Below, one piece after another: positions 1 through 63,255 of a stretch of 63,255 nucleotides of DNA. Each line of letters opens with the position of its first letter. Positions within the stretch are counted from its first letter, which is position 1. A program made the translations under genes and the position numbers. Source of the stretch: Dehalococcoidia bacterium (GTDB lineage Bacteria > Chloroflexota > Dehalococcoidia > Lucifugimonadales > SHYT01). Location of the stretch: NCBI GenBank assembly GCA_009693045.1, contig SHXZ01000013.1, positions 1-63,255 on the forward strand, read 5' to 3'. Below the pieces are notes generated by a model. That model had not been told where the DNA came from and made no database searches. It saw nothing but the letters and a program-made list of their open reading frames with translations.

Positions 1-72
1 GGCGCTCCACCACCCGACGGCGCTCCACCACCCGACGGCGCTCCACCACCCGACGGCGCTCCACCAACCGGC
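1..72. repeat. 18-bp coding tandem repeat at window edge
   Basis: Three perfect copies of an 18-bp unit (1-18, 19-36, 37-54) and a fourth diverged copy (55-72) encode the Gly/Ala/Pro/Ser-rich tail of the secreted protein. The array continues beyond the edge, so its true length is unknown. Confidence 0.9.
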
Positions 73-743
73 GGCGCTTCAAATGAAACCGGCAAAACCG
101 CCGGAACTGCACCAACAACCGCCGCGGCAACCGTGAAGCCTGCTGTGGACGTAAAGCTCGTGATAACACCGGGCTGGCCGGTATTGACATTGACCGCGAC
201 TGAGTAGCTGCCGGGGGCCAGCACGCCGGAGTTCACTATCACCCGAAAGGTCATGAGGCCGTTTCGATTGGGATCGGTTCGAAATCCGTAGGCATATGCG
301 TAGCCAAAGGTGTATGCATACCCGGAGGCCCCTGGGAACAGGGCGGACCCGTGGCGGGAGGAAGCACTAAACCGGGTGTCGGCGTTCACGGCGGCAACCC
401 CGATGTACGGGGTGCCGGTGACGGGTAACACGCAAAATTCAGTGGCACAATCAAGGCCCGCCAGTTCAAAGGCACCGCTGACATTGGTGGGACCAGTGAT
501 TATGAGGCCAATGTTTGCAATGGGGATCGCCTCCGACGGCGGCATGATGACCTGCACAGTGAAGACAAACAGAGCCCCCTGCTCAATAGTGGTGGGCACT
601 CCGCTGATGTTCACGTCAAGGGCGCGCACACGAGCGACCGGGCCCAGCACGAGCCAGACTGCGATGCCGAGCGCCAGAATGCTGGCCAACGCGGCAACCG
701 GCTTGGTGCGAAGCCCAGCGACCTTGTGTATCTGCTTAAGCAT
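1..743 (-). CDS. Secreted repeat protein, 3' end missing
   Basis: The gene begins at ATG 743 and runs off the left edge, so about 247 codons are visible. A GGAGG ribosome site lies 5 nt upstream. The N-terminus has a short basic stretch and a long hydrophobic segment (about residues 17-32) ending in an Ala-rich site, typical of Sec export. The next 170 residues resemble an Ig-like surface domain with one close Cys pair (LDCATEFC) and a Tyr/Ala/Gly-rich stretch. The visible end is a Gly/Ala/Pro/Ser hexapeptide repeat. No family is recognised. It is probably an envelope or extracellular protein, like the genes at 23.4-27.5 kb and 62.7 kb. Confidence 0.75.
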   Translation of the reverse strand, partial: MLKQIHKVAGLRTKPVAALASILALGIAVWLVLGPVARVRALDVNISGVPTTIEQGALFVFTVQVIMPPSEAIPIANIGLIITGPTNVSGAFELAGLDCATEFCVLPVTGTPYIGVAAVNADTRFSASSRHGSALFPGASGYAYTFGYAYAYGFRTDPNRNGLMTFRVIVNSGVLAPGSYSVAVNVNTGQPGVITSFTSTAGFTVAAAVVGAVPAVLPVSFEAPPVGGAPSGGGAPSGGGAPSGGGA

Positions 744-1453
744 CTATGCCTCCATCGTTCTAACACCACGTCCCGGACTTATGCATCCGGAAGGTGTACT
801 GTGAGTCTTGGGAAGCCGTCCAGGCATTTGCCGAAGGGGAGTATGGACAAAACACAACTCCACTCCAACCCAAAGAGCCAACGTTGACTATACCGACACC
901 CTCTAAACGTGTCAAGGGGAAAATCACGGCTTTCCGGCTGCCTTTTGGTCTACTTCCCCTGTACCGGGCAGCTGGCTCCCGTCCGATAAGTAAGGCCACG
1001 ACGCCTACCACGGTCCCACGCCGCTCGCCGCGTTCACAGGCGCGCTCACGATTCATATCGTTGCAATTCTGGACAAATTCACTCGCTCAACCGGAGTATG
1101 ATACTCCGTGAATAGGGAGTGCGCCTACGCATGAACGCACTTCCACCAATGTCCGGCGCAGTAACCACAAGTCATTCCGTGACTAACAGCAACTCTATGA
1201 GAAAGTGGCGTGATCTGCTTACACAGCGCAGCACCTTGAGTGTCATTCTGAGGCGTGGCAAAGAGTGTCCGCACGCCCCACCTTCATTCAGGGTGGCGTA
1301 AGAGTATCGCTACGCCTCGCCCTTGACAAGAATGATGCTAAGCAACACACTCGCACTACTTGACTTCTGGCGGCGTCGTTGCGATGGAACCAATCGTCTC
1401 CTGCTATCTTCATCGGCAAAAGCGGGCAATCTTGAAGCTCCGGGAGCGACGTG
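744..1453. other. Intergenic region, no gene seen
   Basis: About 710 bp between the divergent secreted-protein gene and the glmU-like gene. The reading frames here have no family features and no convincing ribosome sites. It holds the odd palindrome at 1092-1108 and a degraded dispersed repeat around 1240-1262 of the type containing TCATTCTGAG. It should contain promoters for both flanking genes, but no clear -35/-10 pair is seen. Confidence 0.5.
1092..1108. promoter_or_regulatory. 8+1+8 perfect dyad, possible operator
   Basis: CGGAGTAT, a central G, then ATACTCCG form a perfect dyad with almost no loop. That shape suits a dimeric DNA-binding protein better than a terminator. It lies between divergent genes. 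The cognate regulator is unknown. Confidence 0.3.
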
Positions 1454-2641
1454 ATGTCTGATGTTAGGCAAGCTGTCGTTCTTGCCGCGGGCCGGGGTGA
1501 ACGACTTTCTCCACTCACCAGCCTGCGGCCCAAAGTGATGCTGCCGGTGGCGAATAAGCCCATCCTTCAGCACGTTCTCGAGGCACTTTCCGAGAATGGG
1601 GTACGCGACATCATCCTCGTCGTAGGTTATTGCCGAGAATACGTTCAAGACGCGCTGGGCTCGGGCGAGTCGTTGGGAGTCCGGATCCGGTACGTGGTCC
1701 AAGAGCAGCAGCTGGGGACCGGCAACGCGCTGGCAATGGCCCAAGGGATGACTGACGAGCGGTTTCTGATCGTTCCTGGAGACAACTTGGTCCTTGCCGC
1801 CACGTTGCGGCCTTTGCTGCAGGGTCAGGAGCAGTCCGTGCTGGTCAAGGAGAGCGGCTCGCCGTTCCACTACGGCCTGGTCATGGTGCGCGATGGTCAG
1901 GTCACCCACTTTATGGAAAAGCCGGGCGTCCAGGTAAGCCGCTGGGTCAACACTGGGAACTACATGCTGAGCAACCGCGTCTTCCGCTACTTGAAAAACG
2001 AGGTAGACCTGCCCTCCGCGCTCCAACGGATGGTGGATGACGGGACGACGGTCCGCATTGTGCCTACAGAAGAAACGTGGCTTGACGCAACCTATCCGTG
2101 GGACTTGCTGAACATTAACAATATCGCGCTGGAGCAGACGCAGTCGCTTTTTGAGGGCGAGCGAGAAGATGGGGTCATCATCAAAGGCCGTGTGCGCGTA
2201 GGTAAGGGCAGCGTCATCCGCGCGCACTCGTACCTGGTGGGGCCATTGACCATTGGCGCCGGAACCGAAATAGGCCCGTACGCCGCGCTATTTCCAGGCA
2301 CCAGCATTGGGAACAACGTGGTGATATCGCCCTTCAGTGAGGTGCGCAACAGCATTCTTGAGAACTCCGTGCAGATCGGGTCGCACTCGGTAGTGACGAA
2401 TGCCATCATCAGCGAAGGGTGCACGTTTGGCGCGCGGTTCCTCGCGAGGGGCGGGCTGGTGACGGTGCAGAGCCCGCAACAAGAGGAGTACCGAGTGCAA
2501 GGGGGCGCCGTTGTCGCACAGTACGTTGAGGTCGGCGACGACGTCTTGCTGGAGGCTGGGGTGCTGGTGGGCAAGGGCGCTCGTCTGAGCAGCGGGCGCA
2601 GGATAGCCCGGAACATCCCGGAAGAAGCCATCGTCCTGTAA
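1454..2641 (+). CDS. glmU: Sugar-1-phosphate nucleotidylyltransferase with left-handed beta-helix (GlmU-like)
   Basis: The N-terminal half is a nucleotidyltransferase with the pyrophosphorylase signature LAAGRGERL followed by RPKVMLPVANKP (about residues 10-35) and a PGDN metal/substrate motif. The C-terminal half, from about residue 235, has hexapeptide repeats of a left-handed beta-helix acyltransferase. The architecture is closer to archaeal ST0452-type bifunctional enzymes than to E. coli GlmU. The likely role is making UDP-GlcNAc from GlcN-1-P. A GGGAG site 7 nt upstream supports ATG 1454 over GTG 1451. glmS follows 27 nt downstream, supporting an amino-sugar role; another NDP-sugar substrate cannot be excluded. 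Confidence 0.8.
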   Translation: MSDVRQAVVLAAGRGERLSPLTSLRPKVMLPVANKPILQHVLEALSENGVRDIILVVGYCREYVQDALGSGESLGVRIRYVVQEQQLGTGNALAMAQGMTDERFLIVPGDNLVLAATLRPLLQGQEQSVLVKESGSPFHYGLVMVRDGQVTHFMEKPGVQVSRWVNTGNYMLSNRVFRYLKNEVDLPSALQRMVDDGTTVRIVPTEETWLDATYPWDLLNINNIALEQTQSLFEGEREDGVIIKGRVRVGKGSVIRAHSYLVGPLTIGAGTEIGPYAALFPGTSIGNNVVISPFSEVRNSILENSVQIGSHSVVTNAIISEGCTFGARFLARGGLVTVQSPQQEEYRVQGGAVVAQYVEVGDDVLLEAGVLVGKGARLSSGRRIARNIPEEAIVL

Positions 2642-2668
2642 GTTAGCACGACCGTTTGGAGCAAGCCT

Positions 2669-4453
2669 ATGTGTGGGATCGTTGCTTACACCGGCGCTCA
2701 AGAGGCGTACCCCATCCTGCTTCGCGGGCTGAAGCGGGTGGAGTACCGGGGATACGACTCCTGCGGGGTCGCCTTGCCTCACTCTGAGCGCGTGCAGGTG
2801 TACAAAGACCTGGGCGCGGTTGACACCCTCAAGGGAACCCCGGACGGCATCCAGGGGAACACCGGAATCGCCCACACCCGGTGGGCCACGGTCGGCGAGC
2901 CGAGCCAGGCCAACGCCCACCCGCACAGCGATTGCACGCGCCGGATCGCCATCGTGCACAACGGCGACATTGACAACTTTCTGGATCTGAAGCAGGAGCT
3001 CCAGGACCAGGGGCACTCGTTCAGCTCGCAGACGGACAGCGAGGTGATCGCCCACCTGATTGAGCGCGAGTACGATGGCGACCTGAAGGCCGCGGTCACC
3101 AAGGCGACCGCCCGGCTGGAAGGCTCCTACGCCATAGCCGTGGTCGCCGCCGGGTTCCCGGGCGTGGTGGTCATGCGGAAAGACAGCCCCCTGGTGCTGG
3201 GTCTGGGAAACGGAGAGAATCTGGCGGCGTCCGATGCTCCCGCGCTGCTTGAGCGCACCAAGCGCGTAGTGTACCTCGAGGACGGCGACCTTGCGGTCCT
3301 CAGACCCGAGAGCGTTGAGCTGTGGCGCAACGGCGCGCAGGTCGAGCTCACCGTGCAAGAGGTCGCCTGGAACGTGACGGAGCTGGACCGGGCTGGCTAT
3401 CCGCACTTCATGCTCAAGGAGATCCACGAGCAGCCCCGCGTCATCCGCGACACGCTGGCGGGGCGCATCTCCCTCACCGACCCACGGGCGACGCTGCCGA
3501 TCGCCGCGCACAAGGCGCCTAGTCGCGTGATCTTCATCGGCTGCGGCACGTCATACCATGCGGCGCTCACCGGCCAGTATTTCTTCTCACAGGTCTCGCC
3601 GCTGCCGGTGAACGCCTACGTGGCTTCGGAGTTTGACCCGGCGCCTGGAACGCTGAGGGACACCTGGGTGGTGGCGCTCAGCCAGTCGGGCGAGACGGCG
3701 GACACCATCAACGCTATCCGAAAGGCGCGGACGGCGGGCGCGTGGACGGTTGCCGTCACCAACGTGATGAGCAGCTCCATCACCCGCGCGACTGACGATG
3801 TGTTTTACATGCAGGCGGGGCCTGAAGTGAGCGTGGCAGCCACGAAGACGTTTATGGCCCAACTCGTGGCAGTGTACCTGCTGGCGATGCACCTTGCGCC
3901 ACGTTCCACGGCGCTGGCGGAGCTGGTTGGCGAGTTGCGCGCCATGCCCAGCAAGGTCCAGCGGCTTATCAACGCTGAATCGCAGATCAAGGCGCTGGCG
4001 GCGAAGCTGACTCGGTACGACCACATGTTCCTGATCGCGCGGGGCATCAACGTACCGATGGCGCTGGAAGGCGCGCTCAAGCTGAAGGAGGTCGCTTACC
4101 TCCACGCGGAGGGTTTCGCGGCGGGCGAGCTGAAGCACGGGCCGTTCGCCTTACTCGGACTGAACACGCCGGTGATAGCCATGGCCCCACACGACGGCCA
4201 GTACCCGCGGATGCTCACCGCCATCAAAGAGATCAAGGCGCGCGGCGCGCCCGTCACCGCCATCGCCTTCCAGGACGACACGGAATTGGAGCGGTTCGTT
4301 GACGACGTGCTCCATATCCCGGTCGCACACCCGCTGTTCGCCCCGTGGCTCAACACCGTCGCGCTGCAGCTCTTGTCGTACTCCATTGCCGAGCTGCGCG
4401 GGCTTCCGATAGACAAGCCGCGGCACCTGGCCAAGAGCGTCACCGTTTTCTAG
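2669..4453 (+). CDS. glmS: Glutamine-fructose-6-phosphate aminotransferase
   Basis: Full-length, 594 residues. It starts MCGIVAY, so Cys2 is available as the glutaminase nucleophile after Met removal. The class II glutamine amidotransferase domain includes HTRWAT and NGDI. Two SIS sugar-isomerase domains follow, with CGTSYHAA and SQSGETADT in the first, and the end is the canonical DKPRHLAKSVTVF tail. It makes glucosamine-6-phosphate, the entry step to UDP-GlcNAc. It sits between the glmU-like gene and glmR (gap to glmR 7 nt), so the three are almost certainly co-transcribed. Confidence 0.97.
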   Translation: MCGIVAYTGAQEAYPILLRGLKRVEYRGYDSCGVALPHSERVQVYKDLGAVDTLKGTPDGIQGNTGIAHTRWATVGEPSQANAHPHSDCTRRIAIVHNGDIDNFLDLKQELQDQGHSFSSQTDSEVIAHLIEREYDGDLKAAVTKATARLEGSYAIAVVAAGFPGVVVMRKDSPLVLGLGNGENLAASDAPALLERTKRVVYLEDGDLAVLRPESVELWRNGAQVELTVQEVAWNVTELDRAGYPHFMLKEIHEQPRVIRDTLAGRISLTDPRATLPIAAHKAPSRVIFIGCGTSYHAALTGQYFFSQVSPLPVNAYVASEFDPAPGTLRDTWVVALSQSGETADTINAIRKARTAGAWTVAVTNVMSSSITRATDDVFYMQAGPEVSVAATKTFMAQLVAVYLLAMHLAPRSTALAELVGELRAMPSKVQRLINAESQIKALAAKLTRYDHMFLIARGINVPMALEGALKLKEVAYLHAEGFAAGELKHGPFALLGLNTPVIAMAPHDGQYPRMLTAIKEIKARGAPVTAIAFQDDTELERFVDDVLHIPVAHPLFAPWLNTVALQLLSYSIAELRGLPIDKPRHLAKSVTVF

Positions 4454-4460
4454 GGGTCCG

Positions 4461-5414
4461 ATGGCGTCAAGACGCCCAAACGTCGTCGTCATCGGGGGCG
4501 GCACCGGCTGCCCAACGGTGCTGCGCGCGTTGACGTCCTCCCCAGCTAACCTGACCGCGATTGTCACCACGTTCGACAACGGCGGCAGCACGGGCCGTCT
4601 GCGCGCTCAGCTCGGCTTGCCAGCGCTGGGCGACTTGCGCAGGGTGCTGGGCGCGCTCGCTACGCAGGACGAACCCTATGCTTCCCTCGCCAAGCTGCTT
4701 GAGCACCGTTTCCAAGGCCAGGGTGCGTTGGGAGGGCACGCCTTGGGCAACCTGTTGCTCGCCGGGCTGTGTCAGGCAAAGGATGGCCTTGAGGGCGCGC
4801 TGGACGAAGCGTCGCGGCTGCTCGGCGTCCAGGGTGAAGTGATACCGGTCAGCCTGGACGACACCCACCTCGGCGCACGACTGGCGGACGGCACGCGCTT
4901 GCTGGGCGAGGAGATCATTGACCACCTGCCTCCCGGCAGTCTCCCTATCGTTGAGGTCTTCTTGGAGCCGCAAGCCCAGGCGAACCCCAGAGCCGTGGAC
5001 GCCTTGGTGCGGGCAAACGTGATTGTTCTGGGGCCTGGCGACCTGTACACGAGCCTGCTGCCCAACCTGCTCGTGACGGGCATCTCGGAGGCGCTCCGCG
5101 CATCGCACGCCAGGACGATCATGGTCTGCAACCTAGCCAACCGGCCCGGGCAGACCGACGGGTTCACGCTGGCGAGCTATCTGAAAGAGGTACTGCGGTA
5201 CCTCGGCGCGGCTTCGCTGGACGCGGCGCTGGTCAACTCGGCGACGCTGCCACATGGACACGAAGCTGTGCCCAACGACGCGGCAGAGTGCGGAAACTTC
5301 GTCGGTCGGGTGGTAACAGCGCCCATGGCGTCACCGGACGGACGCCGGCACGATGAAGGCGCGCTGGGAAGGGAGCTATGGCAACTCATCGCAGGACTGA
5401 GCACAAGCCGGTGA
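4461..5414 (+). CDS. glmR: YvcK/GlmR family UDP-sugar-binding regulator
   Basis: A CofD/YvcK-fold protein of 317 residues. It has VVVIGGGTGCPTVLRAL at the N-terminus, TFDNGGSTGRLR, HALGNLLLAGL, GPGDLYTSLLPNLLV and a CNLANRPGQTDGFT segment, all typical of the family. In Bacillus the homologue (GlmR) binds UDP-GlcNAc and stimulates GlmS. Its position 7 nt after glmS fits direct control of flux through the preceding enzyme. The regulatory mechanism is taken from the family and is not shown by this sequence. Confidence 0.88.
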   Translation: MASRRPNVVVIGGGTGCPTVLRALTSSPANLTAIVTTFDNGGSTGRLRAQLGLPALGDLRRVLGALATQDEPYASLAKLLEHRFQGQGALGGHALGNLLLAGLCQAKDGLEGALDEASRLLGVQGEVIPVSLDDTHLGARLADGTRLLGEEIIDHLPPGSLPIVEVFLEPQAQANPRAVDALVRANVIVLGPGDLYTSLLPNLLVTGISEALRASHARTIMVCNLANRPGQTDGFTLASYLKEVLRYLGAASLDAALVNSATLPHGHEAVPNDAAECGNFVGRVVTAPMASPDGRRHDEGALGRELWQLIAGLSTSR

Positions 5415-5474
5415 GGCACTCGTTCAGAGTTGGAGGTCATACCGGACGTCGCAGTGCGCCGTGGAAGGCGACGT

Positions 5475-5504
5475 TTGACACGGTAACGACGCGGCTGCTA
5501 TAGT
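5475..5504 (+). promoter_or_regulatory. Promoter for tRNA array
   Basis: TTGACA at 5475-5480, then an 18-bp spacer and TATAGT at 5499-5504, about 30 nt before the first tRNA. This is a near-consensus sigma-70 type promoter. Confidence 0.7.
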
Positions 5505-5534
5505 TTTTACAGGTTTCCCTGAACAGCAAGTCCC

Positions 5535-5609
5535 GGCAAGGTAGCTCAGCGGTAGAGCGGGCGCTTCATAAGCGCTAGGTCACGGGTCCGATTCCCGTCC
5601 TTGCCACCA
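5535..5609 (+). tRNA. tRNA-Met(CAT)
   Basis: Cloverleaf with 7-bp acceptor GGCAAGG/CCTTGCC, D-arm, anticodon loop TTCATAA and T-loop TCCGATT. CCA is encoded. Anticodon CAT: elongator Met is most likely, but the lysidine-modified Ile2 tRNA shares this anticodon and cannot be excluded. Confidence 0.9.
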
Positions 5610-5630
5610 GTAGTTCCTGGCGGTTAGCTT

Positions 5631-5706
5631 GGGCGGTTAGCTCAGTGGTTAGAGCGCCTGCTTCACACGCAGGAGGTCATAGGTTCAAGTCCTGTACCGC
5701 CCACCA
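5631..5706 (+). tRNA. tRNA-Val(CAC)
   Basis: Acceptor GGGCGGT/ACCGCCC, anticodon stem CCTGC/GCAGG with loop TTCACAC, and encoded CCA. Second gene of the array. Confidence 0.93.
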
Positions 5707-5709
5707 CGC

Positions 5710-5795
5710 GCCGAGGTGGCGGAACGGTAGACGCGCTACGTTCAGGGCGTAGTGGGCGCAAGCCTGTGTGGGTTCAAATCCCTCCCTCGGCACCA
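5710..5795 (+). tRNA. tRNA-Leu(CAG)
   Basis: Class II tRNA with a long variable arm, acceptor GCCGAGG/CCTCGGC, anticodon stem CTACG/CGTAG with loop TTCAGGG, and encoded CCA. Confidence 0.93.
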
Positions 5796-5807
5796 CCACC
5801 ATCCGAC

Positions 5808-5883
5808 GCGCTCGTAGCTCAACGGATAGAGCGCAGCCCTGCGAAGGCTGAGGCTGTGGGTTCGAGTCCCACCGAGCGCACCA
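5808..5883 (+). tRNA. tRNA-Arg(GCG)
   Basis: Acceptor GCGCTCG/CGAGCGC and the D-loop AACGGATA typical of bacterial Arg tRNAs. Anticodon stem CAGCC/GGCTG with loop CTGCGAA; CCA encoded. The wobble base is G, giving anticodon GCG, whereas most bacteria use ACG (inosine) for the CGN box. Confidence 0.9.
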
Positions 5884-5901
5884 TGCTTCATCGATGCAAT
5901 C

Positions 5902-5930
5902 GTAGGAGCGGATCTAAAACCCGCTCCTAC
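5902..5930. repeat. Dispersed palindrome, family A copy
   Basis: GTAGGAGCGG and CCGCTCCTAC form a 10-bp perfect inverted repeat around a 9-nt centre, lying between two tRNA genes. It belongs to a family seen also near 23240, 29500, 32263, 40378 and 45346. Confidence 0.8.
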
Positions 5931-5947
5931 GCGCCAATGCGGAACGT

Positions 5948-6023
5948 GGGCGGTTAGCTCAGCGGTTAGAGCATCTGCTTTACACGCAGGAGGTCTGGGG
6001 TTCGAATCCCTAACCGCCCACCA
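5948..6023 (+). tRNA. tRNA-Val(TAC)
   Basis: Acceptor GGGCGGT/ACCGCCC as in tRNA-Val(CAC), anticodon loop TTTACAC, T-loop TTCGAAT, and encoded CCA. Last gene of the array. Confidence 0.93.
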
Positions 6024-6123
6024 TACTGGATAAAAGATAAAACTTTTCCAGAGGCCTTCGCTCTGCCGGTGATCCGACCGATAGGGGAGTGAATGTTAGC
6101 CTTCACCCCCATACCTCAAGCTG

Positions 6124-6628
6124 CTAGCGTTCTTGCCCAAGCGTCGCCAGGTGCTCTGCGAGCTTGTCGAAGGATCCGTTCCAGCCAGCCGCAGCCCCAT
6201 CGCTCATCTGGCCCGCGGGGATGCCGCCATGTCGCAGGGTCATCTTTGTCTTGCGACCTTGGTCTTGGAACGTCACTGTCACCAGAGTTTCTGACGGCCA
6301 TTCTCCAGGCATTCCGTAGTGCGTGGCTGGTACAACGTTGCCTTGCGCATCCGCCAAGCTATCCGTGTAGACAAGGCGCTCCATCGGAACGACTTCGCGA
6401 TAAGTGCCTGTGTACCAAAATTCCAGCCCCTCTGGACTACGCATGCAAATAAGGTGCTTGCCCCCCCGACGCGTAAATCGATTTTGGCGAATGTCGTGGT
6501 GACGCCTTTCGGACCATACCATTCTTAAAGCTCTCAGGGTCCGTCCATGCCTTCCACACAAGCTCGCGCGGGGCGTCAAAGACGCGCGTGATGACAAGAT
6601 CCTTGGCTGTGCTATTCCTGGTGGTCAT
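6124..6628 (-). pseudogene. SRPBCC/AHSA1 domain protein, two frameshifts
   Basis: Begins MTTRNSTAKDLVITRVFDAP (ATG 6628) and ends after FDKLAEHLATLGQER. The typical AHSA1 protein is recovered only by switching frame twice. A missing base near 6521-6525 breaks the KKWYGPKG segment. A surplus base in a 7-G run (6461-6467, read on the minus strand) restores the last two thirds, from GKHLICM. The shifts compensate, so the gene may be intact with sequencing errors, or genuinely decayed. Such proteins are usually paired with an ArsR regulator, as here: its start overlaps the end of the ArsR remnant. Confidence 0.8.
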
Positions 6629-6815
6629 GTTTCTTCTCCTTCGTTTGTATCTGGTTCAGGTAATCGTCCAAGCGATCGAAACTCTGCTCCCAGAAACGGC
6701 GATACTCCTCGACCCAGTCGGCTGCTTCTTTAAGAGGAGCCGCATTGAGTCGGGACGGTCGCCATTGCGCCTGGCGGCCGCGCGTGATCAGACCTCCTCG
6801 CTCCAGCACCTTATG
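6612..6815 (-). pseudogene. ArsR-family regulator, N-terminal half missing
   Basis: The last 67 residues are a typical ArsR C-terminus: KVLERGGLITRGRQAQWRP, then ADWVEEYRRFWEQSFDRLDDYL. The helix-turn-helix upstream of KVLE is absent. At about 6815 the sequence switches to unrelated DNA that reads as a gene fragment on the opposite strand. It pairs with the SRPBCC gene (4-17 nt overlap), a common two-gene arrangement. Confidence 0.7.
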
Positions 6816-8295
6816 GTCGGTCTTTCGGTTACGAAACGTCTGGGCAGGGATCGTGCCAGGCGCGGTTGGATTGATAGCCAACCTGAGCTATCTACCCGAC
6901 CGGTTCTCGGCCTTTTTGTTTCTGTACCTCTTCTTCGCGGCCTTGCTCATGGTGCGGATGCACGCCCTGGACCGCCAAAAGCGATGGGAGCGGCAGAGGA
7001 CGAGCTTTCCCAACACTCTCGGACGGTTCACGCTTTGGGACGGCACGGGATTCGCTCTTCTTGTTTTCCTGATAGCGGTGCTCTTGCCCGCCAGACCCGC
7101 CAGACCCGCCAGACCCGCCAGACCCGCCAGACCCGCCCTGGGCGGGCTGAACTTCCTGGCGACCATCATCACGCTGCGCGCGCCGGGGATGACGTGGGGA
7201 CGACTTCCGATCTTCGTGTGGTCGGTGTTCGCCGCCGCGTTGATCAGCCTGACCGCGACCAAATTCGTCGCCCTCGGCCTGCTCATGGTGACGTTTGACC
7301 GGGTGTTTGGCATGTCCTTCTTCAACGCCGGACAGGGCGGCGACGCTATTCTGTACGAGCACGTCTTCTGGTTCTACTTGCACCCCGCCGTGTACGTCAT
7401 GATCCTGCCCGCCTTTGGCACCGTGCTGGAGGTGCTGGCGCATTTCTCCCGCAAGCCGGTCTTCGCTTACAATTTGGTCGTGGCCTCGTTCCTGAGCATC
7501 GTGGCGCTAAGCTTCGTCGTCTGGGCGCACCACCTATTCACCAGCGGCATGGCGAACTATCTGCACATCCCCTTCATGGTGATGACGGAGCTGATCTCCA
7601 TACCCACGGGCATGGTGTTCCTGGCCGCGCTGGGCACCATCTGGCAGGGCAGGCTGTGGCTGCGTACGCCGATGCTGTTCGCCCTCGCGGTCGTGTTCAA
7701 CATGCTCATCGACGGCATCACCGGCATCTTCCTCGCCGACGTGCCGACGGACATCCATCTCCAGGACACCTACTTCATCGTCGCCCACTTCCACTACACC
7801 ATCATGGGCGGCGAGGTCTTCGCCATCATGGCGGGCGTGTACTTCTGGTTCCCCAAGATCACGGGGCGCATGTACAGCGAGGCCCTGGGCAAGCTCCACT
7901 TCGCGCTGATGTTCGTCCTGTTCAACGCCACGTTCCTGGCGATGTTCTGGGTCGGCAACCAGGGGATGAACCGTCGCGTGACCGAGTACGACGCCGAGCT
8001 GGTCGGCATGAACCTGGTAGTGAGCATCCTGTCCTTCCTGCTGGCGGCCAGCTTCCTTGTGTTCGTGATCAATATGGCGCGGTCGTTGGTGCAGGGCCCC
8101 ACCACCGAGGCGAACCCGTGGCGCGCCTCAACACTGGAATGGCAGACCTCTTCGTCGCCGCCGGTGGAGAACTTCCCGGTCCCGCCGCGCGTGGTGGGCT
8201 TCCCGTACCCGTACGGCATCCCCAGCGCGCGCCACGGCGTGATCGCCCCGGTGGGCGGCTCGGGCGAGGCTGAAGAACCCAATGGGAGGGCGTAA
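6745..8295 (+). CDS. Cytochrome c oxidase subunit I, 5'-truncated and fused to foreign sequence
   Basis: From about 7136 the frame is a heme-copper oxidase subunit I: LNFLATIITLRAPGM, the Cu-B/cross-link motif HPAVY (usual HPEVY), the Cu-B pair in WAHHLFTSGM, and the heme ligands in DTYFIVAHFHY. About the first 180-200 residues, including the helix II heme a ligand, are missing. They are replaced by the unrelated stretch described at 6820-7135, joined through ARP repeats. The next two genes are small oxidase subunits; a subunit II gene is not seen. A functional oxidase from this copy is doubtful. A rearrangement or an assembly join could explain it. Confidence 0.75.
   Translation: MSRDGRHCAWRPRVIRPPRSSTLWSVFRLRNVWAGIVPGAVGLIANLSYLPDRFSAFLFLYLFFAALLMVRMHALDRQKRWERQRTSFPNTLGRFTLWDGTGFALLVFLIAVLLPARPARPARPARPARPALGGLNFLATIITLRAPGMTWGRLPIFVWSVFAAALISLTATKFVALGLLMVTFDRVFGMSFFNAGQGGDAILYEHVFWFYLHPAVYVMILPAFGTVLEVLAHFSRKPVFAYNLVVASFLSIVALSFVVWAHHLFTSGMANYLHIPFMVMTELISIPTGMVFLAALGTIWQGRLWLRTPMLFALAVVFNMLIDGITGIFLADVPTDIHLQDTYFIVAHFHYTIMGGEVFAIMAGVYFWFPKITGRMYSEALGKLHFALMFVLFNATFLAMFWVGNQGMNRRVTEYDAELVGMNLVVSILSFLLAASFLVFVINMARSLVQGPTTEANPWRASTLEWQTSSSPPVENFPVPPRVVGFPYPYGIPSARHGVIAPVGGSGEAEEPNGRA
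6820..7135 (+). pseudogene. Membrane-protein fragment, possibly transglutaminase-family (TgpA-like)
   Basis: In frame with the oxidase gene but unlike any part of it. The reading contains two hydrophobic helices around an RMHALDRQKRWERQRT loop, which resembles the membrane part of large TgpA-type transglutaminase proteins. It has no start of its own at its left edge, and ends at the 9-bp repeat array. The family assignment is tentative; that it is foreign to subunit I is more certain. Confidence 0.35.
7090..7134. repeat. Five tandem 9-bp repeats at gene junction
   Basis: Five perfect copies of GCCAGACCC encode (ARP)5. They sit exactly where the reading frame changes from the foreign membrane fragment to genuine subunit I. 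Confidence 0.95.
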
Positions 8296-8524
8296 TGGCG
8301 AGACAGCGCACAACGATAGCGGGGACGGCGCAGTGGCGCGCGGGCAGGGCCTTCCGGCGCGGCTGGGCTTCGGCTGGAAGGTCATTGCGGGACTTGCCGC
8401 GCTCACCGCCGTAGAGTTCGTCATCGCGGTGACGCTGAGGTGGAGCATCATGGCGCCTCTGCTCGTCGTCATCGCCCTCTACTTGATGCACTTCAGGCAG
8501 CTCTGGCAGAGGGAGGAGCACTAG
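8282..8524 (+). CDS. Cytochrome c oxidase subunit IV-like small membrane protein
   Basis: 80 residues with two predicted membrane helices (about 29-48 and 53-70) and a charged end, RQLWQREEH. The start overlaps the stop of subunit I by 14 nt and subunit III follows after 2 nt, so translation is likely coupled. Size, topology and position match the short subunit IV (CtaF/CyoD-like) proteins; the sequence itself is weakly diagnostic. Confidence 0.65.
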   Translation: MGGRNGETAHNDSGDGAVARGQGLPARLGFGWKVIAGLAALTAVEFVIAVTLRWSIMAPLLVVIALYLMHFRQLWQREEH

Positions 8525-8526
8525 CC

Positions 8527-9105
8527 ATGGCCATTGCTGCCCGTGAAGCCGCCCACGCCCACGTTGGCCACGACCGGCTCACGATCAACCGCATCGGCTT
8601 GTGGCTATTCCTTCTCTCGGAGACGTTCCTGTTCGGGGCGCTGCTCTCCAGCCGCTATTTCCTGCAGGGGTTCCACCGCCCCGACGAGGTGAACCAGGTC
8701 TTGGGCCTGGCGATCACGGTCGTGCTGCTAGCGAGCAGCCTGAGCGCCTACCGCGCCGAGACCGCAGCCGCCCACGGGGACATGGCGCGCTTCCGCCGCA
8801 ACATGCTGCTCACCATCGGGATGGGCGCGCTGTTCCTGGTGGGCGTCGGGATTGAGTGGGCGGAGGCGTTCCGCCACTTCCCGCCGCACACGGGCTACGG
8901 CTCCGTCTTCTTCACCATGACGGGCATCCACGCCGCGCACGTGCTGAGCGGCATCCTGCTGCTGGGGCTGGTGTACCGGCTGGGGCGCAGGCCGGGACGA
9001 TTTGGCCCCGACAACTACTGGGGCGTTGAGGGCGTGGTGAAGTACTGGCACTTCGTGGACGTGGCGTGGGTGTTCATCTACCCCACGCTGTACCTGGTGC
9101 GCTAG
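8527..9105 (+). CDS. Cytochrome c oxidase subunit III
   Basis: 192 residues with about five membrane helices. Conserved subunit III motifs include LWLFLLSETFLFGALLSSRY, TGIHAAHVLSGI and the terminal GVVKYWHFVDVAWVFIYPTLYLV. ATG 8527, two nt after the preceding stop, is chosen over an upstream in-frame GTG that would overlap the subunit IV gene. It stabilises the catalytic subunit in aa3-type oxidases. Confidence 0.88.
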   Translation: MAIAAREAAHAHVGHDRLTINRIGLWLFLLSETFLFGALLSSRYFLQGFHRPDEVNQVLGLAITVVLLASSLSAYRAETAAAHGDMARFRRNMLLTIGMGALFLVGVGIEWAEAFRHFPPHTGYGSVFFTMTGIHAAHVLSGILLLGLVYRLGRRPGRFGPDNYWGVEGVVKYWHFVDVAWVFIYPTLYLVR

Positions 9106-9401
9106 CAGGGCGTGGCCCCCTTTCGGCAGACACCGTGCCGGCACCCTCGTCTGCGCTCGGAACGGCGTCTGCACCCCATCTGCTCCGCTCAGGGCAGGCT
9201 CTTCACGCGGATGGACGATGCTGACCTTGAGTGGACGGGACACGCGGCCGGAATGCTGGACACATTCCCTTTCCAAGCGCCTGGACAGCGTTCTAGACGC
9301 TTGGATCCGTTCCAGGGCGTTCCTTGACCCACTCGCAAAGCATGTGCAAGAATCGCAGAAGGCATCGCGGCGTTGCCGACGCCTGGGCAAGGAGACCCCA
9401 C
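9106..9401. other. Intergenic, no gene seen
   Basis: 296 bp between the oxidase genes and the CvpA-like gene. It contains an imperfect inverted repeat with arms CCAAGCG (about 9274) and CGCTTGG (about 9298), possibly a weak terminator. No coding signal is seen. Confidence 0.4.
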
Positions 9402-10298
9402 GTGAACTGGCTTGACGTCCTCATCGTCATCACGCTCGTCCTGGCCGCGTTCTCAGGCTGGCGCACCGGCATCGTCCGGAGCGCCTTGATGCTGGCGGGC
9501 ATCGTGTTGGGCATCGTGCTCGGCGGACAGCTTGGCGGCCGCGTCGGCGAGGGGCTTGACCAGCTCGGCGCGCCGGGCGGCGCCCACCTGCTGGGCTTCG
9601 CGGTCGTGTTCATCTTTTGCGTCGTCGCCAGCTACGTCGTCGGCATCTTTGCCCGCAAGGTTATCAGCACCCTCACGCTGGCCTGGGTTGACAACCTGGG
9701 AGGCCTCGTCCTCGGGCTCGCCACCATCGCCCTGGGCTGGACAGCCCTCATCGTCGCCGCGGGCTCCACGCAGCTTCCCTGGGCAACCGACGTCGTCCAG
9801 TCATCTTCGGTCGCCTCGGCGCTCGCGAACCGCGGCTCCATCGTCCTCGCCATGCTCCCCGGCCAGTACCGCTCCGCCCTCGCCTGGGTCGGGGATGTCA
9901 AGCCGCCAACGGTCGCCGTCGCCAGCGCCACCGTAAGCCAGCCGTCGCCCGACAAGGTGACGGTGGAGACGCCCATTGGCGTCACCAACCCCAACCGCTT
10001 TGGCGGCGTGATCCAGCGCGTTCGGTACGAGTACTCCTGGCAGGACGGCGCCGCGTGGCGCACGATAGGTTCCAGCCAGCGCAAGACCGTCCCGCTGGAA
10101 GCGCAGATGCAGCATGACGTTCTGCTGTCCCTGGATCTGAAGGCTGACGCGGGCCCAGATGCGGCGGCGTTTATCGCCGCCGTCGCCAAGGGCCAGGCGC
10201 TCGCGGGCCGCGTCAAGGGCGCGGTCACCATCGCCTTTCCCTCCCAGGTCATTGAGCTGCCCTTCACCAAAGATCTGTCGTTCCAGAAGGGCCAATAG
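9402..10298 (+). CDS. CvpA-like membrane protein with C-terminal LEA14/WHy-like domain
   Basis: The start is GTG 9402, with AAGGAG 7 nt upstream, rather than ATG 9324. Residues 1-150 form four hydrophobic segments of the CvpA type (NWLDVLIVITLVLAAFSGWRTG). Residues 175-298 are soluble and start ATVSQPSPDKVTVETPIGVTNPN, with the NPN and alternating beta pattern of LEA14-like domains. CvpA proteins are linked to envelope homeostasis; the fused LEA-like domain may act in the periplasm. Function is inferred from family only. Confidence 0.75.
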   Translation: MNWLDVLIVITLVLAAFSGWRTGIVRSALMLAGIVLGIVLGGQLGGRVGEGLDQLGAPGGAHLLGFAVVFIFCVVASYVVGIFARKVISTLTLAWVDNLGGLVLGLATIALGWTALIVAAGSTQLPWATDVVQSSSVASALANRGSIVLAMLPGQYRSALAWVGDVKPPTVAVASATVSQPSPDKVTVETPIGVTNPNRFGGVIQRVRYEYSWQDGAAWRTIGSSQRKTVPLEAQMQHDVLLSLDLKADAGPDAAAFIAAVAKGQALAGRVKGAVTIAFPSQVIELPFTKDLSFQKGQ

Positions 10299-10407
10299 CA
10301 CGCGATTGACGGGTTTGCTATGATAGCTCCTGGTCCGGACACTCGCGCAAAGCCCGGCGATGGGGACTCCAGCGCGTGGCGGCGGACGCCACGCACGGAG
10401 AAACGTG

Positions 10408-10920
10408 ATGGGGATGCTCAACGCCACAGTGCTGGTGGTCAACCAGAACTATGAGCCGCTGAATATCTGCGGCGTGCGAAGGGCCGTGGTGCTGCTGGAC
10501 CGCGGCAAGGCGGAGCTGATCCTGAACGGCCGCGGCGAGCTTCGGACGCCGAGCACCACGGTGCCGATCCCGTCCGTCATCCGGCTGGTCCACATGGTGA
10601 AGCGCCCCTTCATGAAGCACCGCCTTGCCCGGCGCGAGGTCTTCATGCGCGACAACTACACGTGCCTCTACTGCGGCAAACAGTCACGAGACCTGACGAT
10701 TGACCACGTCGTGCCCCGCCATCGCAACGGCCCCCACACCTGGGACAACGTAGTCAGCGCCTGCATCCCCTGCAACCACCACAAAGCGGGCCTCACCCCC
10801 GCGGAAGCCGGCATGCGGCTGCTGAAGGAACCGCGAGCGCCGCGCGCCAACCCATACAGCCTCTTCCAGCACCGCACGCTGCTGGAGGAGTGGCGCCCCT
10901 TCCTGCCCTGGGCCGGCTAG
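10408..10920 (+). CDS. HNH endonuclease family protein
   Basis: 170 residues. The N-terminal part (VLVVNQNYEPLNI) is followed by an HNH fold with zinc pairs CLYC and CIPC, and catalytic signature DHVVPRHRNGPHTWDNVV. A GGAG site 7 nt upstream supports ATG 10408. These stand-alone HNH proteins are common in bacterial chromosomes and are not necessarily mobile; their substrate is unknown. An extended -10 element, TGCTATGAT (10316-10324), lies upstream. Confidence 0.88.
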   Translation: MGMLNATVLVVNQNYEPLNICGVRRAVVLLDRGKAELILNGRGELRTPSTTVPIPSVIRLVHMVKRPFMKHRLARREVFMRDNYTCLYCGKQSRDLTIDHVVPRHRNGPHTWDNVVSACIPCNHHKAGLTPAEAGMRLLKEPRAPRANPYSLFQHRTLLEEWRPFLPWAG

Positions 10921-11579
10921 CGTAGTGATTCCGGCGCTTTGTTGCTTCTCCCCTGCTGAGGTGGAGGAGGTTGCTCCCCACGCCACTTCTAGCAGTAACA
11001 GAACTCGGCTGCTACTTCCCCCTTTGAAAAATCCCGGACGATGGTTTGGGGATGTTCGCGATTGTTGCATGCTAGTGTCCTGTGTTAGAAGTGCGCTGAA
11101 GAACTCGAGGTGGTCCGAGCGCTGCCTCGGTGGTTCGACAGGCTCACCACGAACGGATGCAAGCCCTATCCCGTTCGCCCTGAGCCTGTCGAAGGGCAAG
11201 GTCTTAATATACGGCGGTTTTGTGACTCAGGACACTAGTAGAGCCTGGTTTGTCTTCGAGTTGATGGCCATGCCGTTGGGACGACAGTCAATGCCAATGG
11301 GGGAAGGTGCGAGTGAAGGGCCGGTAGCCTGCTCAAGCATAGGAGACACCTGCGAGGGCAACACTGTGGGTGTGTCTACCTTCGCGGGATGTCCTCGCAC
11401 CATGACCACTTGCCGATGTTTTCGGCTGAGCAGTAGGTGACCAACTTCATCTGGTGAGCGTAGGGCACATCCCAGGTTGTGTCGTTCGCCGCCAGCGCCT
11501 GCTGTGAGCCGAACCCAGTCCTCAACGCCGAGGACAGCTAGCTATCCCAGCGGGAAGGGTAAAGGCGAGGGAAGAATAA
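10921..11579. other. Gene-free region with repeat element
   Basis: About 660 bp between the HNH gene and tRNA-Pro. It holds the inverted-repeat element at 11072-11238 and otherwise no supported gene. A short minus-strand frame at 11227-11409 was considered and rejected. Confidence 0.5.
11072..11238. mobile_element. MITE-like element with terminal inverted repeats
   Basis: The 11-bp perfect terminal repeats CTAGTGTCCTG and CAGGACACTAG bound 167 bp. The match extends to 16 of 19 positions. The ends carry TA, as in IS630/Tc1-type elements. The interior has no transposase but contains two family-C dispersed repeats (around 11127 and 11172). It is probably a non-autonomous element. Confidence 0.55.
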
Positions 11580-11651
11580 TCGGGGCGGGAGGATTTGAAC
11601 CTCCGACCTCACGGACCCGAACCGTGCGCGCTACCACTGCGCTACGCCCCG
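11580..11651 (-). tRNA. tRNA-Pro(CGG)
   Basis: On the minus strand the acceptor CGGGGCG/CGCCCCG, D-arm GCGC/GCGC, anticodon stem CACGG/CCGTG with loop TTCGGGT, and T-arm GGAGG/CCTCC all pair. The anticodon is CGG. CCA is not encoded. Confidence 0.92.
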
Positions 11652-11889
11652 ACGAAGCAGACGGGAAACAAGAATGCCGTGGAGCAAGAGTCGTGGGGCA
11701 CCGCATCAAGCTCGGGTGGTAGCCCCACAATCGTTCTCTAGGGAGGCGCCCCCAAAAGGCCGCTCTTCCAGGGGAATCGCGATTGTTCGCGACGCATAAA
11801 ACTGGTAAACTCGTGCCATTCTATCCGAGAACACTGCCGCCCCGCAAGCGACCCCGCGCTTGCCATCCTCGTCCGGAGTGACACGCCGC

Positions 11890-12699
11890 ATGATGCGCAA
11901 GAATCCGCTTAAGGCCAAGCTCCGCAACGGTGAGGCTATTGTCGGGCTGTTCATCAACCTTCCCTCACCCGCTCTGGTGGAGATGACGGGACTCATGGGC
12001 TACGACTACGTCATCATTGACGGTGAGCACGGCATTGCGGACCTGGAGTCGTGCGAACACATGGTCCGCGCGGCGGAAGCGGTGGGAATCACGCCGCTTG
12101 TCCGCATCGCGGAGAACGACCCACAGAACATCCTGCGGTACCTGGACGCCGGCGCCATGGGCGTGCAGATCCCAATGGTCAACTCCAAGGCTGACGCCGA
12201 GGCGGTCGTGCGCTCGGTGTTCTACCCGCCGAAGGGGCGCAGGGGGCTTGCAGGGGTCCGGGCTTCCCGCTACGGGATCGGCATGTCAATGCCCCAGTAC
12301 GTGGGAATGGCCAACGAGGAACTCCTAGCCATTGTGCAGATTGAGACGACCCAGGCGGTCGCCAACGCAAAGGAGATCTGCGCGGTTGATGGCGTGGACA
12401 TCATCTTCATCGGGCCATCCGACCTAAGCTCCTCCATGGGCCTGGCCGGCCAGCCCACCCACCCTGACGTGCTAAGAAGCATTGAGGCGGTGGGGAAGGT
12501 TGCCCAGGCCGCCGGTAAGGCGGCGGGCACCATCGCCCGCGACGCGGAAGCTTATGAGCACTGGCGCGCAGCCGGGTTCCAATACCTGGCCACCGGCGTG
12601 ACCAACCTGGTGCAGAGCGCCGGCGTCTCGCTGCTTGCCTCGGTCCACGAGCGCGAAGCCCGCATTTCCTCCCGGTCCGCGGGTGTCCGGAGGAGCTAG
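11890..12699 (+). CDS. HpcH/HpaI-family class II aldolase
   Basis: 269 residues. Family landmarks are VGLFINLPSPALVE, the catalytic/metal segment YDYVIIDGEHG, VRIAENDPQNILRYLDAGAMGVQIPMV, VQIETTQAV and DIIFIGPSDLSSSMG. These enzymes cleave or form 2-keto-3-deoxy sugar acids or related hydroxy-oxo acids with a divalent metal. The next gene is a beta-hydroxyacid dehydrogenase 2 nt downstream. The pair recalls glucarate catabolism (aldolase then tartronate-semialdehyde reductase), but the true substrates are unknown. Confidence 0.85.
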   Translation: MMRKNPLKAKLRNGEAIVGLFINLPSPALVEMTGLMGYDYVIIDGEHGIADLESCEHMVRAAEAVGITPLVRIAENDPQNILRYLDAGAMGVQIPMVNSKADAEAVVRSVFYPPKGRRGLAGVRASRYGIGMSMPQYVGMANEELLAIVQIETTQAVANAKEICAVDGVDIIFIGPSDLSSSMGLAGQPTHPDVLRSIEAVGKVAQAAGKAAGTIARDAEAYEHWRAAGFQYLATGVTNLVQSAGVSLLASVHEREARISSRSAGVRRS

Positions 12700-12701
12700 C
12701 C

Positions 12702-13619
12702 ATGCCTGAAAAGCTGCGCGTTGGGTTCATCGGCCTGGGGCTTATGGGACGTCCCATGAGCCTAAACCTGCTCAAGGCAGGCTTCCCGCTGATCGTCTGG
12801 AACCGGACGCAGAGCAAGGCCGACTCCGTCGTGAAGGCGGGCGCGATGTTGGGCCGCTCGCCCGCCAACGTGGCCACCCGCAGCGACGTGGTGATCACGA
12901 TGGTGTCCGACTCGCCGGACGTGGAGCAGGTCGTGCTCGGCTCCGGCGGCGTGCCAACCGGCGTTATTGACGGCGCGCAGCGTGGAAGCGTCGTGGTGGA
13001 CATGAGCACCATCTCGCCCGCGGTCACGCGGTCCATCGCGCAGCGGCTCGCCGAGAAGGGCGTCGCCATGCTGGACGCGCCGGTGAGCGGCGGGACCGTG
13101 GGCGCACAGAACGCGACGCTCTCCATCATGGTCGGCGGCGACCCTGAGGTCCTTCAGCGCTGCATGCCCGTCTTCCAGGCGCTGGGCCAGCGCGTCACCC
13201 ACTGCGGGCCTAACGGCATGGGCCAGGTCACCAAGCTGGTGAACCAGATAATCGTCACGGGCACGCTCTCCGCCGTGTGCGAGGGGCTACTCTTCGGCGC
13301 CAAGGCCGGCGCGGACCTCCAGGCCGTGCAGCGCGCTGTGAGCGGCGGCGCGGCCAACTCGTGGCAGCTTGAGAACCTGGGGCCGCGCATCCTCAGCGGC
13401 GACTTCGCGCCGGGGTTCATGGTCAAGCTGCTGCAAAAGGACCTCCGCCTGGTGGACGAGGCCGCCACCGAGATGGGCCTGCCGCTGTTCACGACGCTCA
13501 TCGCCCAACAGGTGCTGCGCGTCGCCGCGAACCTGGGTCTGAGCGACGAGGGCACCCAGGCCTACATCAAGGCGCTGGAGGCCATGGCGGGCGTGCAAGC
13601 GCGGACGCCTAGCTCGTAA
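12702..13619 (+). CDS. Beta-hydroxyacid dehydrogenase (3-hydroxyisobutyrate / tartronate semialdehyde reductase type)
   Basis: 305 residues. The Rossmann motif GFIGLGLMGRPM and cofactor-selecting WNRT (Arg favours NADP) are at the N-terminus. DAPVSGGTVGA and the catalytic lysine segment KLVNQIIV follow. A GGAGG site precedes the ATG. The family reduces or oxidises small 3-hydroxy acids. Coupling to the preceding aldolase (stop and start 2 nt apart) suggests it reduces the aldehyde product, as GarR does in glucarate degradation. Confidence 0.88.
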   Translation: MPEKLRVGFIGLGLMGRPMSLNLLKAGFPLIVWNRTQSKADSVVKAGAMLGRSPANVATRSDVVITMVSDSPDVEQVVLGSGGVPTGVIDGAQRGSVVVDMSTISPAVTRSIAQRLAEKGVAMLDAPVSGGTVGAQNATLSIMVGGDPEVLQRCMPVFQALGQRVTHCGPNGMGQVTKLVNQIIVTGTLSAVCEGLLFGAKAGADLQAVQRAVSGGAANSWQLENLGPRILSGDFAPGFMVKLLQKDLRLVDEAATEMGLPLFTTLIAQQVLRVAANLGLSDEGTQAYIKALEAMAGVQARTPSS

Positions 13620-14338
13620 GGAACACCACCATACGACGTCCACCACAGTTGATCGCTTTGTTTTCTGTTTGTTCGCCAGCTTGGGCCGGATTTATTTTTC
13701 TGGCGATACCAGACCTGTATAGCGGGCCATGACGGGACTGGTTCGTTTTCGTGAGGTCCCCAGAATGGCCTGTTTTAGACACCCCCCGGTGTGAGGTACC
13801 AGCCCCTCGGACCGAAGCATTTCATCGCACGGACTGTTGCACGTGATGGCACGTGGGGAAATTCCTCGCTCCGCTCGGAATGACAGGGGACGCTCGGCAT
13901 GACAGAAGGCGCGCGGAGTGGCAAAGGCCCGAGGCACGCCGTCGGCTCCTGGGCTGGCGACTTTAGCGGGAAGTTGGCGGGTGCGCTCTGAGCGGCCATG
14001 ACTCTACATTACCGCTGAAGAGGTGCTTGGGGTAAGAGGCGGATGGCAGAAGGCCACTTCCTGACCAAAAAATTAGTGCAATCTGTGAAATCTGGGAGAC
14101 ATCGCTCGTCTGGCAACCGATTTGTTGGGACGGGTTCAGGTCTTGTTGACCTGACGGGGTGCCGGAGGGGGCGGTTGCGCACCGGGCGGCCGCCGAAGCG
14201 CCGCGCCCAGGGTCTTGAAGGGGGAATCGTGACGTCGGGGATGTTCCTTGCTTTTGCGCTGGCGCTTGTGCCCGCCGCCCTCGCAGCCGCGCTTTCCGGC
14301 GAGGCGGCGGCGCGGTACGCCAAGGTGTTTCAGCGCGC
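13620..14338. other. Intergenic region with degraded repeats
   Basis: About 720 bp. It includes a fragment of the CTCGGAATGACA-type dispersed repeat around 13853-13905. A plus-strand frame covering 14230-14352 encodes a hydrophobic Ala-rich stretch that could be the upstream, frameshifted part of the next small gene. Otherwise nothing is recognised. Confidence 0.4.
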
Positions 14339-14620
14339 GTGTTCGCGGCGGTGATGACCCGGCAGAAGCAAGGCACGTTTGACCTGGCCTCGGTAGACGT
14401 GGAGCGGTGCCGGTTTGAGATGACCTTCGCCAACTGCGCGGAGTGCTCGGGCCTTGAGGCGGCGCACCCTATGTGCCTCTTCCACGCGGGGCTATTCGCG
14501 GGCATCCTGGGCGCGCTGCTGGACCGCGACTTGGACGCGGTTGAGACGGAGTGCCGGGCCAGCGGCGGCAAATTGGTGGACGGGGCGCGGCAGGGGATCG
14601 TGGCCTCCCTCGCACGTTGA
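14339..14620 (+). CDS. Small Cys-rich protein, V4R-like C-terminal part
   Basis: 93 residues with CAECSGLEAAHPMCLFHAGL, then ILGALLDRDLDAVETECRASGG. The pattern of paired cysteines, FHAGLFAG and a final E-x-x-C resembles the C-terminal half of V4R/4-vinyl-reductase small-molecule-binding domains. Such domains are normally longer, and the preceding frame (to 14352) may carry the missing part with a frameshift near 14340. Start and integrity are uncertain. Confidence 0.4.
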   Translation: MFAAVMTRQKQGTFDLASVDVERCRFEMTFANCAECSGLEAAHPMCLFHAGLFAGILGALLDRDLDAVETECRASGGKLVDGARQGIVASLAR

Positions 14621-14780
14621 CGGGTAGAAGGCAGGGCAAGGTGCCCGTATGGGCCGGGCGATCGTCCGCCCATGCGGACACCTTGTGGACGAGTCGCCAG
14701 CTAGTTCGTGATGGTCTCGCCCTTCTCGAAGTGGTCAAGGTACGTCTTCACCGTCGCCCCTCCGCCCATCCACGCCGCCC

Positions 14781-14809
14781 TTGACACCTTCCTGGCGCGT
14801 TGCTATGCT
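14781..14809 (+). promoter_or_regulatory. groES-groEL promoter
   Basis: TTGACA (14781-14786), a 17-bp spacer and TATGCT (14804-14809) form a near-perfect housekeeping promoter. The CIRCE operator starts 5 nt after the -10 box, over the expected transcription start. Confidence 0.85.
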
Positions 14810-14814
14810 CCCTG

Positions 14815-14841
14815 TTAGCAATTGCACCCCACGACTGCTAA
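14815..14841. promoter_or_regulatory. CIRCE operator (HrcA site)
   Basis: TTAGCAATT-N9-GACTGCTAA matches the consensus TTAGCACTC-N9-GAGTGCTAA with exact 9-nt spacing and perfect outer arms. It sits between the promoter and groES. The repressor gene hrcA is in this window (21954-22997). The expected effect is repression at normal temperature and release under heat stress. Confidence 0.9.
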
Positions 14842-14878
14842 CGCTGGCCAACGCTGGCGTCCACTGAGGAGGAAGAAC

Positions 14879-16860
<1,982 letters not shown>

Positions 16861-16893
16861 CCCGCGCATCCAGCCCGCGTCCACAAACACGAC

Positions 16894-16920
16894 AGCGGCC
16901 CGCCTTAAAGGCGGGCCGCT
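16894..16920 (+). terminator. Terminator after groEL
   Basis: A 13-bp stem (AGCGGCCCGCCTT with its complement) and a tiny loop, 34 nt after the groEL stop. The following T-tract is poor. Confidence 0.65.
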
Positions 16921-17754
16921 ACTTCTAACCTAATCTCGTTGGCAATCATCCGATCAGGGCACTCCTAGTCATCCGGTACGCGGAGGTGACAACCAGTAAA
17001 CCAAAAGTGCTGTTGTTATCGCGGTACCGAGGTTGGTCGCTAGCAATCTTAACTCTCGGTCGCCAGAACCCGCAAACGCCAACCAATACAGAAATGCTAC
17101 AAGACAGACAAGTGGCAAAGATATCAATAACCGAAATACCATTCAGCATCGCTCTCGCGCTAGCCGCTTCTCGCCAAGAGCGCACTGATGCTTCTAACCA
17201 GAGGTGTGTTCTTCGGCCACTTGCTCTGACGAGCAACTTCCTCAGCGATCTCTCTCCCCTTCTTCGTAAGCACGCACTGTTCGCCACTGTGATCCAAGAG
17301 ATGCTCACCATGAAGGAACGCGAGCTCGTTACGGAATTCCTATCCCGATGCGTGTTCCATCCCCATTTTCACCAATTTCACATTCACTTGGCGGAGTACC
17401 TCGCTTTGAGGTACTTGCCCAATTTCAGCATGGAAGAGGACCTTCAAAATCAGCCTGGATAGCAAGCGTCTGAGCATCACCCGCGTTGGATTCACAGCCC
17501 CGTTTACCATTGCGCTCACTCCCCCTTGGCATAGTATTCTGGACTAGGACTCTCCGCTTCACGAAAAAGCCCGCCCCCGATTCCAGAGAACCAAGGCGGG
17601 CCGGTGGCGGACACTACCACCACAAACAGAGTGCTTGCCGCCTACAAAGAATGTCAAGCGGAAAATGTACAACTTTCCAATCAGTTCAGCACAGCTTGCG
17701 TATAAAAACCCATAAGCTTTATGAGACAACAGCATGATTTAGCCCGCTGTGCCT
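16921..17754. other. AT-richer region without intact genes
   Basis: About 830 bp, visibly lower in GC than the neighbours. Apart from a possible broken minus-strand gene (17160-17477), nothing is recognised. The composition and decay suggest an old foreign or abandoned segment. Confidence 0.45.
17160..17477 (-). pseudogene. Possible small gene with in-frame TAG
   Basis: From ATG 17477 a single frame runs 105 codons to a TAG at 17160, interrupted by one TAG at 17340-17342 (codon 46). Both halves look protein-like: RRLLSRLILKVLFHAEIGQV, then ELAFLHGEHLLDHSGEQCV and KKGREIAEEVARQSKW. No family is recognised. It could also be chance. Confidence 0.3.
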
Positions 17755-17921
17755 CTATATACTGAGACGGTTCGTCGTAGACGTCGCATACCAAAACGAA
17801 TTCCCGCACACCACGGTCAACCACTCCTGGTCGTGGAACTCCTCGCGCAGCGCCAGCCCCGTTGCCTCCAGCGCCGCCACCACCTCGCCGCGCCACTCCT
17901 CCAGCAGCCCGGAACCAACCT
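17755..17921 (-). pseudogene. Duplicated 3' fragment of prmA
   Basis: Reads VGSGLLEEWRGEVVAALEAT, then LALREEFHDQEWLTVVC, ending at TAG 17755. It closely matches the last 45 or so residues of PrmA (19141-20049), which read VGSGLLEERRDEVVAALEGA and LALRAEFHDEEWVTVVC. A stop lies immediately before the homologous part, so only this tail remains. It sits directly downstream of rnd, whose other side is flanked by intact prmA. Confidence 0.8.
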
Positions 17922-17972
17922 AGATTAGCGCAGCACTTGAACCTGCGCGGACACAGTCCTTTACCGCTCATC

Positions 17973-19148
17973 TCATCCCTCAGCCAGCACCGCTCGCAAC
18001 GATTCCTCAAACTCTTGGCGCTGCCAGACTCGCACCTCAGGCGCGGCCAACTCCGCGCCAGGTTCACGAGCAAGCTGTTGCAGGCTGGCCATGGGCCACA
18101 AGAGCGATGGGTCCATAGACAGGCGCTCCCCCAGCGCGGACCGCCACGCCTTCAGCTTTTGCGAGCGGACCATCTGCTGCTGGGTGTGCCTCTCCTCTCG
18201 CGGCCGAGACGCAGGTGGCTTGTGAAACGGCGGAGCGCTCATCCCCTCCCTGATCGCCTCCTGCAGCGAGTGGCCGAGTCGTTGCAGGACCGCGGGACTC
18301 AGGCCGGGCGTCTCGGCCAGCGTGGCCTCCGGCCTGGCGGCGAGCAAGACGAGCGTGGCATCCCCCAGGACGTGGAAGGGCGGCCGGCCCCGGCGCAGCG
18401 CTTCCCGCTCCCGAAAAGCATGCAGGGCGCGCAAGACGGCCAGCCCACGAGGGTTCAAGTCACGGCTTCCTTTGACGCTAAGGAATGCCGTCGTGGGATC
18501 GGGGGGCTCGTAGCGGACTCCCTCAAGGCGCGCGCACTCCTCGGCAACCCAACCCGTGCGACCCAACAGCCGCAACCGCTCTTCCAACCGGTCACGAATG
18601 GCGAGCAGATAGCGAACGTCAGAGGCCGCATACTCCAGCGCCTCGCTGCTCAACGGCCTGCGGCCCCAGTCCGCGCGCTGAAGGCGTTTCTCTTTGTTCA
18701 GCTTCACACCGAGCAACGCTTCAGCAAGCGACGCGAGTCCCAACTGGGTCATCCCTGCGAACCGCGCCGCAATGTTGGTGTCATAGAGGTTCGTCATCCG
18801 TGAACCCCAGGCCCTGTCCAGGCTCCGCACGTCGTAATCAGCGCCATGCAACACCTTCTGGACCGCCGAGCTTGCCAGCATCTCCTTCAGCGGCGCAACC
18901 TCGCCAATGGCAATCGGATCAATGATCACCACCGCGCGGCTTGTCGCCACTTGCACCAGGCAAAGCTGCTCCGGATAGCGGAAAAAGCTGTTAGACTCCG
19001 TGTCCAAAGCGATGGCGGATTCAAGGCGCATGGCTTGCACGGCGGCGGCAAGCCGATCGCCAGAGGTAATGGTCTCCACCGGAAGAAGCGTCTGTTGGGT
19101 CATAGACAGCGGCTCAATCGCTCTGATGGTTGATCCGTTACTACTCAT
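17973..19148 (-). CDS. rnd: Ribonuclease D family 3'-5' exonuclease with HRDC domain
   Basis: DEDDy exonuclease motifs are present in order: ALDTES (I), LHGADYDVRSL (II) and YAASDVRYLL (III with catalytic Tyr). From about residue 230 an HRDC-type domain follows (NPRGLAVLRALHAFREREA) and then a variable tail. RNase D trims the 3' ends of stable RNAs. ATG 19148 overlaps the prmA stop (ATGAGTAG), suggesting coupled translation. ATG 19103 (MTQQTLLPVE) is an alternative, as neither has a strong ribosome site. Confidence 0.87.
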   Translation of the reverse strand: MSSNGSTIRAIEPLSMTQQTLLPVETITSGDRLAAAVQAMRLESAIALDTESNSFFRYPEQLCLVQVATSRAVVIIDPIAIGEVAPLKEMLASSAVQKVLHGADYDVRSLDRAWGSRMTNLYDTNIAARFAGMTQLGLASLAEALLGVKLNKEKRLQRADWGRRPLSSEALEYAASDVRYLLAIRDRLEERLRLLGRTGWVAEECARLEGVRYEPPDPTTAFLSVKGSRDLNPRGLAVLRALHAFREREALRRGRPPFHVLGDATLVLLAARPEATLAETPGLSPAVLQRLGHSLQEAIREGMSAPPFHKPPASRPREERHTQQQMVRSQKLKAWRSALGERLSMDPSLLWPMASLQQLAREPGAELAAPEVRVWQRQEFEESLRAVLAEG

Positions 19149-20049
19149 GGTCGTCATCGCCCCGTTTGCACACCACCGTCACCCACTCCTCGTCGTGGAA
19201 CTCCGCGCGCAACGCCAACCCCGCGCCCTCCAGCGCCGCCACCACCTCGTCCCGCCGCTCCTCCAGCAGCCCGGAGCCAACCAGCACTCCGTCATTCGCC
19301 AGCACGGCACAAAGCTGGGGTGCCAAAGTGATAAGCAGCCGCGCCGAGAGGTTCGCCAGCACCAGGTCAAACGCGCCCAGGCCCGGCTGCGGCAGCGTCC
19401 CCCTCGTCACCTTCACGTCCATCGGGACGCCGTTGGCGCGGGTATTCGCCCTCGTTGCCCGCACCGCCGCCGCGTCAATGTCCAGCGCACGCACTTCGCC
19501 CGCCCCTAGCCTCGCTGCCACCACGCTCAGCACCCCTGAGCCGCACCCCACGTCCAGCACCCGCGCGCCGGGCTTCATCAGCCGCTCAAGCTCCGTCAAG
19601 CAACGCCGCGTCGTCGGATGATGGCCTGTGCCGAAGGCCAACCCGGGGTCCAGCCGCACCAGGACCTGCCCGGGCGCCGCCTCCACCTCGCTCCAGGGCG
19701 GCGCCAGCACCAACCCGTTGCCCACGCGCAAGACCGGGAAGTGCTCCTTCCAGCTCTCCTCCCACTCCTTCGGACTCACCACCCGCTCGTGCGCGGAAGG
19801 CACGGGACGGATGAGCGAGAGGACCCGCACTCCAAAATCAATCCGCTCGCGACGCCACGCCGCGCGGCGGTCGTTAGGGAAGTACGCCGTCACCATGACC
19901 GGCGCCGAGGGGTCCGGCTCCTCACCCTCGTCGGGGTTGAAGCCCCCCGACTGCTCCACCACCACGCTCTTGGCGTACCGGTGGAACAGCTCGCTCACCG
20001 GCTCCACCAGCTCCGGCGTCACGGTCACCTGGAGCTGCACCCAGTCCAT
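19141..20049 (-). CDS. prmA: Ribosomal protein L11 methyltransferase
   Basis: 302 residues. The N-terminal domain (MDWVQLQVTVTPELVEPVS) is followed by PGLAFGTGHHPTTRRCL, the SAM-binding VLDVGCGSGVLSVVAARLGA and the NLSARLLI motif. ATG 20049 has a GGAGAGG site just upstream; the longer upstream extension is not supported. It trimethylates L11, whose gene rplK is elsewhere in the window (38719-39147). It is in an apparent operon with rnd, and a 3' duplicate lies at 17755-17921. Confidence 0.92.
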   Translation of the reverse strand: MDWVQLQVTVTPELVEPVSELFHRYAKSVVVEQSGGFNPDEGEEPDPSAPVMVTAYFPNDRRAAWRRERIDFGVRVLSLIRPVPSAHERVVSPKEWEESWKEHFPVLRVGNGLVLAPPWSEVEAAPGQVLVRLDPGLAFGTGHHPTTRRCLTELERLMKPGARVLDVGCGSGVLSVVAARLGAGEVRALDIDAAAVRATRANTRANGVPMDVKVTRGTLPQPGLGAFDLVLANLSARLLITLAPQLCAVLANDGVLVGSGLLEERRDEVVAALEGAGLALRAEFHDEEWVTVVCKRGDDDHE

Positions 20050-20141
20050 TATCCTCTCCGATTGACGAACGCTATACGCTACCTGCAAATTTAGGGTTGT
20101 CATGGTAGAAAACCGCTGTGGTAAAAGGTTCTGGGAAGGGA

Positions 20142-20175
20142 GCGGGGAACCCTCTTCTCCAAGAGGGTTCCCCGC
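20142..20175 (-). terminator. Terminator after dnaJ
   Basis: A perfect 15-bp stem (starting GCGGGGAACCCTCTT) with a 4-nt loop lies between the dnaJ stop (20206) and prmA. No long T-run follows. It also resembles the family-B dispersed palindromes. Confidence 0.65.
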
Positions 20176-20205
20176 CGTAGCAACTGCTGGACACGGGCCC
20201 CGGAT

Positions 20206-21276
20206 CTAGTCCTTGGCTTCTTGGAGCGTCTTGCGCAGCTCTTGCAGCAGCTTCTTGGCCTTGGCGTCCAGCTTCTGGGGCGTCACCACCTTCACCGCGA
20301 TGAGCAGGTCGCCACGCTGCTTCCCGTTGACCTCCCGTATTCCTCCCCCGCGGACGCGGATCACGGTCCCAGGCTGGACGCCGGCAGGGACCTTGACTTT
20401 CTCGCTGCCGCCATCCAGCAACGGCACCGTCACCTCGTCACCCAGCGCTGCCTGAGGAAAGCTGAGAGACAACTCGTAGACCAGGTGGTTCCCGTCGCGC
20501 TTGAACAGCGAGTGGGGCTTGACCGTCAAGGTCAAGTACGCGTGGCCCGGCGGCCCGCCGTTCCACCCAGCGTCACCTTCCCCCGTGAGCCGCACCTGCG
20601 TCCCGTCCTCAACACCCGGCGGGATCTGTACCTTGAGTTCGCGTTGTCGCCGCTCTCTGCCCGTGCCCTTGCACTGCACACATGGCGTCTGAACGGTCTC
20701 CCCGTTCCCGCGGCACGTCGGACAGGCAGTAACCTGCACAAACTGGCCGAAGAAATTGGACTGCGTCCTGCGCACCTGCCCAGCGCCCTTGCACGTCTGG
20801 CATCGAGCAAACCCCGTCCCCGGCTCCGCCCGGGCCCCCTTGCAGCGCGTACACAGCTCAATGCGGGCGAACTCCAGGTCGCGCTCCGCCCCAAGCGCGG
20901 CCTCCTCAAACGTCAACGTCACGGCCTGGTGCAGGTCGCCGCCCCGTCGCTGCCCCCGGTCCTCGCGAGCGCCAAACCCGCCGAAAAACGCGTCAAAGAT
21001 ATCGCCCAGACCGCCCGCCGGATCAACCCCCTCAAACCCTCTCCGTCCCGCGTCCCCAACCGCCACGCGGCCAAAGCGGTCGTACATGCGCCGCTTCTCC
21101 AAGTCGCTCAGCGTCTGGTACGCCTCGCTCGCTTCCTTGAAGCGCTCCTCCGCCTCCGCGCTCTTGTTGCGGTCCGGGTGCCACTGCATCGCCAGCTTTC
21201 GGTACGCGCGGCGGATCTCATCCTCGTTCGCGCCCCTGCCGACGCCCAAGACCTCGTAAAAGTCCCGTCCGTTCAC
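20206..21276 (-). CDS. dnaJ: Chaperone DnaJ (type I)
   Basis: 356 residues. The J-domain has HPD (QWHPDRN). A G/F-rich region ([17 protein letters not shown]) is followed by four zinc-finger repeats: [24 protein letters not shown] and CVQCKGTG (the first lacks the final Gly). The C-terminal client-binding domains are typical. GTG 21276 is chosen because AAGG lies 7 nt upstream; the earlier GTG at 21282 is too close. It is downstream of hrcA-grpE on the same strand, with no dnaK between. Confidence 0.94.
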
Positions 21277-21402
21277 ACACACACCTTGCTCGAGCTGCTA
21301 TGGGCCAAGAGTACCGCACGATAGACAGTGTCCAGGATAGTATACCGCATGTCGGGGAGCGGAGACGGCAGAGGCGAAGCGGCGGCGAACGGAACAGCGA
21401 GC

Positions 21403-21954
21403 CTACGCACCAGGCTCCGCTTCCTTGCCTACCACCACCAACGCCGGACGCAGGACCGTTGTTTTGAGCATATACCCCTGCTGCAGAACGTGGAGCACCT
21501 TGCCCGCCTCGCCCGCCGCCTCCCGCACCGCCTGGTGTCGGGCTGGGTCAAACGACTTGCCCGCCTCGTCCATAGGAAGCACGTCAAGCGCTTCCAGAAT
21601 TACGAGGAACTTGCGGTACGTGAGCCAAATGCCGTCCACCCACGTGAAGTCCCGCAGCGGCTCCGCGACGGCGTTCAGCGCCCGCTCCAGGTCGTCCAGC
21701 ACCGGCAGCAGGCTGCCTACCACCGTCGCGACCGCTGCCATCTGCATGTCGGCGCGCTCCGCGTCAACCCGACGCCTGAGGTTCACGATGTCCGCCTCGG
21801 CACGCTGCCAGTTCGCCAGCAGCCGTTCCGACCGCGAACGGAGTGTCTCAACCTCGGTGCGGAGCTGCGCGAGTTCGCCGGCCTGCCGCTCCACGCCCGC
21901 AGAGGGGGCGCTCGGCGCTGCCTGCTCGGCCTCTGGGCGCTGCGGATCGCTCAT
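21403..21954 (-). CDS. grpE: Nucleotide exchange factor GrpE
   Basis: 183 residues. A long N-terminal coiled coil (LAQLRTEVETLRSRSERLLA) precedes the head domain ending HVLQQGYMLKTTVLRPALVVV, the family signature. Its ATG overlaps the hrcA stop by one base (TGATG), indicating translational coupling. It releases ADP from DnaK, whose gene is not in this window. Confidence 0.95.
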   Translation of the reverse strand: MSDPQRPEAEQAAPSAPSAGVERQAGELAQLRTEVETLRSRSERLLANWQRAEADIVNLRRRVDAERADMQMAAVATVVGSLLPVLDDLERALNAVAEPLRDFTWVDGIWLTYRKFLVILEALDVLPMDEAGKSFDPARHQAVREAAGEAGKVLHVLQQGYMLKTTVLRPALVVVGKEAEPGA

Positions 21955-22997
21955 CAGCCCTGATTGGCGCGCCCGTTGACTTGCTCAAGGAGCTCACTGA
22001 GAAGCTGCGAGAAGTAGCGCACGCTCGCCGCCGCGCGTTCGTAGTTCAACCGCGTGGGCCCAACGATGCCCAGCGTGCCCATAGCCTCTCCCGGCAGGCC
22101 GTAGCGGCCCAGCACGACGCTGAAGGGCTTGAGTGCCTCATCGTCGTTCTCCCCGCCAATAAGCACCCGCGGCTCGTCTCCGACAGGCGCCTGGGAGGCC
22201 ATCAGCTCCTGCATCCGCTTTGATTCCAGCAGCCCGGCGAGCTTGGCGATACGAGGATGCCCCGCAAGCTCCGGTTGCTCCAGCAACAGCGGCAGGCCCT
22301 CCACCGAGCCCTGGCTCAGCGCAAGCTCCTCCTCACGCATCAACCCCGCCACCTGCTCCATCACCTGGATCTCCAGCGGCGACATCTCGGCAGACCTCGC
22401 CCTCATCTCCTGCCACGTCATCCCGGAGTACAGCGCTGAAAACCTGTTGCTGGCGTGTTGCAATTCTTCGCGGCTCACAGGCTGGGCCAACGGCACCAGC
22501 TCCTTGCGGATCCGGGTCTGCTTAAGGACCAGCACCAGCAGCGACAGCAAGTCCTGCAAGTACACCAACTCCAGGTGCTGCAGACGGGGCTCCGGCGCGC
22601 GCGGGAAGGTGATGATCGCCACGTTCTGGACTAACCCCGCCATCAGCGACGACGCCAGTTCAACCCAGGTATCCAGGTCTCGGTCCGCCGCCCGCAACTG
22701 CTGGAGCACTCGCAGCTTCACCTCTTCCGGCAGGTCCTCCGACACGGCGAGGAACTCCACGTAGTACCGGTACCCCTTGTCAGACGGCATTCCGCCCGCC
22801 GAAACGTGCGGCCGACGGATGTACCCCTCCGTCTCAAGCTCCGCCATGTCGTTTCGGACCGTCGCGGGGCTAAACCGTAGGTGGTGCTTGCGCGTCACGA
22901 TCTCCGAGCTGACCGGCACGGCGGAGCTAATATACTCGCCGACCACAATCTTCAGAATCTGCCGCCTGCGTTCGGTCAAGCCTTCTCGTGTCACCAT
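21954..22997 (-). CDS. hrcA: Heat-inducible transcription repressor HrcA
   Basis: 347 residues. The winged-helix N-terminus (LTERRRQILKIVVGEYISS, VPVSSEIV, SPATVRNDMAELE) is typical, as are GYRYYVEFL and the C-terminal GPTRLNYERAAASVRYFSQLL. ATG 22997, about 10 nt after GGGGGAG, is preferred over ATG 23015. It binds CIRCE and represses groESL, where a CIRCE is visible. None is evident upstream of hrcA itself. Confidence 0.95.
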   Translation of the reverse strand: MVTREGLTERRRQILKIVVGEYISSAVPVSSEIVTRKHHLRFSPATVRNDMAELETEGYIRRPHVSAGGMPSDKGYRYYVEFLAVSEDLPEEVKLRVLQQLRAADRDLDTWVELASSLMAGLVQNVAIITFPRAPEPRLQHLELVYLQDLLSLLVLVLKQTRIRKELVPLAQPVSREELQHASNRFSALYSGMTWQEMRARSAEMSPLEIQVMEQVAGLMREEELALSQGSVEGLPLLLEQPELAGHPRIAKLAGLLESKRMQELMASQAPVGDEPRVLIGGENDDEALKPFSVVLGRYGLPGEAMGTLGIVGPTRLNYERAAASVRYFSQLLSELLEQVNGRANQG

Positions 22998-23045
22998 GTT
23001 ACACCGCTCCCCCATGGACGAATCGGCAAGCAGAGGTTTCCTACA

Positions 23046-23074
23046 ATCTAAGGTTCATTAAGAAACACTGTCAA
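23046..23074 (-). promoter_or_regulatory. Probable hrcA-grpE-dnaJ promoter
   Basis: On the minus strand TTGACA (23074-23069) is followed after 17 bp by a weak -10, TTAGAT (23051-23046). No CIRCE-like dyad overlaps it. Confidence 0.4.
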
Positions 23075-23239
23075 GACCGCCCCCTCCAAGGTTGTCTTGC
23101 ATTGCGGTTGAAAACACTAAACAACATGCTATCCTCGCGCTCTTTCCCATCGCCATCGAATGAAGAGGGGATAGGGGTGAGGTTGGCGACGTCAGGCGGG
23201 GCGTCCCTCCGGTCATCAACGCGAACGTAAGAGAATCCC

Positions 23240-23266
23240 GTAGGGGCGGCTCTTGAGCCGCCTTCA
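23240..23266. repeat. Dispersed palindrome, family A copy
   Basis: GTAGGGGCGGCTC faces GAGCCGCC in the gap between hrcA and the collagen-like gene. A family-B-like fragment (GAGGGGATAGGGGTGAGG) lies at about 23165. Confidence 0.65.
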
Positions 23267-23351
23267 CAAGGTGGGAAGCATCGAGAGAAAAGCGAGGGGG
23301 GAGCGCCCACCGTGAGCGCCCCCCCCTGTGTCCGATGTCTGGAACCCAGCC

Positions 23352-24590
23352 TTAGGTCTTTTTCCTTCTCAGCATCACCACACCGCCGACAGTCAAGACC
23401 GCCGCAACGATGGCGATGATGAGCGCCACCACCGCGATGCCGCTCGCGGCATCCTGGCCGGCAGCGCCAGCCACGCCGGGGGCGCCGGCTTTGCCGGCAG
23501 CACCAGCGACGCCAGCAGAACCAGCCAGGCCAGCCACGCCAGCCGCGCCGCGGTCGCCCTGGGAGCCTTCAAAACCCTGCAGACCCCGCGGGCCTTGCGT
23601 GCCCTGCGGGCCCTGCAGGCCGGCCGTACCAGCCGGACCCGCGCCGGCACCAGCCAGCCTATAGGTAGCCGACGCGCTTAGCGTGCCGGCCGTGGCCGTC
23701 ACGGTGTACGTGCCGGAACCGCTTGTCGGCAGTACCGCAACATCGCCAAAGGAGCCGTCACCTGCGACTGTGATAGCCCCAGCCGTCGCAGCGGTCCCAA
23801 CCGTCGGGATGTCGCCGCAGGTCGTGGATTTGGTGGCATCCGCCGGGTCATGCGCGTTGATCGCAAACCCGCCGGTCAACAGGCTCGCCAGTGTGCGAGT
23901 CACCGTCGTCGTGGACGCGCCAGCCTTGATGCTCGTCAGGGAATCCACCACCCCGCCCAGCGTAGCGCACGGGCCGGTGTGGATATGGACCGCTTGGTCG
24001 GCGCCCTGGACGGGCGTGACCGAGACAACCACCTGGGTGTTCGCACCCACCGCGGTAAGCGTTGCCACGCCGGTCTGCTTGAGCGTGTTTCGGCCCTCCA
24101 CAAGGGGAACCGTGACGGATGTAGCCGCAACCGTCACCGTGACGGTCCCGCCCGACACGAACCGCGCTCCCGTGATGCCGACCACGCCCGTGCCTACAGC
24201 CGGCGAAAGCGTGATGCCCGGCGCGCCGGCAGGCGTCGAGAGCGCCGCCAGGTCCAGGTTCGTTACCGCAAACCCTGTAAATGCCGTGGTCTGGTTGGCA
24301 GTCGCAATCCCGACCTTGAACGTGACTGTCTTGCCAGTGAACGCGCCAGCGGTCGTTTCCTGCACCTGCAGGACATAGCTACCGCCCGCCGTTGTCGTTG
24401 CCGTACCCACCTGGTTGCCGTCCACGAGGGCGGCAACGGCGGTGCCTGCCGGCACCACGCTTCCGTCGAGCCTGGCCGTCCCAAAGAACCGATGCGGGCT
24501 GGGAGTGGCCTGGGCAAAGACGGCAGCTGGCACCAACGCCAAGGAGAGCGCCAGCACGGTGGCTAGCAGAACTCTCAGCTTTTTAGCCAT
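23352..24590 (-). CDS. Secreted protein with CHRD-like, collagen-like and C-terminal anchor segments
   Basis: 412 residues. ATG 24590 follows a perfect AAGGAGG by 4 nt. Order: signal peptide (cleavage near AVFAQA); an 80-residue domain beginning SPHRFFGTARLDGSVVPAG, also present in the gene at 62731; Ig-like repeats; a CHRD-like region with HIHTGPCATLGG and GGFAINAH; a short Gly-X-Y stretch (GPQGTQGPRGLQGFEGSQG) turning into Ala/Gly-rich repeats; then a transmembrane helix and RRKKT. It is probably anchored at the cell surface with a rod-like stalk. Its function is unknown. Confidence 0.8.
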   Translation of the reverse strand: MAKKLRVLLATVLALSLALVPAAVFAQATPSPHRFFGTARLDGSVVPAGTAVAALVDGNQVGTATTTAGGSYVLQVQETTAGAFTGKTVTFKVGIATANQTTAFTGFAVTNLDLAALSTPAGAPGITLSPAVGTGVVGITGARFVSGGTVTVTVAATSVTVPLVEGRNTLKQTGVATLTAVGANTQVVVSVTPVQGADQAVHIHTGPCATLGGVVDSLTSIKAGASTTTVTRTLASLLTGGFAINAHDPADATKSTTCGDIPTVGTAATAGAITVAGDGSFGDVAVLPTSGSGTYTVTATAGTLSASATYRLAGAGAGPAGTAGLQGPQGTQGPRGLQGFEGSQGDRGAAGVAGLAGSAGVAGAAGKAGAPGVAGAAGQDAASGIAVVALIIAIVAAVLTVGGVVMLRRKKT

Positions 24591-24630
24591 GCAACCTCCT
24601 TGCAGAGTCACGTTGAAACGTTAGGGGTTA

Positions 24631-24656
24631 GGAGGGGGGCCGTCTGGCCCCCCTCC
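24631..24656 (-). terminator. Terminator after TIG-repeat surface protein
   Basis: An 11-bp perfect stem (GGAGGGGGGCC with its complement) and a 4-nt loop, 8 nt after the stop at 24664, separating the two surface-protein genes. Confidence 0.75.
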
Positions 24657-24663
24657 ACTTGGT

Positions 24664-27507
24664 TTAGCGCCAGCCGAAGATGTTGGTCCCTGCCACAAGG
24701 TTCTGCGTGAAGGTACTCGTGGTCAGCGCCGACGCTGAGGTCACCACGATCACCACCGCATCGCCCGCCGCCAGCACCGTCAGATCACTGACGGACGCAG
24801 GCGCGCTCGGTTGGTACAGCTTCCACTTCTGGGTGACGTTGTCATACGCCCAGGCCCGCTGGAGGGTGGTCAGAGCTGCCAGCTGCGTGGCCACGTTGAC
24901 CACCGCAGCCGAGAGCGTGATGTTTTGCGAGGCGCTTACACCGGTGATGGCTGGGCCAACCGTAGCGCTGACCCCGGCCGTGCCGGTGTTCTGCGCCGGC
25001 ACCAGTACAATAGTGGTGAATCCGCCGTCGGCTCCCGTGTTCAGGGCCGACGCGGGCAGCACGCCAAGCCCGCCAACCGAGAGGACGGTCACCGGCGTGA
25101 AGGCCTGGAACCCGATCCCGACGATCGTTATGTTAGAACCGATCGCCACAGTGGTCGGCGAAACCGTGATCGACGCCGACGGGAGCGTGTGGGTCACCGC
25201 GTTGCTGTTGGTCGGAGCCGGACTGGCCGTGGACGTGTTGTCCACCGCCGTAATGGTATTTATGCTGTTGATCGCCGCGTTCGTCGGCACCGTCAGGTTG
25301 GTCGTGAAGGCGCCGCTGGCGTTAACCTGCGCGGTCGCCGTGCCGATGGTCGCGCCAGACGCGACCGGCCCGGGGAGCGAAGTGCCGGTAACGTAGTTGA
25401 CCGTCACGGATCCGGTCCCGCCAGCCCCACCCGTCCGGGCGTAGCCGGTGCCGCTAACCGTAACAATCGAGTCCCGCCGTCCGGAAGCCGAGCTGACCGT
25501 GATGACCCGCTCCGGCACAATCAAATTCGTGGAGCCGGTCAAGCCCGCCGCATCGGTAACCGTGACTTGGTACGTCCCGGGCGCCTGGTTCGCCGGGACG
25601 TTAAAGATCTGAGCAGGCAGGCTTCCTGCACTGTCCGTGCAGATCGCCGACGTGCTCCATGCGTTGCCACCAATGGTGATACCGCCCGCAGCGATAAACC
25701 CGGCGTCGCCGGTGTTGCAGGTCCCGCTGCTGTTGGTGTCTGAGTACGCCGTCAAGTTGCTAGACGTAACCGTGACCGGCGTGCCAGGGACCCCAGAGGT
25801 CGGCGACACGGCGATCGGTGAGCCCTGGATGGTGAACGTCGTCGAAGCGGTCGCCGTCACGCTGCCACCCACGAACACGCGGATGGTAGAAGAGCCGGCG
25901 GGCGCCACGGGGATCGTGCACACTGCGGTAGTGGGAAGCGTGCCGGTGGCCGAAACAGCAATCGCCGTTGCCGGCCCGCAGGCAGTGCCCGCAATCGTGA
26001 TGCCTTCGTTCGCGAGGACATCAACGTCCGCGCCGTCAATGACCGCGGCCGCGGTGAAGTCCTCACCGGTGATCGTAATGGCCGTGCCAACTGCACCGGC
26101 GGTCTGACTCGGGGTAATTCGCGCGGAGACCGTGAAGGTGGCGGCCGGGGTGTTTATACCCACGAGGCCGGAGTTGTCCCTCACCTTAATGGAGGCGTTC
26201 GAGCCGGCGGACAGCGCCGGAACGCTCGCGGTCCAGGTCAGCGTCGCCTTCCCATCGGTCCCAACCGCCTGGGATGCGAACTCAACCTCACCGCCGTTGC
26301 GAACGTTGTCGGAGGCCGTTCCGCCACCGGCACCGTTGTCGTTAAATACTGTCGCCGTGCTGCCGGAAACCAAACCCGAAGCTGTGGAGGTCACGGCCGT
26401 GCCGCGCACGCCGGAGGTCGGGCTGTGGGTCAGGGTCCTGAGGTAGTTAACACGAGCGGAGTTATTTTGCTGCGCAATGGCGCTGCTCACAACAACCGAG
26501 CCCGCCGACCCCGACGAGGACCCTGCGGAACCCGTAGGCCCGCCGGTCTGGGTGTTCACGAGGCCAGCCAGCTGGCTAATCGTGATGGTCACGATGTTGG
26601 CCGTGCCCGCTGCGGCTGCGGCCGCGATGGGCGTCACCGCAACGTTAGCAGGGGTGAAGCCTGGAATCTGGAGCGTAATCGTGCGGGTGGTCGGAGTGCC
26701 GCCAAGAGTGATGCTGGAGGCAACCACCGGGTCGCTGTTCAGCGGCACCGCCGCCTGGCCGGTCCAGCCGACCGTGATCAGCGACTTGGAGATGGAGGTC
26801 GGCAGCGTCGTCCCCGTCGGCGGGATAATCGCCACCGTGTCAACGCCGGCCGTCGTGGCCGCGCTCACCGTGAAGGCGACCACGTACTGCGCGGGAGAAC
26901 TAACGTTGAGCGGGGTAGGCGTGAACGTCACGCCCGTGAAGACAATGTCCGTGCTCACCACGGCGGCAGCGCCAGCCGCAGTGGAGGGGCTGGTTTGCAC
27001 CGAGACCGTGTCGGCGGCGCCGTCAACCAGCGGGTTGATGATGCCGGCCGCCGTGCTGAAGGTAATGGCGGTGAAGGCACCGGCCGTGGGAGCGAAGCCC
27101 GAGGTGCCGATCGTGATGACCAGCGTCGTCGAGGTTACCGCGACGGACGTGCCGGCGACGGGGGCGGCCAGCGCGGTCGTCGCCGTGGCCGCCGTCCCAG
27201 CAGTCCCCATGGTCAGCGCCGCCAAGGCGCTGGCAGCCGTCGGAGCGGTTACGTCGCCGCGGCCGGCCAAGCTGATGTTGGCAAACGTCAGGGTAATCGT
27301 CGAACCGGCAGGCAACGCGAGCGAGTCGGTGAAGGTCACCGCGTAGCCCGAGTTGGCCCCCAGCACCAAGCTGGTTGGGGTTACCACCAACGTCGTTGCT
27401 GCGGCCTCAGCCGCACGTGGGCGCAACCCCACAAATGGCACTAAGGTGCTCACCAAGAGCGCCAGTGCCAGCACCCACGAGAGAGTCCTGGTTCCGAGCT
27501 TAGCCAT
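24664..27507 (-). CDS. Large secreted IPT/TIG-repeat surface protein
   Basis: 947 residues with a signal peptide (to about AEAAA, residue 37). Many Ig-like/TIG beta modules follow, recognisable by repeated phrases such as ITVSPTTVAIGSNITIVGIG, SPTSGVPGTPVTVTSSNLTA and ITPSQTAGAVGTAITITGED. Composition is Thr/Ala/Gly/Val-rich with few Lys or Cys. The last 80 residues (LQRAWAYDNVTQKWKLYQPS, ending GTNIFGWR) form a distinct C-terminal module. AAAGGAGG precedes the ATG, implying high expression. An S-layer or envelope matrix protein is the best inference. Confidence 0.78.
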   Translation of the reverse strand: MAKLGTRTLSWVLALALLVSTLVPFVGLRPRAAEAAATTLVVTPTSLVLGANSGYAVTFTDSLALPAGSTITLTFANISLAGRGDVTAPTAASALAALTMGTAGTAATATTALAAPVAGTSVAVTSTTLVITIGTSGFAPTAGAFTAITFSTAAGIINPLVDGAADTVSVQTSPSTAAGAAAVVSTDIVFTGVTFTPTPLNVSSPAQYVVAFTVSAATTAGVDTVAIIPPTGTTLPTSISKSLITVGWTGQAAVPLNSDPVVASSITLGGTPTTRTITLQIPGFTPANVAVTPIAAAAAAGTANIVTITISQLAGLVNTQTGGPTGSAGSSSGSAGSVVVSSAIAQQNNSARVNYLRTLTHSPTSGVRGTAVTSTASGLVSGSTATVFNDNGAGGGTASDNVRNGGEVEFASQAVGTDGKATLTWTASVPALSAGSNASIKVRDNSGLVGINTPAATFTVSARITPSQTAGAVGTAITITGEDFTAAAVIDGADVDVLANEGITIAGTACGPATAIAVSATGTLPTTAVCTIPVAPAGSSTIRVFVGGSVTATASTTFTIQGSPIAVSPTSGVPGTPVTVTSSNLTAYSDTNSSGTCNTGDAGFIAAGGITIGGNAWSTSAICTDSAGSLPAQIFNVPANQAPGTYQVTVTDAAGLTGSTNLIVPERVITVSSASGRRDSIVTVSGTGYARTGGAGGTGSVTVNYVTGTSLPGPVASGATIGTATAQVNASGAFTTNLTVPTNAAINSINTITAVDNTSTASPAPTNSNAVTHTLPSASITVSPTTVAIGSNITIVGIGFQAFTPVTVLSVGGLGVLPASALNTGADGGFTTIVLVPAQNTGTAGVSATVGPAITGVSASQNITLSAAVVNVATQLAALTTLQRAWAYDNVTQKWKLYQPSAPASVSDLTVLAAGDAVVIVVTSASALTTSTFTQNLVAGTNIFGWR

Positions 27508-28192
27508 CTAGCCTCCTTTGCCTCTCCATTTGGATGGTCGTGTCCTCGTTGATCGCTCTGCTGCCCCGTCCGCCGCACCTGCCCCGTTCATTTCGCTCGG
27601 AGCAAGCTCTTAAGGGTTGACCAGCCCTCGCTTTTATCGGTCTGGCCTGCAATCCAGCGGTTGGGACAGCGGATTCCCTGGCTTGGGTCAATGCGCCGGT
27701 GTTAACTGCTATCCGCCACCACCACACCCCGCATTTCCATCATGCGCTCACCCCCCTTCGTTATTGATCCGAAGGCCTATCGGGGCCATCGGAACCACGG
27801 GCAACGCAAGAGTAGGCCTCTCGCCGTGCCACTGACATATATAACGCGCCCCCCGGTGCAAAGGTTCCATCCTCGGCCTCATCGTCCCGTCCTTTTGTGA
27901 AAGCGGCTCTGGAGCCGCCCGCGGAGGACCCGCCTACTGGACCCTTAGGCATGCACGGGCAAGCCGTCAGCACACTAAAGGGGCAAAGGTCAACCCTTTG
28001 CCCCCTCAAGCTAGTGTCAAATGTTAGACGAAACTCGAAACTATGTCAAGAGGAATCAGGCCGCTTTTGCCCCGAGTTTCGCCATTTCCGCACAGCACCT
28101 CGCGTCGTCCTTTCAAACACCGCGCAATCCCGGCAACACAGCACTCCAGACGCCAGGGTGAACGTATCGGGCCTCGCGCTCACCGCCTCCCC
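27508..28192. other. Long leader/intergenic region
   Basis: About 685 bp between the surface protein and the hydrolase gene. No gene is supported. It includes a hydrolase terminator (27980-28004), a short GCGGCTCTGGAGCCGC palindrome near 27903, and a G/C-rich stretch (27700-27960) that could form a structured 5' leader of the surface-protein mRNA. No known riboswitch was recognised. Confidence 0.45.
27980..28004 (-). terminator. Terminator after alpha/beta hydrolase
   Basis: A 10-bp perfect stem GGGGCAAAGG/CCTTTGCCCC with a 5-nt loop. On the minus strand it is followed by TTTAGTG. It lies about 190 nt after the hydrolase stop. Confidence 0.6.
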
Positions 28193-29068
28193 CTACTCGT
28201 ACCCGAACCACTGCTCCACCGCGCTGAACAGCCGCATCCGAGGCTTCTGGATGATCAAGAAGTGTCCCGCGTCCGATACCACCACCAGCGCTTTGTCCGT
28301 CGTGCTCAGCCGCGCGAAGAAGCTCGCCACGTTCTCCGGCTGGTACCCCGCGTCCCGCGCCCCGTAGATCAGCATCGTCGGCGTCGTAATCTCCTCCGCA
28401 ACCGGCCGAAGCGCCTGCCCTCCGTCCGCGACCTGCCGCCGCACCCCGTTCGGCGACTTCACCTCCCACCGCAGCACCGACTGGATGAACGCCTCCTGCG
28501 CCTCCGGGATCACGGCGTCCTGCTCCACCCGTGCCACCACGCTTTCCCGCGTGCTCACCACCCACGGCTCCACCGGCGCGGTCGGGTTGGGCTGTCCCGC
28601 GCCGCCCGCGAACATCACCAGCCGTCGTACCCGTTGCGGGTTCCGCATCGCGTAAAGCGCCGTCGTGGACCCGCCCCACGACCACCCAAACAGGTCAACC
28701 GACTCCGCGCCGCGCAGGCCGCAGATCGCGTCCACCACCGCGCCGATGTCCCGCACCGCCGACTCCGTCGTCACGCTAAACCCGTCCTGCGGCTTCTCCG
28801 ACCGCCCGTACCCGCGCACGTCGAACGTGAACACGTCCAGACCGCGCGCCGCCAGGTAGTCCATCAGCGAGGCGTCCTTGGCGGGCGTCTGGATGTCGTA
28901 GTCGGTCTGCCCGCCGAACGTCGCGCCGTGCACCAGCAACGCCACCTTCGTCGCCGATGCGCCGCGCTGCCCCGGCTCGGCCCGCTTCTCCCACACCGAG
29001 AGCTTGTAGCCGTCGCTCGTCACCGAGTGCGCCGTGCCCACGATTCGCCCTGCCACACTCGTCGTCAT
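28193..29068 (-). CDS. Alpha/beta hydrolase
   Basis: 291 residues. Oxyanion-type VHGATFGG, VRGYGRSEKP, nucleophile elbow GWSWGGSTT, acid in YGARDAGY and His in DAGHF complete the catalytic triad. The start is ATG 29068 with GAGGAGGAG upstream. The substrate is unknown. It resembles esterase/haloperoxidase-type hydrolases and has no signal peptide. It shares the minus strand with alaS (gap about 95 nt). Confidence 0.83.
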   Translation of the reverse strand: MTTSVAGRIVGTAHSVTSDGYKLSVWEKRAEPGQRGASATKVALLVHGATFGGQTDYDIQTPAKDASLMDYLAARGLDVFTFDVRGYGRSEKPQDGFSVTTESAVRDIGAVVDAICGLRGAESVDLFGWSWGGSTTALYAMRNPQRVRRLVMFAGGAGQPNPTAPVEPWVVSTRESVVARVEQDAVIPEAQEAFIQSVLRWEVKSPNGVRRQVADGGQALRPVAEEITTPTMLIYGARDAGYQPENVASFFARLSTTDKALVVVSDAGHFLIIQKPRMRLFSAVEQWFGYE

Positions 29069-29163
29069 CGCTCCTCCTCTATATCGCACATCCCACGTTG
29101 CCGTCAGCGCCAGACGCTACCAGGAACCCTTTTCACCGTCAACCGGTCAGGCTGCGGACAAGA

Positions 29164-32100
29164 CTACGGTCGCCGGCCCTGCTCCACCAGCTTCGCCAGC
29201 ATCCGCAGCGCCTCGTCCAGCTTCGTCGCGTCTTTGCCGCCCGCCTGCGCCGACTCCGGCCTCCCGCCGCCGCCGCCGCCCATCGCCGCGCCCAGCTCCC
29301 GCGCGATGCGCCCCGCATGCACGCCCGCCTTCACCAGGTCCGGCGTCGCGCCCACAACAATCGTCGGCTGGCCGTTGAACACCGCGCCCAGCGCCAACAC
29401 CGCGCTGCCCAGCCTGCCCTTCGCCCAGTCCACCGCATCCCGCAGCGCGTCCGCCGACGCCGCGTGCTCCAGCCGCAACGCCACGACACGCACCCCATCG
29501 TAGGGGCGGGTTTCAAACCCGCCCTGGCTGAGCGCCTGCTCCACCTCGTTCCTCAGCAGACCCCGCTCCAGGTTCGCAGCGTGCTCCCTCGCGCGCTCCA
29601 GCTCCTCCCGCAGCGCCTCGACGCGCTGCGGCGCCTCCGCCGGCGTCACCGCCAGCGAGTGCGCCAGCCTGTCCAGCGTGTCCATCCGCTCCCGCGCCAG
29701 CGACTCCGCGTGGCGCCCCGTCACCGCCTCAATGCGCCGCATCCCCGCGCCCACCGACTGCTCGCCCAGCACCAGGCACAGCCCAATCTGCCCCGTCCGC
29801 GTCAGGTGCGTGCCACCGCAAACCTCCTTGCTAAAGCACGCCTCCGCACCTGTTCCCTCTCCCTCCGGGAGAACATATCCCTCCCCCCCTTGAGGAGGAA
29901 GGCTAGGATGGGGGGAAGCTCCCGTCTCGCACTCCCCCACCTCCACCACCCGCACCGACGCCCCGTACGTCTCGCCGAAAAACGCCAGCGCGCCCTCCTG
30001 CACCGCCTTCGTGTACGTCGTCTCGTGGAACCCCACCGGCAGGTCCTGGCGTATCTTCTCGTTGACCAGCGCCTCCACCTGCCGCAGCTCGTCCCGCGTC
30101 GCCGCCTGCACGTGCGAGAAGTCAAACCGCAGCCGCTCCGCCCCCACCAGCGACCCCGCCTGCCGCACGTGCGTGCCGAGCACCTGCCGCAGCGCCGCGT
30201 GGAGCATGTGCGTCGCCGTATGGTTCCGCGCCGTATCCATCCGCCGCGGGATGTCCACCGCCGCACGCACGGTCTCGCCCACGGCGATGCTCCCTTGCGC
30301 CACGCGCCCCCGGTGCACAACCACCTCGGAGACCGGCGATTGCGTGTCCGCCACCGCCACGCGCCCGAATGGCCCCGCGATCTCTCCCGCGTCGCCGAGC
30401 TGGCCGCCCTTCTCCGCGTAGAACGGCGTCTCGCGCAGCACCGCCTCCACCTCCTGCCCCTCCGTCGCCGACTGCACCGTCTGCCCGTCCACGACGAGCG
30501 CCAGCACCACCGACTGCTGCTCCAGCCGCTCGTACCCGACGAACGTCGTGCCGCCCACGCCAAGGCCCGCGTACGCGAACGCCTCCCGCTTGACCCCACC
30601 ACCCATGCGCGTGGAGGCCCGCGCCCTCACGCGCTGCGCCTCCATCTCCTTCTCAAAGCCGGCCATGTCCACTGTGAAGCCGTGCTCTTTAGCGATTTCT
30701 TCGGTCACTTCGGGTGGGAAGCCGTAGGTATCATGGAGTTCGAAAACTAGCTTGCCTGGGACTGCTAATCTGTTGGGAGTCTCCAATACCTCACGAAGGT
30801 GTGCTGGGGGTACATAAGGCGCTTCAGGATATTGCTCGCCCGGTTTTCTTGGTTTCACATAGTTCGTATTGACAACTTTGAAGGCTTCTATATACCCCTC
30901 GAGCCTATCAATCCCACGCTCCACCACCTCCCCAAACCGCTCCTCCTCAAGCTGCAGCACCCGCAGCACGAACTCCCGCGTCTGCCGCAGCTCCGGGTAC
31001 GCGTGCCCCATTCGGTCAACCGCCAACTCCGCCACCTTCCCCAGGAACGGCTCGTTCAACCCCAGCTTCCGCCCGTACCGCACCGCCCGTCGGATGAGCC
31101 GCCGCAGCACGTACCCGCGCCCCTCGTTGCTCGGCACCACGCCGTCCGCGATCAGGAACGTCGCCCCTCGCGCGTGCTCCGCCACCACCCGGATCGCGTG
31201 GTCAATCTCAGCCCCATCAATTCGCCCTTCAACAGACTCAGGGCCGACGGCTCTTCCCTCTCCCCATTCAGGGGAGGGGGGCAGGGGGAGAGGTCGGTCC
31301 CCCTCTACCTCTTGGCGAGAGCGCGGGAGGTCTCCCTTCCCCCCTTGAGAGGGAAGGTTAAGATGGGGAGTCGCGCCCGCAGGCCGCGCAGACGGATACG
31401 TCCGCCCCGCAAGCTCCGCCACGCGGTGCAGCAGAGGCTGAAAGATGTCCGTGTCGTACACCGTCCGCTTGCCCTGGAGCACCGTCACGATGCGCTCCAG
31501 CCCCATGCCCGTGTCAATGTTTGGCGCGGGCAGCGGCGTGCGCTTTTTGTCCAGGTCCTGGAAGAACTGCATGAACACCAGGTTCCAGATCTCCAGGAAC
31601 CGCTCGCAGTTGTCGCAGTTCGGGTGGCAGCCGGGCTGCTTCCCCTGGTTGCCGCCGCGCTCCCACTCGGCAATCGCCGCAGGCGACGCCATCGGCCCGC
31701 AACCGTACTGCGTCCCAAAATCGTAGTGCTGCTCCGAGCACGGCCCGCACGGCCCCTGTGCCCCCGGTGGCCCCCACCAATTGCTGACGTACCGGTAGAT
31801 GCGCTCCGCCGGGACGTGCTGCTCCTCGGTCCAGTAGCGGAACGCCTCGTCGTCGTCAATGTGGACCGTGACGTACAGCCGGTACTTGGACAGCCCGAGC
31901 CGCTGCGTCAACAACTCCCACGCGAACGCGATGGCGTCGCGCTTGAAGTAGTCGCCGACGCTGAAGTTGCCGAGCATCTCGAAGAACGTCAGGTGCTTGT
32001 AGTCGCCGACGCTGTCAATGTCCGTCGTCCGGAAGCACTTCTGCGACGACGTCATGCGGCGCGCGGGCGGCGAAGCCCGCCCCAGGAAGTACGGCACCAT

Positions 32101-32235
32101 CTGCACCATGCCCGCCGTCGTCAGCAGCAGCGTCGGGTCCGTCGCGGGGATCAGCGACGAGCTCGGCATCACCGTGTGCCCCTTACTCTGGAAGTAGTCC
32201 AGGTAGAGCGTGCGGATTTCATCGGCGGTGGGCAT
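29164..32235 (-). CDS. alaS: Alanyl-tRNA synthetase with in-frame repeat insertions
   Basis: 1023 residues against about 870-890 for usual bacterial AlaS. Conserved parts are intact: TADEIRTLYLDYFQSKGH, motif 2 region RTTDIDSVGDYKHLTFFEML, NHTATHMLHAAL and CGGTHL of the editing domain, and the C-terminal glycine-rich C-Ala domain. Extra segments fall at about residues 281-338, 451-493, 768-797 and 903-912. Three of these are made of palindromic repeat DNA. ATG 32235 has AAGGA 7 nt upstream. It attaches Ala to tRNA-Ala and edits Ser/Gly. The open frame through all inserts suggests a functional enzyme. Confidence 0.95.
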   Translation of the reverse strand: MPTADEIRTLYLDYFQSKGHTVMPSSSLIPATDPTLLLTTAGMVQMVPYFLGRASPPARRMTSSQKCFRTTDIDSVGDYKHLTFFEMLGNFSVGDYFKRDAIAFAWELLTQRLGLSKYRLYVTVHIDDDEAFRYWTEEQHVPAERIYRYVSNWWGPPGAQGPCGPCSEQHYDFGTQYGCGPMASPAAIAEWERGGNQGKQPGCHPNCDNCERFLEIWNLVFMQFFQDLDKKRTPLPAPNIDTGMGLERIVTVLQGKRTVYDTDIFQPLLHRVAELAGRTYPSARPAGATPHLNLPSQGGKGDLPRSRQEVEGDRPLPLPPSPEWGEGRAVGPESVEGRIDGAEIDHAIRVVAEHARGATFLIADGVVPSNEGRGYVLRRLIRRAVRYGRKLGLNEPFLGKVAELAVDRMGHAYPELRQTREFVLRVLQLEEERFGEVVERGIDRLEGYIEAFKVVNTNYVKPRKPGEQYPEAPYVPPAHLREVLETPNRLAVPGKLVFELHDTYGFPPEVTEEIAKEHGFTVDMAGFEKEMEAQRVRARASTRMGGGVKREAFAYAGLGVGGTTFVGYERLEQQSVVLALVVDGQTVQSATEGQEVEAVLRETPFYAEKGGQLGDAGEIAGPFGRVAVADTQSPVSEVVVHRGRVAQGSIAVGETVRAAVDIPRRMDTARNHTATHMLHAALRQVLGTHVRQAGSLVGAERLRFDFSHVQAATRDELRQVEALVNEKIRQDLPVGFHETTYTKAVQEGALAFFGETYGASVRVVEVGECETGASPHPSLPPQGGEGYVLPEGEGTGAEACFSKEVCGGTHLTRTGQIGLCLVLGEQSVGAGMRRIEAVTGRHAESLARERMDTLDRLAHSLAVTPAEAPQRVEALREELERAREHAANLERGLLRNEVEQALSQGGFETRPYDGVRVVALRLEHAASADALRDAVDWAKGRLGSAVLALGAVFNGQPTIVVGATPDLVKAGVHAGRIARELGAAMGGGGGGRPESAQAGGKDATKLDEALRMLAKLVEQGRRP
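29500..29526. repeat. Family A palindrome inside alaS
   Basis: GTAGGGGCGGGTTT faces AAACCCGCCC, coding about nine residues (GGFETRPYDG) near alaS residue 903-912. The same sequence occurs between genes elsewhere in the window. Confidence 0.8.
29843..29935. repeat. Family B repeat inside alaS editing domain
   Basis: Contains CCCTCTCCCTCCGGGAGAA and CCCCCCTTGAGGAGGAAGG hairpins. It encodes roughly 27-30 extra residues (SPHPSLPPQGGEGYVLPEGE and more) just before CGGTH, where other AlaS proteins run directly on. Confidence 0.8.
31222..31395. repeat. Composite family B repeat inside alaS
   Basis: Several nested palindromes (for example CCCTCTCCCCATTCAGGGGA and CCCCCTTGAGAGGGAAGG) encode about 58 extra residues, from ATPHLNLPSQGGKGDLP through LPLPPSPEWGEGRAV. 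They lie between the catalytic core segment ELAGRTY and DGAEIDHAIRV. Confidence 0.8.
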
Positions 32236-32262
32236 CACGATTTCCTTCTCAGCGAATTACAC

Positions 32263-32292
32263 GCAGGGGCGTGTTTGAAACCCACCCCTACG
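32263..32292. repeat. Dispersed palindrome, family A copy
   Basis: GCAGGGGCGTGTTT faces CCCACCCCTACG just upstream of alaS, between its promoter and start codon, so it is likely transcribed in the leader. Confidence 0.65.
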
Positions 32293-32321
32293 ACGGGCGA
32301 ACGGCGCTGCATTTGTCCCGT

Positions 32322-32351
32322 ATTATAGCGCCGCGCAGCGGAAGACGGCAA
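32322..32351 (-). promoter_or_regulatory. alaS promoter
   Basis: On the minus strand TTGCCG (32351-32346), an 18-bp spacer and a perfect TATAAT (32327-32322), about 90 nt before the alaS start. Confidence 0.65.
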
Positions 32352-32424
32352 AGACCCTTGTGATTACGGACTTGTCTAAACCACAATAGAATTGATTGGA
32401 CGTGTGTACGTCTGGAGGGAGTAG

Positions 32425-32670
32425 GTGTCCAAACGCATGACGGTCGTATTTGATGACGAGGAACTCTACACTGCCCTCAAGGTGGAAGCCGCGCGCAGCG
32501 GCCGCCACGCCAAGGACATTCTCGCGCAGGCGCTGCACGAGTGGCTTGAAGCGCACGAAGACGAACAGCTACGGCGCGTTCTGGCCGAGTCACGAGACGA
32601 GTGGCAGCGCGAGGGGGGTGTTGAGGCCGCTAAGTTCTTCCGAAAGCTGAGCAGAGACGCAAAACGCTAA
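32425..32670 (+). CDS. Ribbon-helix-helix antitoxin-like protein
   Basis: 81 residues. The N-terminal MTVVFDDEELYTALKVEAARSGRHAKDILAQAL matches the beta-strand and two helices of a CopG/RHH DNA-binding domain. The C-terminal Glu/Arg-rich helix could wrap a toxin. GTG 32425 has GGAGGG 5 nt upstream. It is followed 2 nt later by a RelE/ParE-type toxin frame that carries a stop, so this is probably the surviving antitoxin of a toxin-antitoxin pair. Confidence 0.75.
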   Translation: MSKRMTVVFDDEELYTALKVEAARSGRHAKDILAQALHEWLEAHEDEQLRRVLAESRDEWQREGGVEAAKFFRKLSRDAKR

Positions 32671-32672
32671 CG

Positions 32673-32936
32673 ATGGCTTACCGGGTAGAGCTTTCTCCAG
32701 CCGCTCAGCGTGAGATTCAGAAATTACCTCGGGATGCCCAGCAACGGCTTGCTGGGCCTGTGCAGGCCCTAACTGGCGAGCCCCGACCGCCGGGTTCCCG
32801 CATGCTCCGTGGAGAAGAACGATCATAGCGGGGCTGGGTGGGCCCTTTTCGCGTCATCTATGACATCGACGACGACGAGTCATTGGTGGTAGTGTTGAAG
32901 GTGGACCGTTGCAGCGAGACTACCTACAACCTCTAG
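32673..32936 (+). pseudogene. RelE/ParE-family toxin with in-frame TAG
   Basis: 88 codons from ATG 32673 to TAG 32934. The reading MAYRVELSPAAQREIQKLP, then GWVGPFRVIYDIDDDESLV, is a typical RelE/ParE toxin, interrupted at codon 52 (TAG 32826-32828) just before the conserved GxxRVIY strand. Everything else is in frame, so one nonsense mutation seems to have disarmed the toxin. It overlaps the ribosome-binding region of the next gene. Confidence 0.85.
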
Positions 32937-32945
32937 GAGGCCCCC

Positions 32946-33992
32946 ATGAGCACCATTGACCTCCGCAGCGACACCGTCACCCTCCCCACCGACGCCATGC
33001 GCCGCGCCATGGCCGACGCCGAGTGCGGCGACGACGTCTGGGAGGAGGACCCCACCACCCAGCGCCTGGAGGCCATGTCCGCGCAGCGCATGGGTAAGCA
33101 GGCCGCCCTCTTCACCCCCAGCGGCACCATGAGCAACCTCGTCGCCACACTCACCTGGTGTAAGCGCGGCGACGAGATGATCGTCGGCAGCGAGTCCCAC
33201 ATGTTCTGGAACGAGGTCGGCGGCGCATCCGCCCTCGGCGGCGTCGTCATGCGCACCGTCCCAAACGACGCCACGGGCCGCATAGACCCGACCGACGTAG
33301 AGAACGCCATCCGCCGCGAGAACATCCACTTCCCGCCCACGGCCTTGGTGGCGCTGGAGAACACCCACAACCGGTGCAGCGGCGCGGTCCTCACCGTACA
33401 GGACACCCGCGCCCTCGCCGACGTCGCCCACCGCCACGGCATCCCCGTCCACCTGGACGGCGCGCGCATCTTCAACGCCGCCGTCTACCTGGGCGTGCCC
33501 GCTGCCGAGCTCGCAGCCCCCGCCGACTCCGTCGCCTTCTGCGTCTCAAAGGGCCTCAGCGCGCCCATCGGCTCGCTCCTCTGCGGTACCCGCGACTTCG
33601 TCACCAGGGCGCGAAAGTGGCGCAAGATGGTCGGCGGCGGCATGCGCCAGGTCGGCATCATTGCCGCCGCGGGCATCGTCGCCCTTGACTCCATGGTGGA
33701 CCGCCTCGCCGAGGACCACACCAACGCGCGCCGCCTCGCCGTCGGCCTCGCGGGTATCCCCGGCATCACCCTGGATCCCGAGCAGATGCAGACCAACATC
33801 GTCATCTTTTCCTGGCGCGGCGACGCCCCCGCCTTCATGCGCCGCCTGGAAGAGCGCGGCGTCAAGTCCTCCTACGTCGGCGGCCCGCTCATCCGCATGG
33901 TCACCCACCGCCACATCACCACCCAGGCCGTGGACGAAGCCATCGCCATAATCCACGATGTAGCACGTCAATCAGCGGTGGCAACCCGGTAA
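32946..33992 (+). CDS. ltaE: L-threonine aldolase (low specificity)
   Basis: 348 residues. MSTIDLRSDTVTLPT and GDDVWEEDPTTQRLE open the PLP-dependent fold. DGARIFNAA and the PLP-lysine segment FCVSKGLSAPIGSLL are present. TAGGAGG precedes the ATG. The enzyme cleaves threonine or allo-threonine to glycine and acetaldehyde. It follows the toxin remnant after only 9 nt, but is functionally unrelated to it. Confidence 0.93.
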   Translation: MSTIDLRSDTVTLPTDAMRRAMADAECGDDVWEEDPTTQRLEAMSAQRMGKQAALFTPSGTMSNLVATLTWCKRGDEMIVGSESHMFWNEVGGASALGGVVMRTVPNDATGRIDPTDVENAIRRENIHFPPTALVALENTHNRCSGAVLTVQDTRALADVAHRHGIPVHLDGARIFNAAVYLGVPAAELAAPADSVAFCVSKGLSAPIGSLLCGTRDFVTRARKWRKMVGGGMRQVGIIAAAGIVALDSMVDRLAEDHTNARRLAVGLAGIPGITLDPEQMQTNIVIFSWRGDAPAFMRRLEERGVKSSYVGGPLIRMVTHRHITTQAVDEAIAIIHDVARQSAVATR

Positions 33993-34327
33993 GCGCGGGC
34001 GCGGCGCCCTCCTGCGAACAAATGCGACACGGTGGTGTGGCGGTTGTTGGGACCTGGGACAGCGAGCATCTGCTTGCCTAAGTAAGAGTAAGGCCCACAG
34101 GACGGCAATCCTACCCGTTCGCCCTGGGCCGCGAAGCGCCCTGAGCGGAGCGAATGGGTTTGTCAAAGGGCGCGGAGGTAGTTCGACTAGCTCACCATGC
34201 ACGGGACTCAGCTCACCACGTACGGGACTGGACGACAGCTATTTTCTACAACGAAGTACTCAATGATTACACCTACCCCCGGAAATACGCCCTCGTCAGT
34301 TGACTAGCGGCCTGGTACGCTTGTCAC
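33993..34327. other. Intergenic region with family C repeats
   Basis: 335 bp with degraded copies of the repeat containing CCGTTCGCCCTGGGC and GCTCACCA (34110-34225). No gene is seen. It presumably contains the promoter of the MFS gene. Confidence 0.5.
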
Positions 34328-35593
34328 ATGTCCAGCCCTGAGAACCCGAACTTCACTACCGCGCCCAGCGGCCTGGGCCGCTACTTCCTGGCGTTCCAGT
34401 CCCCCGGCTTCCGTCTGCTGTGGGGCAACTCGTTCCTCACCTGGCTGGCCTTCACCCTGGAGATGCTGGGCCAGGGATGGCTGGTGCTCCAGCTCACCGA
34501 CTCGCCGTTCTGGGTAGGCGCTACCGCGGGGATCAAGGGCGTGAGCCAGGTCGTCTTCAGCGTCGCGGCGGGCGCGCTGGTTGACCGTATGGACCGCCGA
34601 AAGCTACTGCTGACCGTGCAGGCCATCGGGGCCATTGCTACAGCAGCCCTCGCCGCGCTGGTGCTCACGGACGCAGTGCACCTCTGGCACGTGCTGCTCA
34701 TCGTGACGTTGGGAGGCACGGCTGCGGCCATGAACTTCCCGGCCAACGCCGCCTTGACCTACGACGTGGTCGGCCCGGCGCGCATCCTCAACGCCTCGGC
34801 GTTCCGGTTCATGGGTGGGAGCGCGGTCCGCATCCTGGGCGCGCTGGCGGGCGGCTACATCATTGACCGCCTGGGCGTGGGCGCCAACTACACGGCGGCA
34901 TGCGGCGCGTACCTGGCGGGCGGCGTCAGTCTGCTCTTCCTCAAGTCCCCGCCCGCGGCGAGCCGCCGCGACGAGCCGTTTCTCAGGGCCGTCCAGGCTG
35001 GCCTGACCTACTCCCTGCACGAGCCGCGAGTTCGCCGCCTCCTGTTCCTTAGCCTGGTCACCGAGTTCTTCGGCTTCTCGTACATACAGATGATGCCCGT
35101 CATGGCGCGGGACGTGCTCAAGGTCGGCGCGACGGGCCTCGGCTACCTGACCGCCATGGGCGGCGTCGGCTCCCTCGTGGCCATGCTCGGCCTCGCCTCA
35201 CTCGGCGACTTCAAGCAGAAGGGCTGGCTCCTCGTGGGCACGGTGACCGGCTTCGGCGCCGCAATCCTGCTGTTCAGCCTCTCGCCGTGGTATTCCCTCT
35301 CTCTGGCCCTGGCCGCCGTCATCGCCGCCTTCAGCAGCACCTACGACTCCACCATCTCCACCGTCATCCAGATGACCGTCGCCTCGGAGATGCGCGGTCG
35401 CGTATTGGGGCTCTACGTCTCCACCTTCGGCACCAACCAGATCGGCGCTTTCCTGGCGGGCGGCCTGGCAACACTCGTGAGCGCGCCGTTCGCCCTGGCC
35501 ATCGGCGGAATTGTGGTAACGGCGAACGGCCTCCGCCTCCTGCGGCGAGCGAGAAACATGACGCCGCCCACCACCGGCGCGAGCAGCAGTTGA
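34328..35593 (+). CDS. MFS transporter
   Basis: 421 residues with about 12 hydrophobic segments. It begins FQSPGFRLLWGNSFLTWLAF and has the loop 2-3 motif DRMDRRKLLL and the second-half motif SEMRGRVLGLYVSTFGTNQIGA. This is the pattern of EntS/DUF894-type drug or siderophore exporters. The substrate is unknown. It converges with radC (18-nt gap). Confidence 0.85.
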   Translation: MSSPENPNFTTAPSGLGRYFLAFQSPGFRLLWGNSFLTWLAFTLEMLGQGWLVLQLTDSPFWVGATAGIKGVSQVVFSVAAGALVDRMDRRKLLLTVQAIGAIATAALAALVLTDAVHLWHVLLIVTLGGTAAAMNFPANAALTYDVVGPARILNASAFRFMGGSAVRILGALAGGYIIDRLGVGANYTAACGAYLAGGVSLLFLKSPPAASRRDEPFLRAVQAGLTYSLHEPRVRRLLFLSLVTEFFGFSYIQMMPVMARDVLKVGATGLGYLTAMGGVGSLVAMLGLASLGDFKQKGWLLVGTVTGFGAAILLFSLSPWYSLSLALAAVIAAFSSTYDSTISTVIQMTVASEMRGRVLGLYVSTFGTNQIGAFLAGGLATLVSAPFALAIGGIVVTANGLRLLRRARNMTPPTTGASSS

Positions 35594-35611
35594 ACGAGGT
35601 AGCCCAAGGTC

Positions 35612-36250
35612 TCACGCAAACCCCAGCTTCTTCTCCCGCATGCTCACAAACCCGCTCCGCGCCACCACCACGTGGTCCGTGACCTCAATGTCCAGCATCC
35701 TGCCCGCCTCCACAAGCTGCTTCGTCATCTGCGCGTCCTCGCTGCTCGGCGTCGGGTCCCCGGACGGGTGGTCGTGCACCAGAATGACCGACGGGCAGTT
35801 CTCCCGCTCCGCGTGGCGCAGCGTCTCTCCGGCCCGCACGTTGATGTTGTTCACATTCTCCTCGTACACCTTCACCGTCCTCACCACCTGGTTCTTCGTG
35901 TTCAGCAGCAGCACCCGCAGGCTCTCCTGGTCCAGGAACGCCATCTCGGCGGAGAGCAGGTTGTACACGTCCTGCGGCGAGCTTATGCTCGCCTTCTCCT
36001 CCAGCGGCAGCGACGCCACCCGCCGCCCAAGCTCCAGCGCCGCCTTCGCCTCGCCCAGCCCCCTGAAGCCAAGCAGTTCATTGAACCCGGCGCGCGCAAC
36101 ACCGCCCAGGCCCCTGAACCCGGCGAGCAAACGGTTCGCCAGGCTCAGCGCGCTCTCCGAGCTACTCCCCGTCCACAGCACAATCGCCAGCAGCTCCGAG
36201 TTGCTCAGGACGCCGGCCCCCACTTCGGTCACGGCAAGCCTCCTGGTCAT
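35612..36250 (-). CDS. radC: RadC family JAB-domain protein
   Basis: 212 residues from ATG 36250. A short helix-hairpin-helix-like part (GAGVLSNSELLAIVLWTG, GFRGLGEAKAALELGRR) is followed by the JAMM metalloprotease-like motif with HDHPSGDPTPSSED. The N-terminus is slightly shorter than usual for RadC, and no strong ribosome site is seen. Despite the name, its role in DNA repair is not established. Confidence 0.87.
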   Translation of the reverse strand: MTRRLAVTEVGAGVLSNSELLAIVLWTGSSSESALSLANRLLAGFRGLGGVARAGFNELLGFRGLGEAKAALELGRRVASLPLEEKASISSPQDVYNLLSAEMAFLDQESLRVLLLNTKNQVVRTVKVYEENVNNINVRAGETLRHAERENCPSVILVHDHPSGDPTPSSEDAQMTKQLVEAGRMLDIEVTDHVVVARSGFVSMREKKLGFA

Positions 36251-36413
36251 CGCTATCCACAACGCCCATCCTACCACCCCCCTCACCCGGCGGCTTCTCC
36301 GTCCTCCAGCACCGCCTCATGTCATTCTGGACGCAGCTAGGAATCCGGCGCGGGGCCTCCAGGATAGTGACGCCATCATTAACCTCAGCCCGTGGCCGCC
36401 CCGGCATAAACGG

Positions 36414-36441
36414 AAGGGAGCAGCCTCTCAGCCGCTCCCTT
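36414..36441 (-). terminator. Terminator of ribosomal protein operon
   Basis: An 8-bp stem AAGGGAGC/GCTCCCTT with a 12-nt loop, about 33 nt after the stop of the small zinc-ribbon gene on the minus strand. Confidence 0.5.
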
Positions 36442-36474
36442 CGCGAAGCTTTATCCCAGATACGCGAGCATAAT

Positions 36475-36738
36475 CTAATCGCTGGCTTTTTCCGCTCCGC
36501 CCGCCGCGGCCTTGGCCGCCTCCTCTTCCTCACAAGAGGAGCACACGTACGCGTCGCCCGCGCTCAGCGCGATGCCTTCGGGAACGTTCCGCTTACGCTG
36601 ACACACGCTGCACGTCACGGCCACCAGGCGCACGCTACCCGGCTTCGTGGGTTCCTTCTCGTGCCCGCGGAACCCCACGTAGTTCGGATCGCGCGCCTTC
36701 ATCGCCTCAAGGCGTTCCTGGTCTCGCTTACGACTCAT
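36475..36738 (-). CDS. Small zinc-ribbon-like protein, function unknown
   Basis: 87 residues. MSRKRDQERLEAMKARDPNY is basic, then come two CxxC pairs (CSVC and CSSC) about 24 residues apart, and an Ala/Glu tail. ATG 36738 follows GGTGGAG. It lies 63 nt downstream of rplL and may be co-transcribed. A nucleic-acid- or ribosome-associated zinc protein is plausible, but no family is recognised. Confidence 0.65.
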   Translation of the reverse strand: MSRKRDQERLEAMKARDPNYVGFRGHEKEPTKPGSVRLVAVTCSVCQRKRNVPEGIALSAGDAYVCSSCEEEEAAKAAAGGAEKASD

Positions 36739-36801
36739 ACAACTCCACCGCACGCGTCAACGGCGCGCCGGGTGTCCGGGTGGCTACCATTCCTGCGCTG
36801 C

Positions 36802-37191
36802 CTACTGGAGGGCGACCTTCGCGCCTGCCGTCTCCAGCGACTTCTTGATCTTCTCGGCCTCGTCCTTCGCGATGGCGGACTTCACTATTTTTGGGGCACC
36901 CTCTACCAGATCCTTGGCCTCTTTCAGGCCCAGGCCCGTGATCTCGCGCACAGTCTTGATGACGTTGATGCGGTTCGGCCCGGCCTCCTGGAGCACGACC
37001 GTGAACTCGGACTTCTCCTCAACCGGCGCCGCGGCAGCCGACGCGCCGCCAGCCGCCGCGGGCGCAGCCGCCATCATGGGCGCAGACGCGCTCACGCCAA
37101 ACGCGCTCTCAAGCTCCTTGACCATCCAGGCCACGTCCAGCACCGAAAGCTGCTTGATGCCATCCAGGATTTCCTCTTTGGTCGCCGGCAT
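36802..37191 (-). CDS. rplL: Ribosomal protein L7/L12
   Basis: 129 residues. The N-terminal dimerisation helices are followed by an Ala-rich hinge and the C-terminal domain with [15 protein letters not shown] and [14 protein letters not shown]. It forms the ribosomal stalk with L10, whose gene lies 63 nt upstream. Confidence 0.97.
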
Positions 37192-37254
37192 GTCAACCTC
37201 CTCGTGTCTCGCCTATTCGGCAGCCAATGGCAGGCTGCCAACCATTCGCCTCTG

Positions 37255-37818
37255 CTACGCGGACGCCGCAGGCGCGTCTGGCGCCGCAACCGCTGCGGGC
37301 GCCTCTTGCTTGTCCGCCGAGCGCTGCAGCACCGTAGCCAGCCCGCGCACCGGCCCGTTCAGCACGCCAACGAGCATGCTCAGGGAGGCCAGCATCTGTC
37401 CCGCAAGCCGGGCAATCAGCACCTTCTGCGCCGGCAGCGACGCCAGCGTCTCCACGTCCTGCTTAGTCATCACCCTCGCGCCGAGCACCCCACCGCGTAT
37501 GACCAGGTTCACCCGCGTGCTCTTCAGGTGCTCGTCCAACACCCGCGCGCACGTCACCTCGTCCCCGTAGCCCAACACCAAGGCCGTAGGGCCTCTCAGC
37601 GTGACGTCAAGCCCCTGCTTCCCGACCGCCGCGGCTGCGAGCCGCGTGACCGAGTCCTTCACCACCAGGAACTCGCCACCGCCTTCCTTCACCTTCCGGC
37701 GCAGCGCGGTGAGCGTCGCCACGTCCAGCCCGGTGAAGTCGGCGGCGATCACCACCTTGCTGCGCCCGAGCTTCTCGCGCAGCTCCTCGACGGACTCCAC
37801 GTTCTTCGCTGACGGCAT
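37255..37818 (-). CDS. rplJ: Ribosomal protein L10
   Basis: 187 residues. It starts MPSAKNVESVEELREKLGRS with GGGAGCGAGAGG before ATG 37818; the upstream in-frame extension runs through the leader hairpin and is rejected. It has the FTGLDVATLTALRR segment and an Ala-rich C-terminal stalk-binding tail. It anchors L7/L12 dimers. Its expression is probably controlled by the leader RNA at 37838-37936. Confidence 0.96.
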   Translation of the reverse strand: MPSAKNVESVEELREKLGRSKVVIAADFTGLDVATLTALRRKVKEGGGEFLVVKDSVTRLAAAAVGKQGLDVTLRGPTALVLGYGDEVTCARVLDEHLKSTRVNLVIRGGVLGARVMTKQDVETLASLPAQKVLIARLAGQMLASLSMLVGVLNGPVRGLATVLQRSADKQEAPAAVAAPDAPAASA

Positions 37819-37837
37819 CCTCTCGCTCCCTACAACA

Positions 37838-37936
37838 AATAGCCCTCCGCCAAGGCGGAGGGCTATGAAAATACCCTCTTGCTTCGCCTCGGCGGGCATC
37901 CATTAAGGCTTTCGCCACCCGCTGTCTTTGGCCTAG
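37838..37936 (-). ncRNA. L10 leader (autoregulatory mRNA leader)
   Basis: On the minus strand, AAAGACAGCGGGTGGCGAAA, then GCCTTAATG and GCCCGCCGAGGC, match the conserved L10-binding core of bacterial rplJ leaders. It is followed by a 13-bp hairpin (37839-37866) and a T-rich stretch, TTTGTTGT, which would act as an attenuator. L10(L12)4 binding is known to repress rplJ-rplL in this way. Confidence 0.88.
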
Positions 37937-37941
37937 CGCTC

Positions 37942-37947
37942 AGTATA
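37942..37947 (-). promoter_or_regulatory. Internal -10 element for rplJ-rplL
   Basis: Extended -10 TGC-TATACT on the minus strand just upstream of the L10 leader. No good -35 is seen. It would start transcription at the 5' edge of the leader, allowing separate control of rplJL from rplKA. Confidence 0.5.
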
Positions 37948-37970
37948 GCAGGTTATCGGCTCTGGCGCTG

Positions 37971-38717
37971 CTACTCCGTCTTCACGGACGACGCCTGCTC
38001 CACGTCCACCTTCACGCTCGGCCCCATCGTGCTCTTCAGGAACAAGCTCTTGATCAGCGGCCCCTTGACGCCGTCCGGCCTGGCCTTGTTGATGGCGTCC
38101 AGCAGTGTCGCCAGGTTTTCCACCAGCTGCTCGTCCGGAAACGACCGCTTCCCGATCGGCGAGTGGATAATCGACGTCCGGTCCATGCGGAACTCCAGGC
38201 GTCCGCGCTTGGCCTCGTCAATGGAACGCGCGATGTCCTGCGCGGCCACCACGGTGCCCGTCCGCGGGTTGGGCATCAGCCCCTTGCGGCCCAGCACGCG
38301 GCCCAGCCGCCCGATGCGCCCCATGACGTCCGGCGTCGCAATGGCCACGTCAAAGTCCGACCAGCCATCGCGCTCAATCTTCTGGATCGTCTCCTCGTCG
38401 CCTATGTAATCGGCGCCCGCCTGCCGCGCGGCGGCCAGCGCGTCGCCCTGCGCAAAGACCATGACCCGCACTTGCTTACCCAGGCCGTGCGGCAAGGCCA
38501 CCACGCCGCGCACGGGCTGGTTCTGCTTCCTCGGGTCAACCGTCGTCCTAATGTGCGCCTCTACCGTCTCCTCAAACTTCGCCGTCGCCGCTTGCTTCAC
38601 CAGGGCGACCGCCTCCGCGGGCGACCGCAACGTCGTCCGGTCCGTCGTCGGCGCCGCCGCCTTGTACCGCTTGCTGCGCCCCGCCAGCGAGGCCGCCTTC
38701 TGCGCTGTCGTCGTCAT
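37971..38717 (-). CDS. rplA: Ribosomal protein L1
   Basis: 248 residues. Motifs include EAHIRTTVDPRKQNQPVRG, the rRNA-binding GRKGLMPNPRTGTV and HSPIGKRSF. Its ATG follows the rplK stop by one base, so the two are translationally coupled. It is part of the L1 stalk. Confidence 0.97.
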   Translation of the reverse strand: MTTTAQKAASLAGRSKRYKAAAPTTDRTTLRSPAEAVALVKQAATAKFEETVEAHIRTTVDPRKQNQPVRGVVALPHGLGKQVRVMVFAQGDALAAARQAGADYIGDEETIQKIERDGWSDFDVAIATPDVMGRIGRLGRVLGRKGLMPNPRTGTVVAAQDIARSIDEAKRGRLEFRMDRTSIIHSPIGKRSFPDEQLVENLATLLDAINKARPDGVKGPLIKSLFLKSTMGPSVKVDVEQASSVKTE

Positions 38718-38718
38718 A

Positions 38719-39147
38719 CTATCCCTCTACGACCTCAATCCCCATGCTCCGCGCCGTGCCCGCGATGATCTTCGCCGCCGCGTCCAACTCTGTGGCGTTC
38801 AGGTCAGGCAGCTTCGTCTTGGCGATGTCCCGCACCTGAGCGCGCGTCACCTTGCCGATGAACGGCTGCCGCAGGTCGCCGCTGCCTTTTTCAACGCCCG
38901 CGGTCTTTTTCAAAAGCTCCGAGGCGGGCGGCGTCCGCGTAATGAACGTGAACGAACGGTCCTCAAAGATAGTGATCTGCACCGGGATGATCGTGCCCTT
39001 CTGGCTCCCCGTGCGCGAGTTGTAATCTTTCACGAAGCTCATGATGTTCACGCCGTGCTGGCCCAACGCCGGACCCACCGGCGGCGCGGGAGTCGCCTCA
39101 CCGGCCGGAATCTGCAACTTTACGATCGCCTTGACCTTCTTCGCCAT
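38719..39147 (-). CDS. rplK: Ribosomal protein L11
   Basis: 142 residues. The N-terminal [20 protein letters not shown] and C-terminal [11 protein letters not shown] are canonical. It binds the GTPase-associated 23S rRNA region and is the substrate of PrmA (19141-20049). Confidence 0.97.
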
Positions 39148-39262
39148 GTCCGTACACCCTTCTCGCCAGCTAGGAGCGTCCCGACGCTTCGGGACGACCC
39201 TACCAATCGCCTACAGCAACTCAAGAAACCAGTGGCCGGGGATATCGGCGCTCGCCGCCCTG

Positions 39263-39895
39263 CTAGACCACCCGCTCCACCTGCAGAAAGTCCAACTCCA
39301 CCGGCGTCTCGCGCCCAAAGAACGAGACCAGCACCTTGATCTTTCCCCGGTCCTGCTGAACCTCGTCAACCACCCCGATGAACTCCTTGAAGGGGCCGTC
39401 AACAATCTTGACCGACTGGCCCTTCGTATAGCCCACCTTTGCCCGCGGCTGGCTGGCGGCAACACGCTGCATAATGGACGCCACCTCCTGCTCGGAGAGC
39501 GGCAGCGGACGCGCACGCTGGCCCCCGTGCTCGTCGTCGGCGGACACAAACCCCGTCACGCCGGGCGTGTTCCGCACCACCGACCACGTCTGGTCGTCCA
39601 CGACCATCCGCACCATAAGGTAGCCGGGGAACAGGCGTTCCCGCCTAGTCGTCCGCTTGCCCTCCCGGAACTCAACGACATCTTCCTTCGGCACAATGAC
39701 TTCCAACACCCGGTCGCCCACGTCCATCGTGCCGATGCGCTGCTCCAGGCGCTTCTTGACCTGGTCCTCTTGCCCCGAGTAGCAGTGGACGATGTACCAC
39801 TCGCCCTTCGGCTGCTCCTGCTCGGTCGCAAGCTGCTGGGTCGCGATCTGACCCGATTCGTCCGGGATGTTGTCAGTCGTAGGCCGTGTGGTCAT
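39263..39895 (-). CDS. nusG: Transcription antitermination factor NusG
   Basis: 210 residues. The NGN domain starts GEWYIVHCYSGQEDQVKKRL and contains LFPGYLMVRM. The KOW domain (VKIVDGPFKEFIGVVDEV) ends with VELDFLQVERV. An about 30-residue polar N-terminal extension precedes the NGN domain. It couples RNA polymerase to Rho, ribosomes and antitermination complexes. It lies between secE and rplK, the classical order. Confidence 0.96.
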   Translation of the reverse strand: MTTRPTTDNIPDESGQIATQQLATEQEQPKGEWYIVHCYSGQEDQVKKRLEQRIGTMDVGDRVLEVIVPKEDVVEFREGKRTTRRERLFPGYLMVRMVVDDQTWSVVRNTPGVTGFVSADDEHGGQRARPLPLSEQEVASIMQRVAASQPRAKVGYTKGQSVKIVDGPFKEFIGVVDEVQQDRGKIKVLVSFFGRETPVELDFLQVERVV

Positions 39896-39942
39896 GAAGC
39901 CACCAATTCCTGCCGTTCGTTTAGACGCCCGTTAGACGCCTG

Positions 39943-40191
39943 TCAGACGCCAAGGTAAAGCTTGTTGACGACAAACGTGAGAAACAGGTCAACCAGCCCC
40001 AGAAACACACCGATGATCGCGGAGAGCGCAATGACCACGACCGAGAGCCGGGTGACCTGCTGAAACGTGGGCCATTCAACACGGCGTAGCTCGCCGTACA
40101 CCTCGGCGAAGATCTGCAAGCGGAACGCGCGCTCGTTGAGCGCGCCCCCCGGACCTCGCAGGTTGACCCGCCCCGGCTCTCTGGTGGCCAC
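39943..40191 (-). CDS. secE: Preprotein translocase subunit SecE
   Basis: 82 residues. An amphipathic stretch with EVYGELRRVEWPT (the conserved SecE motif) precedes a single transmembrane helix. It clamps SecY. The rpmG stop ends 4 nt before its start. Confidence 0.93.
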   Translation of the reverse strand: MATREPGRVNLRGPGGALNERAFRLQIFAEVYGELRRVEWPTFQQVTRLSVVVIALSAIIGVFLGLVDLFLTFVVNKLYLGV

Positions 40192-40194
40192 CAG

Positions 40195-40359
40195 CTACCG
40201 GACCTCTCGGTGCGGCTTGTGCGAACGGCAGTGCGGACAGTAGCGCTTCAACTCCAGCCGCTGCGTGTCATTTCGCTTGTTCTTGAACGTGTGATAGTTC
40301 CGCTCCCGGCAGTCGCCGCACTGGAGCGTTATCAGCCCTCGGTCGCCCTTCTTGGCCAT
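40195..40359 (-). CDS. rpmG: Ribosomal protein L33
   Basis: 54 residues, with zinc pairs CGDC and CPHC, and [20 protein letters not shown] typical of the zinc-binding form. The start is ATG 40359 (MAKKGDRG). It lies between tuf and secE. Confidence 0.94.
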
Positions 40360-40377
40360 GTCCGTTTCCTCAACACT

Positions 40378-40405
40378 GTAGGGGCGCACAGCTGTGCGCC
40401 CCTAC
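40378..40405. repeat. Perfect family A palindrome
   Basis: A 28-bp perfect palindrome beginning GTAGGGGCGCACAG, located in the 58-nt tuf-rpmG gap. If transcribed it would form a strong hairpin and could attenuate or process the operon mRNA. Confidence 0.8.
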
Positions 40406-40417
40406 GAATCGTCCGTG

Positions 40418-41623
<1,206 letters not shown>

Positions 41624-41645
41624 GACTTCTCTGTCCTCCTGTGTG

Positions 41646-41722
41646 CTGGAGCCCACAGCCGGATTTGAACCGGCGACCTCGTTCTTACCAAGAACGCGCT
41701 CTACCAACTGAGCTATGTGGGC
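41646..41722 (-). tRNA. tRNA-Thr(GGT)
   Basis: Acceptor GCCCACA/TGTGGGC, anticodon stem CGTTC/GAACG with loop TTGGTAA, T-arm GCCGG/CCGGC. CCA is encoded. It lies just upstream of tuf. Confidence 0.93.
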
Positions 41723-41796
41723 GTCCGCTTTTTCCGAGCTCTTAGCGTTCGCACTTGCCGCAGCCCTTCGCCCAGGCGAAGGCCGCGTAAATGACC

Positions 41797-41880
41797 TGGA
41801 GGGGGTAGGATTTGAACCTACGTAGCCCTGAGGGCGCCAGATTTACAGTCTGGTGCGTTTGGCCGCTCCGCCACCCCTCC
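41797..41880 (-). tRNA. tRNA-Tyr(GTA)
   Basis: Class II tRNA with a long variable arm, acceptor GGAGGGG/CCCCTCC, anticodon stem CCAGA/TCTGG with loop CTGTAAA. CCA is not encoded. Confidence 0.93.
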
Positions 41881-41952
41881 GCAGGACTTTCTACTATACC
41901 ACGCCGGGGGACGAGCGCCAACGGGCACAACGCCCTGGAAAGGTTCTGGTTA

Positions 41953-42024
41953 AGCCCAAGGCGGGATTCGAACCCACAACCTGCTGATTACAAATCAGCC
42001 GCGCTACCATTGCGCCACTCGGGC
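41953..42024 (-). tRNA. tRNA-Thr(TGT)
   Basis: Acceptor GCCCGAG/CTTGGGC (one G-T pair), anticodon stem GCTGA/TCAGC with loop TTTGTAA. CCA is not encoded. First gene of the tRNA-tuf-ribosomal operon. Confidence 0.92.
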
Positions 42025-42087
42025 ATCGCCGAGGAGTGGCTTTCGGCGCAAAATCAACACGGGGCGTGTTGCACACCCCGTCACCTA

Positions 42088-42116
42088 ACTCTAACGGAGC
42101 CTACGCAAACCGTCAA
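42088..42116 (-). promoter_or_regulatory. Promoter of the tRNA-tuf-ribosomal operon
   Basis: On the minus strand TTGACG (42116-42111), a 17-bp spacer and TAGAGT (42093-42088), about 60 nt before tRNA-Thr(TGT). Confidence 0.65.
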
Positions 42117-42251
42117 GAGCGGTCGCCACAAGCCCAGGACTGGCTGTAATGAGGCAGCCCACGAATTTCCTCCTCCGCTTCACAAGCCTTTGGCGGCAAC
42201 CGTTGCCAATCGTTCGTCCAAAAACAAGCGACTCAACCTGTCACTCCCTAC

Positions 42252-42608
42252 CTAACCGGCGCCGGTCAGCGCCTCCGCCGCCTCCGATGGCCTGAACCCG
42301 AACAAGACCCGGTCGCCGACGACGATGATTGGCCGCCGGATCAGGCGAGGCTCTTTCAGCATCGAGGCGAGCATCTCGTCCTCGGAGAGCTGCTTTCCGG
42401 CCAGCCCCAGCGCCCTGACCGACGGCGACTTCCACGAGAACGCCTCGGCCACACGACCCTTGAGCAGCGCCCGCAGCTCCGCCGGCGTGAACCGCTGCTG
42501 AAAGAAATCGCGCTCCTGGATCATGACGTCCGCATGCGCGAGGAACTCTCGCGCTTTCTTGCACGTCGTTCACCTGGCGTAGTGGTAGACCCTCACCGTT
42601 GCGGCCAT
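42252..42608 (-). CDS. ArsC/Spx-like selenoprotein candidate (UGA = Sec13)
   Basis: 118 residues if TGA 42572-42570 is read through. ATG 42608 follows AGGAGGT by 6 nt. The frame is MAATVRVYHYAR-U-TTC-KKAREFLAHADV, and continues LKGRVAEAFSWKSPSVRAL to RRPIIVVGDRVLFGFRPSEA, a full ArsC/Spx-type thioredoxin fold. The UGA replaces the first cysteine of the expected CTTC active site. A 7-bp stem-loop 15 nt downstream fits a bacterial SECIS. It lies 19 nt after the HAD gene in an apparent operon. The likely role is thiol/selenol reduction of arsenate or another oxidant, or an Spx-like role; activity is inferred. Alternative: a nonsense-mutated Cys form. Confidence 0.85.
42536..42554 (-). promoter_or_regulatory. 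SECIS-like stem-loop of ArsC/Spx-like gene
   Basis: Perfect 7-bp stem GCGCGAG/CTCGCGC with loop AGTTC (G at loop position 2), starting 15 nt after the UGA. Spacing and loop fit bacterial SECIS rules. Confidence 0.7.
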
Positions 42609-42627
42609 CGCTGGACCTCCTGCACGC

Positions 42628-43326
42628 TCAGTGACCGAAGAGTCCCTCAACCTCTTGCATCGTGTGCACGATGGGGCAGTCCGCCGCGCCGCTGGTGCGG
42701 TAGCGGTCCATGAGCACTGGCTGAATGCCCACCGCTCTCGCGCCCTCCACGTCGGAGGCGATCTGGTCGCCAACGTGGACGGCCTCGCCAGGAGAAACCC
42801 CCGCCCTCGCCAGCGCGGCCCTGAACATCGCTGGGTCGGGCTTCTCCGCCCGCGTCTCGTGTGACGTAACCACAAAGTGGACAACTCCATCCAGCCCAAG
42901 CTCCTGGGCGAGCGCCGCGCCTGGCCGATTAATGTTGGAGATCACCCCGAGCGTCAACTTGCGCTGCTTAAGGCGCGCCATGGCGGGAAGCACATCGTCA
43001 AACAGCGCCAGGTTGTAACGGGCTTGCCGGACCCGCTCCCATATCCTCTCGGCGAGGGCGAGGTCGACCTCCGCTCCGGCACCCTTGAGGATGAGCTGCT
43101 CGTAACGGGCGAAGAACGCCCGCGTCTGCTCTTGAGTGAGCGTGCGGAGCGGCGTGGTGGAGGCGTTCTGCTGCGTCATGTGCGCGTCAGCGAGCGCGTA
43201 GCCGAGGTCAATTCCCGCGGACGCCACGGCAATGCCGAACTCCTTGCACGCCTCGGCTTGCACCTGATCACGTGGCGGCCAGAACCGCGCGAGCGTGTTG
43301 AACAGATCAAAAAAGACCGCTCTCAT
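42628..43326 (-). CDS. HAD-superfamily hydrolase
   Basis: 232 residues from ATG 43326. Motif I is FFDLFNTLA (DxFxT), motif II is GVISNINRP, motif III has EKPDPAMFRAAL and motif IV VHVGDQIASDVEGARAVG. The helical cap (about 15-105) is of the C1 type, as in phosphatases and haloacid dehalogenases. The substrate is unknown. The downstream selenoprotein candidate starts 19 nt after its stop. Confidence 0.85.
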   Translation of the reverse strand: MRAVFFDLFNTLARFWPPRDQVQAEACKEFGIAVASAGIDLGYALADAHMTQQNASTTPLRTLTQEQTRAFFARYEQLILKGAGAEVDLALAERIWERVRQARYNLALFDDVLPAMARLKQRKLTLGVISNINRPGAALAQELGLDGVVHFVVTSHETRAEKPDPAMFRAALARAGVSPGEAVHVGDQIASDVEGARAVGIQPVLMDRYRTSGAADCPIVHTMQEVEGLFGH

Positions 43327-43472
43327 CCCATGCAGCTGGCCACGTGTCACCATGCAACGATTCTAGCAGGCGTCGGCGAGAGAGAGAACGGGACGGAATA
43401 CGATCGGTGCGGCCTGAGCCACGCGTACTAGACTCCTGAGAGACGAGCGACGGGGCTTTTCCGGGAGGGCTA

Positions 43473-44201
43473 TTGGTTTCGTACGGGGTTGCACGGCGGG
43501 CGTACGGGAGTCTCTTGGACTTGGTCTTTCCGCCGCAGTGCGCCGCGTGCGGAGCCGGCGGCGCGTGGCTGTGCGCGGCGTGCTCGGCACGCTTCCGCAG
43601 GCTGGAGCCGCCCTTTTGCGCCAGGTGCACGCAGCCGTTGCTACTCGCGGAAAGCGCAGCGCCTGAAACCTCGGCACCACTCTGCGCGCGGTGCGCCAGA
43701 GCCCCACTCGCCCTGGAGAGCATCAGCGCGCCGTTCCTCATGGAAGGCCCCGTCCGCGAGATGGTCCACCGCCTGAAGTACGACGGGTGGCGCGTCCTCG
43801 CGGGTATCCTTGCGAAGGCGCTTGCCGAGAGTCTGGCGCGCAGCGGGCAACGCCCCGATGTCCTGGCGCCGGTGCCGCTGCACCTTTCCCGCGAGCGGGA
43901 GCGAGGCTACAACCAGGCCTCCCTCCTGGCGCACGAGCTGAGCAACCTGGCCCGCATACCCGTGGCGAGGCGCGCTCTGCTCCGCGTGCGTCCCACACCG
44001 CCACAGGTCGACGCCCCAAACGCCGCGGCGCGGGAGGCCGCCGTCGCGGGTGCGTTTCGGTGCAATGACCCGACGATGCGAGGTCGCAGCGTCATGCTGG
44101 TGGATGACGTGTGCACCACGGGGGCGACGTTGAACGCCTGCGCGGTTCCCCTGCTCGCGGCCGGCGTCGCTGAGGTGCGCGGTTTGGTCGTGGCCAGGTA
44201 G
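43473..44201 (+). CDS. comF: ComF family phosphoribosyltransferase-like protein
   Basis: 242 residues. The N-terminal double zinc finger (CAACGAGGAWLCAAC, CARC, CARC) and the PRT motif VMLVDDVCTTGATL are diagnostic, with APVPLHLSRERERGYNQA between. The start is probably TTG 43473, 5 nt after GGGAGG; no ATG is available nearby. ComF proteins are linked to DNA uptake and handling. It precedes hpf, a common neighbour. Confidence 0.86.
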   Translation: MVSYGVARRAYGSLLDLVFPPQCAACGAGGAWLCAACSARFRRLEPPFCARCTQPLLLAESAAPETSAPLCARCARAPLALESISAPFLMEGPVREMVHRLKYDGWRVLAGILAKALAESLARSGQRPDVLAPVPLHLSRERERGYNQASLLAHELSNLARIPVARRALLRVRPTPPQVDAPNAAAREAAVAGAFRCNDPTMRGRSVMLVDDVCTTGATLNACAVPLLAAGVAEVRGLVVAR

Positions 44202-44379
44202 TCGTAGCGGTTGAGCCCTGCTTCCGGCGCCGATACACTGGAAGCGGGTGCCGGACAACCCAAGACGCTTTGGCAGGCGGTGTTCAGGCCAAGACCCGTT
44301 CAACCAGGTACGCTGTTTGCACACTATGCTTGCAAGCCATCGTTCTGAAATACGCGAAACACAGCAGGCGGTCTTTCCC

Positions 44380-44959
44380 ATGGACGTGGTCTGGCAGGCC
44401 CGCAACCTGAAGCTGAACGACGAGGTCAAGAAGCGGATTGACCGTAAGCTCCAAAGCCTGGGGGAAAAGTTCCAAGCCATCGCGAAGGCCGAAATAGAGG
44501 TGACCAGAGAGCATATCCGCTCGCATATGGACCAGGTGGTCACGCAGGTCACGCTCAACGGCGAAGGGATACTGCTCCGGTCAGAGGAGCGCGGCCCGGA
44601 CGTACTCACCGCCGTGGACTCAGCCATGAAGGCGCTGGACAGCCGCGTGCGGCATATGAAGGGGAAGCTGTACCACAGCGAGGCTGGCCATCGCGCCACG
44701 AGGCGGTCGCAGGCTCTGGAAGACGCTCGTCCTTCCGCTGAACCGCCACCTGAAACGGAATCGGATGACCTGCCAAAAAAACATCGTGCGGGTCAAGAGG
44801 TTTTACATGAAGGCCATGCCGGCCCAAGAGGCCATCCAGCAGATGGAGTTGCTGGGCCACACGTTCTTTTTCTTTGAGGACGGCGCCACCGGCGATCACG
44901 CGGTGGTCTATAAGCGTCGGGACGGCAAATACGCGCTCATTGAACCGGAGGATGAGTAG
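44380..44959 (+). CDS. hpf: Long-form ribosome hibernation factor HPF, frameshifted at an A7 run
   Basis: Frame 1 from ATG 44380 (MDVVWQARNLKLNDEVKKRI) covers the S30AE/YfiA domain to about DLPKK. The conserved C-terminal dimerisation domain (IVRVKRFYMKAMPAQEAIQQ, then LLGHTFFFFED and DGKYALIEPEDE) continues in another frame after the seven-A run at 44775-44781. A one-base change there rebuilds a normal long HPF, so this is a sequencing error, a mutation, or slippage at the run. Long HPF dimerises 70S ribosomes in stationary phase. Confidence 0.85.
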
Positions 44960-45401
44960 GACTTCTGCACCTCTTATACCAGTTCTGAGCAGAGGTGGCG
45001 GTGATCTTTGGGAAACACGCTCCCAATCCCGTTCGTCCTGAGCCTATCAAAGGATGAACGGGGTTGGGAGGACAGGCACGGGCATCACCGCCACTTTCAA
45101 TCAGAGTTGGAGTTACGCGGTTGCGCGTCAGCCCATGCTCACCGCCGCCATTCTGAGAGAGCGAAGCGACCGAGGAACCTCCCCACGTTTCGTTACCCGC
45201 CCAGATACCTGCGGAGATTCTTCGCGGAGTTCACCCTGAGCGAAGCGAATGGGCTCAGAATTGCGAGGATACGGTTGTTCCCTCAGGCCTGATGTCTCCA
45301 AGTGCGTAAGTCCTACAGAACTGGTATGAGAGCGGGCGCTACCAAGTAAGGGCGGTTTGCAAGCCGCCCCTACTTTCGTTTGTCTCCCACGCAACAAAAG
45401 G
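44960..45401. other. Gene-free, repeat-rich region
   Basis: 440 bp packed with dispersed repeats: family C (CCCGTTCGTCCTGAGCC at about 45031), the ATTCTGAGAGAGCGAAGCGA type (about 45150) and a family A palindrome (45346-45372). No coding signal is seen. Confidence 0.6.
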
Positions 45402-46010
45402 TTACGAGCCTTTGCCCTCCTTCAAGAGGCGCTCCGTCACTACGCGCCGGAACAGCTCGTACGGGTAGGCGCCTTCCACGGCGTAGCGCCCATTGAAGAT
45501 GAACGTTGGGACGGCGGTGACGCCCAGTTGGCGCACGGCGTCCAGCTTCTGGTCCACTAGGTCACGATACGCGCGCTCGGTGAGCGCATTGTCCAAGGGC
45601 TCCCTCGGCAGGCCAACCTCATCGGCCACCTGGAGCAACACCTCCCGCGTGCCGATGTTCAGGCCACGGCGCCAGTAGGCGTCAAAGACGGCGCGGTGAA
45701 ACTCGGCCCCCTTGCCCTGCGCCTTCGCGTGCTCCGTGGCCTCAAAGGAGAGGTGCGGATTCGGCGTCACCGTCGGCGTGTTCATCTCAAGCCCCGCCTC
45801 TTGGGCCATTTGCTGCACGCGGTTCGGCCCCAGTGCGCCGCGCTGCTCCCGAGGACGGCCTTCCAGCGGCAGCTCCGGGTGCAGCTCGTACGGTTGCCAT
45901 TCCACTTCCACCTCTGCGCCGAACTCTTGCTGAAGCCTATCGACCCGCTCCAGGCCGATGTAGCAAAAAGGTCAGATGTAGTCTGAGTAAACCGTGAGCT
46001 TGATGGTCAT
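45402..46010 (-). CDS. DsbA/FrnE-like selenoprotein candidate (UGA = Sec13)
   Basis: 202 residues if TGA 45974-45972 is read as Sec. ATG 46010 follows GGAGGT. The frame is MTIKLTVYSDYI-U-PFC-YIGLERVDR, then the DsbA helical domain (NPHLSFEATEHAKAQGKGAE, LLQVADEVGLP) and VTAVPTFIFNGRYAVEGAYP with the cis-Pro loop. Family members have CPFC here, so UGA replaces the nucleophilic cysteine. A 7-bp stem-loop starts 12 nt downstream. FrnE-type proteins are cytoplasmic (no signal peptide, as here) disulfide oxidoreductases linked to oxidative stress; the substrate is unknown. Confidence 0.87.
45939..45959 (-). promoter_or_regulatory. SECIS-like stem-loop of DsbA-like gene
   Basis: Stem ATCGGCC/GGTCGAT (7 bp, one G-U) with loop TGGAGCG (G at loop position 2), starting 12 nt after the UGA. 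Confidence 0.65.
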
Positions 46011-46544
46011 TGCTACCTCCGTGTTCTGCTCTGCACTACAGCCGGGCTTAAGCGGCCCGCATTGCTGCGATGATGCGCTGTCCTGCCGAACACGTCAACA
46101 CTCAGTCAACGGGCGGCATTGGAGCGGAATCGTCATGTGGCCGCGCTGCAAGACAACGCCGGCCACGACCAGGCTGCGTGAGCTCGGATGTAGGCGGCGC
46201 AGGCGGCCAGATAACCAACATCCTTGTTGCGCTGAGACAGGACCGGGACGTAGCGGCGACAGGCCAATCCATCGGTTCCAACTCATTGCTGAGAATCCCT
46301 CATGCCAATAGCGCCTAGCACCCTAAACGATGAATATGGAAGAATAGGCTGTGGCTTCCCGGCTGCGTGTGACCTCTCCCCTGCCCCTCCCCTCAAGGGG
46401 AGGGCAGAATGTTGTCCCTCTTCCCTGCATGGAAGAGGGACAGGGCGTTAGGTTCGCGAAGCGCCGATGAGCGGTTTACCGTGCCAGTACAGCGAGTCGT
46501 GAATGAAATCCGATTGAGTTGGAACCGATGCTGGCCAGTCGCAC
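46011..46544. other. Gene-free region flanked by long inverted repeat
   Basis: 530 bp between two selenoprotein candidates. It includes a 16-bp perfect inverted repeat (CATCGGTTCCAACTCA at 46270-46285 and its complement at 46515-46530) around family B palindromes at about 46376-46458. No gene is seen. Confidence 0.5.
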
Positions 46545-47036
46545 CTACACGTTGAGCCTGCACCGCAAGCACCGCACCTGCTCCAACACTGCCTCCTCCG
46601 CCGGTATCTCCCACTGCTGCCGCCCGATGTGCGCAAACTGCACAACGCCCTCCGCATCCACGACGAACAGACCGGGCCGCTGCCCCAGCGACGTTGCGCG
46701 GCTGGCGACGCCATATCGAGCAAAGACCTCGCACTCAGGGTCAGCCAGGACAGGGAACGGAAGCGGGGCGCGCGCCAGGTAGCGTTGCGCCTCCTCCACC
46801 GTCGCGGGGGCGACGGCGAGGATCTGGGCGTTCGCAGTGCGAAAGTGCGGCTCATGCCCCGCCAGACGACGGAGGTGCCTTCGGCAGAACGGTCAGAAGA
46901 AGCCCCTCAGAAAGACCAACACGACACAGGCGCGACCACGGAAGTCGGCGAGAGACACCGTGGCCCCGCTGGCGGCGGCTAGGCTGAACTCCGGCGCCGG
47001 CGAGCCGATGCCTTGGGGCCGATGGGGAAGGAGCAC
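46545..47036 (-). CDS. Peroxiredoxin-like selenoprotein candidate (UGA = Sec48)
   Basis: 163 residues if TGA 46895-46893 is read as Sec. The frame has GSPAPEFSLAAASGATVSLA, DFRGRACVVLVFLRGFF-U-PFC-RRHLRRL, AQILAVAPATVEEAQRYLA and FPVLADPECEVFARYGV, a complete AhpC/TSA fold of the PRXL2/YFRG type. UGA stands at the peroxidatic cysteine of a CPFC motif. A 7-bp stem-loop starts 18 nt downstream. The start is uncertain; GTG 47036 is the best in-frame choice just before the conserved part, without a clear ribosome site. The role is probably selenol-based peroxide reduction. It overlaps nothing but follows the HAD-like gene closely. Confidence 0.85.
46857..46874 (-). promoter_or_regulatory. SECIS-like stem-loop of peroxiredoxin-like gene
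   Basis: Stem CTCCGTC/GGCGGGG (7 bp, two G-U) with loop GTCT (G at loop position 1), starting 18 nt after the UGA. Confidence 0.6.
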
Positions 47037-47080
47037 CGCATCTGCCTGTGGCGGAATCGCGTGGAAGCGCCGGTCGCGCC

Positions 47081-47452
47081 CTACAGCATGCTGCCGAGGG
47101 CGGTGAGCTCCTCAAGCACGCGGTACAGCTCGCGGTCCTCCGGGTCGGGCCCGCGAAAGGCCTCCACCAGAATGCCGGAGTACTTCTGCACCAGGTACCA
47201 GTCGTCGTCAACGATCAGGTCGGGCTTTACCGGGCAGGCGGGGTCCTTGTCAAAGCACGCGGTGACGAACAACGCCAGATCATAGCGCCCAACCAGCCGC
47301 TCGCAGTGGAGCTGGCCGGTGGCGGACCAGATGTAGATGTCGTGGCCCTGGCTCTTCAGCGCTGCTATCACGTGGCGCGTGCCTGGACGCAGCACCCACT
47401 CCGCGCCGGACGAGTACAACAGGGTATTATCCACGTCAAAGAAGATTCTCAT
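47081..47452 (-). CDS. Small HAD-like phosphatase-type protein
   Basis: 123 residues. FFDVDNTLLYSSG (motif I), IYIWSATGQLHCERL (motif II) and KPDLIVDDDWYLVQKY (motif III/IV) give a minimal HAD fold without a large cap. It lies 44 nt upstream of the peroxiredoxin-like selenoprotein on the same strand. The substrate is unknown. Confidence 0.75.
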   Translation of the reverse strand: MRIFFDVDNTLLYSSGAEWVLRPGTRHVIAALKSQGHDIYIWSATGQLHCERLVGRYDLALFVTACFDKDPACPVKPDLIVDDDWYLVQKYSGILVEAFRGPDPEDRELYRVLEELTALGSML

Positions 47453-47525
47453 TGCGCCCCGCTTGCCAAACTCATCTCATGCTACGGTGAACCGAATGCC
47501 CGGTCAAGGAAGTGAGGCCGGGCGC

Positions 47526-48122
47526 CTAGCCGCCTGTCCAGCGCGTGATGCTTTCCGCCCCGTACACACAGACGTAGGCCACGCCAATGTCTTTGATGCA
47601 CTTGCCGACGAAGATGACGCCGAGGAACTGGTGGAGCGGGTAGCGCAGACCACCCGCCGCCACGCCCGCCACGTCAAAAATCGGGTTCGGGACCACCGCG
47701 AGCGCGAACAGCGCGATGCCGCCTCGGCGCCGCACCCACGGCTCCAGCCTGCGGTAGAGCGGAAGGCGCTCCACCAGCCCCCGTCCGCTCACTCCGGCGA
47801 GGTAGCCCGTCATCTCACCCAGGGTCTCCCCGGTGGCCGCCAGCAGGCCCACCAAGACGGGAACAAGCCCCAAAATGGAAGCACTGAAACACACTGAGGC
47901 AAGCGCGGGCGCCGGCACCACAAGCCCGCCGCTGCCGATGAGGTTCAGGACGAACACGCCCGGGTAGCCGGCGGTCCTGGGGCTGGGCAAGTGGTCCCTG
48001 AGGAGGACGACCAGCACGGTGAACAGGATGATGACAAGGACAAGCAGCGGGCGGAAGCGTCTCCACCCGCTGCTTGTCCTTGATTCGCCCTGATTGGGGT
48101 TGCCTTTCAGCCAGCTCAGCAC
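47526..48122 (-). CDS. VTT/DedA-type membrane protein
   Basis: 198 residues. A basic N-terminus and first helix (LLVLVIILFTVLVVLL) are followed by a loop with GSGGLVVPAPALAS, helices with GLLAATGETLGEMTGYLAG and a loop containing RRRGGIALFALAVVPNPIFD. This is the SNARE-associated/VTT pattern (TVP38/DedA), proposed to act in lipid scrambling. The start is probably GTG 48122; its ribosome site is weak. Confidence 0.78.
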   Translation of the reverse strand: MLSWLKGNPNQGESRTSSGWRRFRPLLVLVIILFTVLVVLLRDHLPSPRTAGYPGVFVLNLIGSGGLVVPAPALASVCFSASILGLVPVLVGLLAATGETLGEMTGYLAGVSGRGLVERLPLYRRLEPWVRRRGGIALFALAVVPNPIFDVAGVAAGGLRYPLHQFLGVIFVGKCIKDIGVAYVCVYGAESITRWTGG

Positions 48123-48225
48123 GGAACAACCATAGTCCGGTGCGCCCGTAGCCCGGCGCCCAATGTCGCGTTTATGCTACACGCGGGGGCGGTCAGGGTC
48201 AACGAACGGCCTTGTACTGGAAGGG

Positions 48226-49086
48226 CTACGCGTCATCACCCTTGCCCGCCAGAAAGCCTTCAACCAGTTGGTTGAACTCGTCGGCGCGCTCCATCTGCGC
48301 CCAGTGCCCGCAGTCCTCAAACACCTCAAGCCGCGCCGTCGGCAGCGCCGCGCGGGCGTGGTACCCGTGGTGGACCGGCGAGATGCTGTCGTTGGCGCCC
48401 CAGATGAGCAGCAGAGGCGGCTTCAGGCGCGGCAGCTCCGGGAGCACTAGGGCGCGCCCCCGGAGGCCGAACGGCGTCACACCCCAGCGGACCATGCTGA
48501 CCAGCGCTCGCTCCGCGCCCGGCGAGCCGCGCGCGCGGTAGAGTTCGTTGACTAGGTCCTCGTCACGCGGGCCGTCGCGGCGCATCACCCGCGTGAGCAG
48601 GTGCTTCATCTTGCCGGCCGTGGGGTGGACGATGATCTCGCCGACGACCGGCACCGATATCCACCGGACGAGCCAGGAGAGGTCGCGGCCCAGGCCCGCC
48701 GTGCCCACGGTTACCACCCTGTCGACTCGCGCAGGGTGGTCCAGCGCGAAGCGCAGGACAATCAGCCCACCCAGCGACTGTCCAATCAGGTGGGCGTGGT
48801 CCAAGCCCAGGGCGTCCTGCAGGCCAATCATGAAGCGCGAAGCGGCGGAGAGAGAGTAGTCCATCCTCGGCTTTTCGCTGTCGCCGTGGCCGGGCAGATC
48901 GACGGCGTACACGCGCAAGTGGCGCGCCAGCGGCAGGATGTTCTCGCGCCAGGCGACCACCGAGGAGCCGACGCCGTGGAGCAGGATCACCGGAGGGCCG
49001 TCGCCGGCGACCAGGTAGTGCGTGCGGACGCCGTTTACCTGGACGTACCGATGCTCCAGGCCTACCTTCTGCGGCCACACGGCCAT
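48226..49086 (-). CDS. Alpha/beta hydrolase
   Basis: 286 residues from ATG 49086 (GGAGGGC upstream). LLHGVGSSVVAWRENI supplies the oxyanion hole, GQSLGGLIVLRFAL the Ser nucleophile, WGANDSISPV the acid and DCGHWAQME the His. It resembles C-C hydrolases or esterases of aromatic catabolism, but the substrate cannot be told from sequence. Confidence 0.86.
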   Translation of the reverse strand: MAVWPQKVGLEHRYVQVNGVRTHYLVAGDGPPVILLHGVGSSVVAWRENILPLARHLRVYAVDLPGHGDSEKPRMDYSLSAASRFMIGLQDALGLDHAHLIGQSLGGLIVLRFALDHPARVDRVVTVGTAGLGRDLSWLVRWISVPVVGEIIVHPTAGKMKHLLTRVMRRDGPRDEDLVNELYRARGSPGAERALVSMVRWGVTPFGLRGRALVLPELPRLKPPLLLIWGANDSISPVHHGYHARAALPTARLEVFEDCGHWAQMERADEFNQLVEGFLAGKGDDA

Positions 49087-49289
49087 GAACGCCCTCCATA
49101 GCGTGCTGCTGCGATTAGGGTAACACGTCTTGCTCACGTGACAAAACGGTGGCGGGTATTTGCCGGACGCTCATCTTCTCCGCCGCATGAGCTTCCCTCT
49201 GCCCGCTTTAGCAGGGCTGACGGAAGTTTCCGCGCCTGCCACGTTTGCCACGGCGACGTGGGCGGGCGAGGAGACCTCGCCTCAACAAG

Positions 49290-51785
49290 CTACCGCTCCG
49301 CCGTCGCCGCGCCGCCTGAACTACGCCTGCGAGGCGGCTGGGCGTCCGGTTCCGGCGCCTTGGCGAACATCAGCGCCTTGCCCGCCTCGTCCACGTCCAC
49401 CTGCGCGCGCTCCCCCTCCTTGAAGTCGCCCGCCAGGATGCGCGACGCCAGCGGGTTCTCCAGGAACCGCTGCACGGCGCGGCGCAGCGGCCTCGCGCCG
49501 AAGACCGGGTCGTAGCCCTTGTCCGCGAGCCAGTCCCTCGCCTTGTCCGTGAGGGAGATAGCGATGCGCTGCTCCTCCAGGCGCTTCTCCACCTGCTTCA
49601 CCATCAGGTCCACGATCCGGTGGATCTGCTCCTTGGTGAGCGGGTCAAAGATGATGACCTCGTCAATCCGGTTCAGGAACTCTGGTCTGAACGCCCGCTT
49701 CAGCGCGTCCTCAATGGAGGCGCGGAAGCGCTCGCGTTCGGCGTCCGCGCTGCCGTCGCGGCGGAAGCCCACGGCCTGCTGCCGCCCGAACTCGGACGTG
49801 CCCAGGTTGCTGGTCATGATCAGCACCGTGTTGCGGAAGTCCACCGTGCGGCCCTGGCCGTCCGTCAGGCGTCCGTCCTCCAGCACCTGGAGCAGGATGT
49901 TGAACACGTCCGGGTACGCCTTCTCAATCTCGTCAAAGAGGACGACGCGGTACGGGCGGCGGCGCACGGCCTCGGTGAGCTGGCCGCCCTCCTCGTAGCC
50001 GACGTAGCCGGGCGGCGCGCCGACCATGCGCGAGACGGTGTGCTTCTCCATATACTCGGACATGTCCAGGCGCACCATGGCGTCCTCGTCGTCAAACAGG
50101 AACTCGGCCAGAGCGCGCGCCAGCTCGGTCTTGCCGACGCCTGTCGGGCCGAGGAACAGGAAGCTGCCAATCGGCCGCTTGGGGTCCTTCAGGCCCGCGC
50201 GCGAGCGGCGCAGCGCCTCGGAGACGGCGTGGACGGCGTCGTGCTGGCCGATGACGCGCTGGTGCAGGCGGTCCTCCATCTGGAGCAGCTTCCCGCTCTC
50301 CTGCTCCAGGAGGCGCGTGACCGGCACGCCCGTGGACTTGGCTACGATTTGCGCGATGTCGTCCTCGTCCACCACCGGGTCCAGCTTCCGCTCCTTTAGG
50401 AAGGCGTCGCGCTTCTCGGTGAACTTGCTCTCAAGCTGCAGGCGCTCGGAGCGGAGCTTGGCGGCGCGCTCGTAGTCGGCGCGTTCGGATGCGGCCTCCT
50501 CTTCGTGCTCAAGCTGGCGGGCTCGCTGCTCCAGCTCCTTGGCGTCTTGCGGCAGGGAGGACATCTCCAGGCGGAGCTTCGCCGCAGCCTCGTCAATGAG
50601 GTCCACGGCCTTGTCCGGCAGCAGGCGTCCCGTGATGTAGCGGCTGCTGAGGCGCACGGCGGCGACCAACGCCGAGTCGTCAATCTGCACCTTGTGGTGC
50701 GCCTCGTACTTTGGGCGGAGCGCGCGGAGCATGGCGACCGCCGTCTCCTCGTCCGGCTCCTCAATCCAGATGGGGTTGAAGCGGCGCTCCAGCGCAGCGT
50801 CCTTCTCAATGTGCCTCCGGTACTCGTCCGGCGTGGTGGCGCCGAGCACCTGGATCTCGCCGCGCGCGAGGGCGGGCTTCATCATCGTGGAGGCGTCAAT
50901 GGCGCCCTCCGCGCCGCCCGCGCCGACCACCTGGTGGAGCTCATCAATGAACAGAATGATCTCGCCCTGGGCGGCCTTCACCTCGTCCATCACGGCCTTG
51001 AGGCGCTCCTCGAACTCGCCCCGGAACTTGGCGCCCGCGACCATGCTGCCCATGTCCAGCGCGAGGACGCGGCGGTTCTTGAGGGCGTCCGGCACGTCGC
51101 CGGCGACGATCTGCTGCGCCAGCCCCTCGGCGATGGCGGTCTTGCCCACGCCCGCGCCGCCGAGCAGCACGGGGTTGTTCTTGGTGCGGCGGGAGAGGGT
51201 CTGGATGACGCGGCGGACCTCCTCCGTCCGGCCAATGACGGGGTCCAGCTTGCCCTGGCGCGCGAGGGCGGTCAGGTCAACACTGTACTTCTCCAGCGAC
51301 CGGTAGCGGTGCTCCGCGCGGGGATCCGTGACGCGCTGGGCGCCGCGCACCTTGGCGAGCGCGCGGCACACCTTCTCCGTGCCCATGCCGAACTCGCGCA
51401 GAATCTGCGCCGATTCGCCCGTGCGCTCCTGCGTGATGGCAATGAACAGGTGCTCGGTGCTGATGAACTCGTCCTTGAGGCGGTCGGCCTCGTTCTTGGC
51501 GTTCTCGAGCAGGCGGCGGCGGCGCGGCGTGTCGTAGATCTGGGTCGGCTCGTACTCCAGCTTGGGCGTCTGGTTGAGCGCCTGCTCAACGCGACCCTTG
51601 AACGCAGCTGTGTCCACGCCCAGCTCTTTCAAGATTTGCGCGGGTATGCTCTCCTGCTGGTCCAGCAGCGCAAGGAGGACGTGCTCCACGTCCCACTGGG
51701 CGTGGCGCATCTCGCGGACGAACTGCTGGGAGGCGGCGATGGCCTCACGGGCCGCTTCGGTGAGGTTTTCCGGGCGGATCGTCAT
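49290..51785 (-). CDS. ClpB/ClpC-type AAA+ unfoldase
   Basis: 831 residues. A Clp-N repeat domain ([20 protein letters not shown]) precedes two AAA+ modules with Walker [10 protein letters not shown] and GPTGVGKTE. The middle domain is short (EERA-type, about 55 residues: [21 protein letters not shown]), as in ClpC rather than the long ClpB coiled coil. The C-terminus lacks an obvious ClpP-docking cue readable here. AGGAGG precedes ATG 51785. It sits in an operon with hspR and a dnaJ-like gene, so heat-shock disaggregation or unfolding is likely. Confidence 0.87.
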
Positions 51786-51956
51786 GGCGTGTTCCTCCTG
51801 AGTTTCTCGCCGCTCTTTCGGATTGCCTTTGGAGTGACGTGCCTTGGGCGAATGTTCCCAGCCGCCCCTCCAACCTCACCCCCAACCCCTCTCCATCCAT
51901 ATGGAGAGGGGAGAAGTCTGCATTTCACTGAGAAGATTGTTCGCACTTGATTCGTG

Positions 51957-52307
51957 TCAATCTGAGCGAGCTGTGTGGCGAACAGTCTCCAACTCTCGCT
52001 CCAGCTCCGCCACGCGGTCCATGAGCCGCAGCGCCACTTCAACGCCCGCCATGTTGATGCCCATGTCCACCATGAGCGTCTTCACGCGACGGAGCCGCTC
52101 GACCTCGTGCTGTGAGTAGAGGCGCTGGCGGCCCGTGGACCGAGTCGGGCTTACCAGACCCGCGCCATCGCAGGCGCGGATGTTCTGCGGCGTGAGCAAC
52201 ACGAGCCGCGCAACGACGCTGATGGTGTACAGCGGCTCGGCCGCCTCCGGAGCGGGCACGACGAGTGACCTTGTCTGTCGTCGCGTTGCTGCCATTGGTA
52301 GCGTCAT
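51957..52307 (-). CDS. hspR: MerR-family heat shock regulator (HspR-like)
   Basis: 116 residues from ATG 52307. The MerR helix-turn-helix (LYTISVVARLVLLTPQNIRA, RQRLYSQHEVERLRRVKTLM) is followed by GINMAGVEVALRLMDRVAEL and a short coiled coil, the HspR signature. An extra 25-residue N-terminal arm is present. HspR represses dnaK/clpB-type operons at HAIR operators. Here it lies between clpB and a dnaJ gene, which it probably controls. Confidence 0.85.
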   Translation of the reverse strand: MTLPMAATRRQTRSLVVPAPEAAEPLYTISVVARLVLLTPQNIRACDGAGLVSPTRSTGRQRLYSQHEVERLRRVKTLMVDMGINMAGVEVALRLMDRVAELERELETVRHTARSD

Positions 52308-52386
52308 GACCCTCACCCTCGCCCAGCTGATTGCACGACACTTTCGGTGTCGGGTTGTCGCTTCTGATGCACACCTTCTCTCTGGT

Positions 52387-52431
52387 CCCTCAATTCCCCT
52401 CTCCACATTAAGTGCAGAGGGGAATTGAGGG
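52387..52431 (-). terminator. Long hairpin between dnaJ2 and hspR
   Basis: A 16-bp perfect stem (CCCTCAATTCCCCTCT with its complement) with a 13-nt loop, 12 nt after the dnaJ2 stop. It is a family-B palindrome and may act as an mRNA terminator or processing site. Confidence 0.6.
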
Positions 52432-52443
52432 TGAGGCGAAGAA

Positions 52444-53430
52444 CTACGCTGGCCGGCTGGCCTGGAGCTGGCGAAGAAGCTCCTTTTGCTCCACGGAGAG
52501 CTTGGCGGGGAGCGTGACCTGCACCGCGACGAAGAGGTTGCCGCGCCGGGCCTGGTTGCCTAGGACGGGCATCCCTTGGCCGCTCAGGCGGAACACCTGG
52601 CCGTTCTGGGTGCCCTCCGGTATGGTGAGCGAGACCTGGCCTTTGAGCGTGGGCGCCTTGATCTCGCCGCCGAGGAGGGCGGTGTAGAGCGGCACGGGCG
52701 TCTGCGCGTGCAGGTCCGCGCCCTCGCGGCGGAACCGTGGGTCGGACAGCACGGTCAACTCCAGGACGACTTGGACGCCGCGCACCGAGATCCGCACCTG
52801 CGAGCCGGTGTCAACACCCGGCGGTATCTCCACCTCAATACGCGTAGGGCGGAGCACCTGGCCCTGGCCGCCGCAGACAGCGCACGGCTTGCCGTTCATG
52901 TGGGCGGCGCCTCGGCACTGGGGGCACGCCTCCTGAGCCTGCGTCTCCAGGACCCGCTTGGCGCCGCTGAAGGCCTCGTCAAGCGTAATCTGGACCTCGG
53001 CGCGCGAGGAGGCTCGCGACCTGGCGCCGTAGCCGCGACCGAACTCACGGCCAAAAACGCCCCCTAACAGGTCGTCCAGCGTGCCCGAGCCGAACACCTC
53101 GCCAGCGTCCCCAAAGCCCGAACCATCAAACGACGGACCGCCACGACCCTGCGCGGCCTGGTCAAAGGGGATGCCCTGCTGCTCCATGCGCTGCGCCTGC
53201 TGCCAGTTGTGGCCGAAACGGTCGTATAGGCGGCGTTTCTTGGGGTCGGACAGGACCTCGTACGCCTGGTTGATCTCCTTGAACCGAGGCTCTGCGTTGG
53301 GGTCGCCGGGGTTCACGTCCGGGTGCGACTGCCGCGCAAGGCGGCGATAGGCCGCCCGGATCGCCTTGTCATCGGCGCTGCGGGGGACCCCCAGCACCTC
53401 GTAGTAGTCTCGGTGCGCTGTTGTAGTCAT
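52444..53430 (-). CDS. DnaJ/CbpA-like co-chaperone with half zinc finger
   Basis: 328 residues. The J-domain ([28 protein letters not shown]) is followed by a G/F-rich linker and a reduced zinc region with only two Cys pairs (CPQC and CAVC), instead of four. Client-binding domains end [20 protein letters not shown]. It is the second dnaJ in the window. Its operon partners hspR and clpB suggest a stress-specific role. Confidence 0.87.
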
Positions 53431-53510
53431 CGCTTTCCGCGCACCTCAATCCATTCCTGGCAACCTGTGCCTGTGTTCGGGAGGCACGTGCCTCTTTGCT
53501 TGAATGTAGT

Positions 53511-53572
53511 ATAGCACATGATATGGTATGTATCACTAAGACTTCTTTAAAACGTAATATCAAGTGCTATGC
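53511..53572. promoter_or_regulatory. Divergent promoter/operator between dnaJ2 and hsp20
   Basis: An inverted pair, TATAGCACATGATAT (53511-53525) and ATATCAAGTGCTAT (53557-53570), brackets 31 bp. Each arm contains a TGCTATA/TGCTATG extended -10-like box pointing outward toward dnaJ2 and hsp20. A shared operator, perhaps for HspR, is likely, although the classic HAIR sequence is not matched. Confidence 0.5.
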
Positions 53573-53655
53573 TATGGGTCGTGAAAGATATCCCGACGAC
53601 GCCTCCGGCGTCAGCAGCTGAAGGATACCGAGAAACACAAGGAGGGGGCACCGGT

Positions 53656-54034
53656 ATGACCACCCTGCGACACTGGGAACCTGCCCACGAGCTTGAGGAA
53701 ATGCACCGCACCCTGGACCGGCTCTTTGATTCATTCGGCCAGCCGTCCCGCTTCCCGGCCATGAGCGACGGGGCGAACGGCGCCCGCTGGCTGCCGCTGG
53801 ACGTCTATGAAGAAAGCGACCACGCTGGTGGCGAAGGCGGACGTTCCCCGCATGAAGCCGGAGGACGTGCAGGTTGAGGTCACGAGCAACCTGCTGACCG
53901 TCCGTGGCGAGACCGAGGACGAACGCGAGGACAAGCGGGACGGGTACTACGCCCGCGAGAGGCGCTACGGGGCCTTCCAGCGCTCCATGGGCCTGCCGTC
54001 CGACCTGGACACGGACAAGGGAGAAGTCCTTTAG
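53656..54034 (+). pseudogene. Hsp20/alpha-crystallin small heat shock protein, frameshifted and truncated
   Basis: Starts MTTLRHWEPAHELEEMHRTL (ATG 53656). The frame breaks after LPLDVYEE, within GAAGAAAGC (53809-53817). The alpha-crystallin core resumes in another frame (TLVAKADVPRMKPEDVQVEV, LLTVRGETEDEREDKRDGYY, FQRSMGLPSD) and ends early at DTDKGEVL, lacking the final NGVL and I-x-I segment. The gene is likely dead, although the divergent promoter looks intact. Confidence 0.8.
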
Positions 54035-54296
54035 CCGTCCATCTCCTTGAGGAATGGCGAGAAAGCTTATAGCCGCAACGATCTACTGAGCGCTGTAAGT
54101 CTATTGTGGCCGATGAGGGAGTTAACTCGGTCCAATTCTTGATCAGGCTGCTACGCGCGGTGCGGTGGGCGCCTCAACCATTGACAGGGAAAATGGACGA
54201 TGCTAGAGTCCAACCCGATCAACATGCGACACGTCGGCCCCAAGCCAGGACGAGATGGGACATGTTGCTCTGAGCGACTAAGAGGAAGGTTTTCAA
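54035..54296. other. Intergenic, no gene seen
   Basis: 262 bp after the hsp20 remnant. The first part may be the decayed 3' end of hsp20. AGAGGAAGG (54280-54288) is the ribosome site of the next gene. Confidence 0.4.
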
Positions 54297-55112
54297 ATGG
54301 AGATAGCTCCTGGGGTACATCGCATTGAGGGGATAAACGGCAGCAACTCAGTGCTGCTGGTGGATGAGCAAATGGCCGTGGTGGAGACAGGAGTCCCCGG
54401 AAACGGGGACACCATTGTCAAATACATAAGGAACCTTGGCCGGAGTCCGCGTGATTTGCGCTGGATAGTGGTCACTCACTTTCATTTCGACCATTCGGGC
54501 AGCGACCACGAGCTACACGAGCTGACGGGAGCCCGCGTGGTAGCGCATCGTGACGAAACGGCATCAGGGCCGGGCGGACATCTCGTTCTTCGGAAGGGCA
54601 TTGAGAACCAGGACAACCAGGCGCCCTTCTGGTATCGATGGGTCATGAAGGGAGGAGTCCGTCGACGGGTGGCGATGGAGTATCACAATACGGAGGTCCA
54701 GGAGACGGTGCAGGATGGGGATATTATCCCAGTGCTGGGAGGGCTGCGGGTCATTCATACACCCGGACACACACCCGGCAGCCTCTCTCTCCTCCTTCAG
54801 AAGCCCCAGGTTCTCTTCCTAGGAGACACCGCAATTAACAATGTCAATCGAGTCAGCAGGCCCCTGATGTGGGACCGCAACAAGCGCCGCCAGCTCGACG
54901 GCTCGCTTCGCAGCCTTAGAGAGTTGCAAGCAGAGATCGCCTGTTTTGGTCATGGCCCGCCCCTGACCGACGCCCCGATGAACAAGATCCGCGCCCTCAC
55001 CAACCGGCCGTATGATTTGCCCACATGGAGAATTGCGCTGAAGAACTGGCGCACCCTTTCGCGCTGGCAGGCAAGCACTCGCCGACCAGGCCATTGGGGT
55101 CCACCTGGGTGA
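54297..55112 (+). CDS. MBL-fold metallo-hydrolase
   Basis: 271 residues. The metal-binding motif HFHFDHSGSDHE, later His in HTPGHTPGSLSL and Asp in FLGDTAIN are in family order. The last 50 residues are Arg/Trp/Pro-rich and less conserved. GAGGAAGG precedes the ATG. The substrate is unknown; glyoxalase II- or lactonase-like hydrolysis is possible. Confidence 0.86.
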   Translation: MEIAPGVHRIEGINGSNSVLLVDEQMAVVETGVPGNGDTIVKYIRNLGRSPRDLRWIVVTHFHFDHSGSDHELHELTGARVVAHRDETASGPGGHLVLRKGIENQDNQAPFWYRWVMKGGVRRRVAMEYHNTEVQETVQDGDIIPVLGGLRVIHTPGHTPGSLSLLLQKPQVLFLGDTAINNVNRVSRPLMWDRNKRRQLDGSLRSLRELQAEIACFGHGPPLTDAPMNKIRALTNRPYDLPTWRIALKNWRTLSRWQASTRRPGHWGPPG

Positions 55113-55376
55113 TCGGCAAGGGGTTGGACAGTTCTTCGCGAAGACCCGAACGCAGGCGGGCAGCGCTGGACCAACATAGCTCAAGACTACCTTCCTCCGA
55201 GCAGCGGGCTACGAGCGTGCGTCAGTCTTGGGGCCTGAGCCAAATGGTGCGGCTTTGAACCCCTGTGCAATTCACTCAGGCTCGTAGGTCCAAAGAGCCG
55301 CCGTTGTGTACGCACCAAACTGTCCGGAGAGGAGCAGCCCGATGCGAAATGGCCCTCGGCTCCCTGGTGGGGTGAT

Positions 55377-56364
55377 CTACCAAAAGTTCCCTGTTCCCGG
55401 ACGGACGGTCTTGTCTATGGCCGGGTCCCACCTTGGCTCCGTCACGTTCTGATTGAGCAGCGCTTGGGCGGTGGAAAAGGCGTTGGCGCCGCCGAACGTG
55501 GGGTACGGGTAAAACGTGAATGCCCGCTCTGGCGGATGGAGAACCTCACCTCGTCGCCATCGCAAATGCGGCTGGGTAACGACCAGGCAGACGTCCCCGT
55601 CTTTCGGGTTTCAGCCTTCTCGCGGAAGGCCGTGAGGCCGCGGGAGGGCGGGCTCTTGAAGGCGGCCCCGGTATCGGTAATGGCAAAAGAGGAGTCCGTT
55701 ATGTTGAAGGAGAAGACCTCCGGGACCACCGCTCTGGATGCGAAGTCTCGCGGGCCCCTCTTCCAGCACTCCTTGGCCGTGGGGACCGATGGCGGGGGCT
55801 GCGCTCGCGAGCCCGGTGTGGACTGTCCCCCCGCAGTGGACGGTGGGGCCCCAGGCTGAGACCCTACCTTGCTCCCCTTAATTGCGTCGGCCACCCCACG
55901 GGCGGTTACCTTGTCCAGCAGCGGAGGGTCAACGCTGATGGTCAAAGGCTGACCTGGCGTGATGGTCACGTCTCGCAAGACGACTGGGACGCGGCCTTCA
56001 ATGAAGAGCGTCAACGTGCCATGTCCGCTGAGATTGACAGGTTCTCCCGCGCGACCTTTGGTCGTGAAGTAGCCGCAGCTTTCCTGGAGCGCGTACTGCT
56101 GGCGACCGCCGCCACCAGGTGGGGCCGCGAAACAGTAGTCCCACAACATGCCGACGGCCAAACTGGTTACTGGAGCAATAATAAGAATGGGCACGGCAAT
56201 CGCACTCGCGGTGACCACGCCCCCCCCCAGGCAGCCGCCTTGATTCCCAGATAGATCCCAGCCGCCCCGCCAACCAGGTACCCGACGCTGGTGCCCCCCC
56301 ACCGCACCTCCCGCCTGTTCGCCCATCCTCGCTCCAGCGGCGTCATAGCGGCGGTCGCAATCAC
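55377..56364 (-). pseudogene. Membrane-anchored protein split by a C9 tract and a second frameshift
   Basis: Three frames combine into one plausible protein. MTPLERGWANRREVRWGGTS with a first helix (YLVGGAAGIYLGIKAA) runs into a 9-base C tract (56220-56228). A second helix (SAIAVPILIIAPVTSLAVGM) and a beta-rich exported part follow. Near 55541-55552 the frame changes again to EVLHPPERAFTFYPYPTFGG and ends at 55377. The family is unknown. The tract may be an error, a mutation or a phase-variable switch. It lies 12 nt downstream of the next minus-strand gene. Confidence 0.55.
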
Positions 56365-56376
56365 GCTTGAGACCCT

Positions 56377-57129
56377 CTATGTCCAGCTAAGGATCGGGAC
56401 GACATCCAAACGGCTTCTCCCTCGCACCATGCTGGCGGCCACGCGCCTCTCCATTTCCGCGTAGCAGTCATTCACCTTCTGCGCCTCGGTGAGGTGGCCT
56501 TTCTCGGTGAGGATCGCCGACAGGGCATCGTCGTACCCTATGCTCTGATCAGCGTACTCAACACGGTGCTCCAGCGGAGTTTCTAACGCATAAGCCTTCG
56601 GTGCACGGAACCATTCAGGTCCTCGCCACAGCTTGCCCGCCGCAATCAGACCAGGACGAGGCGGAGTCGCACCAGGAGCCACCAATGAACTGGCAGGGAG
56701 CCTGTCCAGGGTCTCCTTGAGTTCGGCTAAAGCTGGCACAAGAGAACTCATGCTACCAATCCAAGCCCCCAGGTCGCGTTGGAAATTGTTCAGAATCGTG
56801 ACGATCTCCGCTGAGTCCGAGAATTTCGTCGGATCTGTTCCGATGAATGCCGGCAACGAAGACGCGAGCAATGCCGAGGCGTCGGCGAGCTTCAGGCCGT
56901 TCTTGACTGTCTCTCGCATATGGGCTTCAAATTTCTCGGGGGTTATGGGTGCAACTAAGGGTCTAGGTGGGGTGCCTGATGCCGCGGCGCCTGGCGACGG
57001 CGTCGGCGACTGAGTGGACGGTGGAGCGCCGCCGAGCTTGTCGGAGGCAGAGAAGGCCAGCATCATCAGAGTGATGAAAGTAACGAATAAAAAACGGCTC
57101 ACACAGCACCCAGGACCAATTGGCGACAT
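56377..57129 (-). CDS. Exported protein of unknown function
   Basis: 250 residues. A hydrophobic N-terminal segment ([16 protein letters not shown]) acts as signal or anchor. A Pro/Ser/Thr-rich linker and a helical domain ([32 protein letters not shown]) follow, and near the end [18 protein letters not shown]. It shares the minus strand with the following broken membrane-protein gene, suggesting a two-gene envelope unit. No family is recognised. Confidence 0.6.
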
Positions 57130-57182
57130 AGTACCACACCCTCACACGCCCAACTTGCATTGCTGAATCAGTCGCGCGTGCC

Positions 57183-57188
57183 TATAAT
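57183..57188 (+). promoter_or_regulatory. -10 element of pheS promoter
   Basis: A perfect TATAAT 29 nt before ATG 57217. No convincing -35 at the standard spacing. It makes upstream start codons (57160, 57187) unlikely. Confidence 0.5.
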
Positions 57189-57216
57189 GCGGGCACACCG
57201 GCTTCGGGACGGACGC

Positions 57217-58311
57217 ATGACCACCAACGCTAGCGACTTAACTCGCACGCTTGAAGCCCTCCGGGAAGAGGCCCTCAGGGCGCTGGACGCCGCCGAATCC
57301 GAGGAGCGGCTAGAGGCGTGGCGCGTCGCGTACCTGGGCCGCCGCGAAGGGAAGCTCACCCTCGCCATGCGCCAGCTCGGCGCGCTCTCGCCGGAGGCGC
57401 GGCCCGCGGCGGGCGCGGCAGCCAACCAGGTGAAGCTCGCCCTGGACGAAGGTCTCGCGCGTCGCCAGGAAGCGCTCAAAGAGCGAGCGCTTGAACGGAT
57501 GGCGCAAGCGCAGCGGCTGGATGTGACGATGCCAGGCCGCCCCGTCCCCCTGGGCCGCCTCCACCCCACGACGCAGATGCTCCGCGAGGTCCTGGACGCC
57601 TTCACGTCCATGGGCTTCCAGGTGGCGGAGGGGCCGGAGGTGGAGCTTGACCGGTACAACTTTGAGCTGCTGAACATCCCCAAGGGCCACCCGGCGCGCG
57701 ACATGTGGGACACGCTGTGGATTGACCACACGGACGCGAATGGCGAGCGGCCCATGCTGCTGCGCACCCACACCTCGCCGATGCAGGCGCGGGTCATGGA
57801 AAAGACCGAGCCGCCAGTGCGCGTGGTGGTGCCAGGAAAAGTCTATCGCTACGAGAACACCGACGCAACGCACGAGTGGCACTTCCACCAGGTGGAGGGC
57901 CTGGCCGTGGACGAGGGGATCACGTTCGCCAACCTGAAGGGGACGCTGTACGAGTTCGCGCGGCGCATCTTCGGGCCGGAGCGGCGCGTGCGGTTCCGCT
58001 GCGACTACTTCCCCTTCGTGGAGCCCGGCGTAGACATGGCGATGGACTGCTTTATGTGTAAAGGGGAAGGGCATCTCAGGTCAGGTGGGCGCAGTCAGCC
58101 ATGCCGCGTGTGCAAGGAGACGGGCTGGATTGAGATCATGGGCGCGGGGATGGTCCACCCTCGGGTGCTGGAGATGGTGGGCTACGACCCGCAGAAGTAC
58201 ACTGGCTTCGCCTTCGGCCTGGGCGTAGAGCGCATTGCCATGCTCAAGCACGGCATAGACGACATCCGGCTGTTCTACGCTAACGACGTGCGGTTCCTGA
58301 GGCAGTTTTGA
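57217..58311 (+). CDS. pheS: Phenylalanyl-tRNA synthetase alpha subunit
   Basis: 364 residues from ATG 57217. An N-terminal coiled coil ([20 protein letters not shown]) is followed by the class II catalytic core: [34 protein letters not shown], a CxxC/CxxC insert ([17 protein letters not shown]) before [11 protein letters not shown], and the terminal [20 protein letters not shown]. It pairs with PheT to charge tRNA-Phe. Unusually, pheT lies 1.7 kb downstream behind inserted genes. Confidence 0.96.
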
Positions 58312-58312
58312 G

Positions 58313-59427
58313 ATGACTCAGCAGAAGATCCCCCGAATATCTTATGAGCTCTTCGATGAAGAACGACGCTTTGCTGAGCTACCAAAACAAGATGAGCGCA
58401 GCTCATTTGAACGAGACAGAAATCGTATTCTGCATAGCTTCGCGTTTCGGCGCTTGGCTGGCAAGACCCAAGTCTTGAACCATGAGCTTGGTGATTTCCA
58501 TCGAACACGCCTGACACATTCTCTTGAAGTAGCCCAAATAGACAAGGGTCTGGCGATAAGATGTGGTGCGGACTCGGACCTCATCGAAGCAATTTGCCTA
58601 GCTCACGACCTGGGACATCCGCCGTTTTGGCATGCTGGGGAACAAGTGTTACAAGATATGATGAAAGAGTCCGGAGGGTTTGAGCAAAATGCACAAAGCC
58701 TTCGTGTAGTTACCAACTTGGAGTGGGAGGTTGTCGACGGAGATGACAACCGAGGACTCAACCTTACTAGGGCAACCTTGGACGGGATCTTGAAGACCTT
58801 ATCCACTTTCGATTGATCACTGGACAGCGTCCTAATGAAGACGATTTCCTTAAGCGTGCTCATCACGGAGCTTCTACAAAACTCAAGGAAGACTACGACA
58901 TCGACGATGAAAATCAAATCAACGAAGAATTTTGCAAGACACTTGGCCGGGTAAAAGATGGTCTGGGAACACAAGGCGCCCTGCGGCAACGCATCGCAAG
59001 CAGGAAACAGCTCACTTCCTCTCTCATTAATGAGTTCATTCAAGATGCTGAAGGAATTTTTGGGCGCCAGCCATCGTCACCGTCGTCTGATAGATATTCG
59101 TACAAGTTGAAGGTGAGCGATACTATTAGAATTCGGCAACAAGTCTTGTATGCTTTTACCTGGGAAGCAGCGATCGCAGGCCGTCCTGGTATTATACTCA
59201 AGCATAAAGTGCAGCAAATCTTGAAGTCTATCTGGGACGCTGTTCTTATTAACCCTCATCTGCTACCAGAGAACTGGTGGGTATTGATCGACCAGGCGTC
59301 AGACCCACAAGAGAAGGCTCGTATTGTGTGCGATTATGTTGCCGGTATGACAGACGATTTCGCTTTGCAATTCTATGAGCACTTATTTCACGCTAAAGCA
59401 GGGTGGGATCCTAGAGAACTTCGATGA
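58313..59427 (+). pseudogene. dNTP triphosphohydrolase (dGTPase-like), frameshifted with internal loss
   Basis: The first frame (58313-58816) has [29 protein letters not shown] and the HD motif [14 protein letters not shown], then ends at LSTFD. The second frame (58813-59427) gives the C-terminal half (GALRQRIASRKQLTSSLINE, DYVAGMTDDFALQFYEHLF). The usual linking segment with EAQIMDWADDIAYS-type metal ligands is missing at the junction. GC is clearly lower than in the neighbouring pheS and pheT, so this is probably a foreign, decaying gene. Confidence 0.8.
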
Positions 59428-59511
59428 GAGTGCTGGATAGCGGACCATCACGCAGTTCCAATTCCCTCGCTGAATTTCTGGCAGAATACATGGTTACACA
59501 AGGTGAGAGTC

Positions 59512-59598
59512 ATGCGTATCCCCCTCTCCCGGCTCCCGTGACTACGTAGACGTGGCGCTGCCCGCCAAAGACCTGGCGCACCGGCCGACCATCTTAGG
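59512..59598 (+). pseudogene. Duplicated 5' fragment of pheT
   Basis: About 85 bp nearly identical to the first 83 bp of pheT at 60051 (ATGCGTATCCCCCT, then CGTGGACGTGGCG-type sequence), with small indels and an early stop. It lies immediately before hicAB. Confidence 0.85.
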
Positions 59599-59630
59599 AA
59601 ACTGAGTTGCGAGTTTGAGCACAACTTGAT

Positions 59631-59822
59631 ATGAAGGTGCGCGAGGTCATACAGATGTCGGAGGATGATGGCTGGTACCTGGTCACAACAAAAGGGAGTC
59701 ATCGCCAGTACAAACACCCAACGAAGCTTGGAAGAGTAACGGTAGCGGGCCAGCCGAGTCACGACTTAGCGCCTGGAACATTGAACAGTATTTTCAAGCA
59801 AGCTCAAATCAGGAGGGCCTAA
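59631..59822 (+). CDS. hicA: HicA-type mRNA interferase toxin
   Basis: 63 residues. KVREVIQMSEDDGWYLVTTK, then GSHRQYKHPTK, carries the catalytic His of the dsRBD-like HicA fold. The end is HDLAPGTLNSIFKQAQI. It cleaves mRNA when free of HicB. The antitoxin starts 4 nt downstream. The gene lies between the two copies of the pheT start. Confidence 0.9.
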   Translation: MKVREVIQMSEDDGWYLVTTKGSHRQYKHPTKLGRVTVAGQPSHDLAPGTLNSIFKQAQIRRA

Positions 59823-59826
59823 CAGC

Positions 59827-60042
59827 ATGTATCGCTTCCTTGTTGTCCTAGAGAAGGCCAAGAGGAACTATTCCGCCTATTCGCCTGACCTCCCTGGTTG
59901 CGTCGCCACCGGTAAAACGCGCAAGGAGACTGAGCGTCACATGGCCGAAGCTATCAGCCTGCACGTCCAAGGCCTTCGTGAAGACGGGCTGGCAGTGCCT
60001 AAACCGCAGTCATCCGCCGAATACGTCACTATTGAAAGCTGA
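59827..60042 (+). CDS. hicB: HicB-type antitoxin
   Basis: 71 residues. YRFLVVLEKAKRNYSAYSPD, LPGCVATGKTRKE and EAISLHVQGLREDGLAVPKP are typical of the partially degraded RNase H fold. There is no extra DNA-binding domain, so autoregulation may need HicA. It ends 8 nt before pheT. Confidence 0.9.
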   Translation: MYRFLVVLEKAKRNYSAYSPDLPGCVATGKTRKETERHMAEAISLHVQGLREDGLAVPKPQSSAEYVTIES

Positions 60043-60050
60043 TGGCCTAA

Positions 60051-62516
60051 ATGCGTATCCCCCTTTCCTGGCTCCGTGAATACGTGGACGTGGCGTTGCC
60101 CGCCAAGGAGCTGGCGCACCGCCTGACCATGGCCGGCCTGGAGGTCGGCTCCGTGGAGCATGTCGGCGCCGCGGAAGGCGGGTGGGCCAACTGCTTCGTC
60201 GGGCACGTGGAGGCCGTTAGGCCACACCCCAACGCTGACCGGCTCAAACTCTGCACCGTGGCCCTCGGCGGCGGCCAGAAGCAGCAGGTGGTCTGCGGCG
60301 CACCGAACGTGGCTGAAGGGCAGAAGATCGCGTTCGCCAAAGTCGGCGCGCGGCTCATTGACGGCCACACCGGCAAGCCCTCCGTCCTCAAGCCTGCGCG
60401 CATCCGCGGCGTCACCTCCGAAGGCATGATCTGCTCCGAGAAGGAACTGGGCCTGGGCGAGAGCCACGACGGCATCCTCGTCCTGCCGGAGAACTCGCCC
60501 GTCGGCGTGCCCCTGGCTGAGGTGCTGGGTGACGTGGTGCTGGACGCGGAGCCGACGGCCAACCGGCCCGACTGGTTCTCCATTCTCGGCGTCGCGTACG
60601 AGGTCGCCGCCATCACCGGCGTCACCATGCGGAAACCGGACCTCGCGCACCCCGAAGGCGCCACGCCGGCCGAGTCGCTGGTGCGCATTGACATCGCCGC
60701 GCCGGACCTGTGCCCGCGGTACTGCGGCGCGGTCGTCACCGGCGTGAAGGTCAGCCCGTCGCCCGCGTGGATGCAGCAGCGACTCGCCCGGGCGGGCATG
60801 CGGCCCATCAACAACGTGGTGGACGTGACCAACTACGTCATGCTGGAGTACGGCCAGCCTCTGCACGCCTTTGACCTGGCGAAGCTAAAGGGGCGGCGCA
60901 TCGTCGTGCGGCGCGCGCAGCCCGGCGAGGTGATGCGAAGCCTGGACGGCGAGGAGCGGAAGCTGGACAGGGAGATGCTGGTCATCGCCGACGAGACCGA
61001 CGCGGTGGCGCTGGCGGGCGTCATCGGCGGCGCAAACAGCGAGGTGGACGGCGCCACCACCGAAGTGCTACTGGAGTCGGCGGCGTTCAACACCATCGCC
61101 ACGCGTCGCGCGGCGCAGGCCGTGAAGGCCCGCACGGAGGCGTCGCTACGGTTTGAGAAGGGGCTGCGTCCCGAGCTGCCGCCGCTGGCGCTCCACCGTG
61201 CCGTCCAGCTCATCCTCCAGACGGCTGGTGGTGAGGCCGCGCGCGGCTTCGCGGACGTGTATCCTGGCCGCAAAGAGCACGCTGCGATCACCCTCACGAC
61301 GCGCCGCATCCGCCAGGTGCTCGGGTCCGACGTCGCGCTGCCGGAGGCGGAGCGCGTGCTGTTCTCGCTGGGGTTCAGTGTGCAGCGTGTGCCGACTGGC
61401 TCCTCTCATCCCGTAACGAGCCCGCCGCGATCGGAGCCGGAGTTCGCGCTGCGCGTGGACGTGCCGCCGTGGCGGAGCGACGTGACGATTGAGGACGACC
61501 TGGTGGAAGAGGTCGTGCGCATCCGAGGGTACGACTCGGTGCCGCTCCAGCCGCTGTCAACGCCCGTTCCCGCGTGGCAGCCGCAGCCGTTGCGGGAGCT
61601 GCGGGAGCGCGTTCGTGACCTGCTGGCCCAATGCACACTGGAGGAGGTCGTGACCTACTCCGTCGTCAGCGAGGAGGCTCTCAGAAGGGCGCGCGTTGAT
61701 GCGGGACCCGGGCATGTCTCGCCCCTGCGGCTGGCTAACCCTTTGAGCCACGACCACGAGCTGCTTCGCACCAGCCTGCGGCCCGGCCTGCTCGCCGCTC
61801 TAGCAGCCAACCGCCGCCACGGAGATGGCCCGCTATGCCTCTTTGAGGTGGGAAGGGTGTATCTTCCGCGCGCCGGCGAGCTGCCGGACGAGCGCGAGGT
61901 GGCGGCGGCGGTGCTTCACGGCCCCCGGATCGCGCCCGGCTGGCGCCGCGACGAGGGCGTTGAGGACTTTTACGAGGCCAAAGGCGTGGCGGAAGCGGTG
62001 GCAAGCCGGTTGGGCCTGTCCCTCTCGGTGGCGCCGGTGGATGTCCCGTGGTGCACTCCCGGGCGCGGCGCGAGTCTCACGATGGGCGGCGTGGCGGTGG
62101 GCGTGGTGGGTGAGGTGCACCCCGGCGTGCGGGAGGCGTTTGACATAGACGGCGGTCCGGTCGCGTACCTGGAGCTTGACCTGGCGGCGCTTCTCATGGC
62201 GGTGGAGTCGGCAAGCAGGGTCTTCCGCCCGCTGCCGCGATTCCCCGGCGCGTGGCGCGACCTGGCGCTGGTGCTGGACCGGGATGTGAGCGCCACCCGA
62301 GTGGAGGCCGTGCTGCGGGGCCATCCGCTCGTTGCCGAAGCGACGCTCTTTGACGTGTACGAAGGCCAACAGCTCCCGGCGGACAAGCGCTCGCTGGCGT
62401 ACCGCGTGCTGCTCCAAGCGCCGCAGCGGACGCTGACAGGAGAAGAGGTGAACGAGGCAGTGGCTGAGCTGTGGCACGCCCTGCGGCGAGAGGCAAATGC
62501 GGAGGCGAGGGCCTAA
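60051..62516 (+). CDS. pheT: Phenylalanyl-tRNA synthetase beta subunit
   Basis: 821 residues, full length. MRIPLSWLREYVDVALPAKE, the tRNA-binding EMAP-like domain (GHVEAVRPHPNADRLKLCTV), B3/B4 editing domain (NNVVDVTNYVMLEYGQPLHA), B5 (RIRQVLGSDVALPEAERVL) and C-terminal ferredoxin-fold anticodon-binding domain (PRFPGAWRDLALVLDRDVSA). Editing removes mischarged Tyr. It is separated from pheS by a dGTPase remnant and hicAB. A copy of its 5' end lies at 59512-59598. Confidence 0.97.
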   Translation: MRIPLSWLREYVDVALPAKELAHRLTMAGLEVGSVEHVGAAEGGWANCFVGHVEAVRPHPNADRLKLCTVALGGGQKQQVVCGAPNVAEGQKIAFAKVGARLIDGHTGKPSVLKPARIRGVTSEGMICSEKELGLGESHDGILVLPENSPVGVPLAEVLGDVVLDAEPTANRPDWFSILGVAYEVAAITGVTMRKPDLAHPEGATPAESLVRIDIAAPDLCPRYCGAVVTGVKVSPSPAWMQQRLARAGMRPINNVVDVTNYVMLEYGQPLHAFDLAKLKGRRIVVRRAQPGEVMRSLDGEERKLDREMLVIADETDAVALAGVIGGANSEVDGATTEVLLESAAFNTIATRRAAQAVKARTEASLRFEKGLRPELPPLALHRAVQLILQTAGGEAARGFADVYPGRKEHAAITLTTRRIRQVLGSDVALPEAERVLFSLGFSVQRVPTGSSHPVTSPPRSEPEFALRVDVPPWRSDVTIEDDLVEEVVRIRGYDSVPLQPLSTPVPAWQPQPLRELRERVRDLLAQCTLEEVVTYSVVSEEALRRARVDAGPGHVSPLRLANPLSHDHELLRTSLRPGLLAALAANRRHGDGPLCLFEVGRVYLPRAGELPDEREVAAAVLHGPRIAPGWRRDEGVEDFYEAKGVAEAVASRLGLSLSVAPVDVPWCTPGRGASLTMGGVAVGVVGEVHPGVREAFDIDGGPVAYLELDLAALLMAVESASRVFRPLPRFPGAWRDLALVLDRDVSATRVEAVLRGHPLVAEATLFDVYEGQQLPADKRSLAYRVLLQAPQRTLTGEEVNEAVAELWHALRREANAEARA

Positions 62517-62730
62517 CTGAAGGGGTCAGAGTACGTTCTCATAGCTGAGATAGCCCAAAAGCCCGCGATTTTCCCGGACGAGAGCTAGCAAATCCCCCTT
62601 GGCAAATTCTCAGATTTGCCGCACACTAGACGGCTAGGATAGACCGCAGTCGCTTGCTGGTGAGGAGTGGTCGGTCTTTGACCCGCCGCTTCGCTGATCC
62701 AGGCACAGGAACACACAGGAGAGCGTGATC
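62517..62730. other. Intergenic leader of the last gene
   Basis: 214 bp with a small hairpin, GGCAAAT/ATTTGCC (about 62611-62628), possibly the pheT terminator. No gene is seen. Confidence 0.45.
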
Positions 62731-63255
62731 GTGAACAAGCTTCGGAACCTCGCTGCAGTCCTCATTCTGGTAGCCCTCGCCTTGACACCCGCGATAGCTT
62801 CGGCCCAGTTGCCTAGCGCCCACAGGATTTATGGGGCTGCGAAGATAGACGGCGCCGTGGTCGCTGTGGGGACCACGGTCGCTGCTTTTGTGGATGGGTA
62901 CCAGGTCGCATCTGGGACAACCTCCACTGACCTACAAGCCGGCGCTGGGTTCTATGTGCTTACCGTTCAGGAGCCTACGGTAAATGCTTATTTTGGCAAG
63001 AACATCACGTTTAAGGTAGCGGGTCAGACCGCGCCGCAAACGATGGCGTTCAAAGGGTTTGAAAGCTCCCCCGGTTTTGAGTTGAACGCCGAGTCAGCGT
63101 CGGCAGAAGCGGCGCGACTGGCCGCGGCCAAGGCTGCCGCCGACGCCAAGGCTGCCGCCGACGCCAAGGCTGCCGCCGACGCCAAGGCTGCCGCCGACGC
63201 CAAGGCTGCCGCCGACGCCAAGGCTGCCGCCGACGCCAAGGCTGCCGCCGACGCC
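62731..63255 (+). CDS. Secreted protein with KAAADA repeats, 3' end missing
   Basis: 175 codons are visible, from GTG 62731 (GGAG 9 nt upstream; GTG 62725 possible), running off the right edge. There is a signal peptide (VLILVALALTPAIASAQ), then a domain SAHRIYGAAKIDGAVVAVGT with AAFVDGYQVASGTTS. It is clearly homologous to the one after the signal peptide of the protein at 23352-24590. From about residue 120 the sequence becomes Ala-rich, then seven exact KAAADA hexapeptides. It is probably a surface protein with a helical stalk. Confidence 0.8.
   Translation, partial: MNKLRNLAAVLILVALALTPAIASAQLPSAHRIYGAAKIDGAVVAVGTTVAAFVDGYQVASGTTSTDLQAGAGFYVLTVQEPTVNAYFGKNITFKVAGQTAPQTMAFKGFESSPGFELNAESASAEAARLAAAKAAADAKAAADAKAAADAKAAADAKAAADAKAAADAKAAADA
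63130..63255. repeat. Seven perfect 18-bp coding repeats at window edge
   Basis: AAGGCTGCCGCCGACGCC is repeated exactly seven times to the last base, encoding (KAAADA)7. The perfection suggests recent expansion or an assembly limit. Confidence 0.95.

Follow-up and report, generated by a model that had tools for sequence, protein, structure and literature searches.

The DNA analysed here, a 63,255-nucleotide stretch of the Dehalococcoidia bacterium contig SHXZ01000013.1 (hereafter, the window), carries three neighbouring genes on the minus strand, each of which contains a single in-frame TGA codon: an ArsC/Spx-like gene, a FrnE/DsbA-like gene and a peroxiredoxin-like (Prx-like) gene, located as in the original prediction. 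The ArsC-like gene (42252..42608; 118 codons plus stop) starts with ATG preceded by AGGAGGT, and its TGA (42570..42572) is codon 13, within the motif RUTTC. The FrnE-like gene (45402..46010; 202 amino acids) also starts with ATG, has GGAGG upstream and carries TGA at codon 13 (45972..45974; motif YIUPFCY). In the Prx-like gene (46545..47036; 163 amino acids, motif FFUPFCR) the GTG start is uncertain, and the TGA (46893..46895) is codon 48 when counted from it. Thus, the motifs at the TGA are UTTC, UPFC and UPFC, respectively, and all three frames remain open past it up to a normal stop.

Protein families and neighbouring genes

When TGA is read through, the frames match Pfam families ArsC (PF03960; 66.8 bits, cut-off 24), DSBA (PF01323; 116.3 bits, cut-off 25.6) and AhpC-TSA (PF00578; 99.1 bits, cut-off 26). 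The best solved relatives of the FrnE-like protein are FrnE proteins (5cnw/5cp1, E-value = 2e−19), and the ArsC-like protein scores just below the cut-off of the Spx/MgsR model TIGR01617 (74.8 versus 75.05 bits). Among NCBIfam selenoprotein models, none reaches its cut-off with any of the three proteins; the ArsC-like protein obtains 39.8 bits with NF041106, ArsC family (seleno)protein (cut-off 85), and the Prx-like protein 88 bits with the SelL-related NF040769 (cut-off 120). Automatic annotation would therefore probably truncate or miss all three genes, which may lead to an underestimate of what redox chemistry the lineage can perform.

The TGA had been proposed to occupy the first cysteine of the CxxC motif of each family. 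This holds for ArsC and FrnE, in which relatives have Cys at the same position, but not for Prx. Peroxiredoxins with peroxidase activity possess a TxxC motif with the peroxidatic Cys. UPFC of the Prx-like protein aligns with TGIC of Rv2238c, such that Sec stands at the Thr position while Cys is kept; the TGA is thus the first position of UxxC, though not simply the first cysteine of the family.

A codon-usage scan of the whole window for read-through frames, run without the coordinates of the three genes, returned five candidates. Three of them are these genes, whereas the other two are doubtful, because they overlap long opposite-strand ORFs that score as coding. The occurrence of the three TGAs is beyond chance.

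The ArsC-like gene likely belongs to the same operon as a HAD hydrolase (42628..43353, minus strand; PF00702, 87.4 bits), whose stop lies 19 bases from the ArsC-like start codon. Upstream of the Prx-like gene is a HAD/NIF-like phosphatase (47081..47452, minus strand; PF03031, 25.9 bits, cut-off 21.8), and a close homologue, as judged by eye, is found at the same end of the cluster in the related genomes G001 and G002. On the plus strand are a comF-like gene (43473..44201; PF18912, 40.6 bits; PF00156, 25.5 bits, just below the cut-off of 26.3) and an hpf-like gene split into two frames (44380..44959). All of these had been described as linked with the TGA genes; the HAD genes do adjoin them, but comF is probably a bystander and hpf looks like one too.

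Conservation of the TGA codons and selenocysteine machinery

In alignments of 30 loci per family, including those of the window, the TGA column contains TGA in 29 FrnE loci (TGC in one), 27 ArsC loci (TGC in three) and 21 Prx loci (Thr codons in nine). The functional position is accordingly conserved as Sec or Cys in FrnE and ArsC, while in Prx the alternative residue is Thr. Searches across 98 genomes of the order, that of the window included, gave a similar picture: TGA is kept in 56 of the 59 genomes with an ArsC match and in 41 of the 42 with a strong full-length FrnE match (E ≤ 1e−16; matches with E ≤ 0.001 occur in 60 of the 98, 18 of which were excluded as weaker or partial). In a draw of 151 genomes from the phylum, 16 other genomes match ArsC and 15 have TGA at the column, the 16th being a distant hit without the motif. 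A separate contig scan for FrnE-like loci found Cys in 80/80 loci (the best 80 of 179), but this is uninformative on Sec frequency, because the search pattern allowed Cys codons only.

Downstream of the TGA, differences from G001 are distributed over codon positions 1/2/3 as 48/36/85 in FrnE, 24/28/50 in ArsC and 34/31/56 in Prx. This concentration at third positions indicates that the region behind the TGA is under selection.

The same assembly encodes all four components of the selenocysteine machinery that the prediction had named for a search, namely, SelA (566 bits, cut-off 267.9), SelB (322 bits, cut-off 242.25), SelD (398 bits, cut-off 125) and tRNA-Sec (73.5 bits; anticodon TCA by ARAGORN), so that a complete lack of such genes, which would have told against the proposal, does not apply. 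The SelD gene carries a TGA of its own. Among genomes with TGA in ArsC, SelA exceeds the cut-off in 52 of 56, and the remaining four have SelB over the cut-off. By contrast, none of the three genomes with Cys in ArsC has SelA over the cut-off (Fisher p = 0.0011). One relative from the same family, G002, has the same gene order, but with Cys in both FrnE and ArsC and no Prx gene at the corresponding place in the cluster; neither SelA nor SelB exceeds the cut-off in this genome, and its two best matches to the tRNA-Sec model are tRNA-Ser. Because this family includes genomes with and without the Sec machinery that share one gene order, Sec and Cys forms of the same enzymes can be compared in a natural setting. 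The presence of Cys does not strictly require that the machinery be lost, since G042 has Cys in ArsC despite tRNA-Sec and SelB pieces, one of them over the cut-off. Conversely, in G027, a 74% complete genome, FrnE has TGA, yet neither SelA nor SelB is over the cut-off.

Hairpins downstream of the TGA codons

Each TGA is followed by a SECIS-like hairpin. That of ArsC (42536..42554, minus strand) has a spacer of 15 nt, 7 bp, a 5-nt loop AGUUC and an energy of −11.9 kcal/mol; that of FrnE (45939..45959, minus strand), a spacer of 12 nt, 9 bp, a 3-nt loop GAG and −10.8 kcal/mol; and that of Prx (46857..46874, minus strand), a spacer of 18 nt, 7 bp, a 4-nt loop GUCU and −9.2 kcal/mol. The 7-bp stems predicted 12–18 nt after each TGA were thus recovered in ArsC and Prx, and the spacers in all three, whereas the FrnE stem is longer. 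As given in PMC13188914, the bSECIS model comprises a loop of 3–9 nt with G among its first two bases, a stem of 4–16 bp, a UGA-to-loop distance of 16–37 nt and an energy of at most −7.5. All three hairpins fit this description, with UGA-to-loop distances of 22 (ArsC), 21 (FrnE) and 25 nt (Prx). However, control codon positions in the same genes yield an equal or better hairpin in 12/96 (ArsC), 31/180 (FrnE) and 20/141 (Prx) cases. Taken alone, the hairpins of the window are within chance for GC-rich DNA and become significant only across relatives; for this reason we did not use them as stand-alone evidence. An Rfam search of positions 42200–47100 returned nothing at the gathering score, and six weak matches (E-values up to 5) were dismissed.

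Across relatives, folding of a 42-nt segment starting 6 nt behind the codon, compared with dinucleotide shuffles, peaks just behind the TGA in all three families (mean z = −1.71 for ArsC, n = 27; −1.19 for FrnE, n = 29; −1.07 for Prx, n = 21), with a far smaller effect where the codon is Cys (−0.02 for FrnE, n = 81; +0.42 for ArsC, n = 3). The FrnE Cys controls, which consist of the 80 scan loci and that of G002 and come mostly from other phyla, likewise show a shallow folding dip. The ArsC hairpin covaries: both sides have changed in five of seven pairs, with 19 double-changed cells versus 3.9 in shuffles, and 0/500 shuffles score as high. Covariation in the FrnE hairpin is weak, the double-changed pairs being no better than shuffles in 339/500; a hairpin slid by +3 scores slightly higher (0.077 versus 0.073), and RNAalifold predicts no structure. 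Both hairpins were defined from the same sequences, which favours them over their slid versions. Its compensatory changes make the ArsC hairpin well suited as a model of SECIS rules in Chloroflexota.

Decoding of UGA, clustering and relation to known systems

The four machinery genes, retention of TGA at the same column by dozens of relatives, the Cys forms found in a genome of the same family that lacks SelA and SelB, and the SECIS-like hairpin together support selenocysteine decoding, which by comparison appears nearly certain. We see very little room for doubt that the three are genuine selenoprotein genes, as comparative sequence evidence suggests, with UGA decoded as selenocysteine via SelB and the downstream hairpin and with predicted oxidoreductases as products. 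SelB-GTP with Sec-tRNA(Sec) would bind the hairpin starting 12–18 nt downstream of the in-frame UGA, and the ribosome would insert selenocysteine rather than terminate. Within a thioredoxin-type fold, Sec would then form the first half of a UxxC redox pair, by which the products are predicted to be selenol/thiol-disulfide oxidoreductases: a reductase resembling ArsC/YffB/Spx, an oxidoreductase of the FrnE/DsbA type and a Prx-like oxidoreductase with Sec where ordinary peroxiredoxins have Thr.

The same TGAs could in principle have arisen by three independent nonsense mutations or miscalls striking active-site codons. The hpf gene, split here and unsplit in the eight relatives matched, does suggest that sequence quality nearby is imperfect or that a gene is decaying. 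Nevertheless, the TGA column is shared by loci all but one of which come from other genomes, in agreement with the prediction that random nonsense mutations would not hit one functional position repeatedly; this conservation speaks decisively against pseudogenes or errors, as do the third-position bias and the open frames downstream, and we rejected this reading as having practically no chance of being correct. General reassignment of UGA, for example to Trp or Gly, would account for read-through in at least four genes (the three cluster genes and SelD). It is equally improbable in the extreme and was rejected: among 30 long ORFs of the window with biased codon usage, 7 end in TGA (ORFs being defined with TGA as a stop), the 63-kb scan gave only five read-through frames, two of them doubtful, with no clear case of a conserved gene carrying TGA at an unrelated position, the TGAs lie within redox motifs, where relatives carry Cys instead in their FrnE and ArsC genes, and the tRNA with the TCA anticodon is of the Sec type.

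Granting that these are selenoproteins, we give roughly even chances to the clustering being incidental, that is, to three redox genes lying together without a common pathway. Opposite-strand genes interrupt the cluster, the closest Prx homologues outside the family (G008, G044) do not share a contig with FrnE or ArsC, and in 22 of the 29 genomes with both FrnE and ArsC these genes are not close (in 20 of the 22, on different contigs). On the other hand, the three-gene cluster is present in two of three genomes of one family, with the Prx-FrnE-ArsC order conserved in G001, and FrnE and ArsC are near one another in G002. The two genes are at most 14 kb apart in 7/29 genomes, including four genomes of another family (9–14 kb), and G049 has a Prx-like gene with TGA at a distance of about 4 kb from its FrnE gene. 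Of the locally concentrated selenium-based redox module proposed originally, the conserved order and close spacing are borne out in one family and by the seven FrnE-ArsC pairs, linkage being the evidence for the term module, and any joint role is putative. More tentatively, and with the balance somewhat against it, Sec might be the default catalytic residue of ArsC (56/59) and FrnE (41/42), both of them widespread redox proteins, in this order, reversing the Cys majority described from ocean samples. In the family, the two together with the third Sec protein might form a small selenium-dependent redox locus, which would have switched to Cys and shed one of its genes in the relative that no longer decodes Sec.

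The description of the three as new selenoprotein candidates applies to these loci but not to their families, which were catalogued in 2005–2008 and in a 2026 review. What is new is the three-gene cluster in two of three genomes of one family, of which we found no report in the open-licence literature searched, and the almost complete fixation of Sec in two genes throughout the order. In the same class, Dehalogenimonas alkenigignens has selC, Sec synthesis genes, the elongation factor and a UGA-containing SelD (PMC4918011), but the Sec proteins named in the excerpted text of that report are SelD and formate dehydrogenase, unlike the redox proteins of the window. Several selenoprotein genes also stand side by side in the operons grdA-grdB, SAO and Tso (PMC13188914), whereas those of the window are interrupted by opposite-strand genes. 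The Prx-like thiol:disulfide oxidoreductase selenoproteins (PF00578) resemble the window Prx, an AhpC-TSA family member with UxxC in place of TxxC, while the SelL-related family differs, as its score indicates. Similarly, Global Ocean Sampling (GOS) 'Arsenate reductase 2' (cd03032, UxxC) and NF041106 share Sec as the first residue of UxxC with the window ArsC (PMC2398784 and PMC13188914), which by its score is not a member of NF041106 as curated. In having a DSBA domain with UxxC, the window FrnE corresponds to the Sargasso Sea DsbA-like selenoproteins (COG2761) and to GOS 'DsbA 1' (PF01323); yet in GOS 'DsbA 1' 704 Cys sequences are listed against 63 with Sec, whereas in the order to which the window belongs FrnE is nearly fixed as Sec.

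Three reading frames with a single in-frame TGA

On the minus strand of the window, at 42252-47036, three frames each contain a single in-frame TGA. Read as selenocysteine (Sec, U), this codon yields an ArsC/Spx-like protein of 117 residues without the initial Met (motif RUTTC), a FrnE/DsbA-like protein of 202 residues (YIUPFCY) and a peroxiredoxin (Prx)-like protein of 163 residues with an uncertain start (FFUPFCR). Pfam domains ArsC, DSBA and AhpC-TSA, respectively, were assigned to the read-through proteins, each above gathering score, and the ribosome-binding sites at the ArsC and FrnE starts are good, as judged by eye. The three frames of the original prediction were recovered independently by a codon-usage read-through scan of the entire window that did not use their coordinates. 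Five frames passed the scan, the remaining two overlapping opposite-strand ORFs of 545 and 947 codons scored as coding. Taken together, the three genes very likely encode selenoproteins.

Absence of the Sec machinery, the main condition set to refute the original prediction, does not hold, as the machinery is present. The assembly (1.85 Mb in 15 contigs, completeness 82.8%) contains one match each to SelA, SelB and SelD above curated cut-offs, and a tRNA-Sec (73.5 bits) which ARAGORN also identifies as tRNA-Sec with anticodon TCA; a second match to the tRNA-Sec model above gathering score is tRNA-Ser according to ARAGORN. SelD itself has an in-frame TGA near its N-terminus (HCAGUAAKF by eye; locus L007 1531-1533, contig C14), and Sec-containing SelD is of a known kind.

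The Sec column and the Sec machinery in relatives

Homologues were collected from 98 genomes, including that of the window and otherwise drawn from its family and order. The ArsC protein has matches in 59 of them, with one TGA in 56 (G005 has an additional TAG) and none in three; the match in G013 is in pieces. FrnE matches 60 of the 98 genomes at E <= 0.001. The count was limited to 42 genomes whose match is strong and full-length (E <= 1e-16), the other 18 having weak or partial matches only, many of them short of the Sec column. One TGA is present in 41 of the 42, including G008, which has in addition a weak second copy lacking a stop, and none in G002. Prx matches occur in at least 96 of the 98 genomes, but no genome count is given because they include paralogues. 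At the Sec column of 30 fetched loci per family, FrnE has TGA in 29 and TGC in one, and ArsC TGA in 27 and TGC in three. Prx has TGA in 21 loci and Thr codons in the other nine. A phylum-wide draw of 151 genomes gave 17 ArsC matches, own included; 15 of the 16 others carry TGA at this position, the remaining one being a remote match that lacks the motif.

Four Prx paralogues of relatives (L093, L097-L099) have Thr at the Sec column and one TGA elsewhere, perhaps at the peroxidatic position (TxxU). In a scan for Cys-containing homologues of the FrnE-like protein (L113-L120), records from Lokiarchaeota come directly after the Dehalococcoidia one (36-41% identity), a possible sign of gene transfer.

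SelA exceeds its cut-off in 83 of the 98 genomes, and in 52 of the 56 with ArsC-TGA; the other four (G025, G056, G079, G097) have SelB above cut-off. None of the three ArsC-Cys genomes has SelA above cut-off (Fisher p = 0.0011, the genomes being related and not independent). Two of them, G002 and G032, have no SelB over cut-off either, and the two best tRNA-Sec-model matches in each are tRNA-Ser. The third, G042, is an exception in that it has a tRNA-Sec (66.1 bits) as well as fragments of SelB, one of them above cut-off. For FrnE, with a single Cys genome and the same non-independence, p = 0.12. The opposite exception is G027 (74% complete), with TGA in FrnE and neither SelA nor SelB over cut-off.

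Predicted SECIS hairpins and gene neighbourhood

The predicted hairpins behind the three TGA codons agree with the published bSECIS model (PMC13188914); a similar rule is also satisfied at many other positions in the three genes. Folding profiles in 30-nt windows dip sharply in all three families at starts 6-18 nt, counted from the first TGA base, and only shallowly in FrnE genes with Cys codons. Shuffle-corrected z is -1.71 for ArsC, -1.19 for FrnE and -1.07 for Prx TGA genes, versus -0.02 for a set of 81 FrnE genes with Cys, all but one of which (80) came from the Cys-homologue scan and mostly represent other phyla. The ArsC and FrnE hairpins were read off the same sequences as tested, which biases the covariation test in their favour. 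In the ArsC hairpin, 90.7% of cells are paired, both sides have changed in five of seven pairs, and the covariation score of 0.350 exceeds those of shuffles (0.195) and of slid controls (0.155 or less). Further pair types stand out less, their number being reached by 15 of 500 shuffles. RNAalifold recovered six of the seven pairs unaided. Covariation support for the FrnE hairpin is weak.

In G001, of the same family, a stretch of 4.2 kb contains Prx(U), then FrnE(U), then ArsC(U), as in the window, and homologues of HAD and comF were identified there by eye. The same neighbours occur in G002, where both FrnE and ArsC have Cys. As judged by eye, the place taken in G001 by Prx and a hydrolase is occupied in G002 by only 82 bases, between an ABC permease and FrnE; five Prx matches elsewhere in G002 are weak (best E 1.3e-10). 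HAD and ArsC(Cys) of G002 form one uninterrupted ORF of 376 codons (L109 9301-10431), possibly a natural fusion, which, if real, would support a functional link; the corresponding genes of the window are 19 bases apart, from the HAD stop to the ArsC start. Of the 29 genomes with both FrnE and ArsC, seven have the two genes no more than 14 kb apart: three belong to the family of the window (2.2-3.2 kb) and four to a different one (9-14 kb). A Prx-like gene with TGA is located ~4 kb from FrnE in G049. The chances that the three genes form a joint module are about even.

The neighbouring hpf-like gene (44380-44959, plus strand) is split, with its N-domain (PF02482) and C-domain (PF16321) in different frames; a -1 shift is possible at A_AAA_AAC in the A-run 44775-44781. 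A search of 25 genomes, including that of the window, gave eight relatives with a match, and their C-domains are in open frames of 197-251 residues, versus 99 in the window. The split may represent an assembly indel, gene decay or a programmed frameshift. Between hpf and FrnE, a palindrome-rich stretch (45007-45290) gave only weak Rfam matches and resembles dispersed REP-like repeats.

Predicted function and known selenoproteins

A thioredoxin-type fold is common to the three families and, because of this fold and the Sec-Cys pair, the products should be selenol/thiol-disulfide oxidoreductases. Among solved structures, the relatives are ArsC/Spx proteins (2m46 the best) for the ArsC-like protein, which falls 0.25 bits under the Spx cut-off (TIGR01617), FrnE (5cnw and 5cp1) for the FrnE-like protein, and peroxiredoxin Rv2238c for the Prx-like protein. 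In the latter alignment, Sec stands at Thr and Cys at the cysteine of the TxxC motif of Rv2238c, and for this reason a classical peroxidase role appears doubtful.

The families themselves are not new. The Sargasso Sea survey of 2005 lists ArsC as UxxS and DsbA-like and Prx-like proteins as UxxC (PMC1088965), and selenoprotein forms of all three appear in the GOS survey of 2008, with ArsC 2 as UxxC (PMC2398784), and in reviews of 2022 (PMC9312934) and 2026 (PMC13188914). Earlier work documents Sec use in Chloroflexi and Dehalococcoidia (PMC1794560, PMC4918011, PMC4959059, PMC5736913, PMC5330540) and DsbA-like selenoproteins in Lokiarchaeia (PMC11227280). In the article portions covered by an open-licence literature search, we found no report of the three-gene cluster or of Sec being nearly fixed in the FrnE and ArsC genes of this order. 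In a comparison that is rough because our queries favour close orthologues, Cys predominates in the GOS families, with Cys:Sec counts of 704 to 63 for DsbA 1 and 238 to 42 for ArsC 2 (PMC2398784), whereas Sec predominates in FrnE and ArsC of this order.
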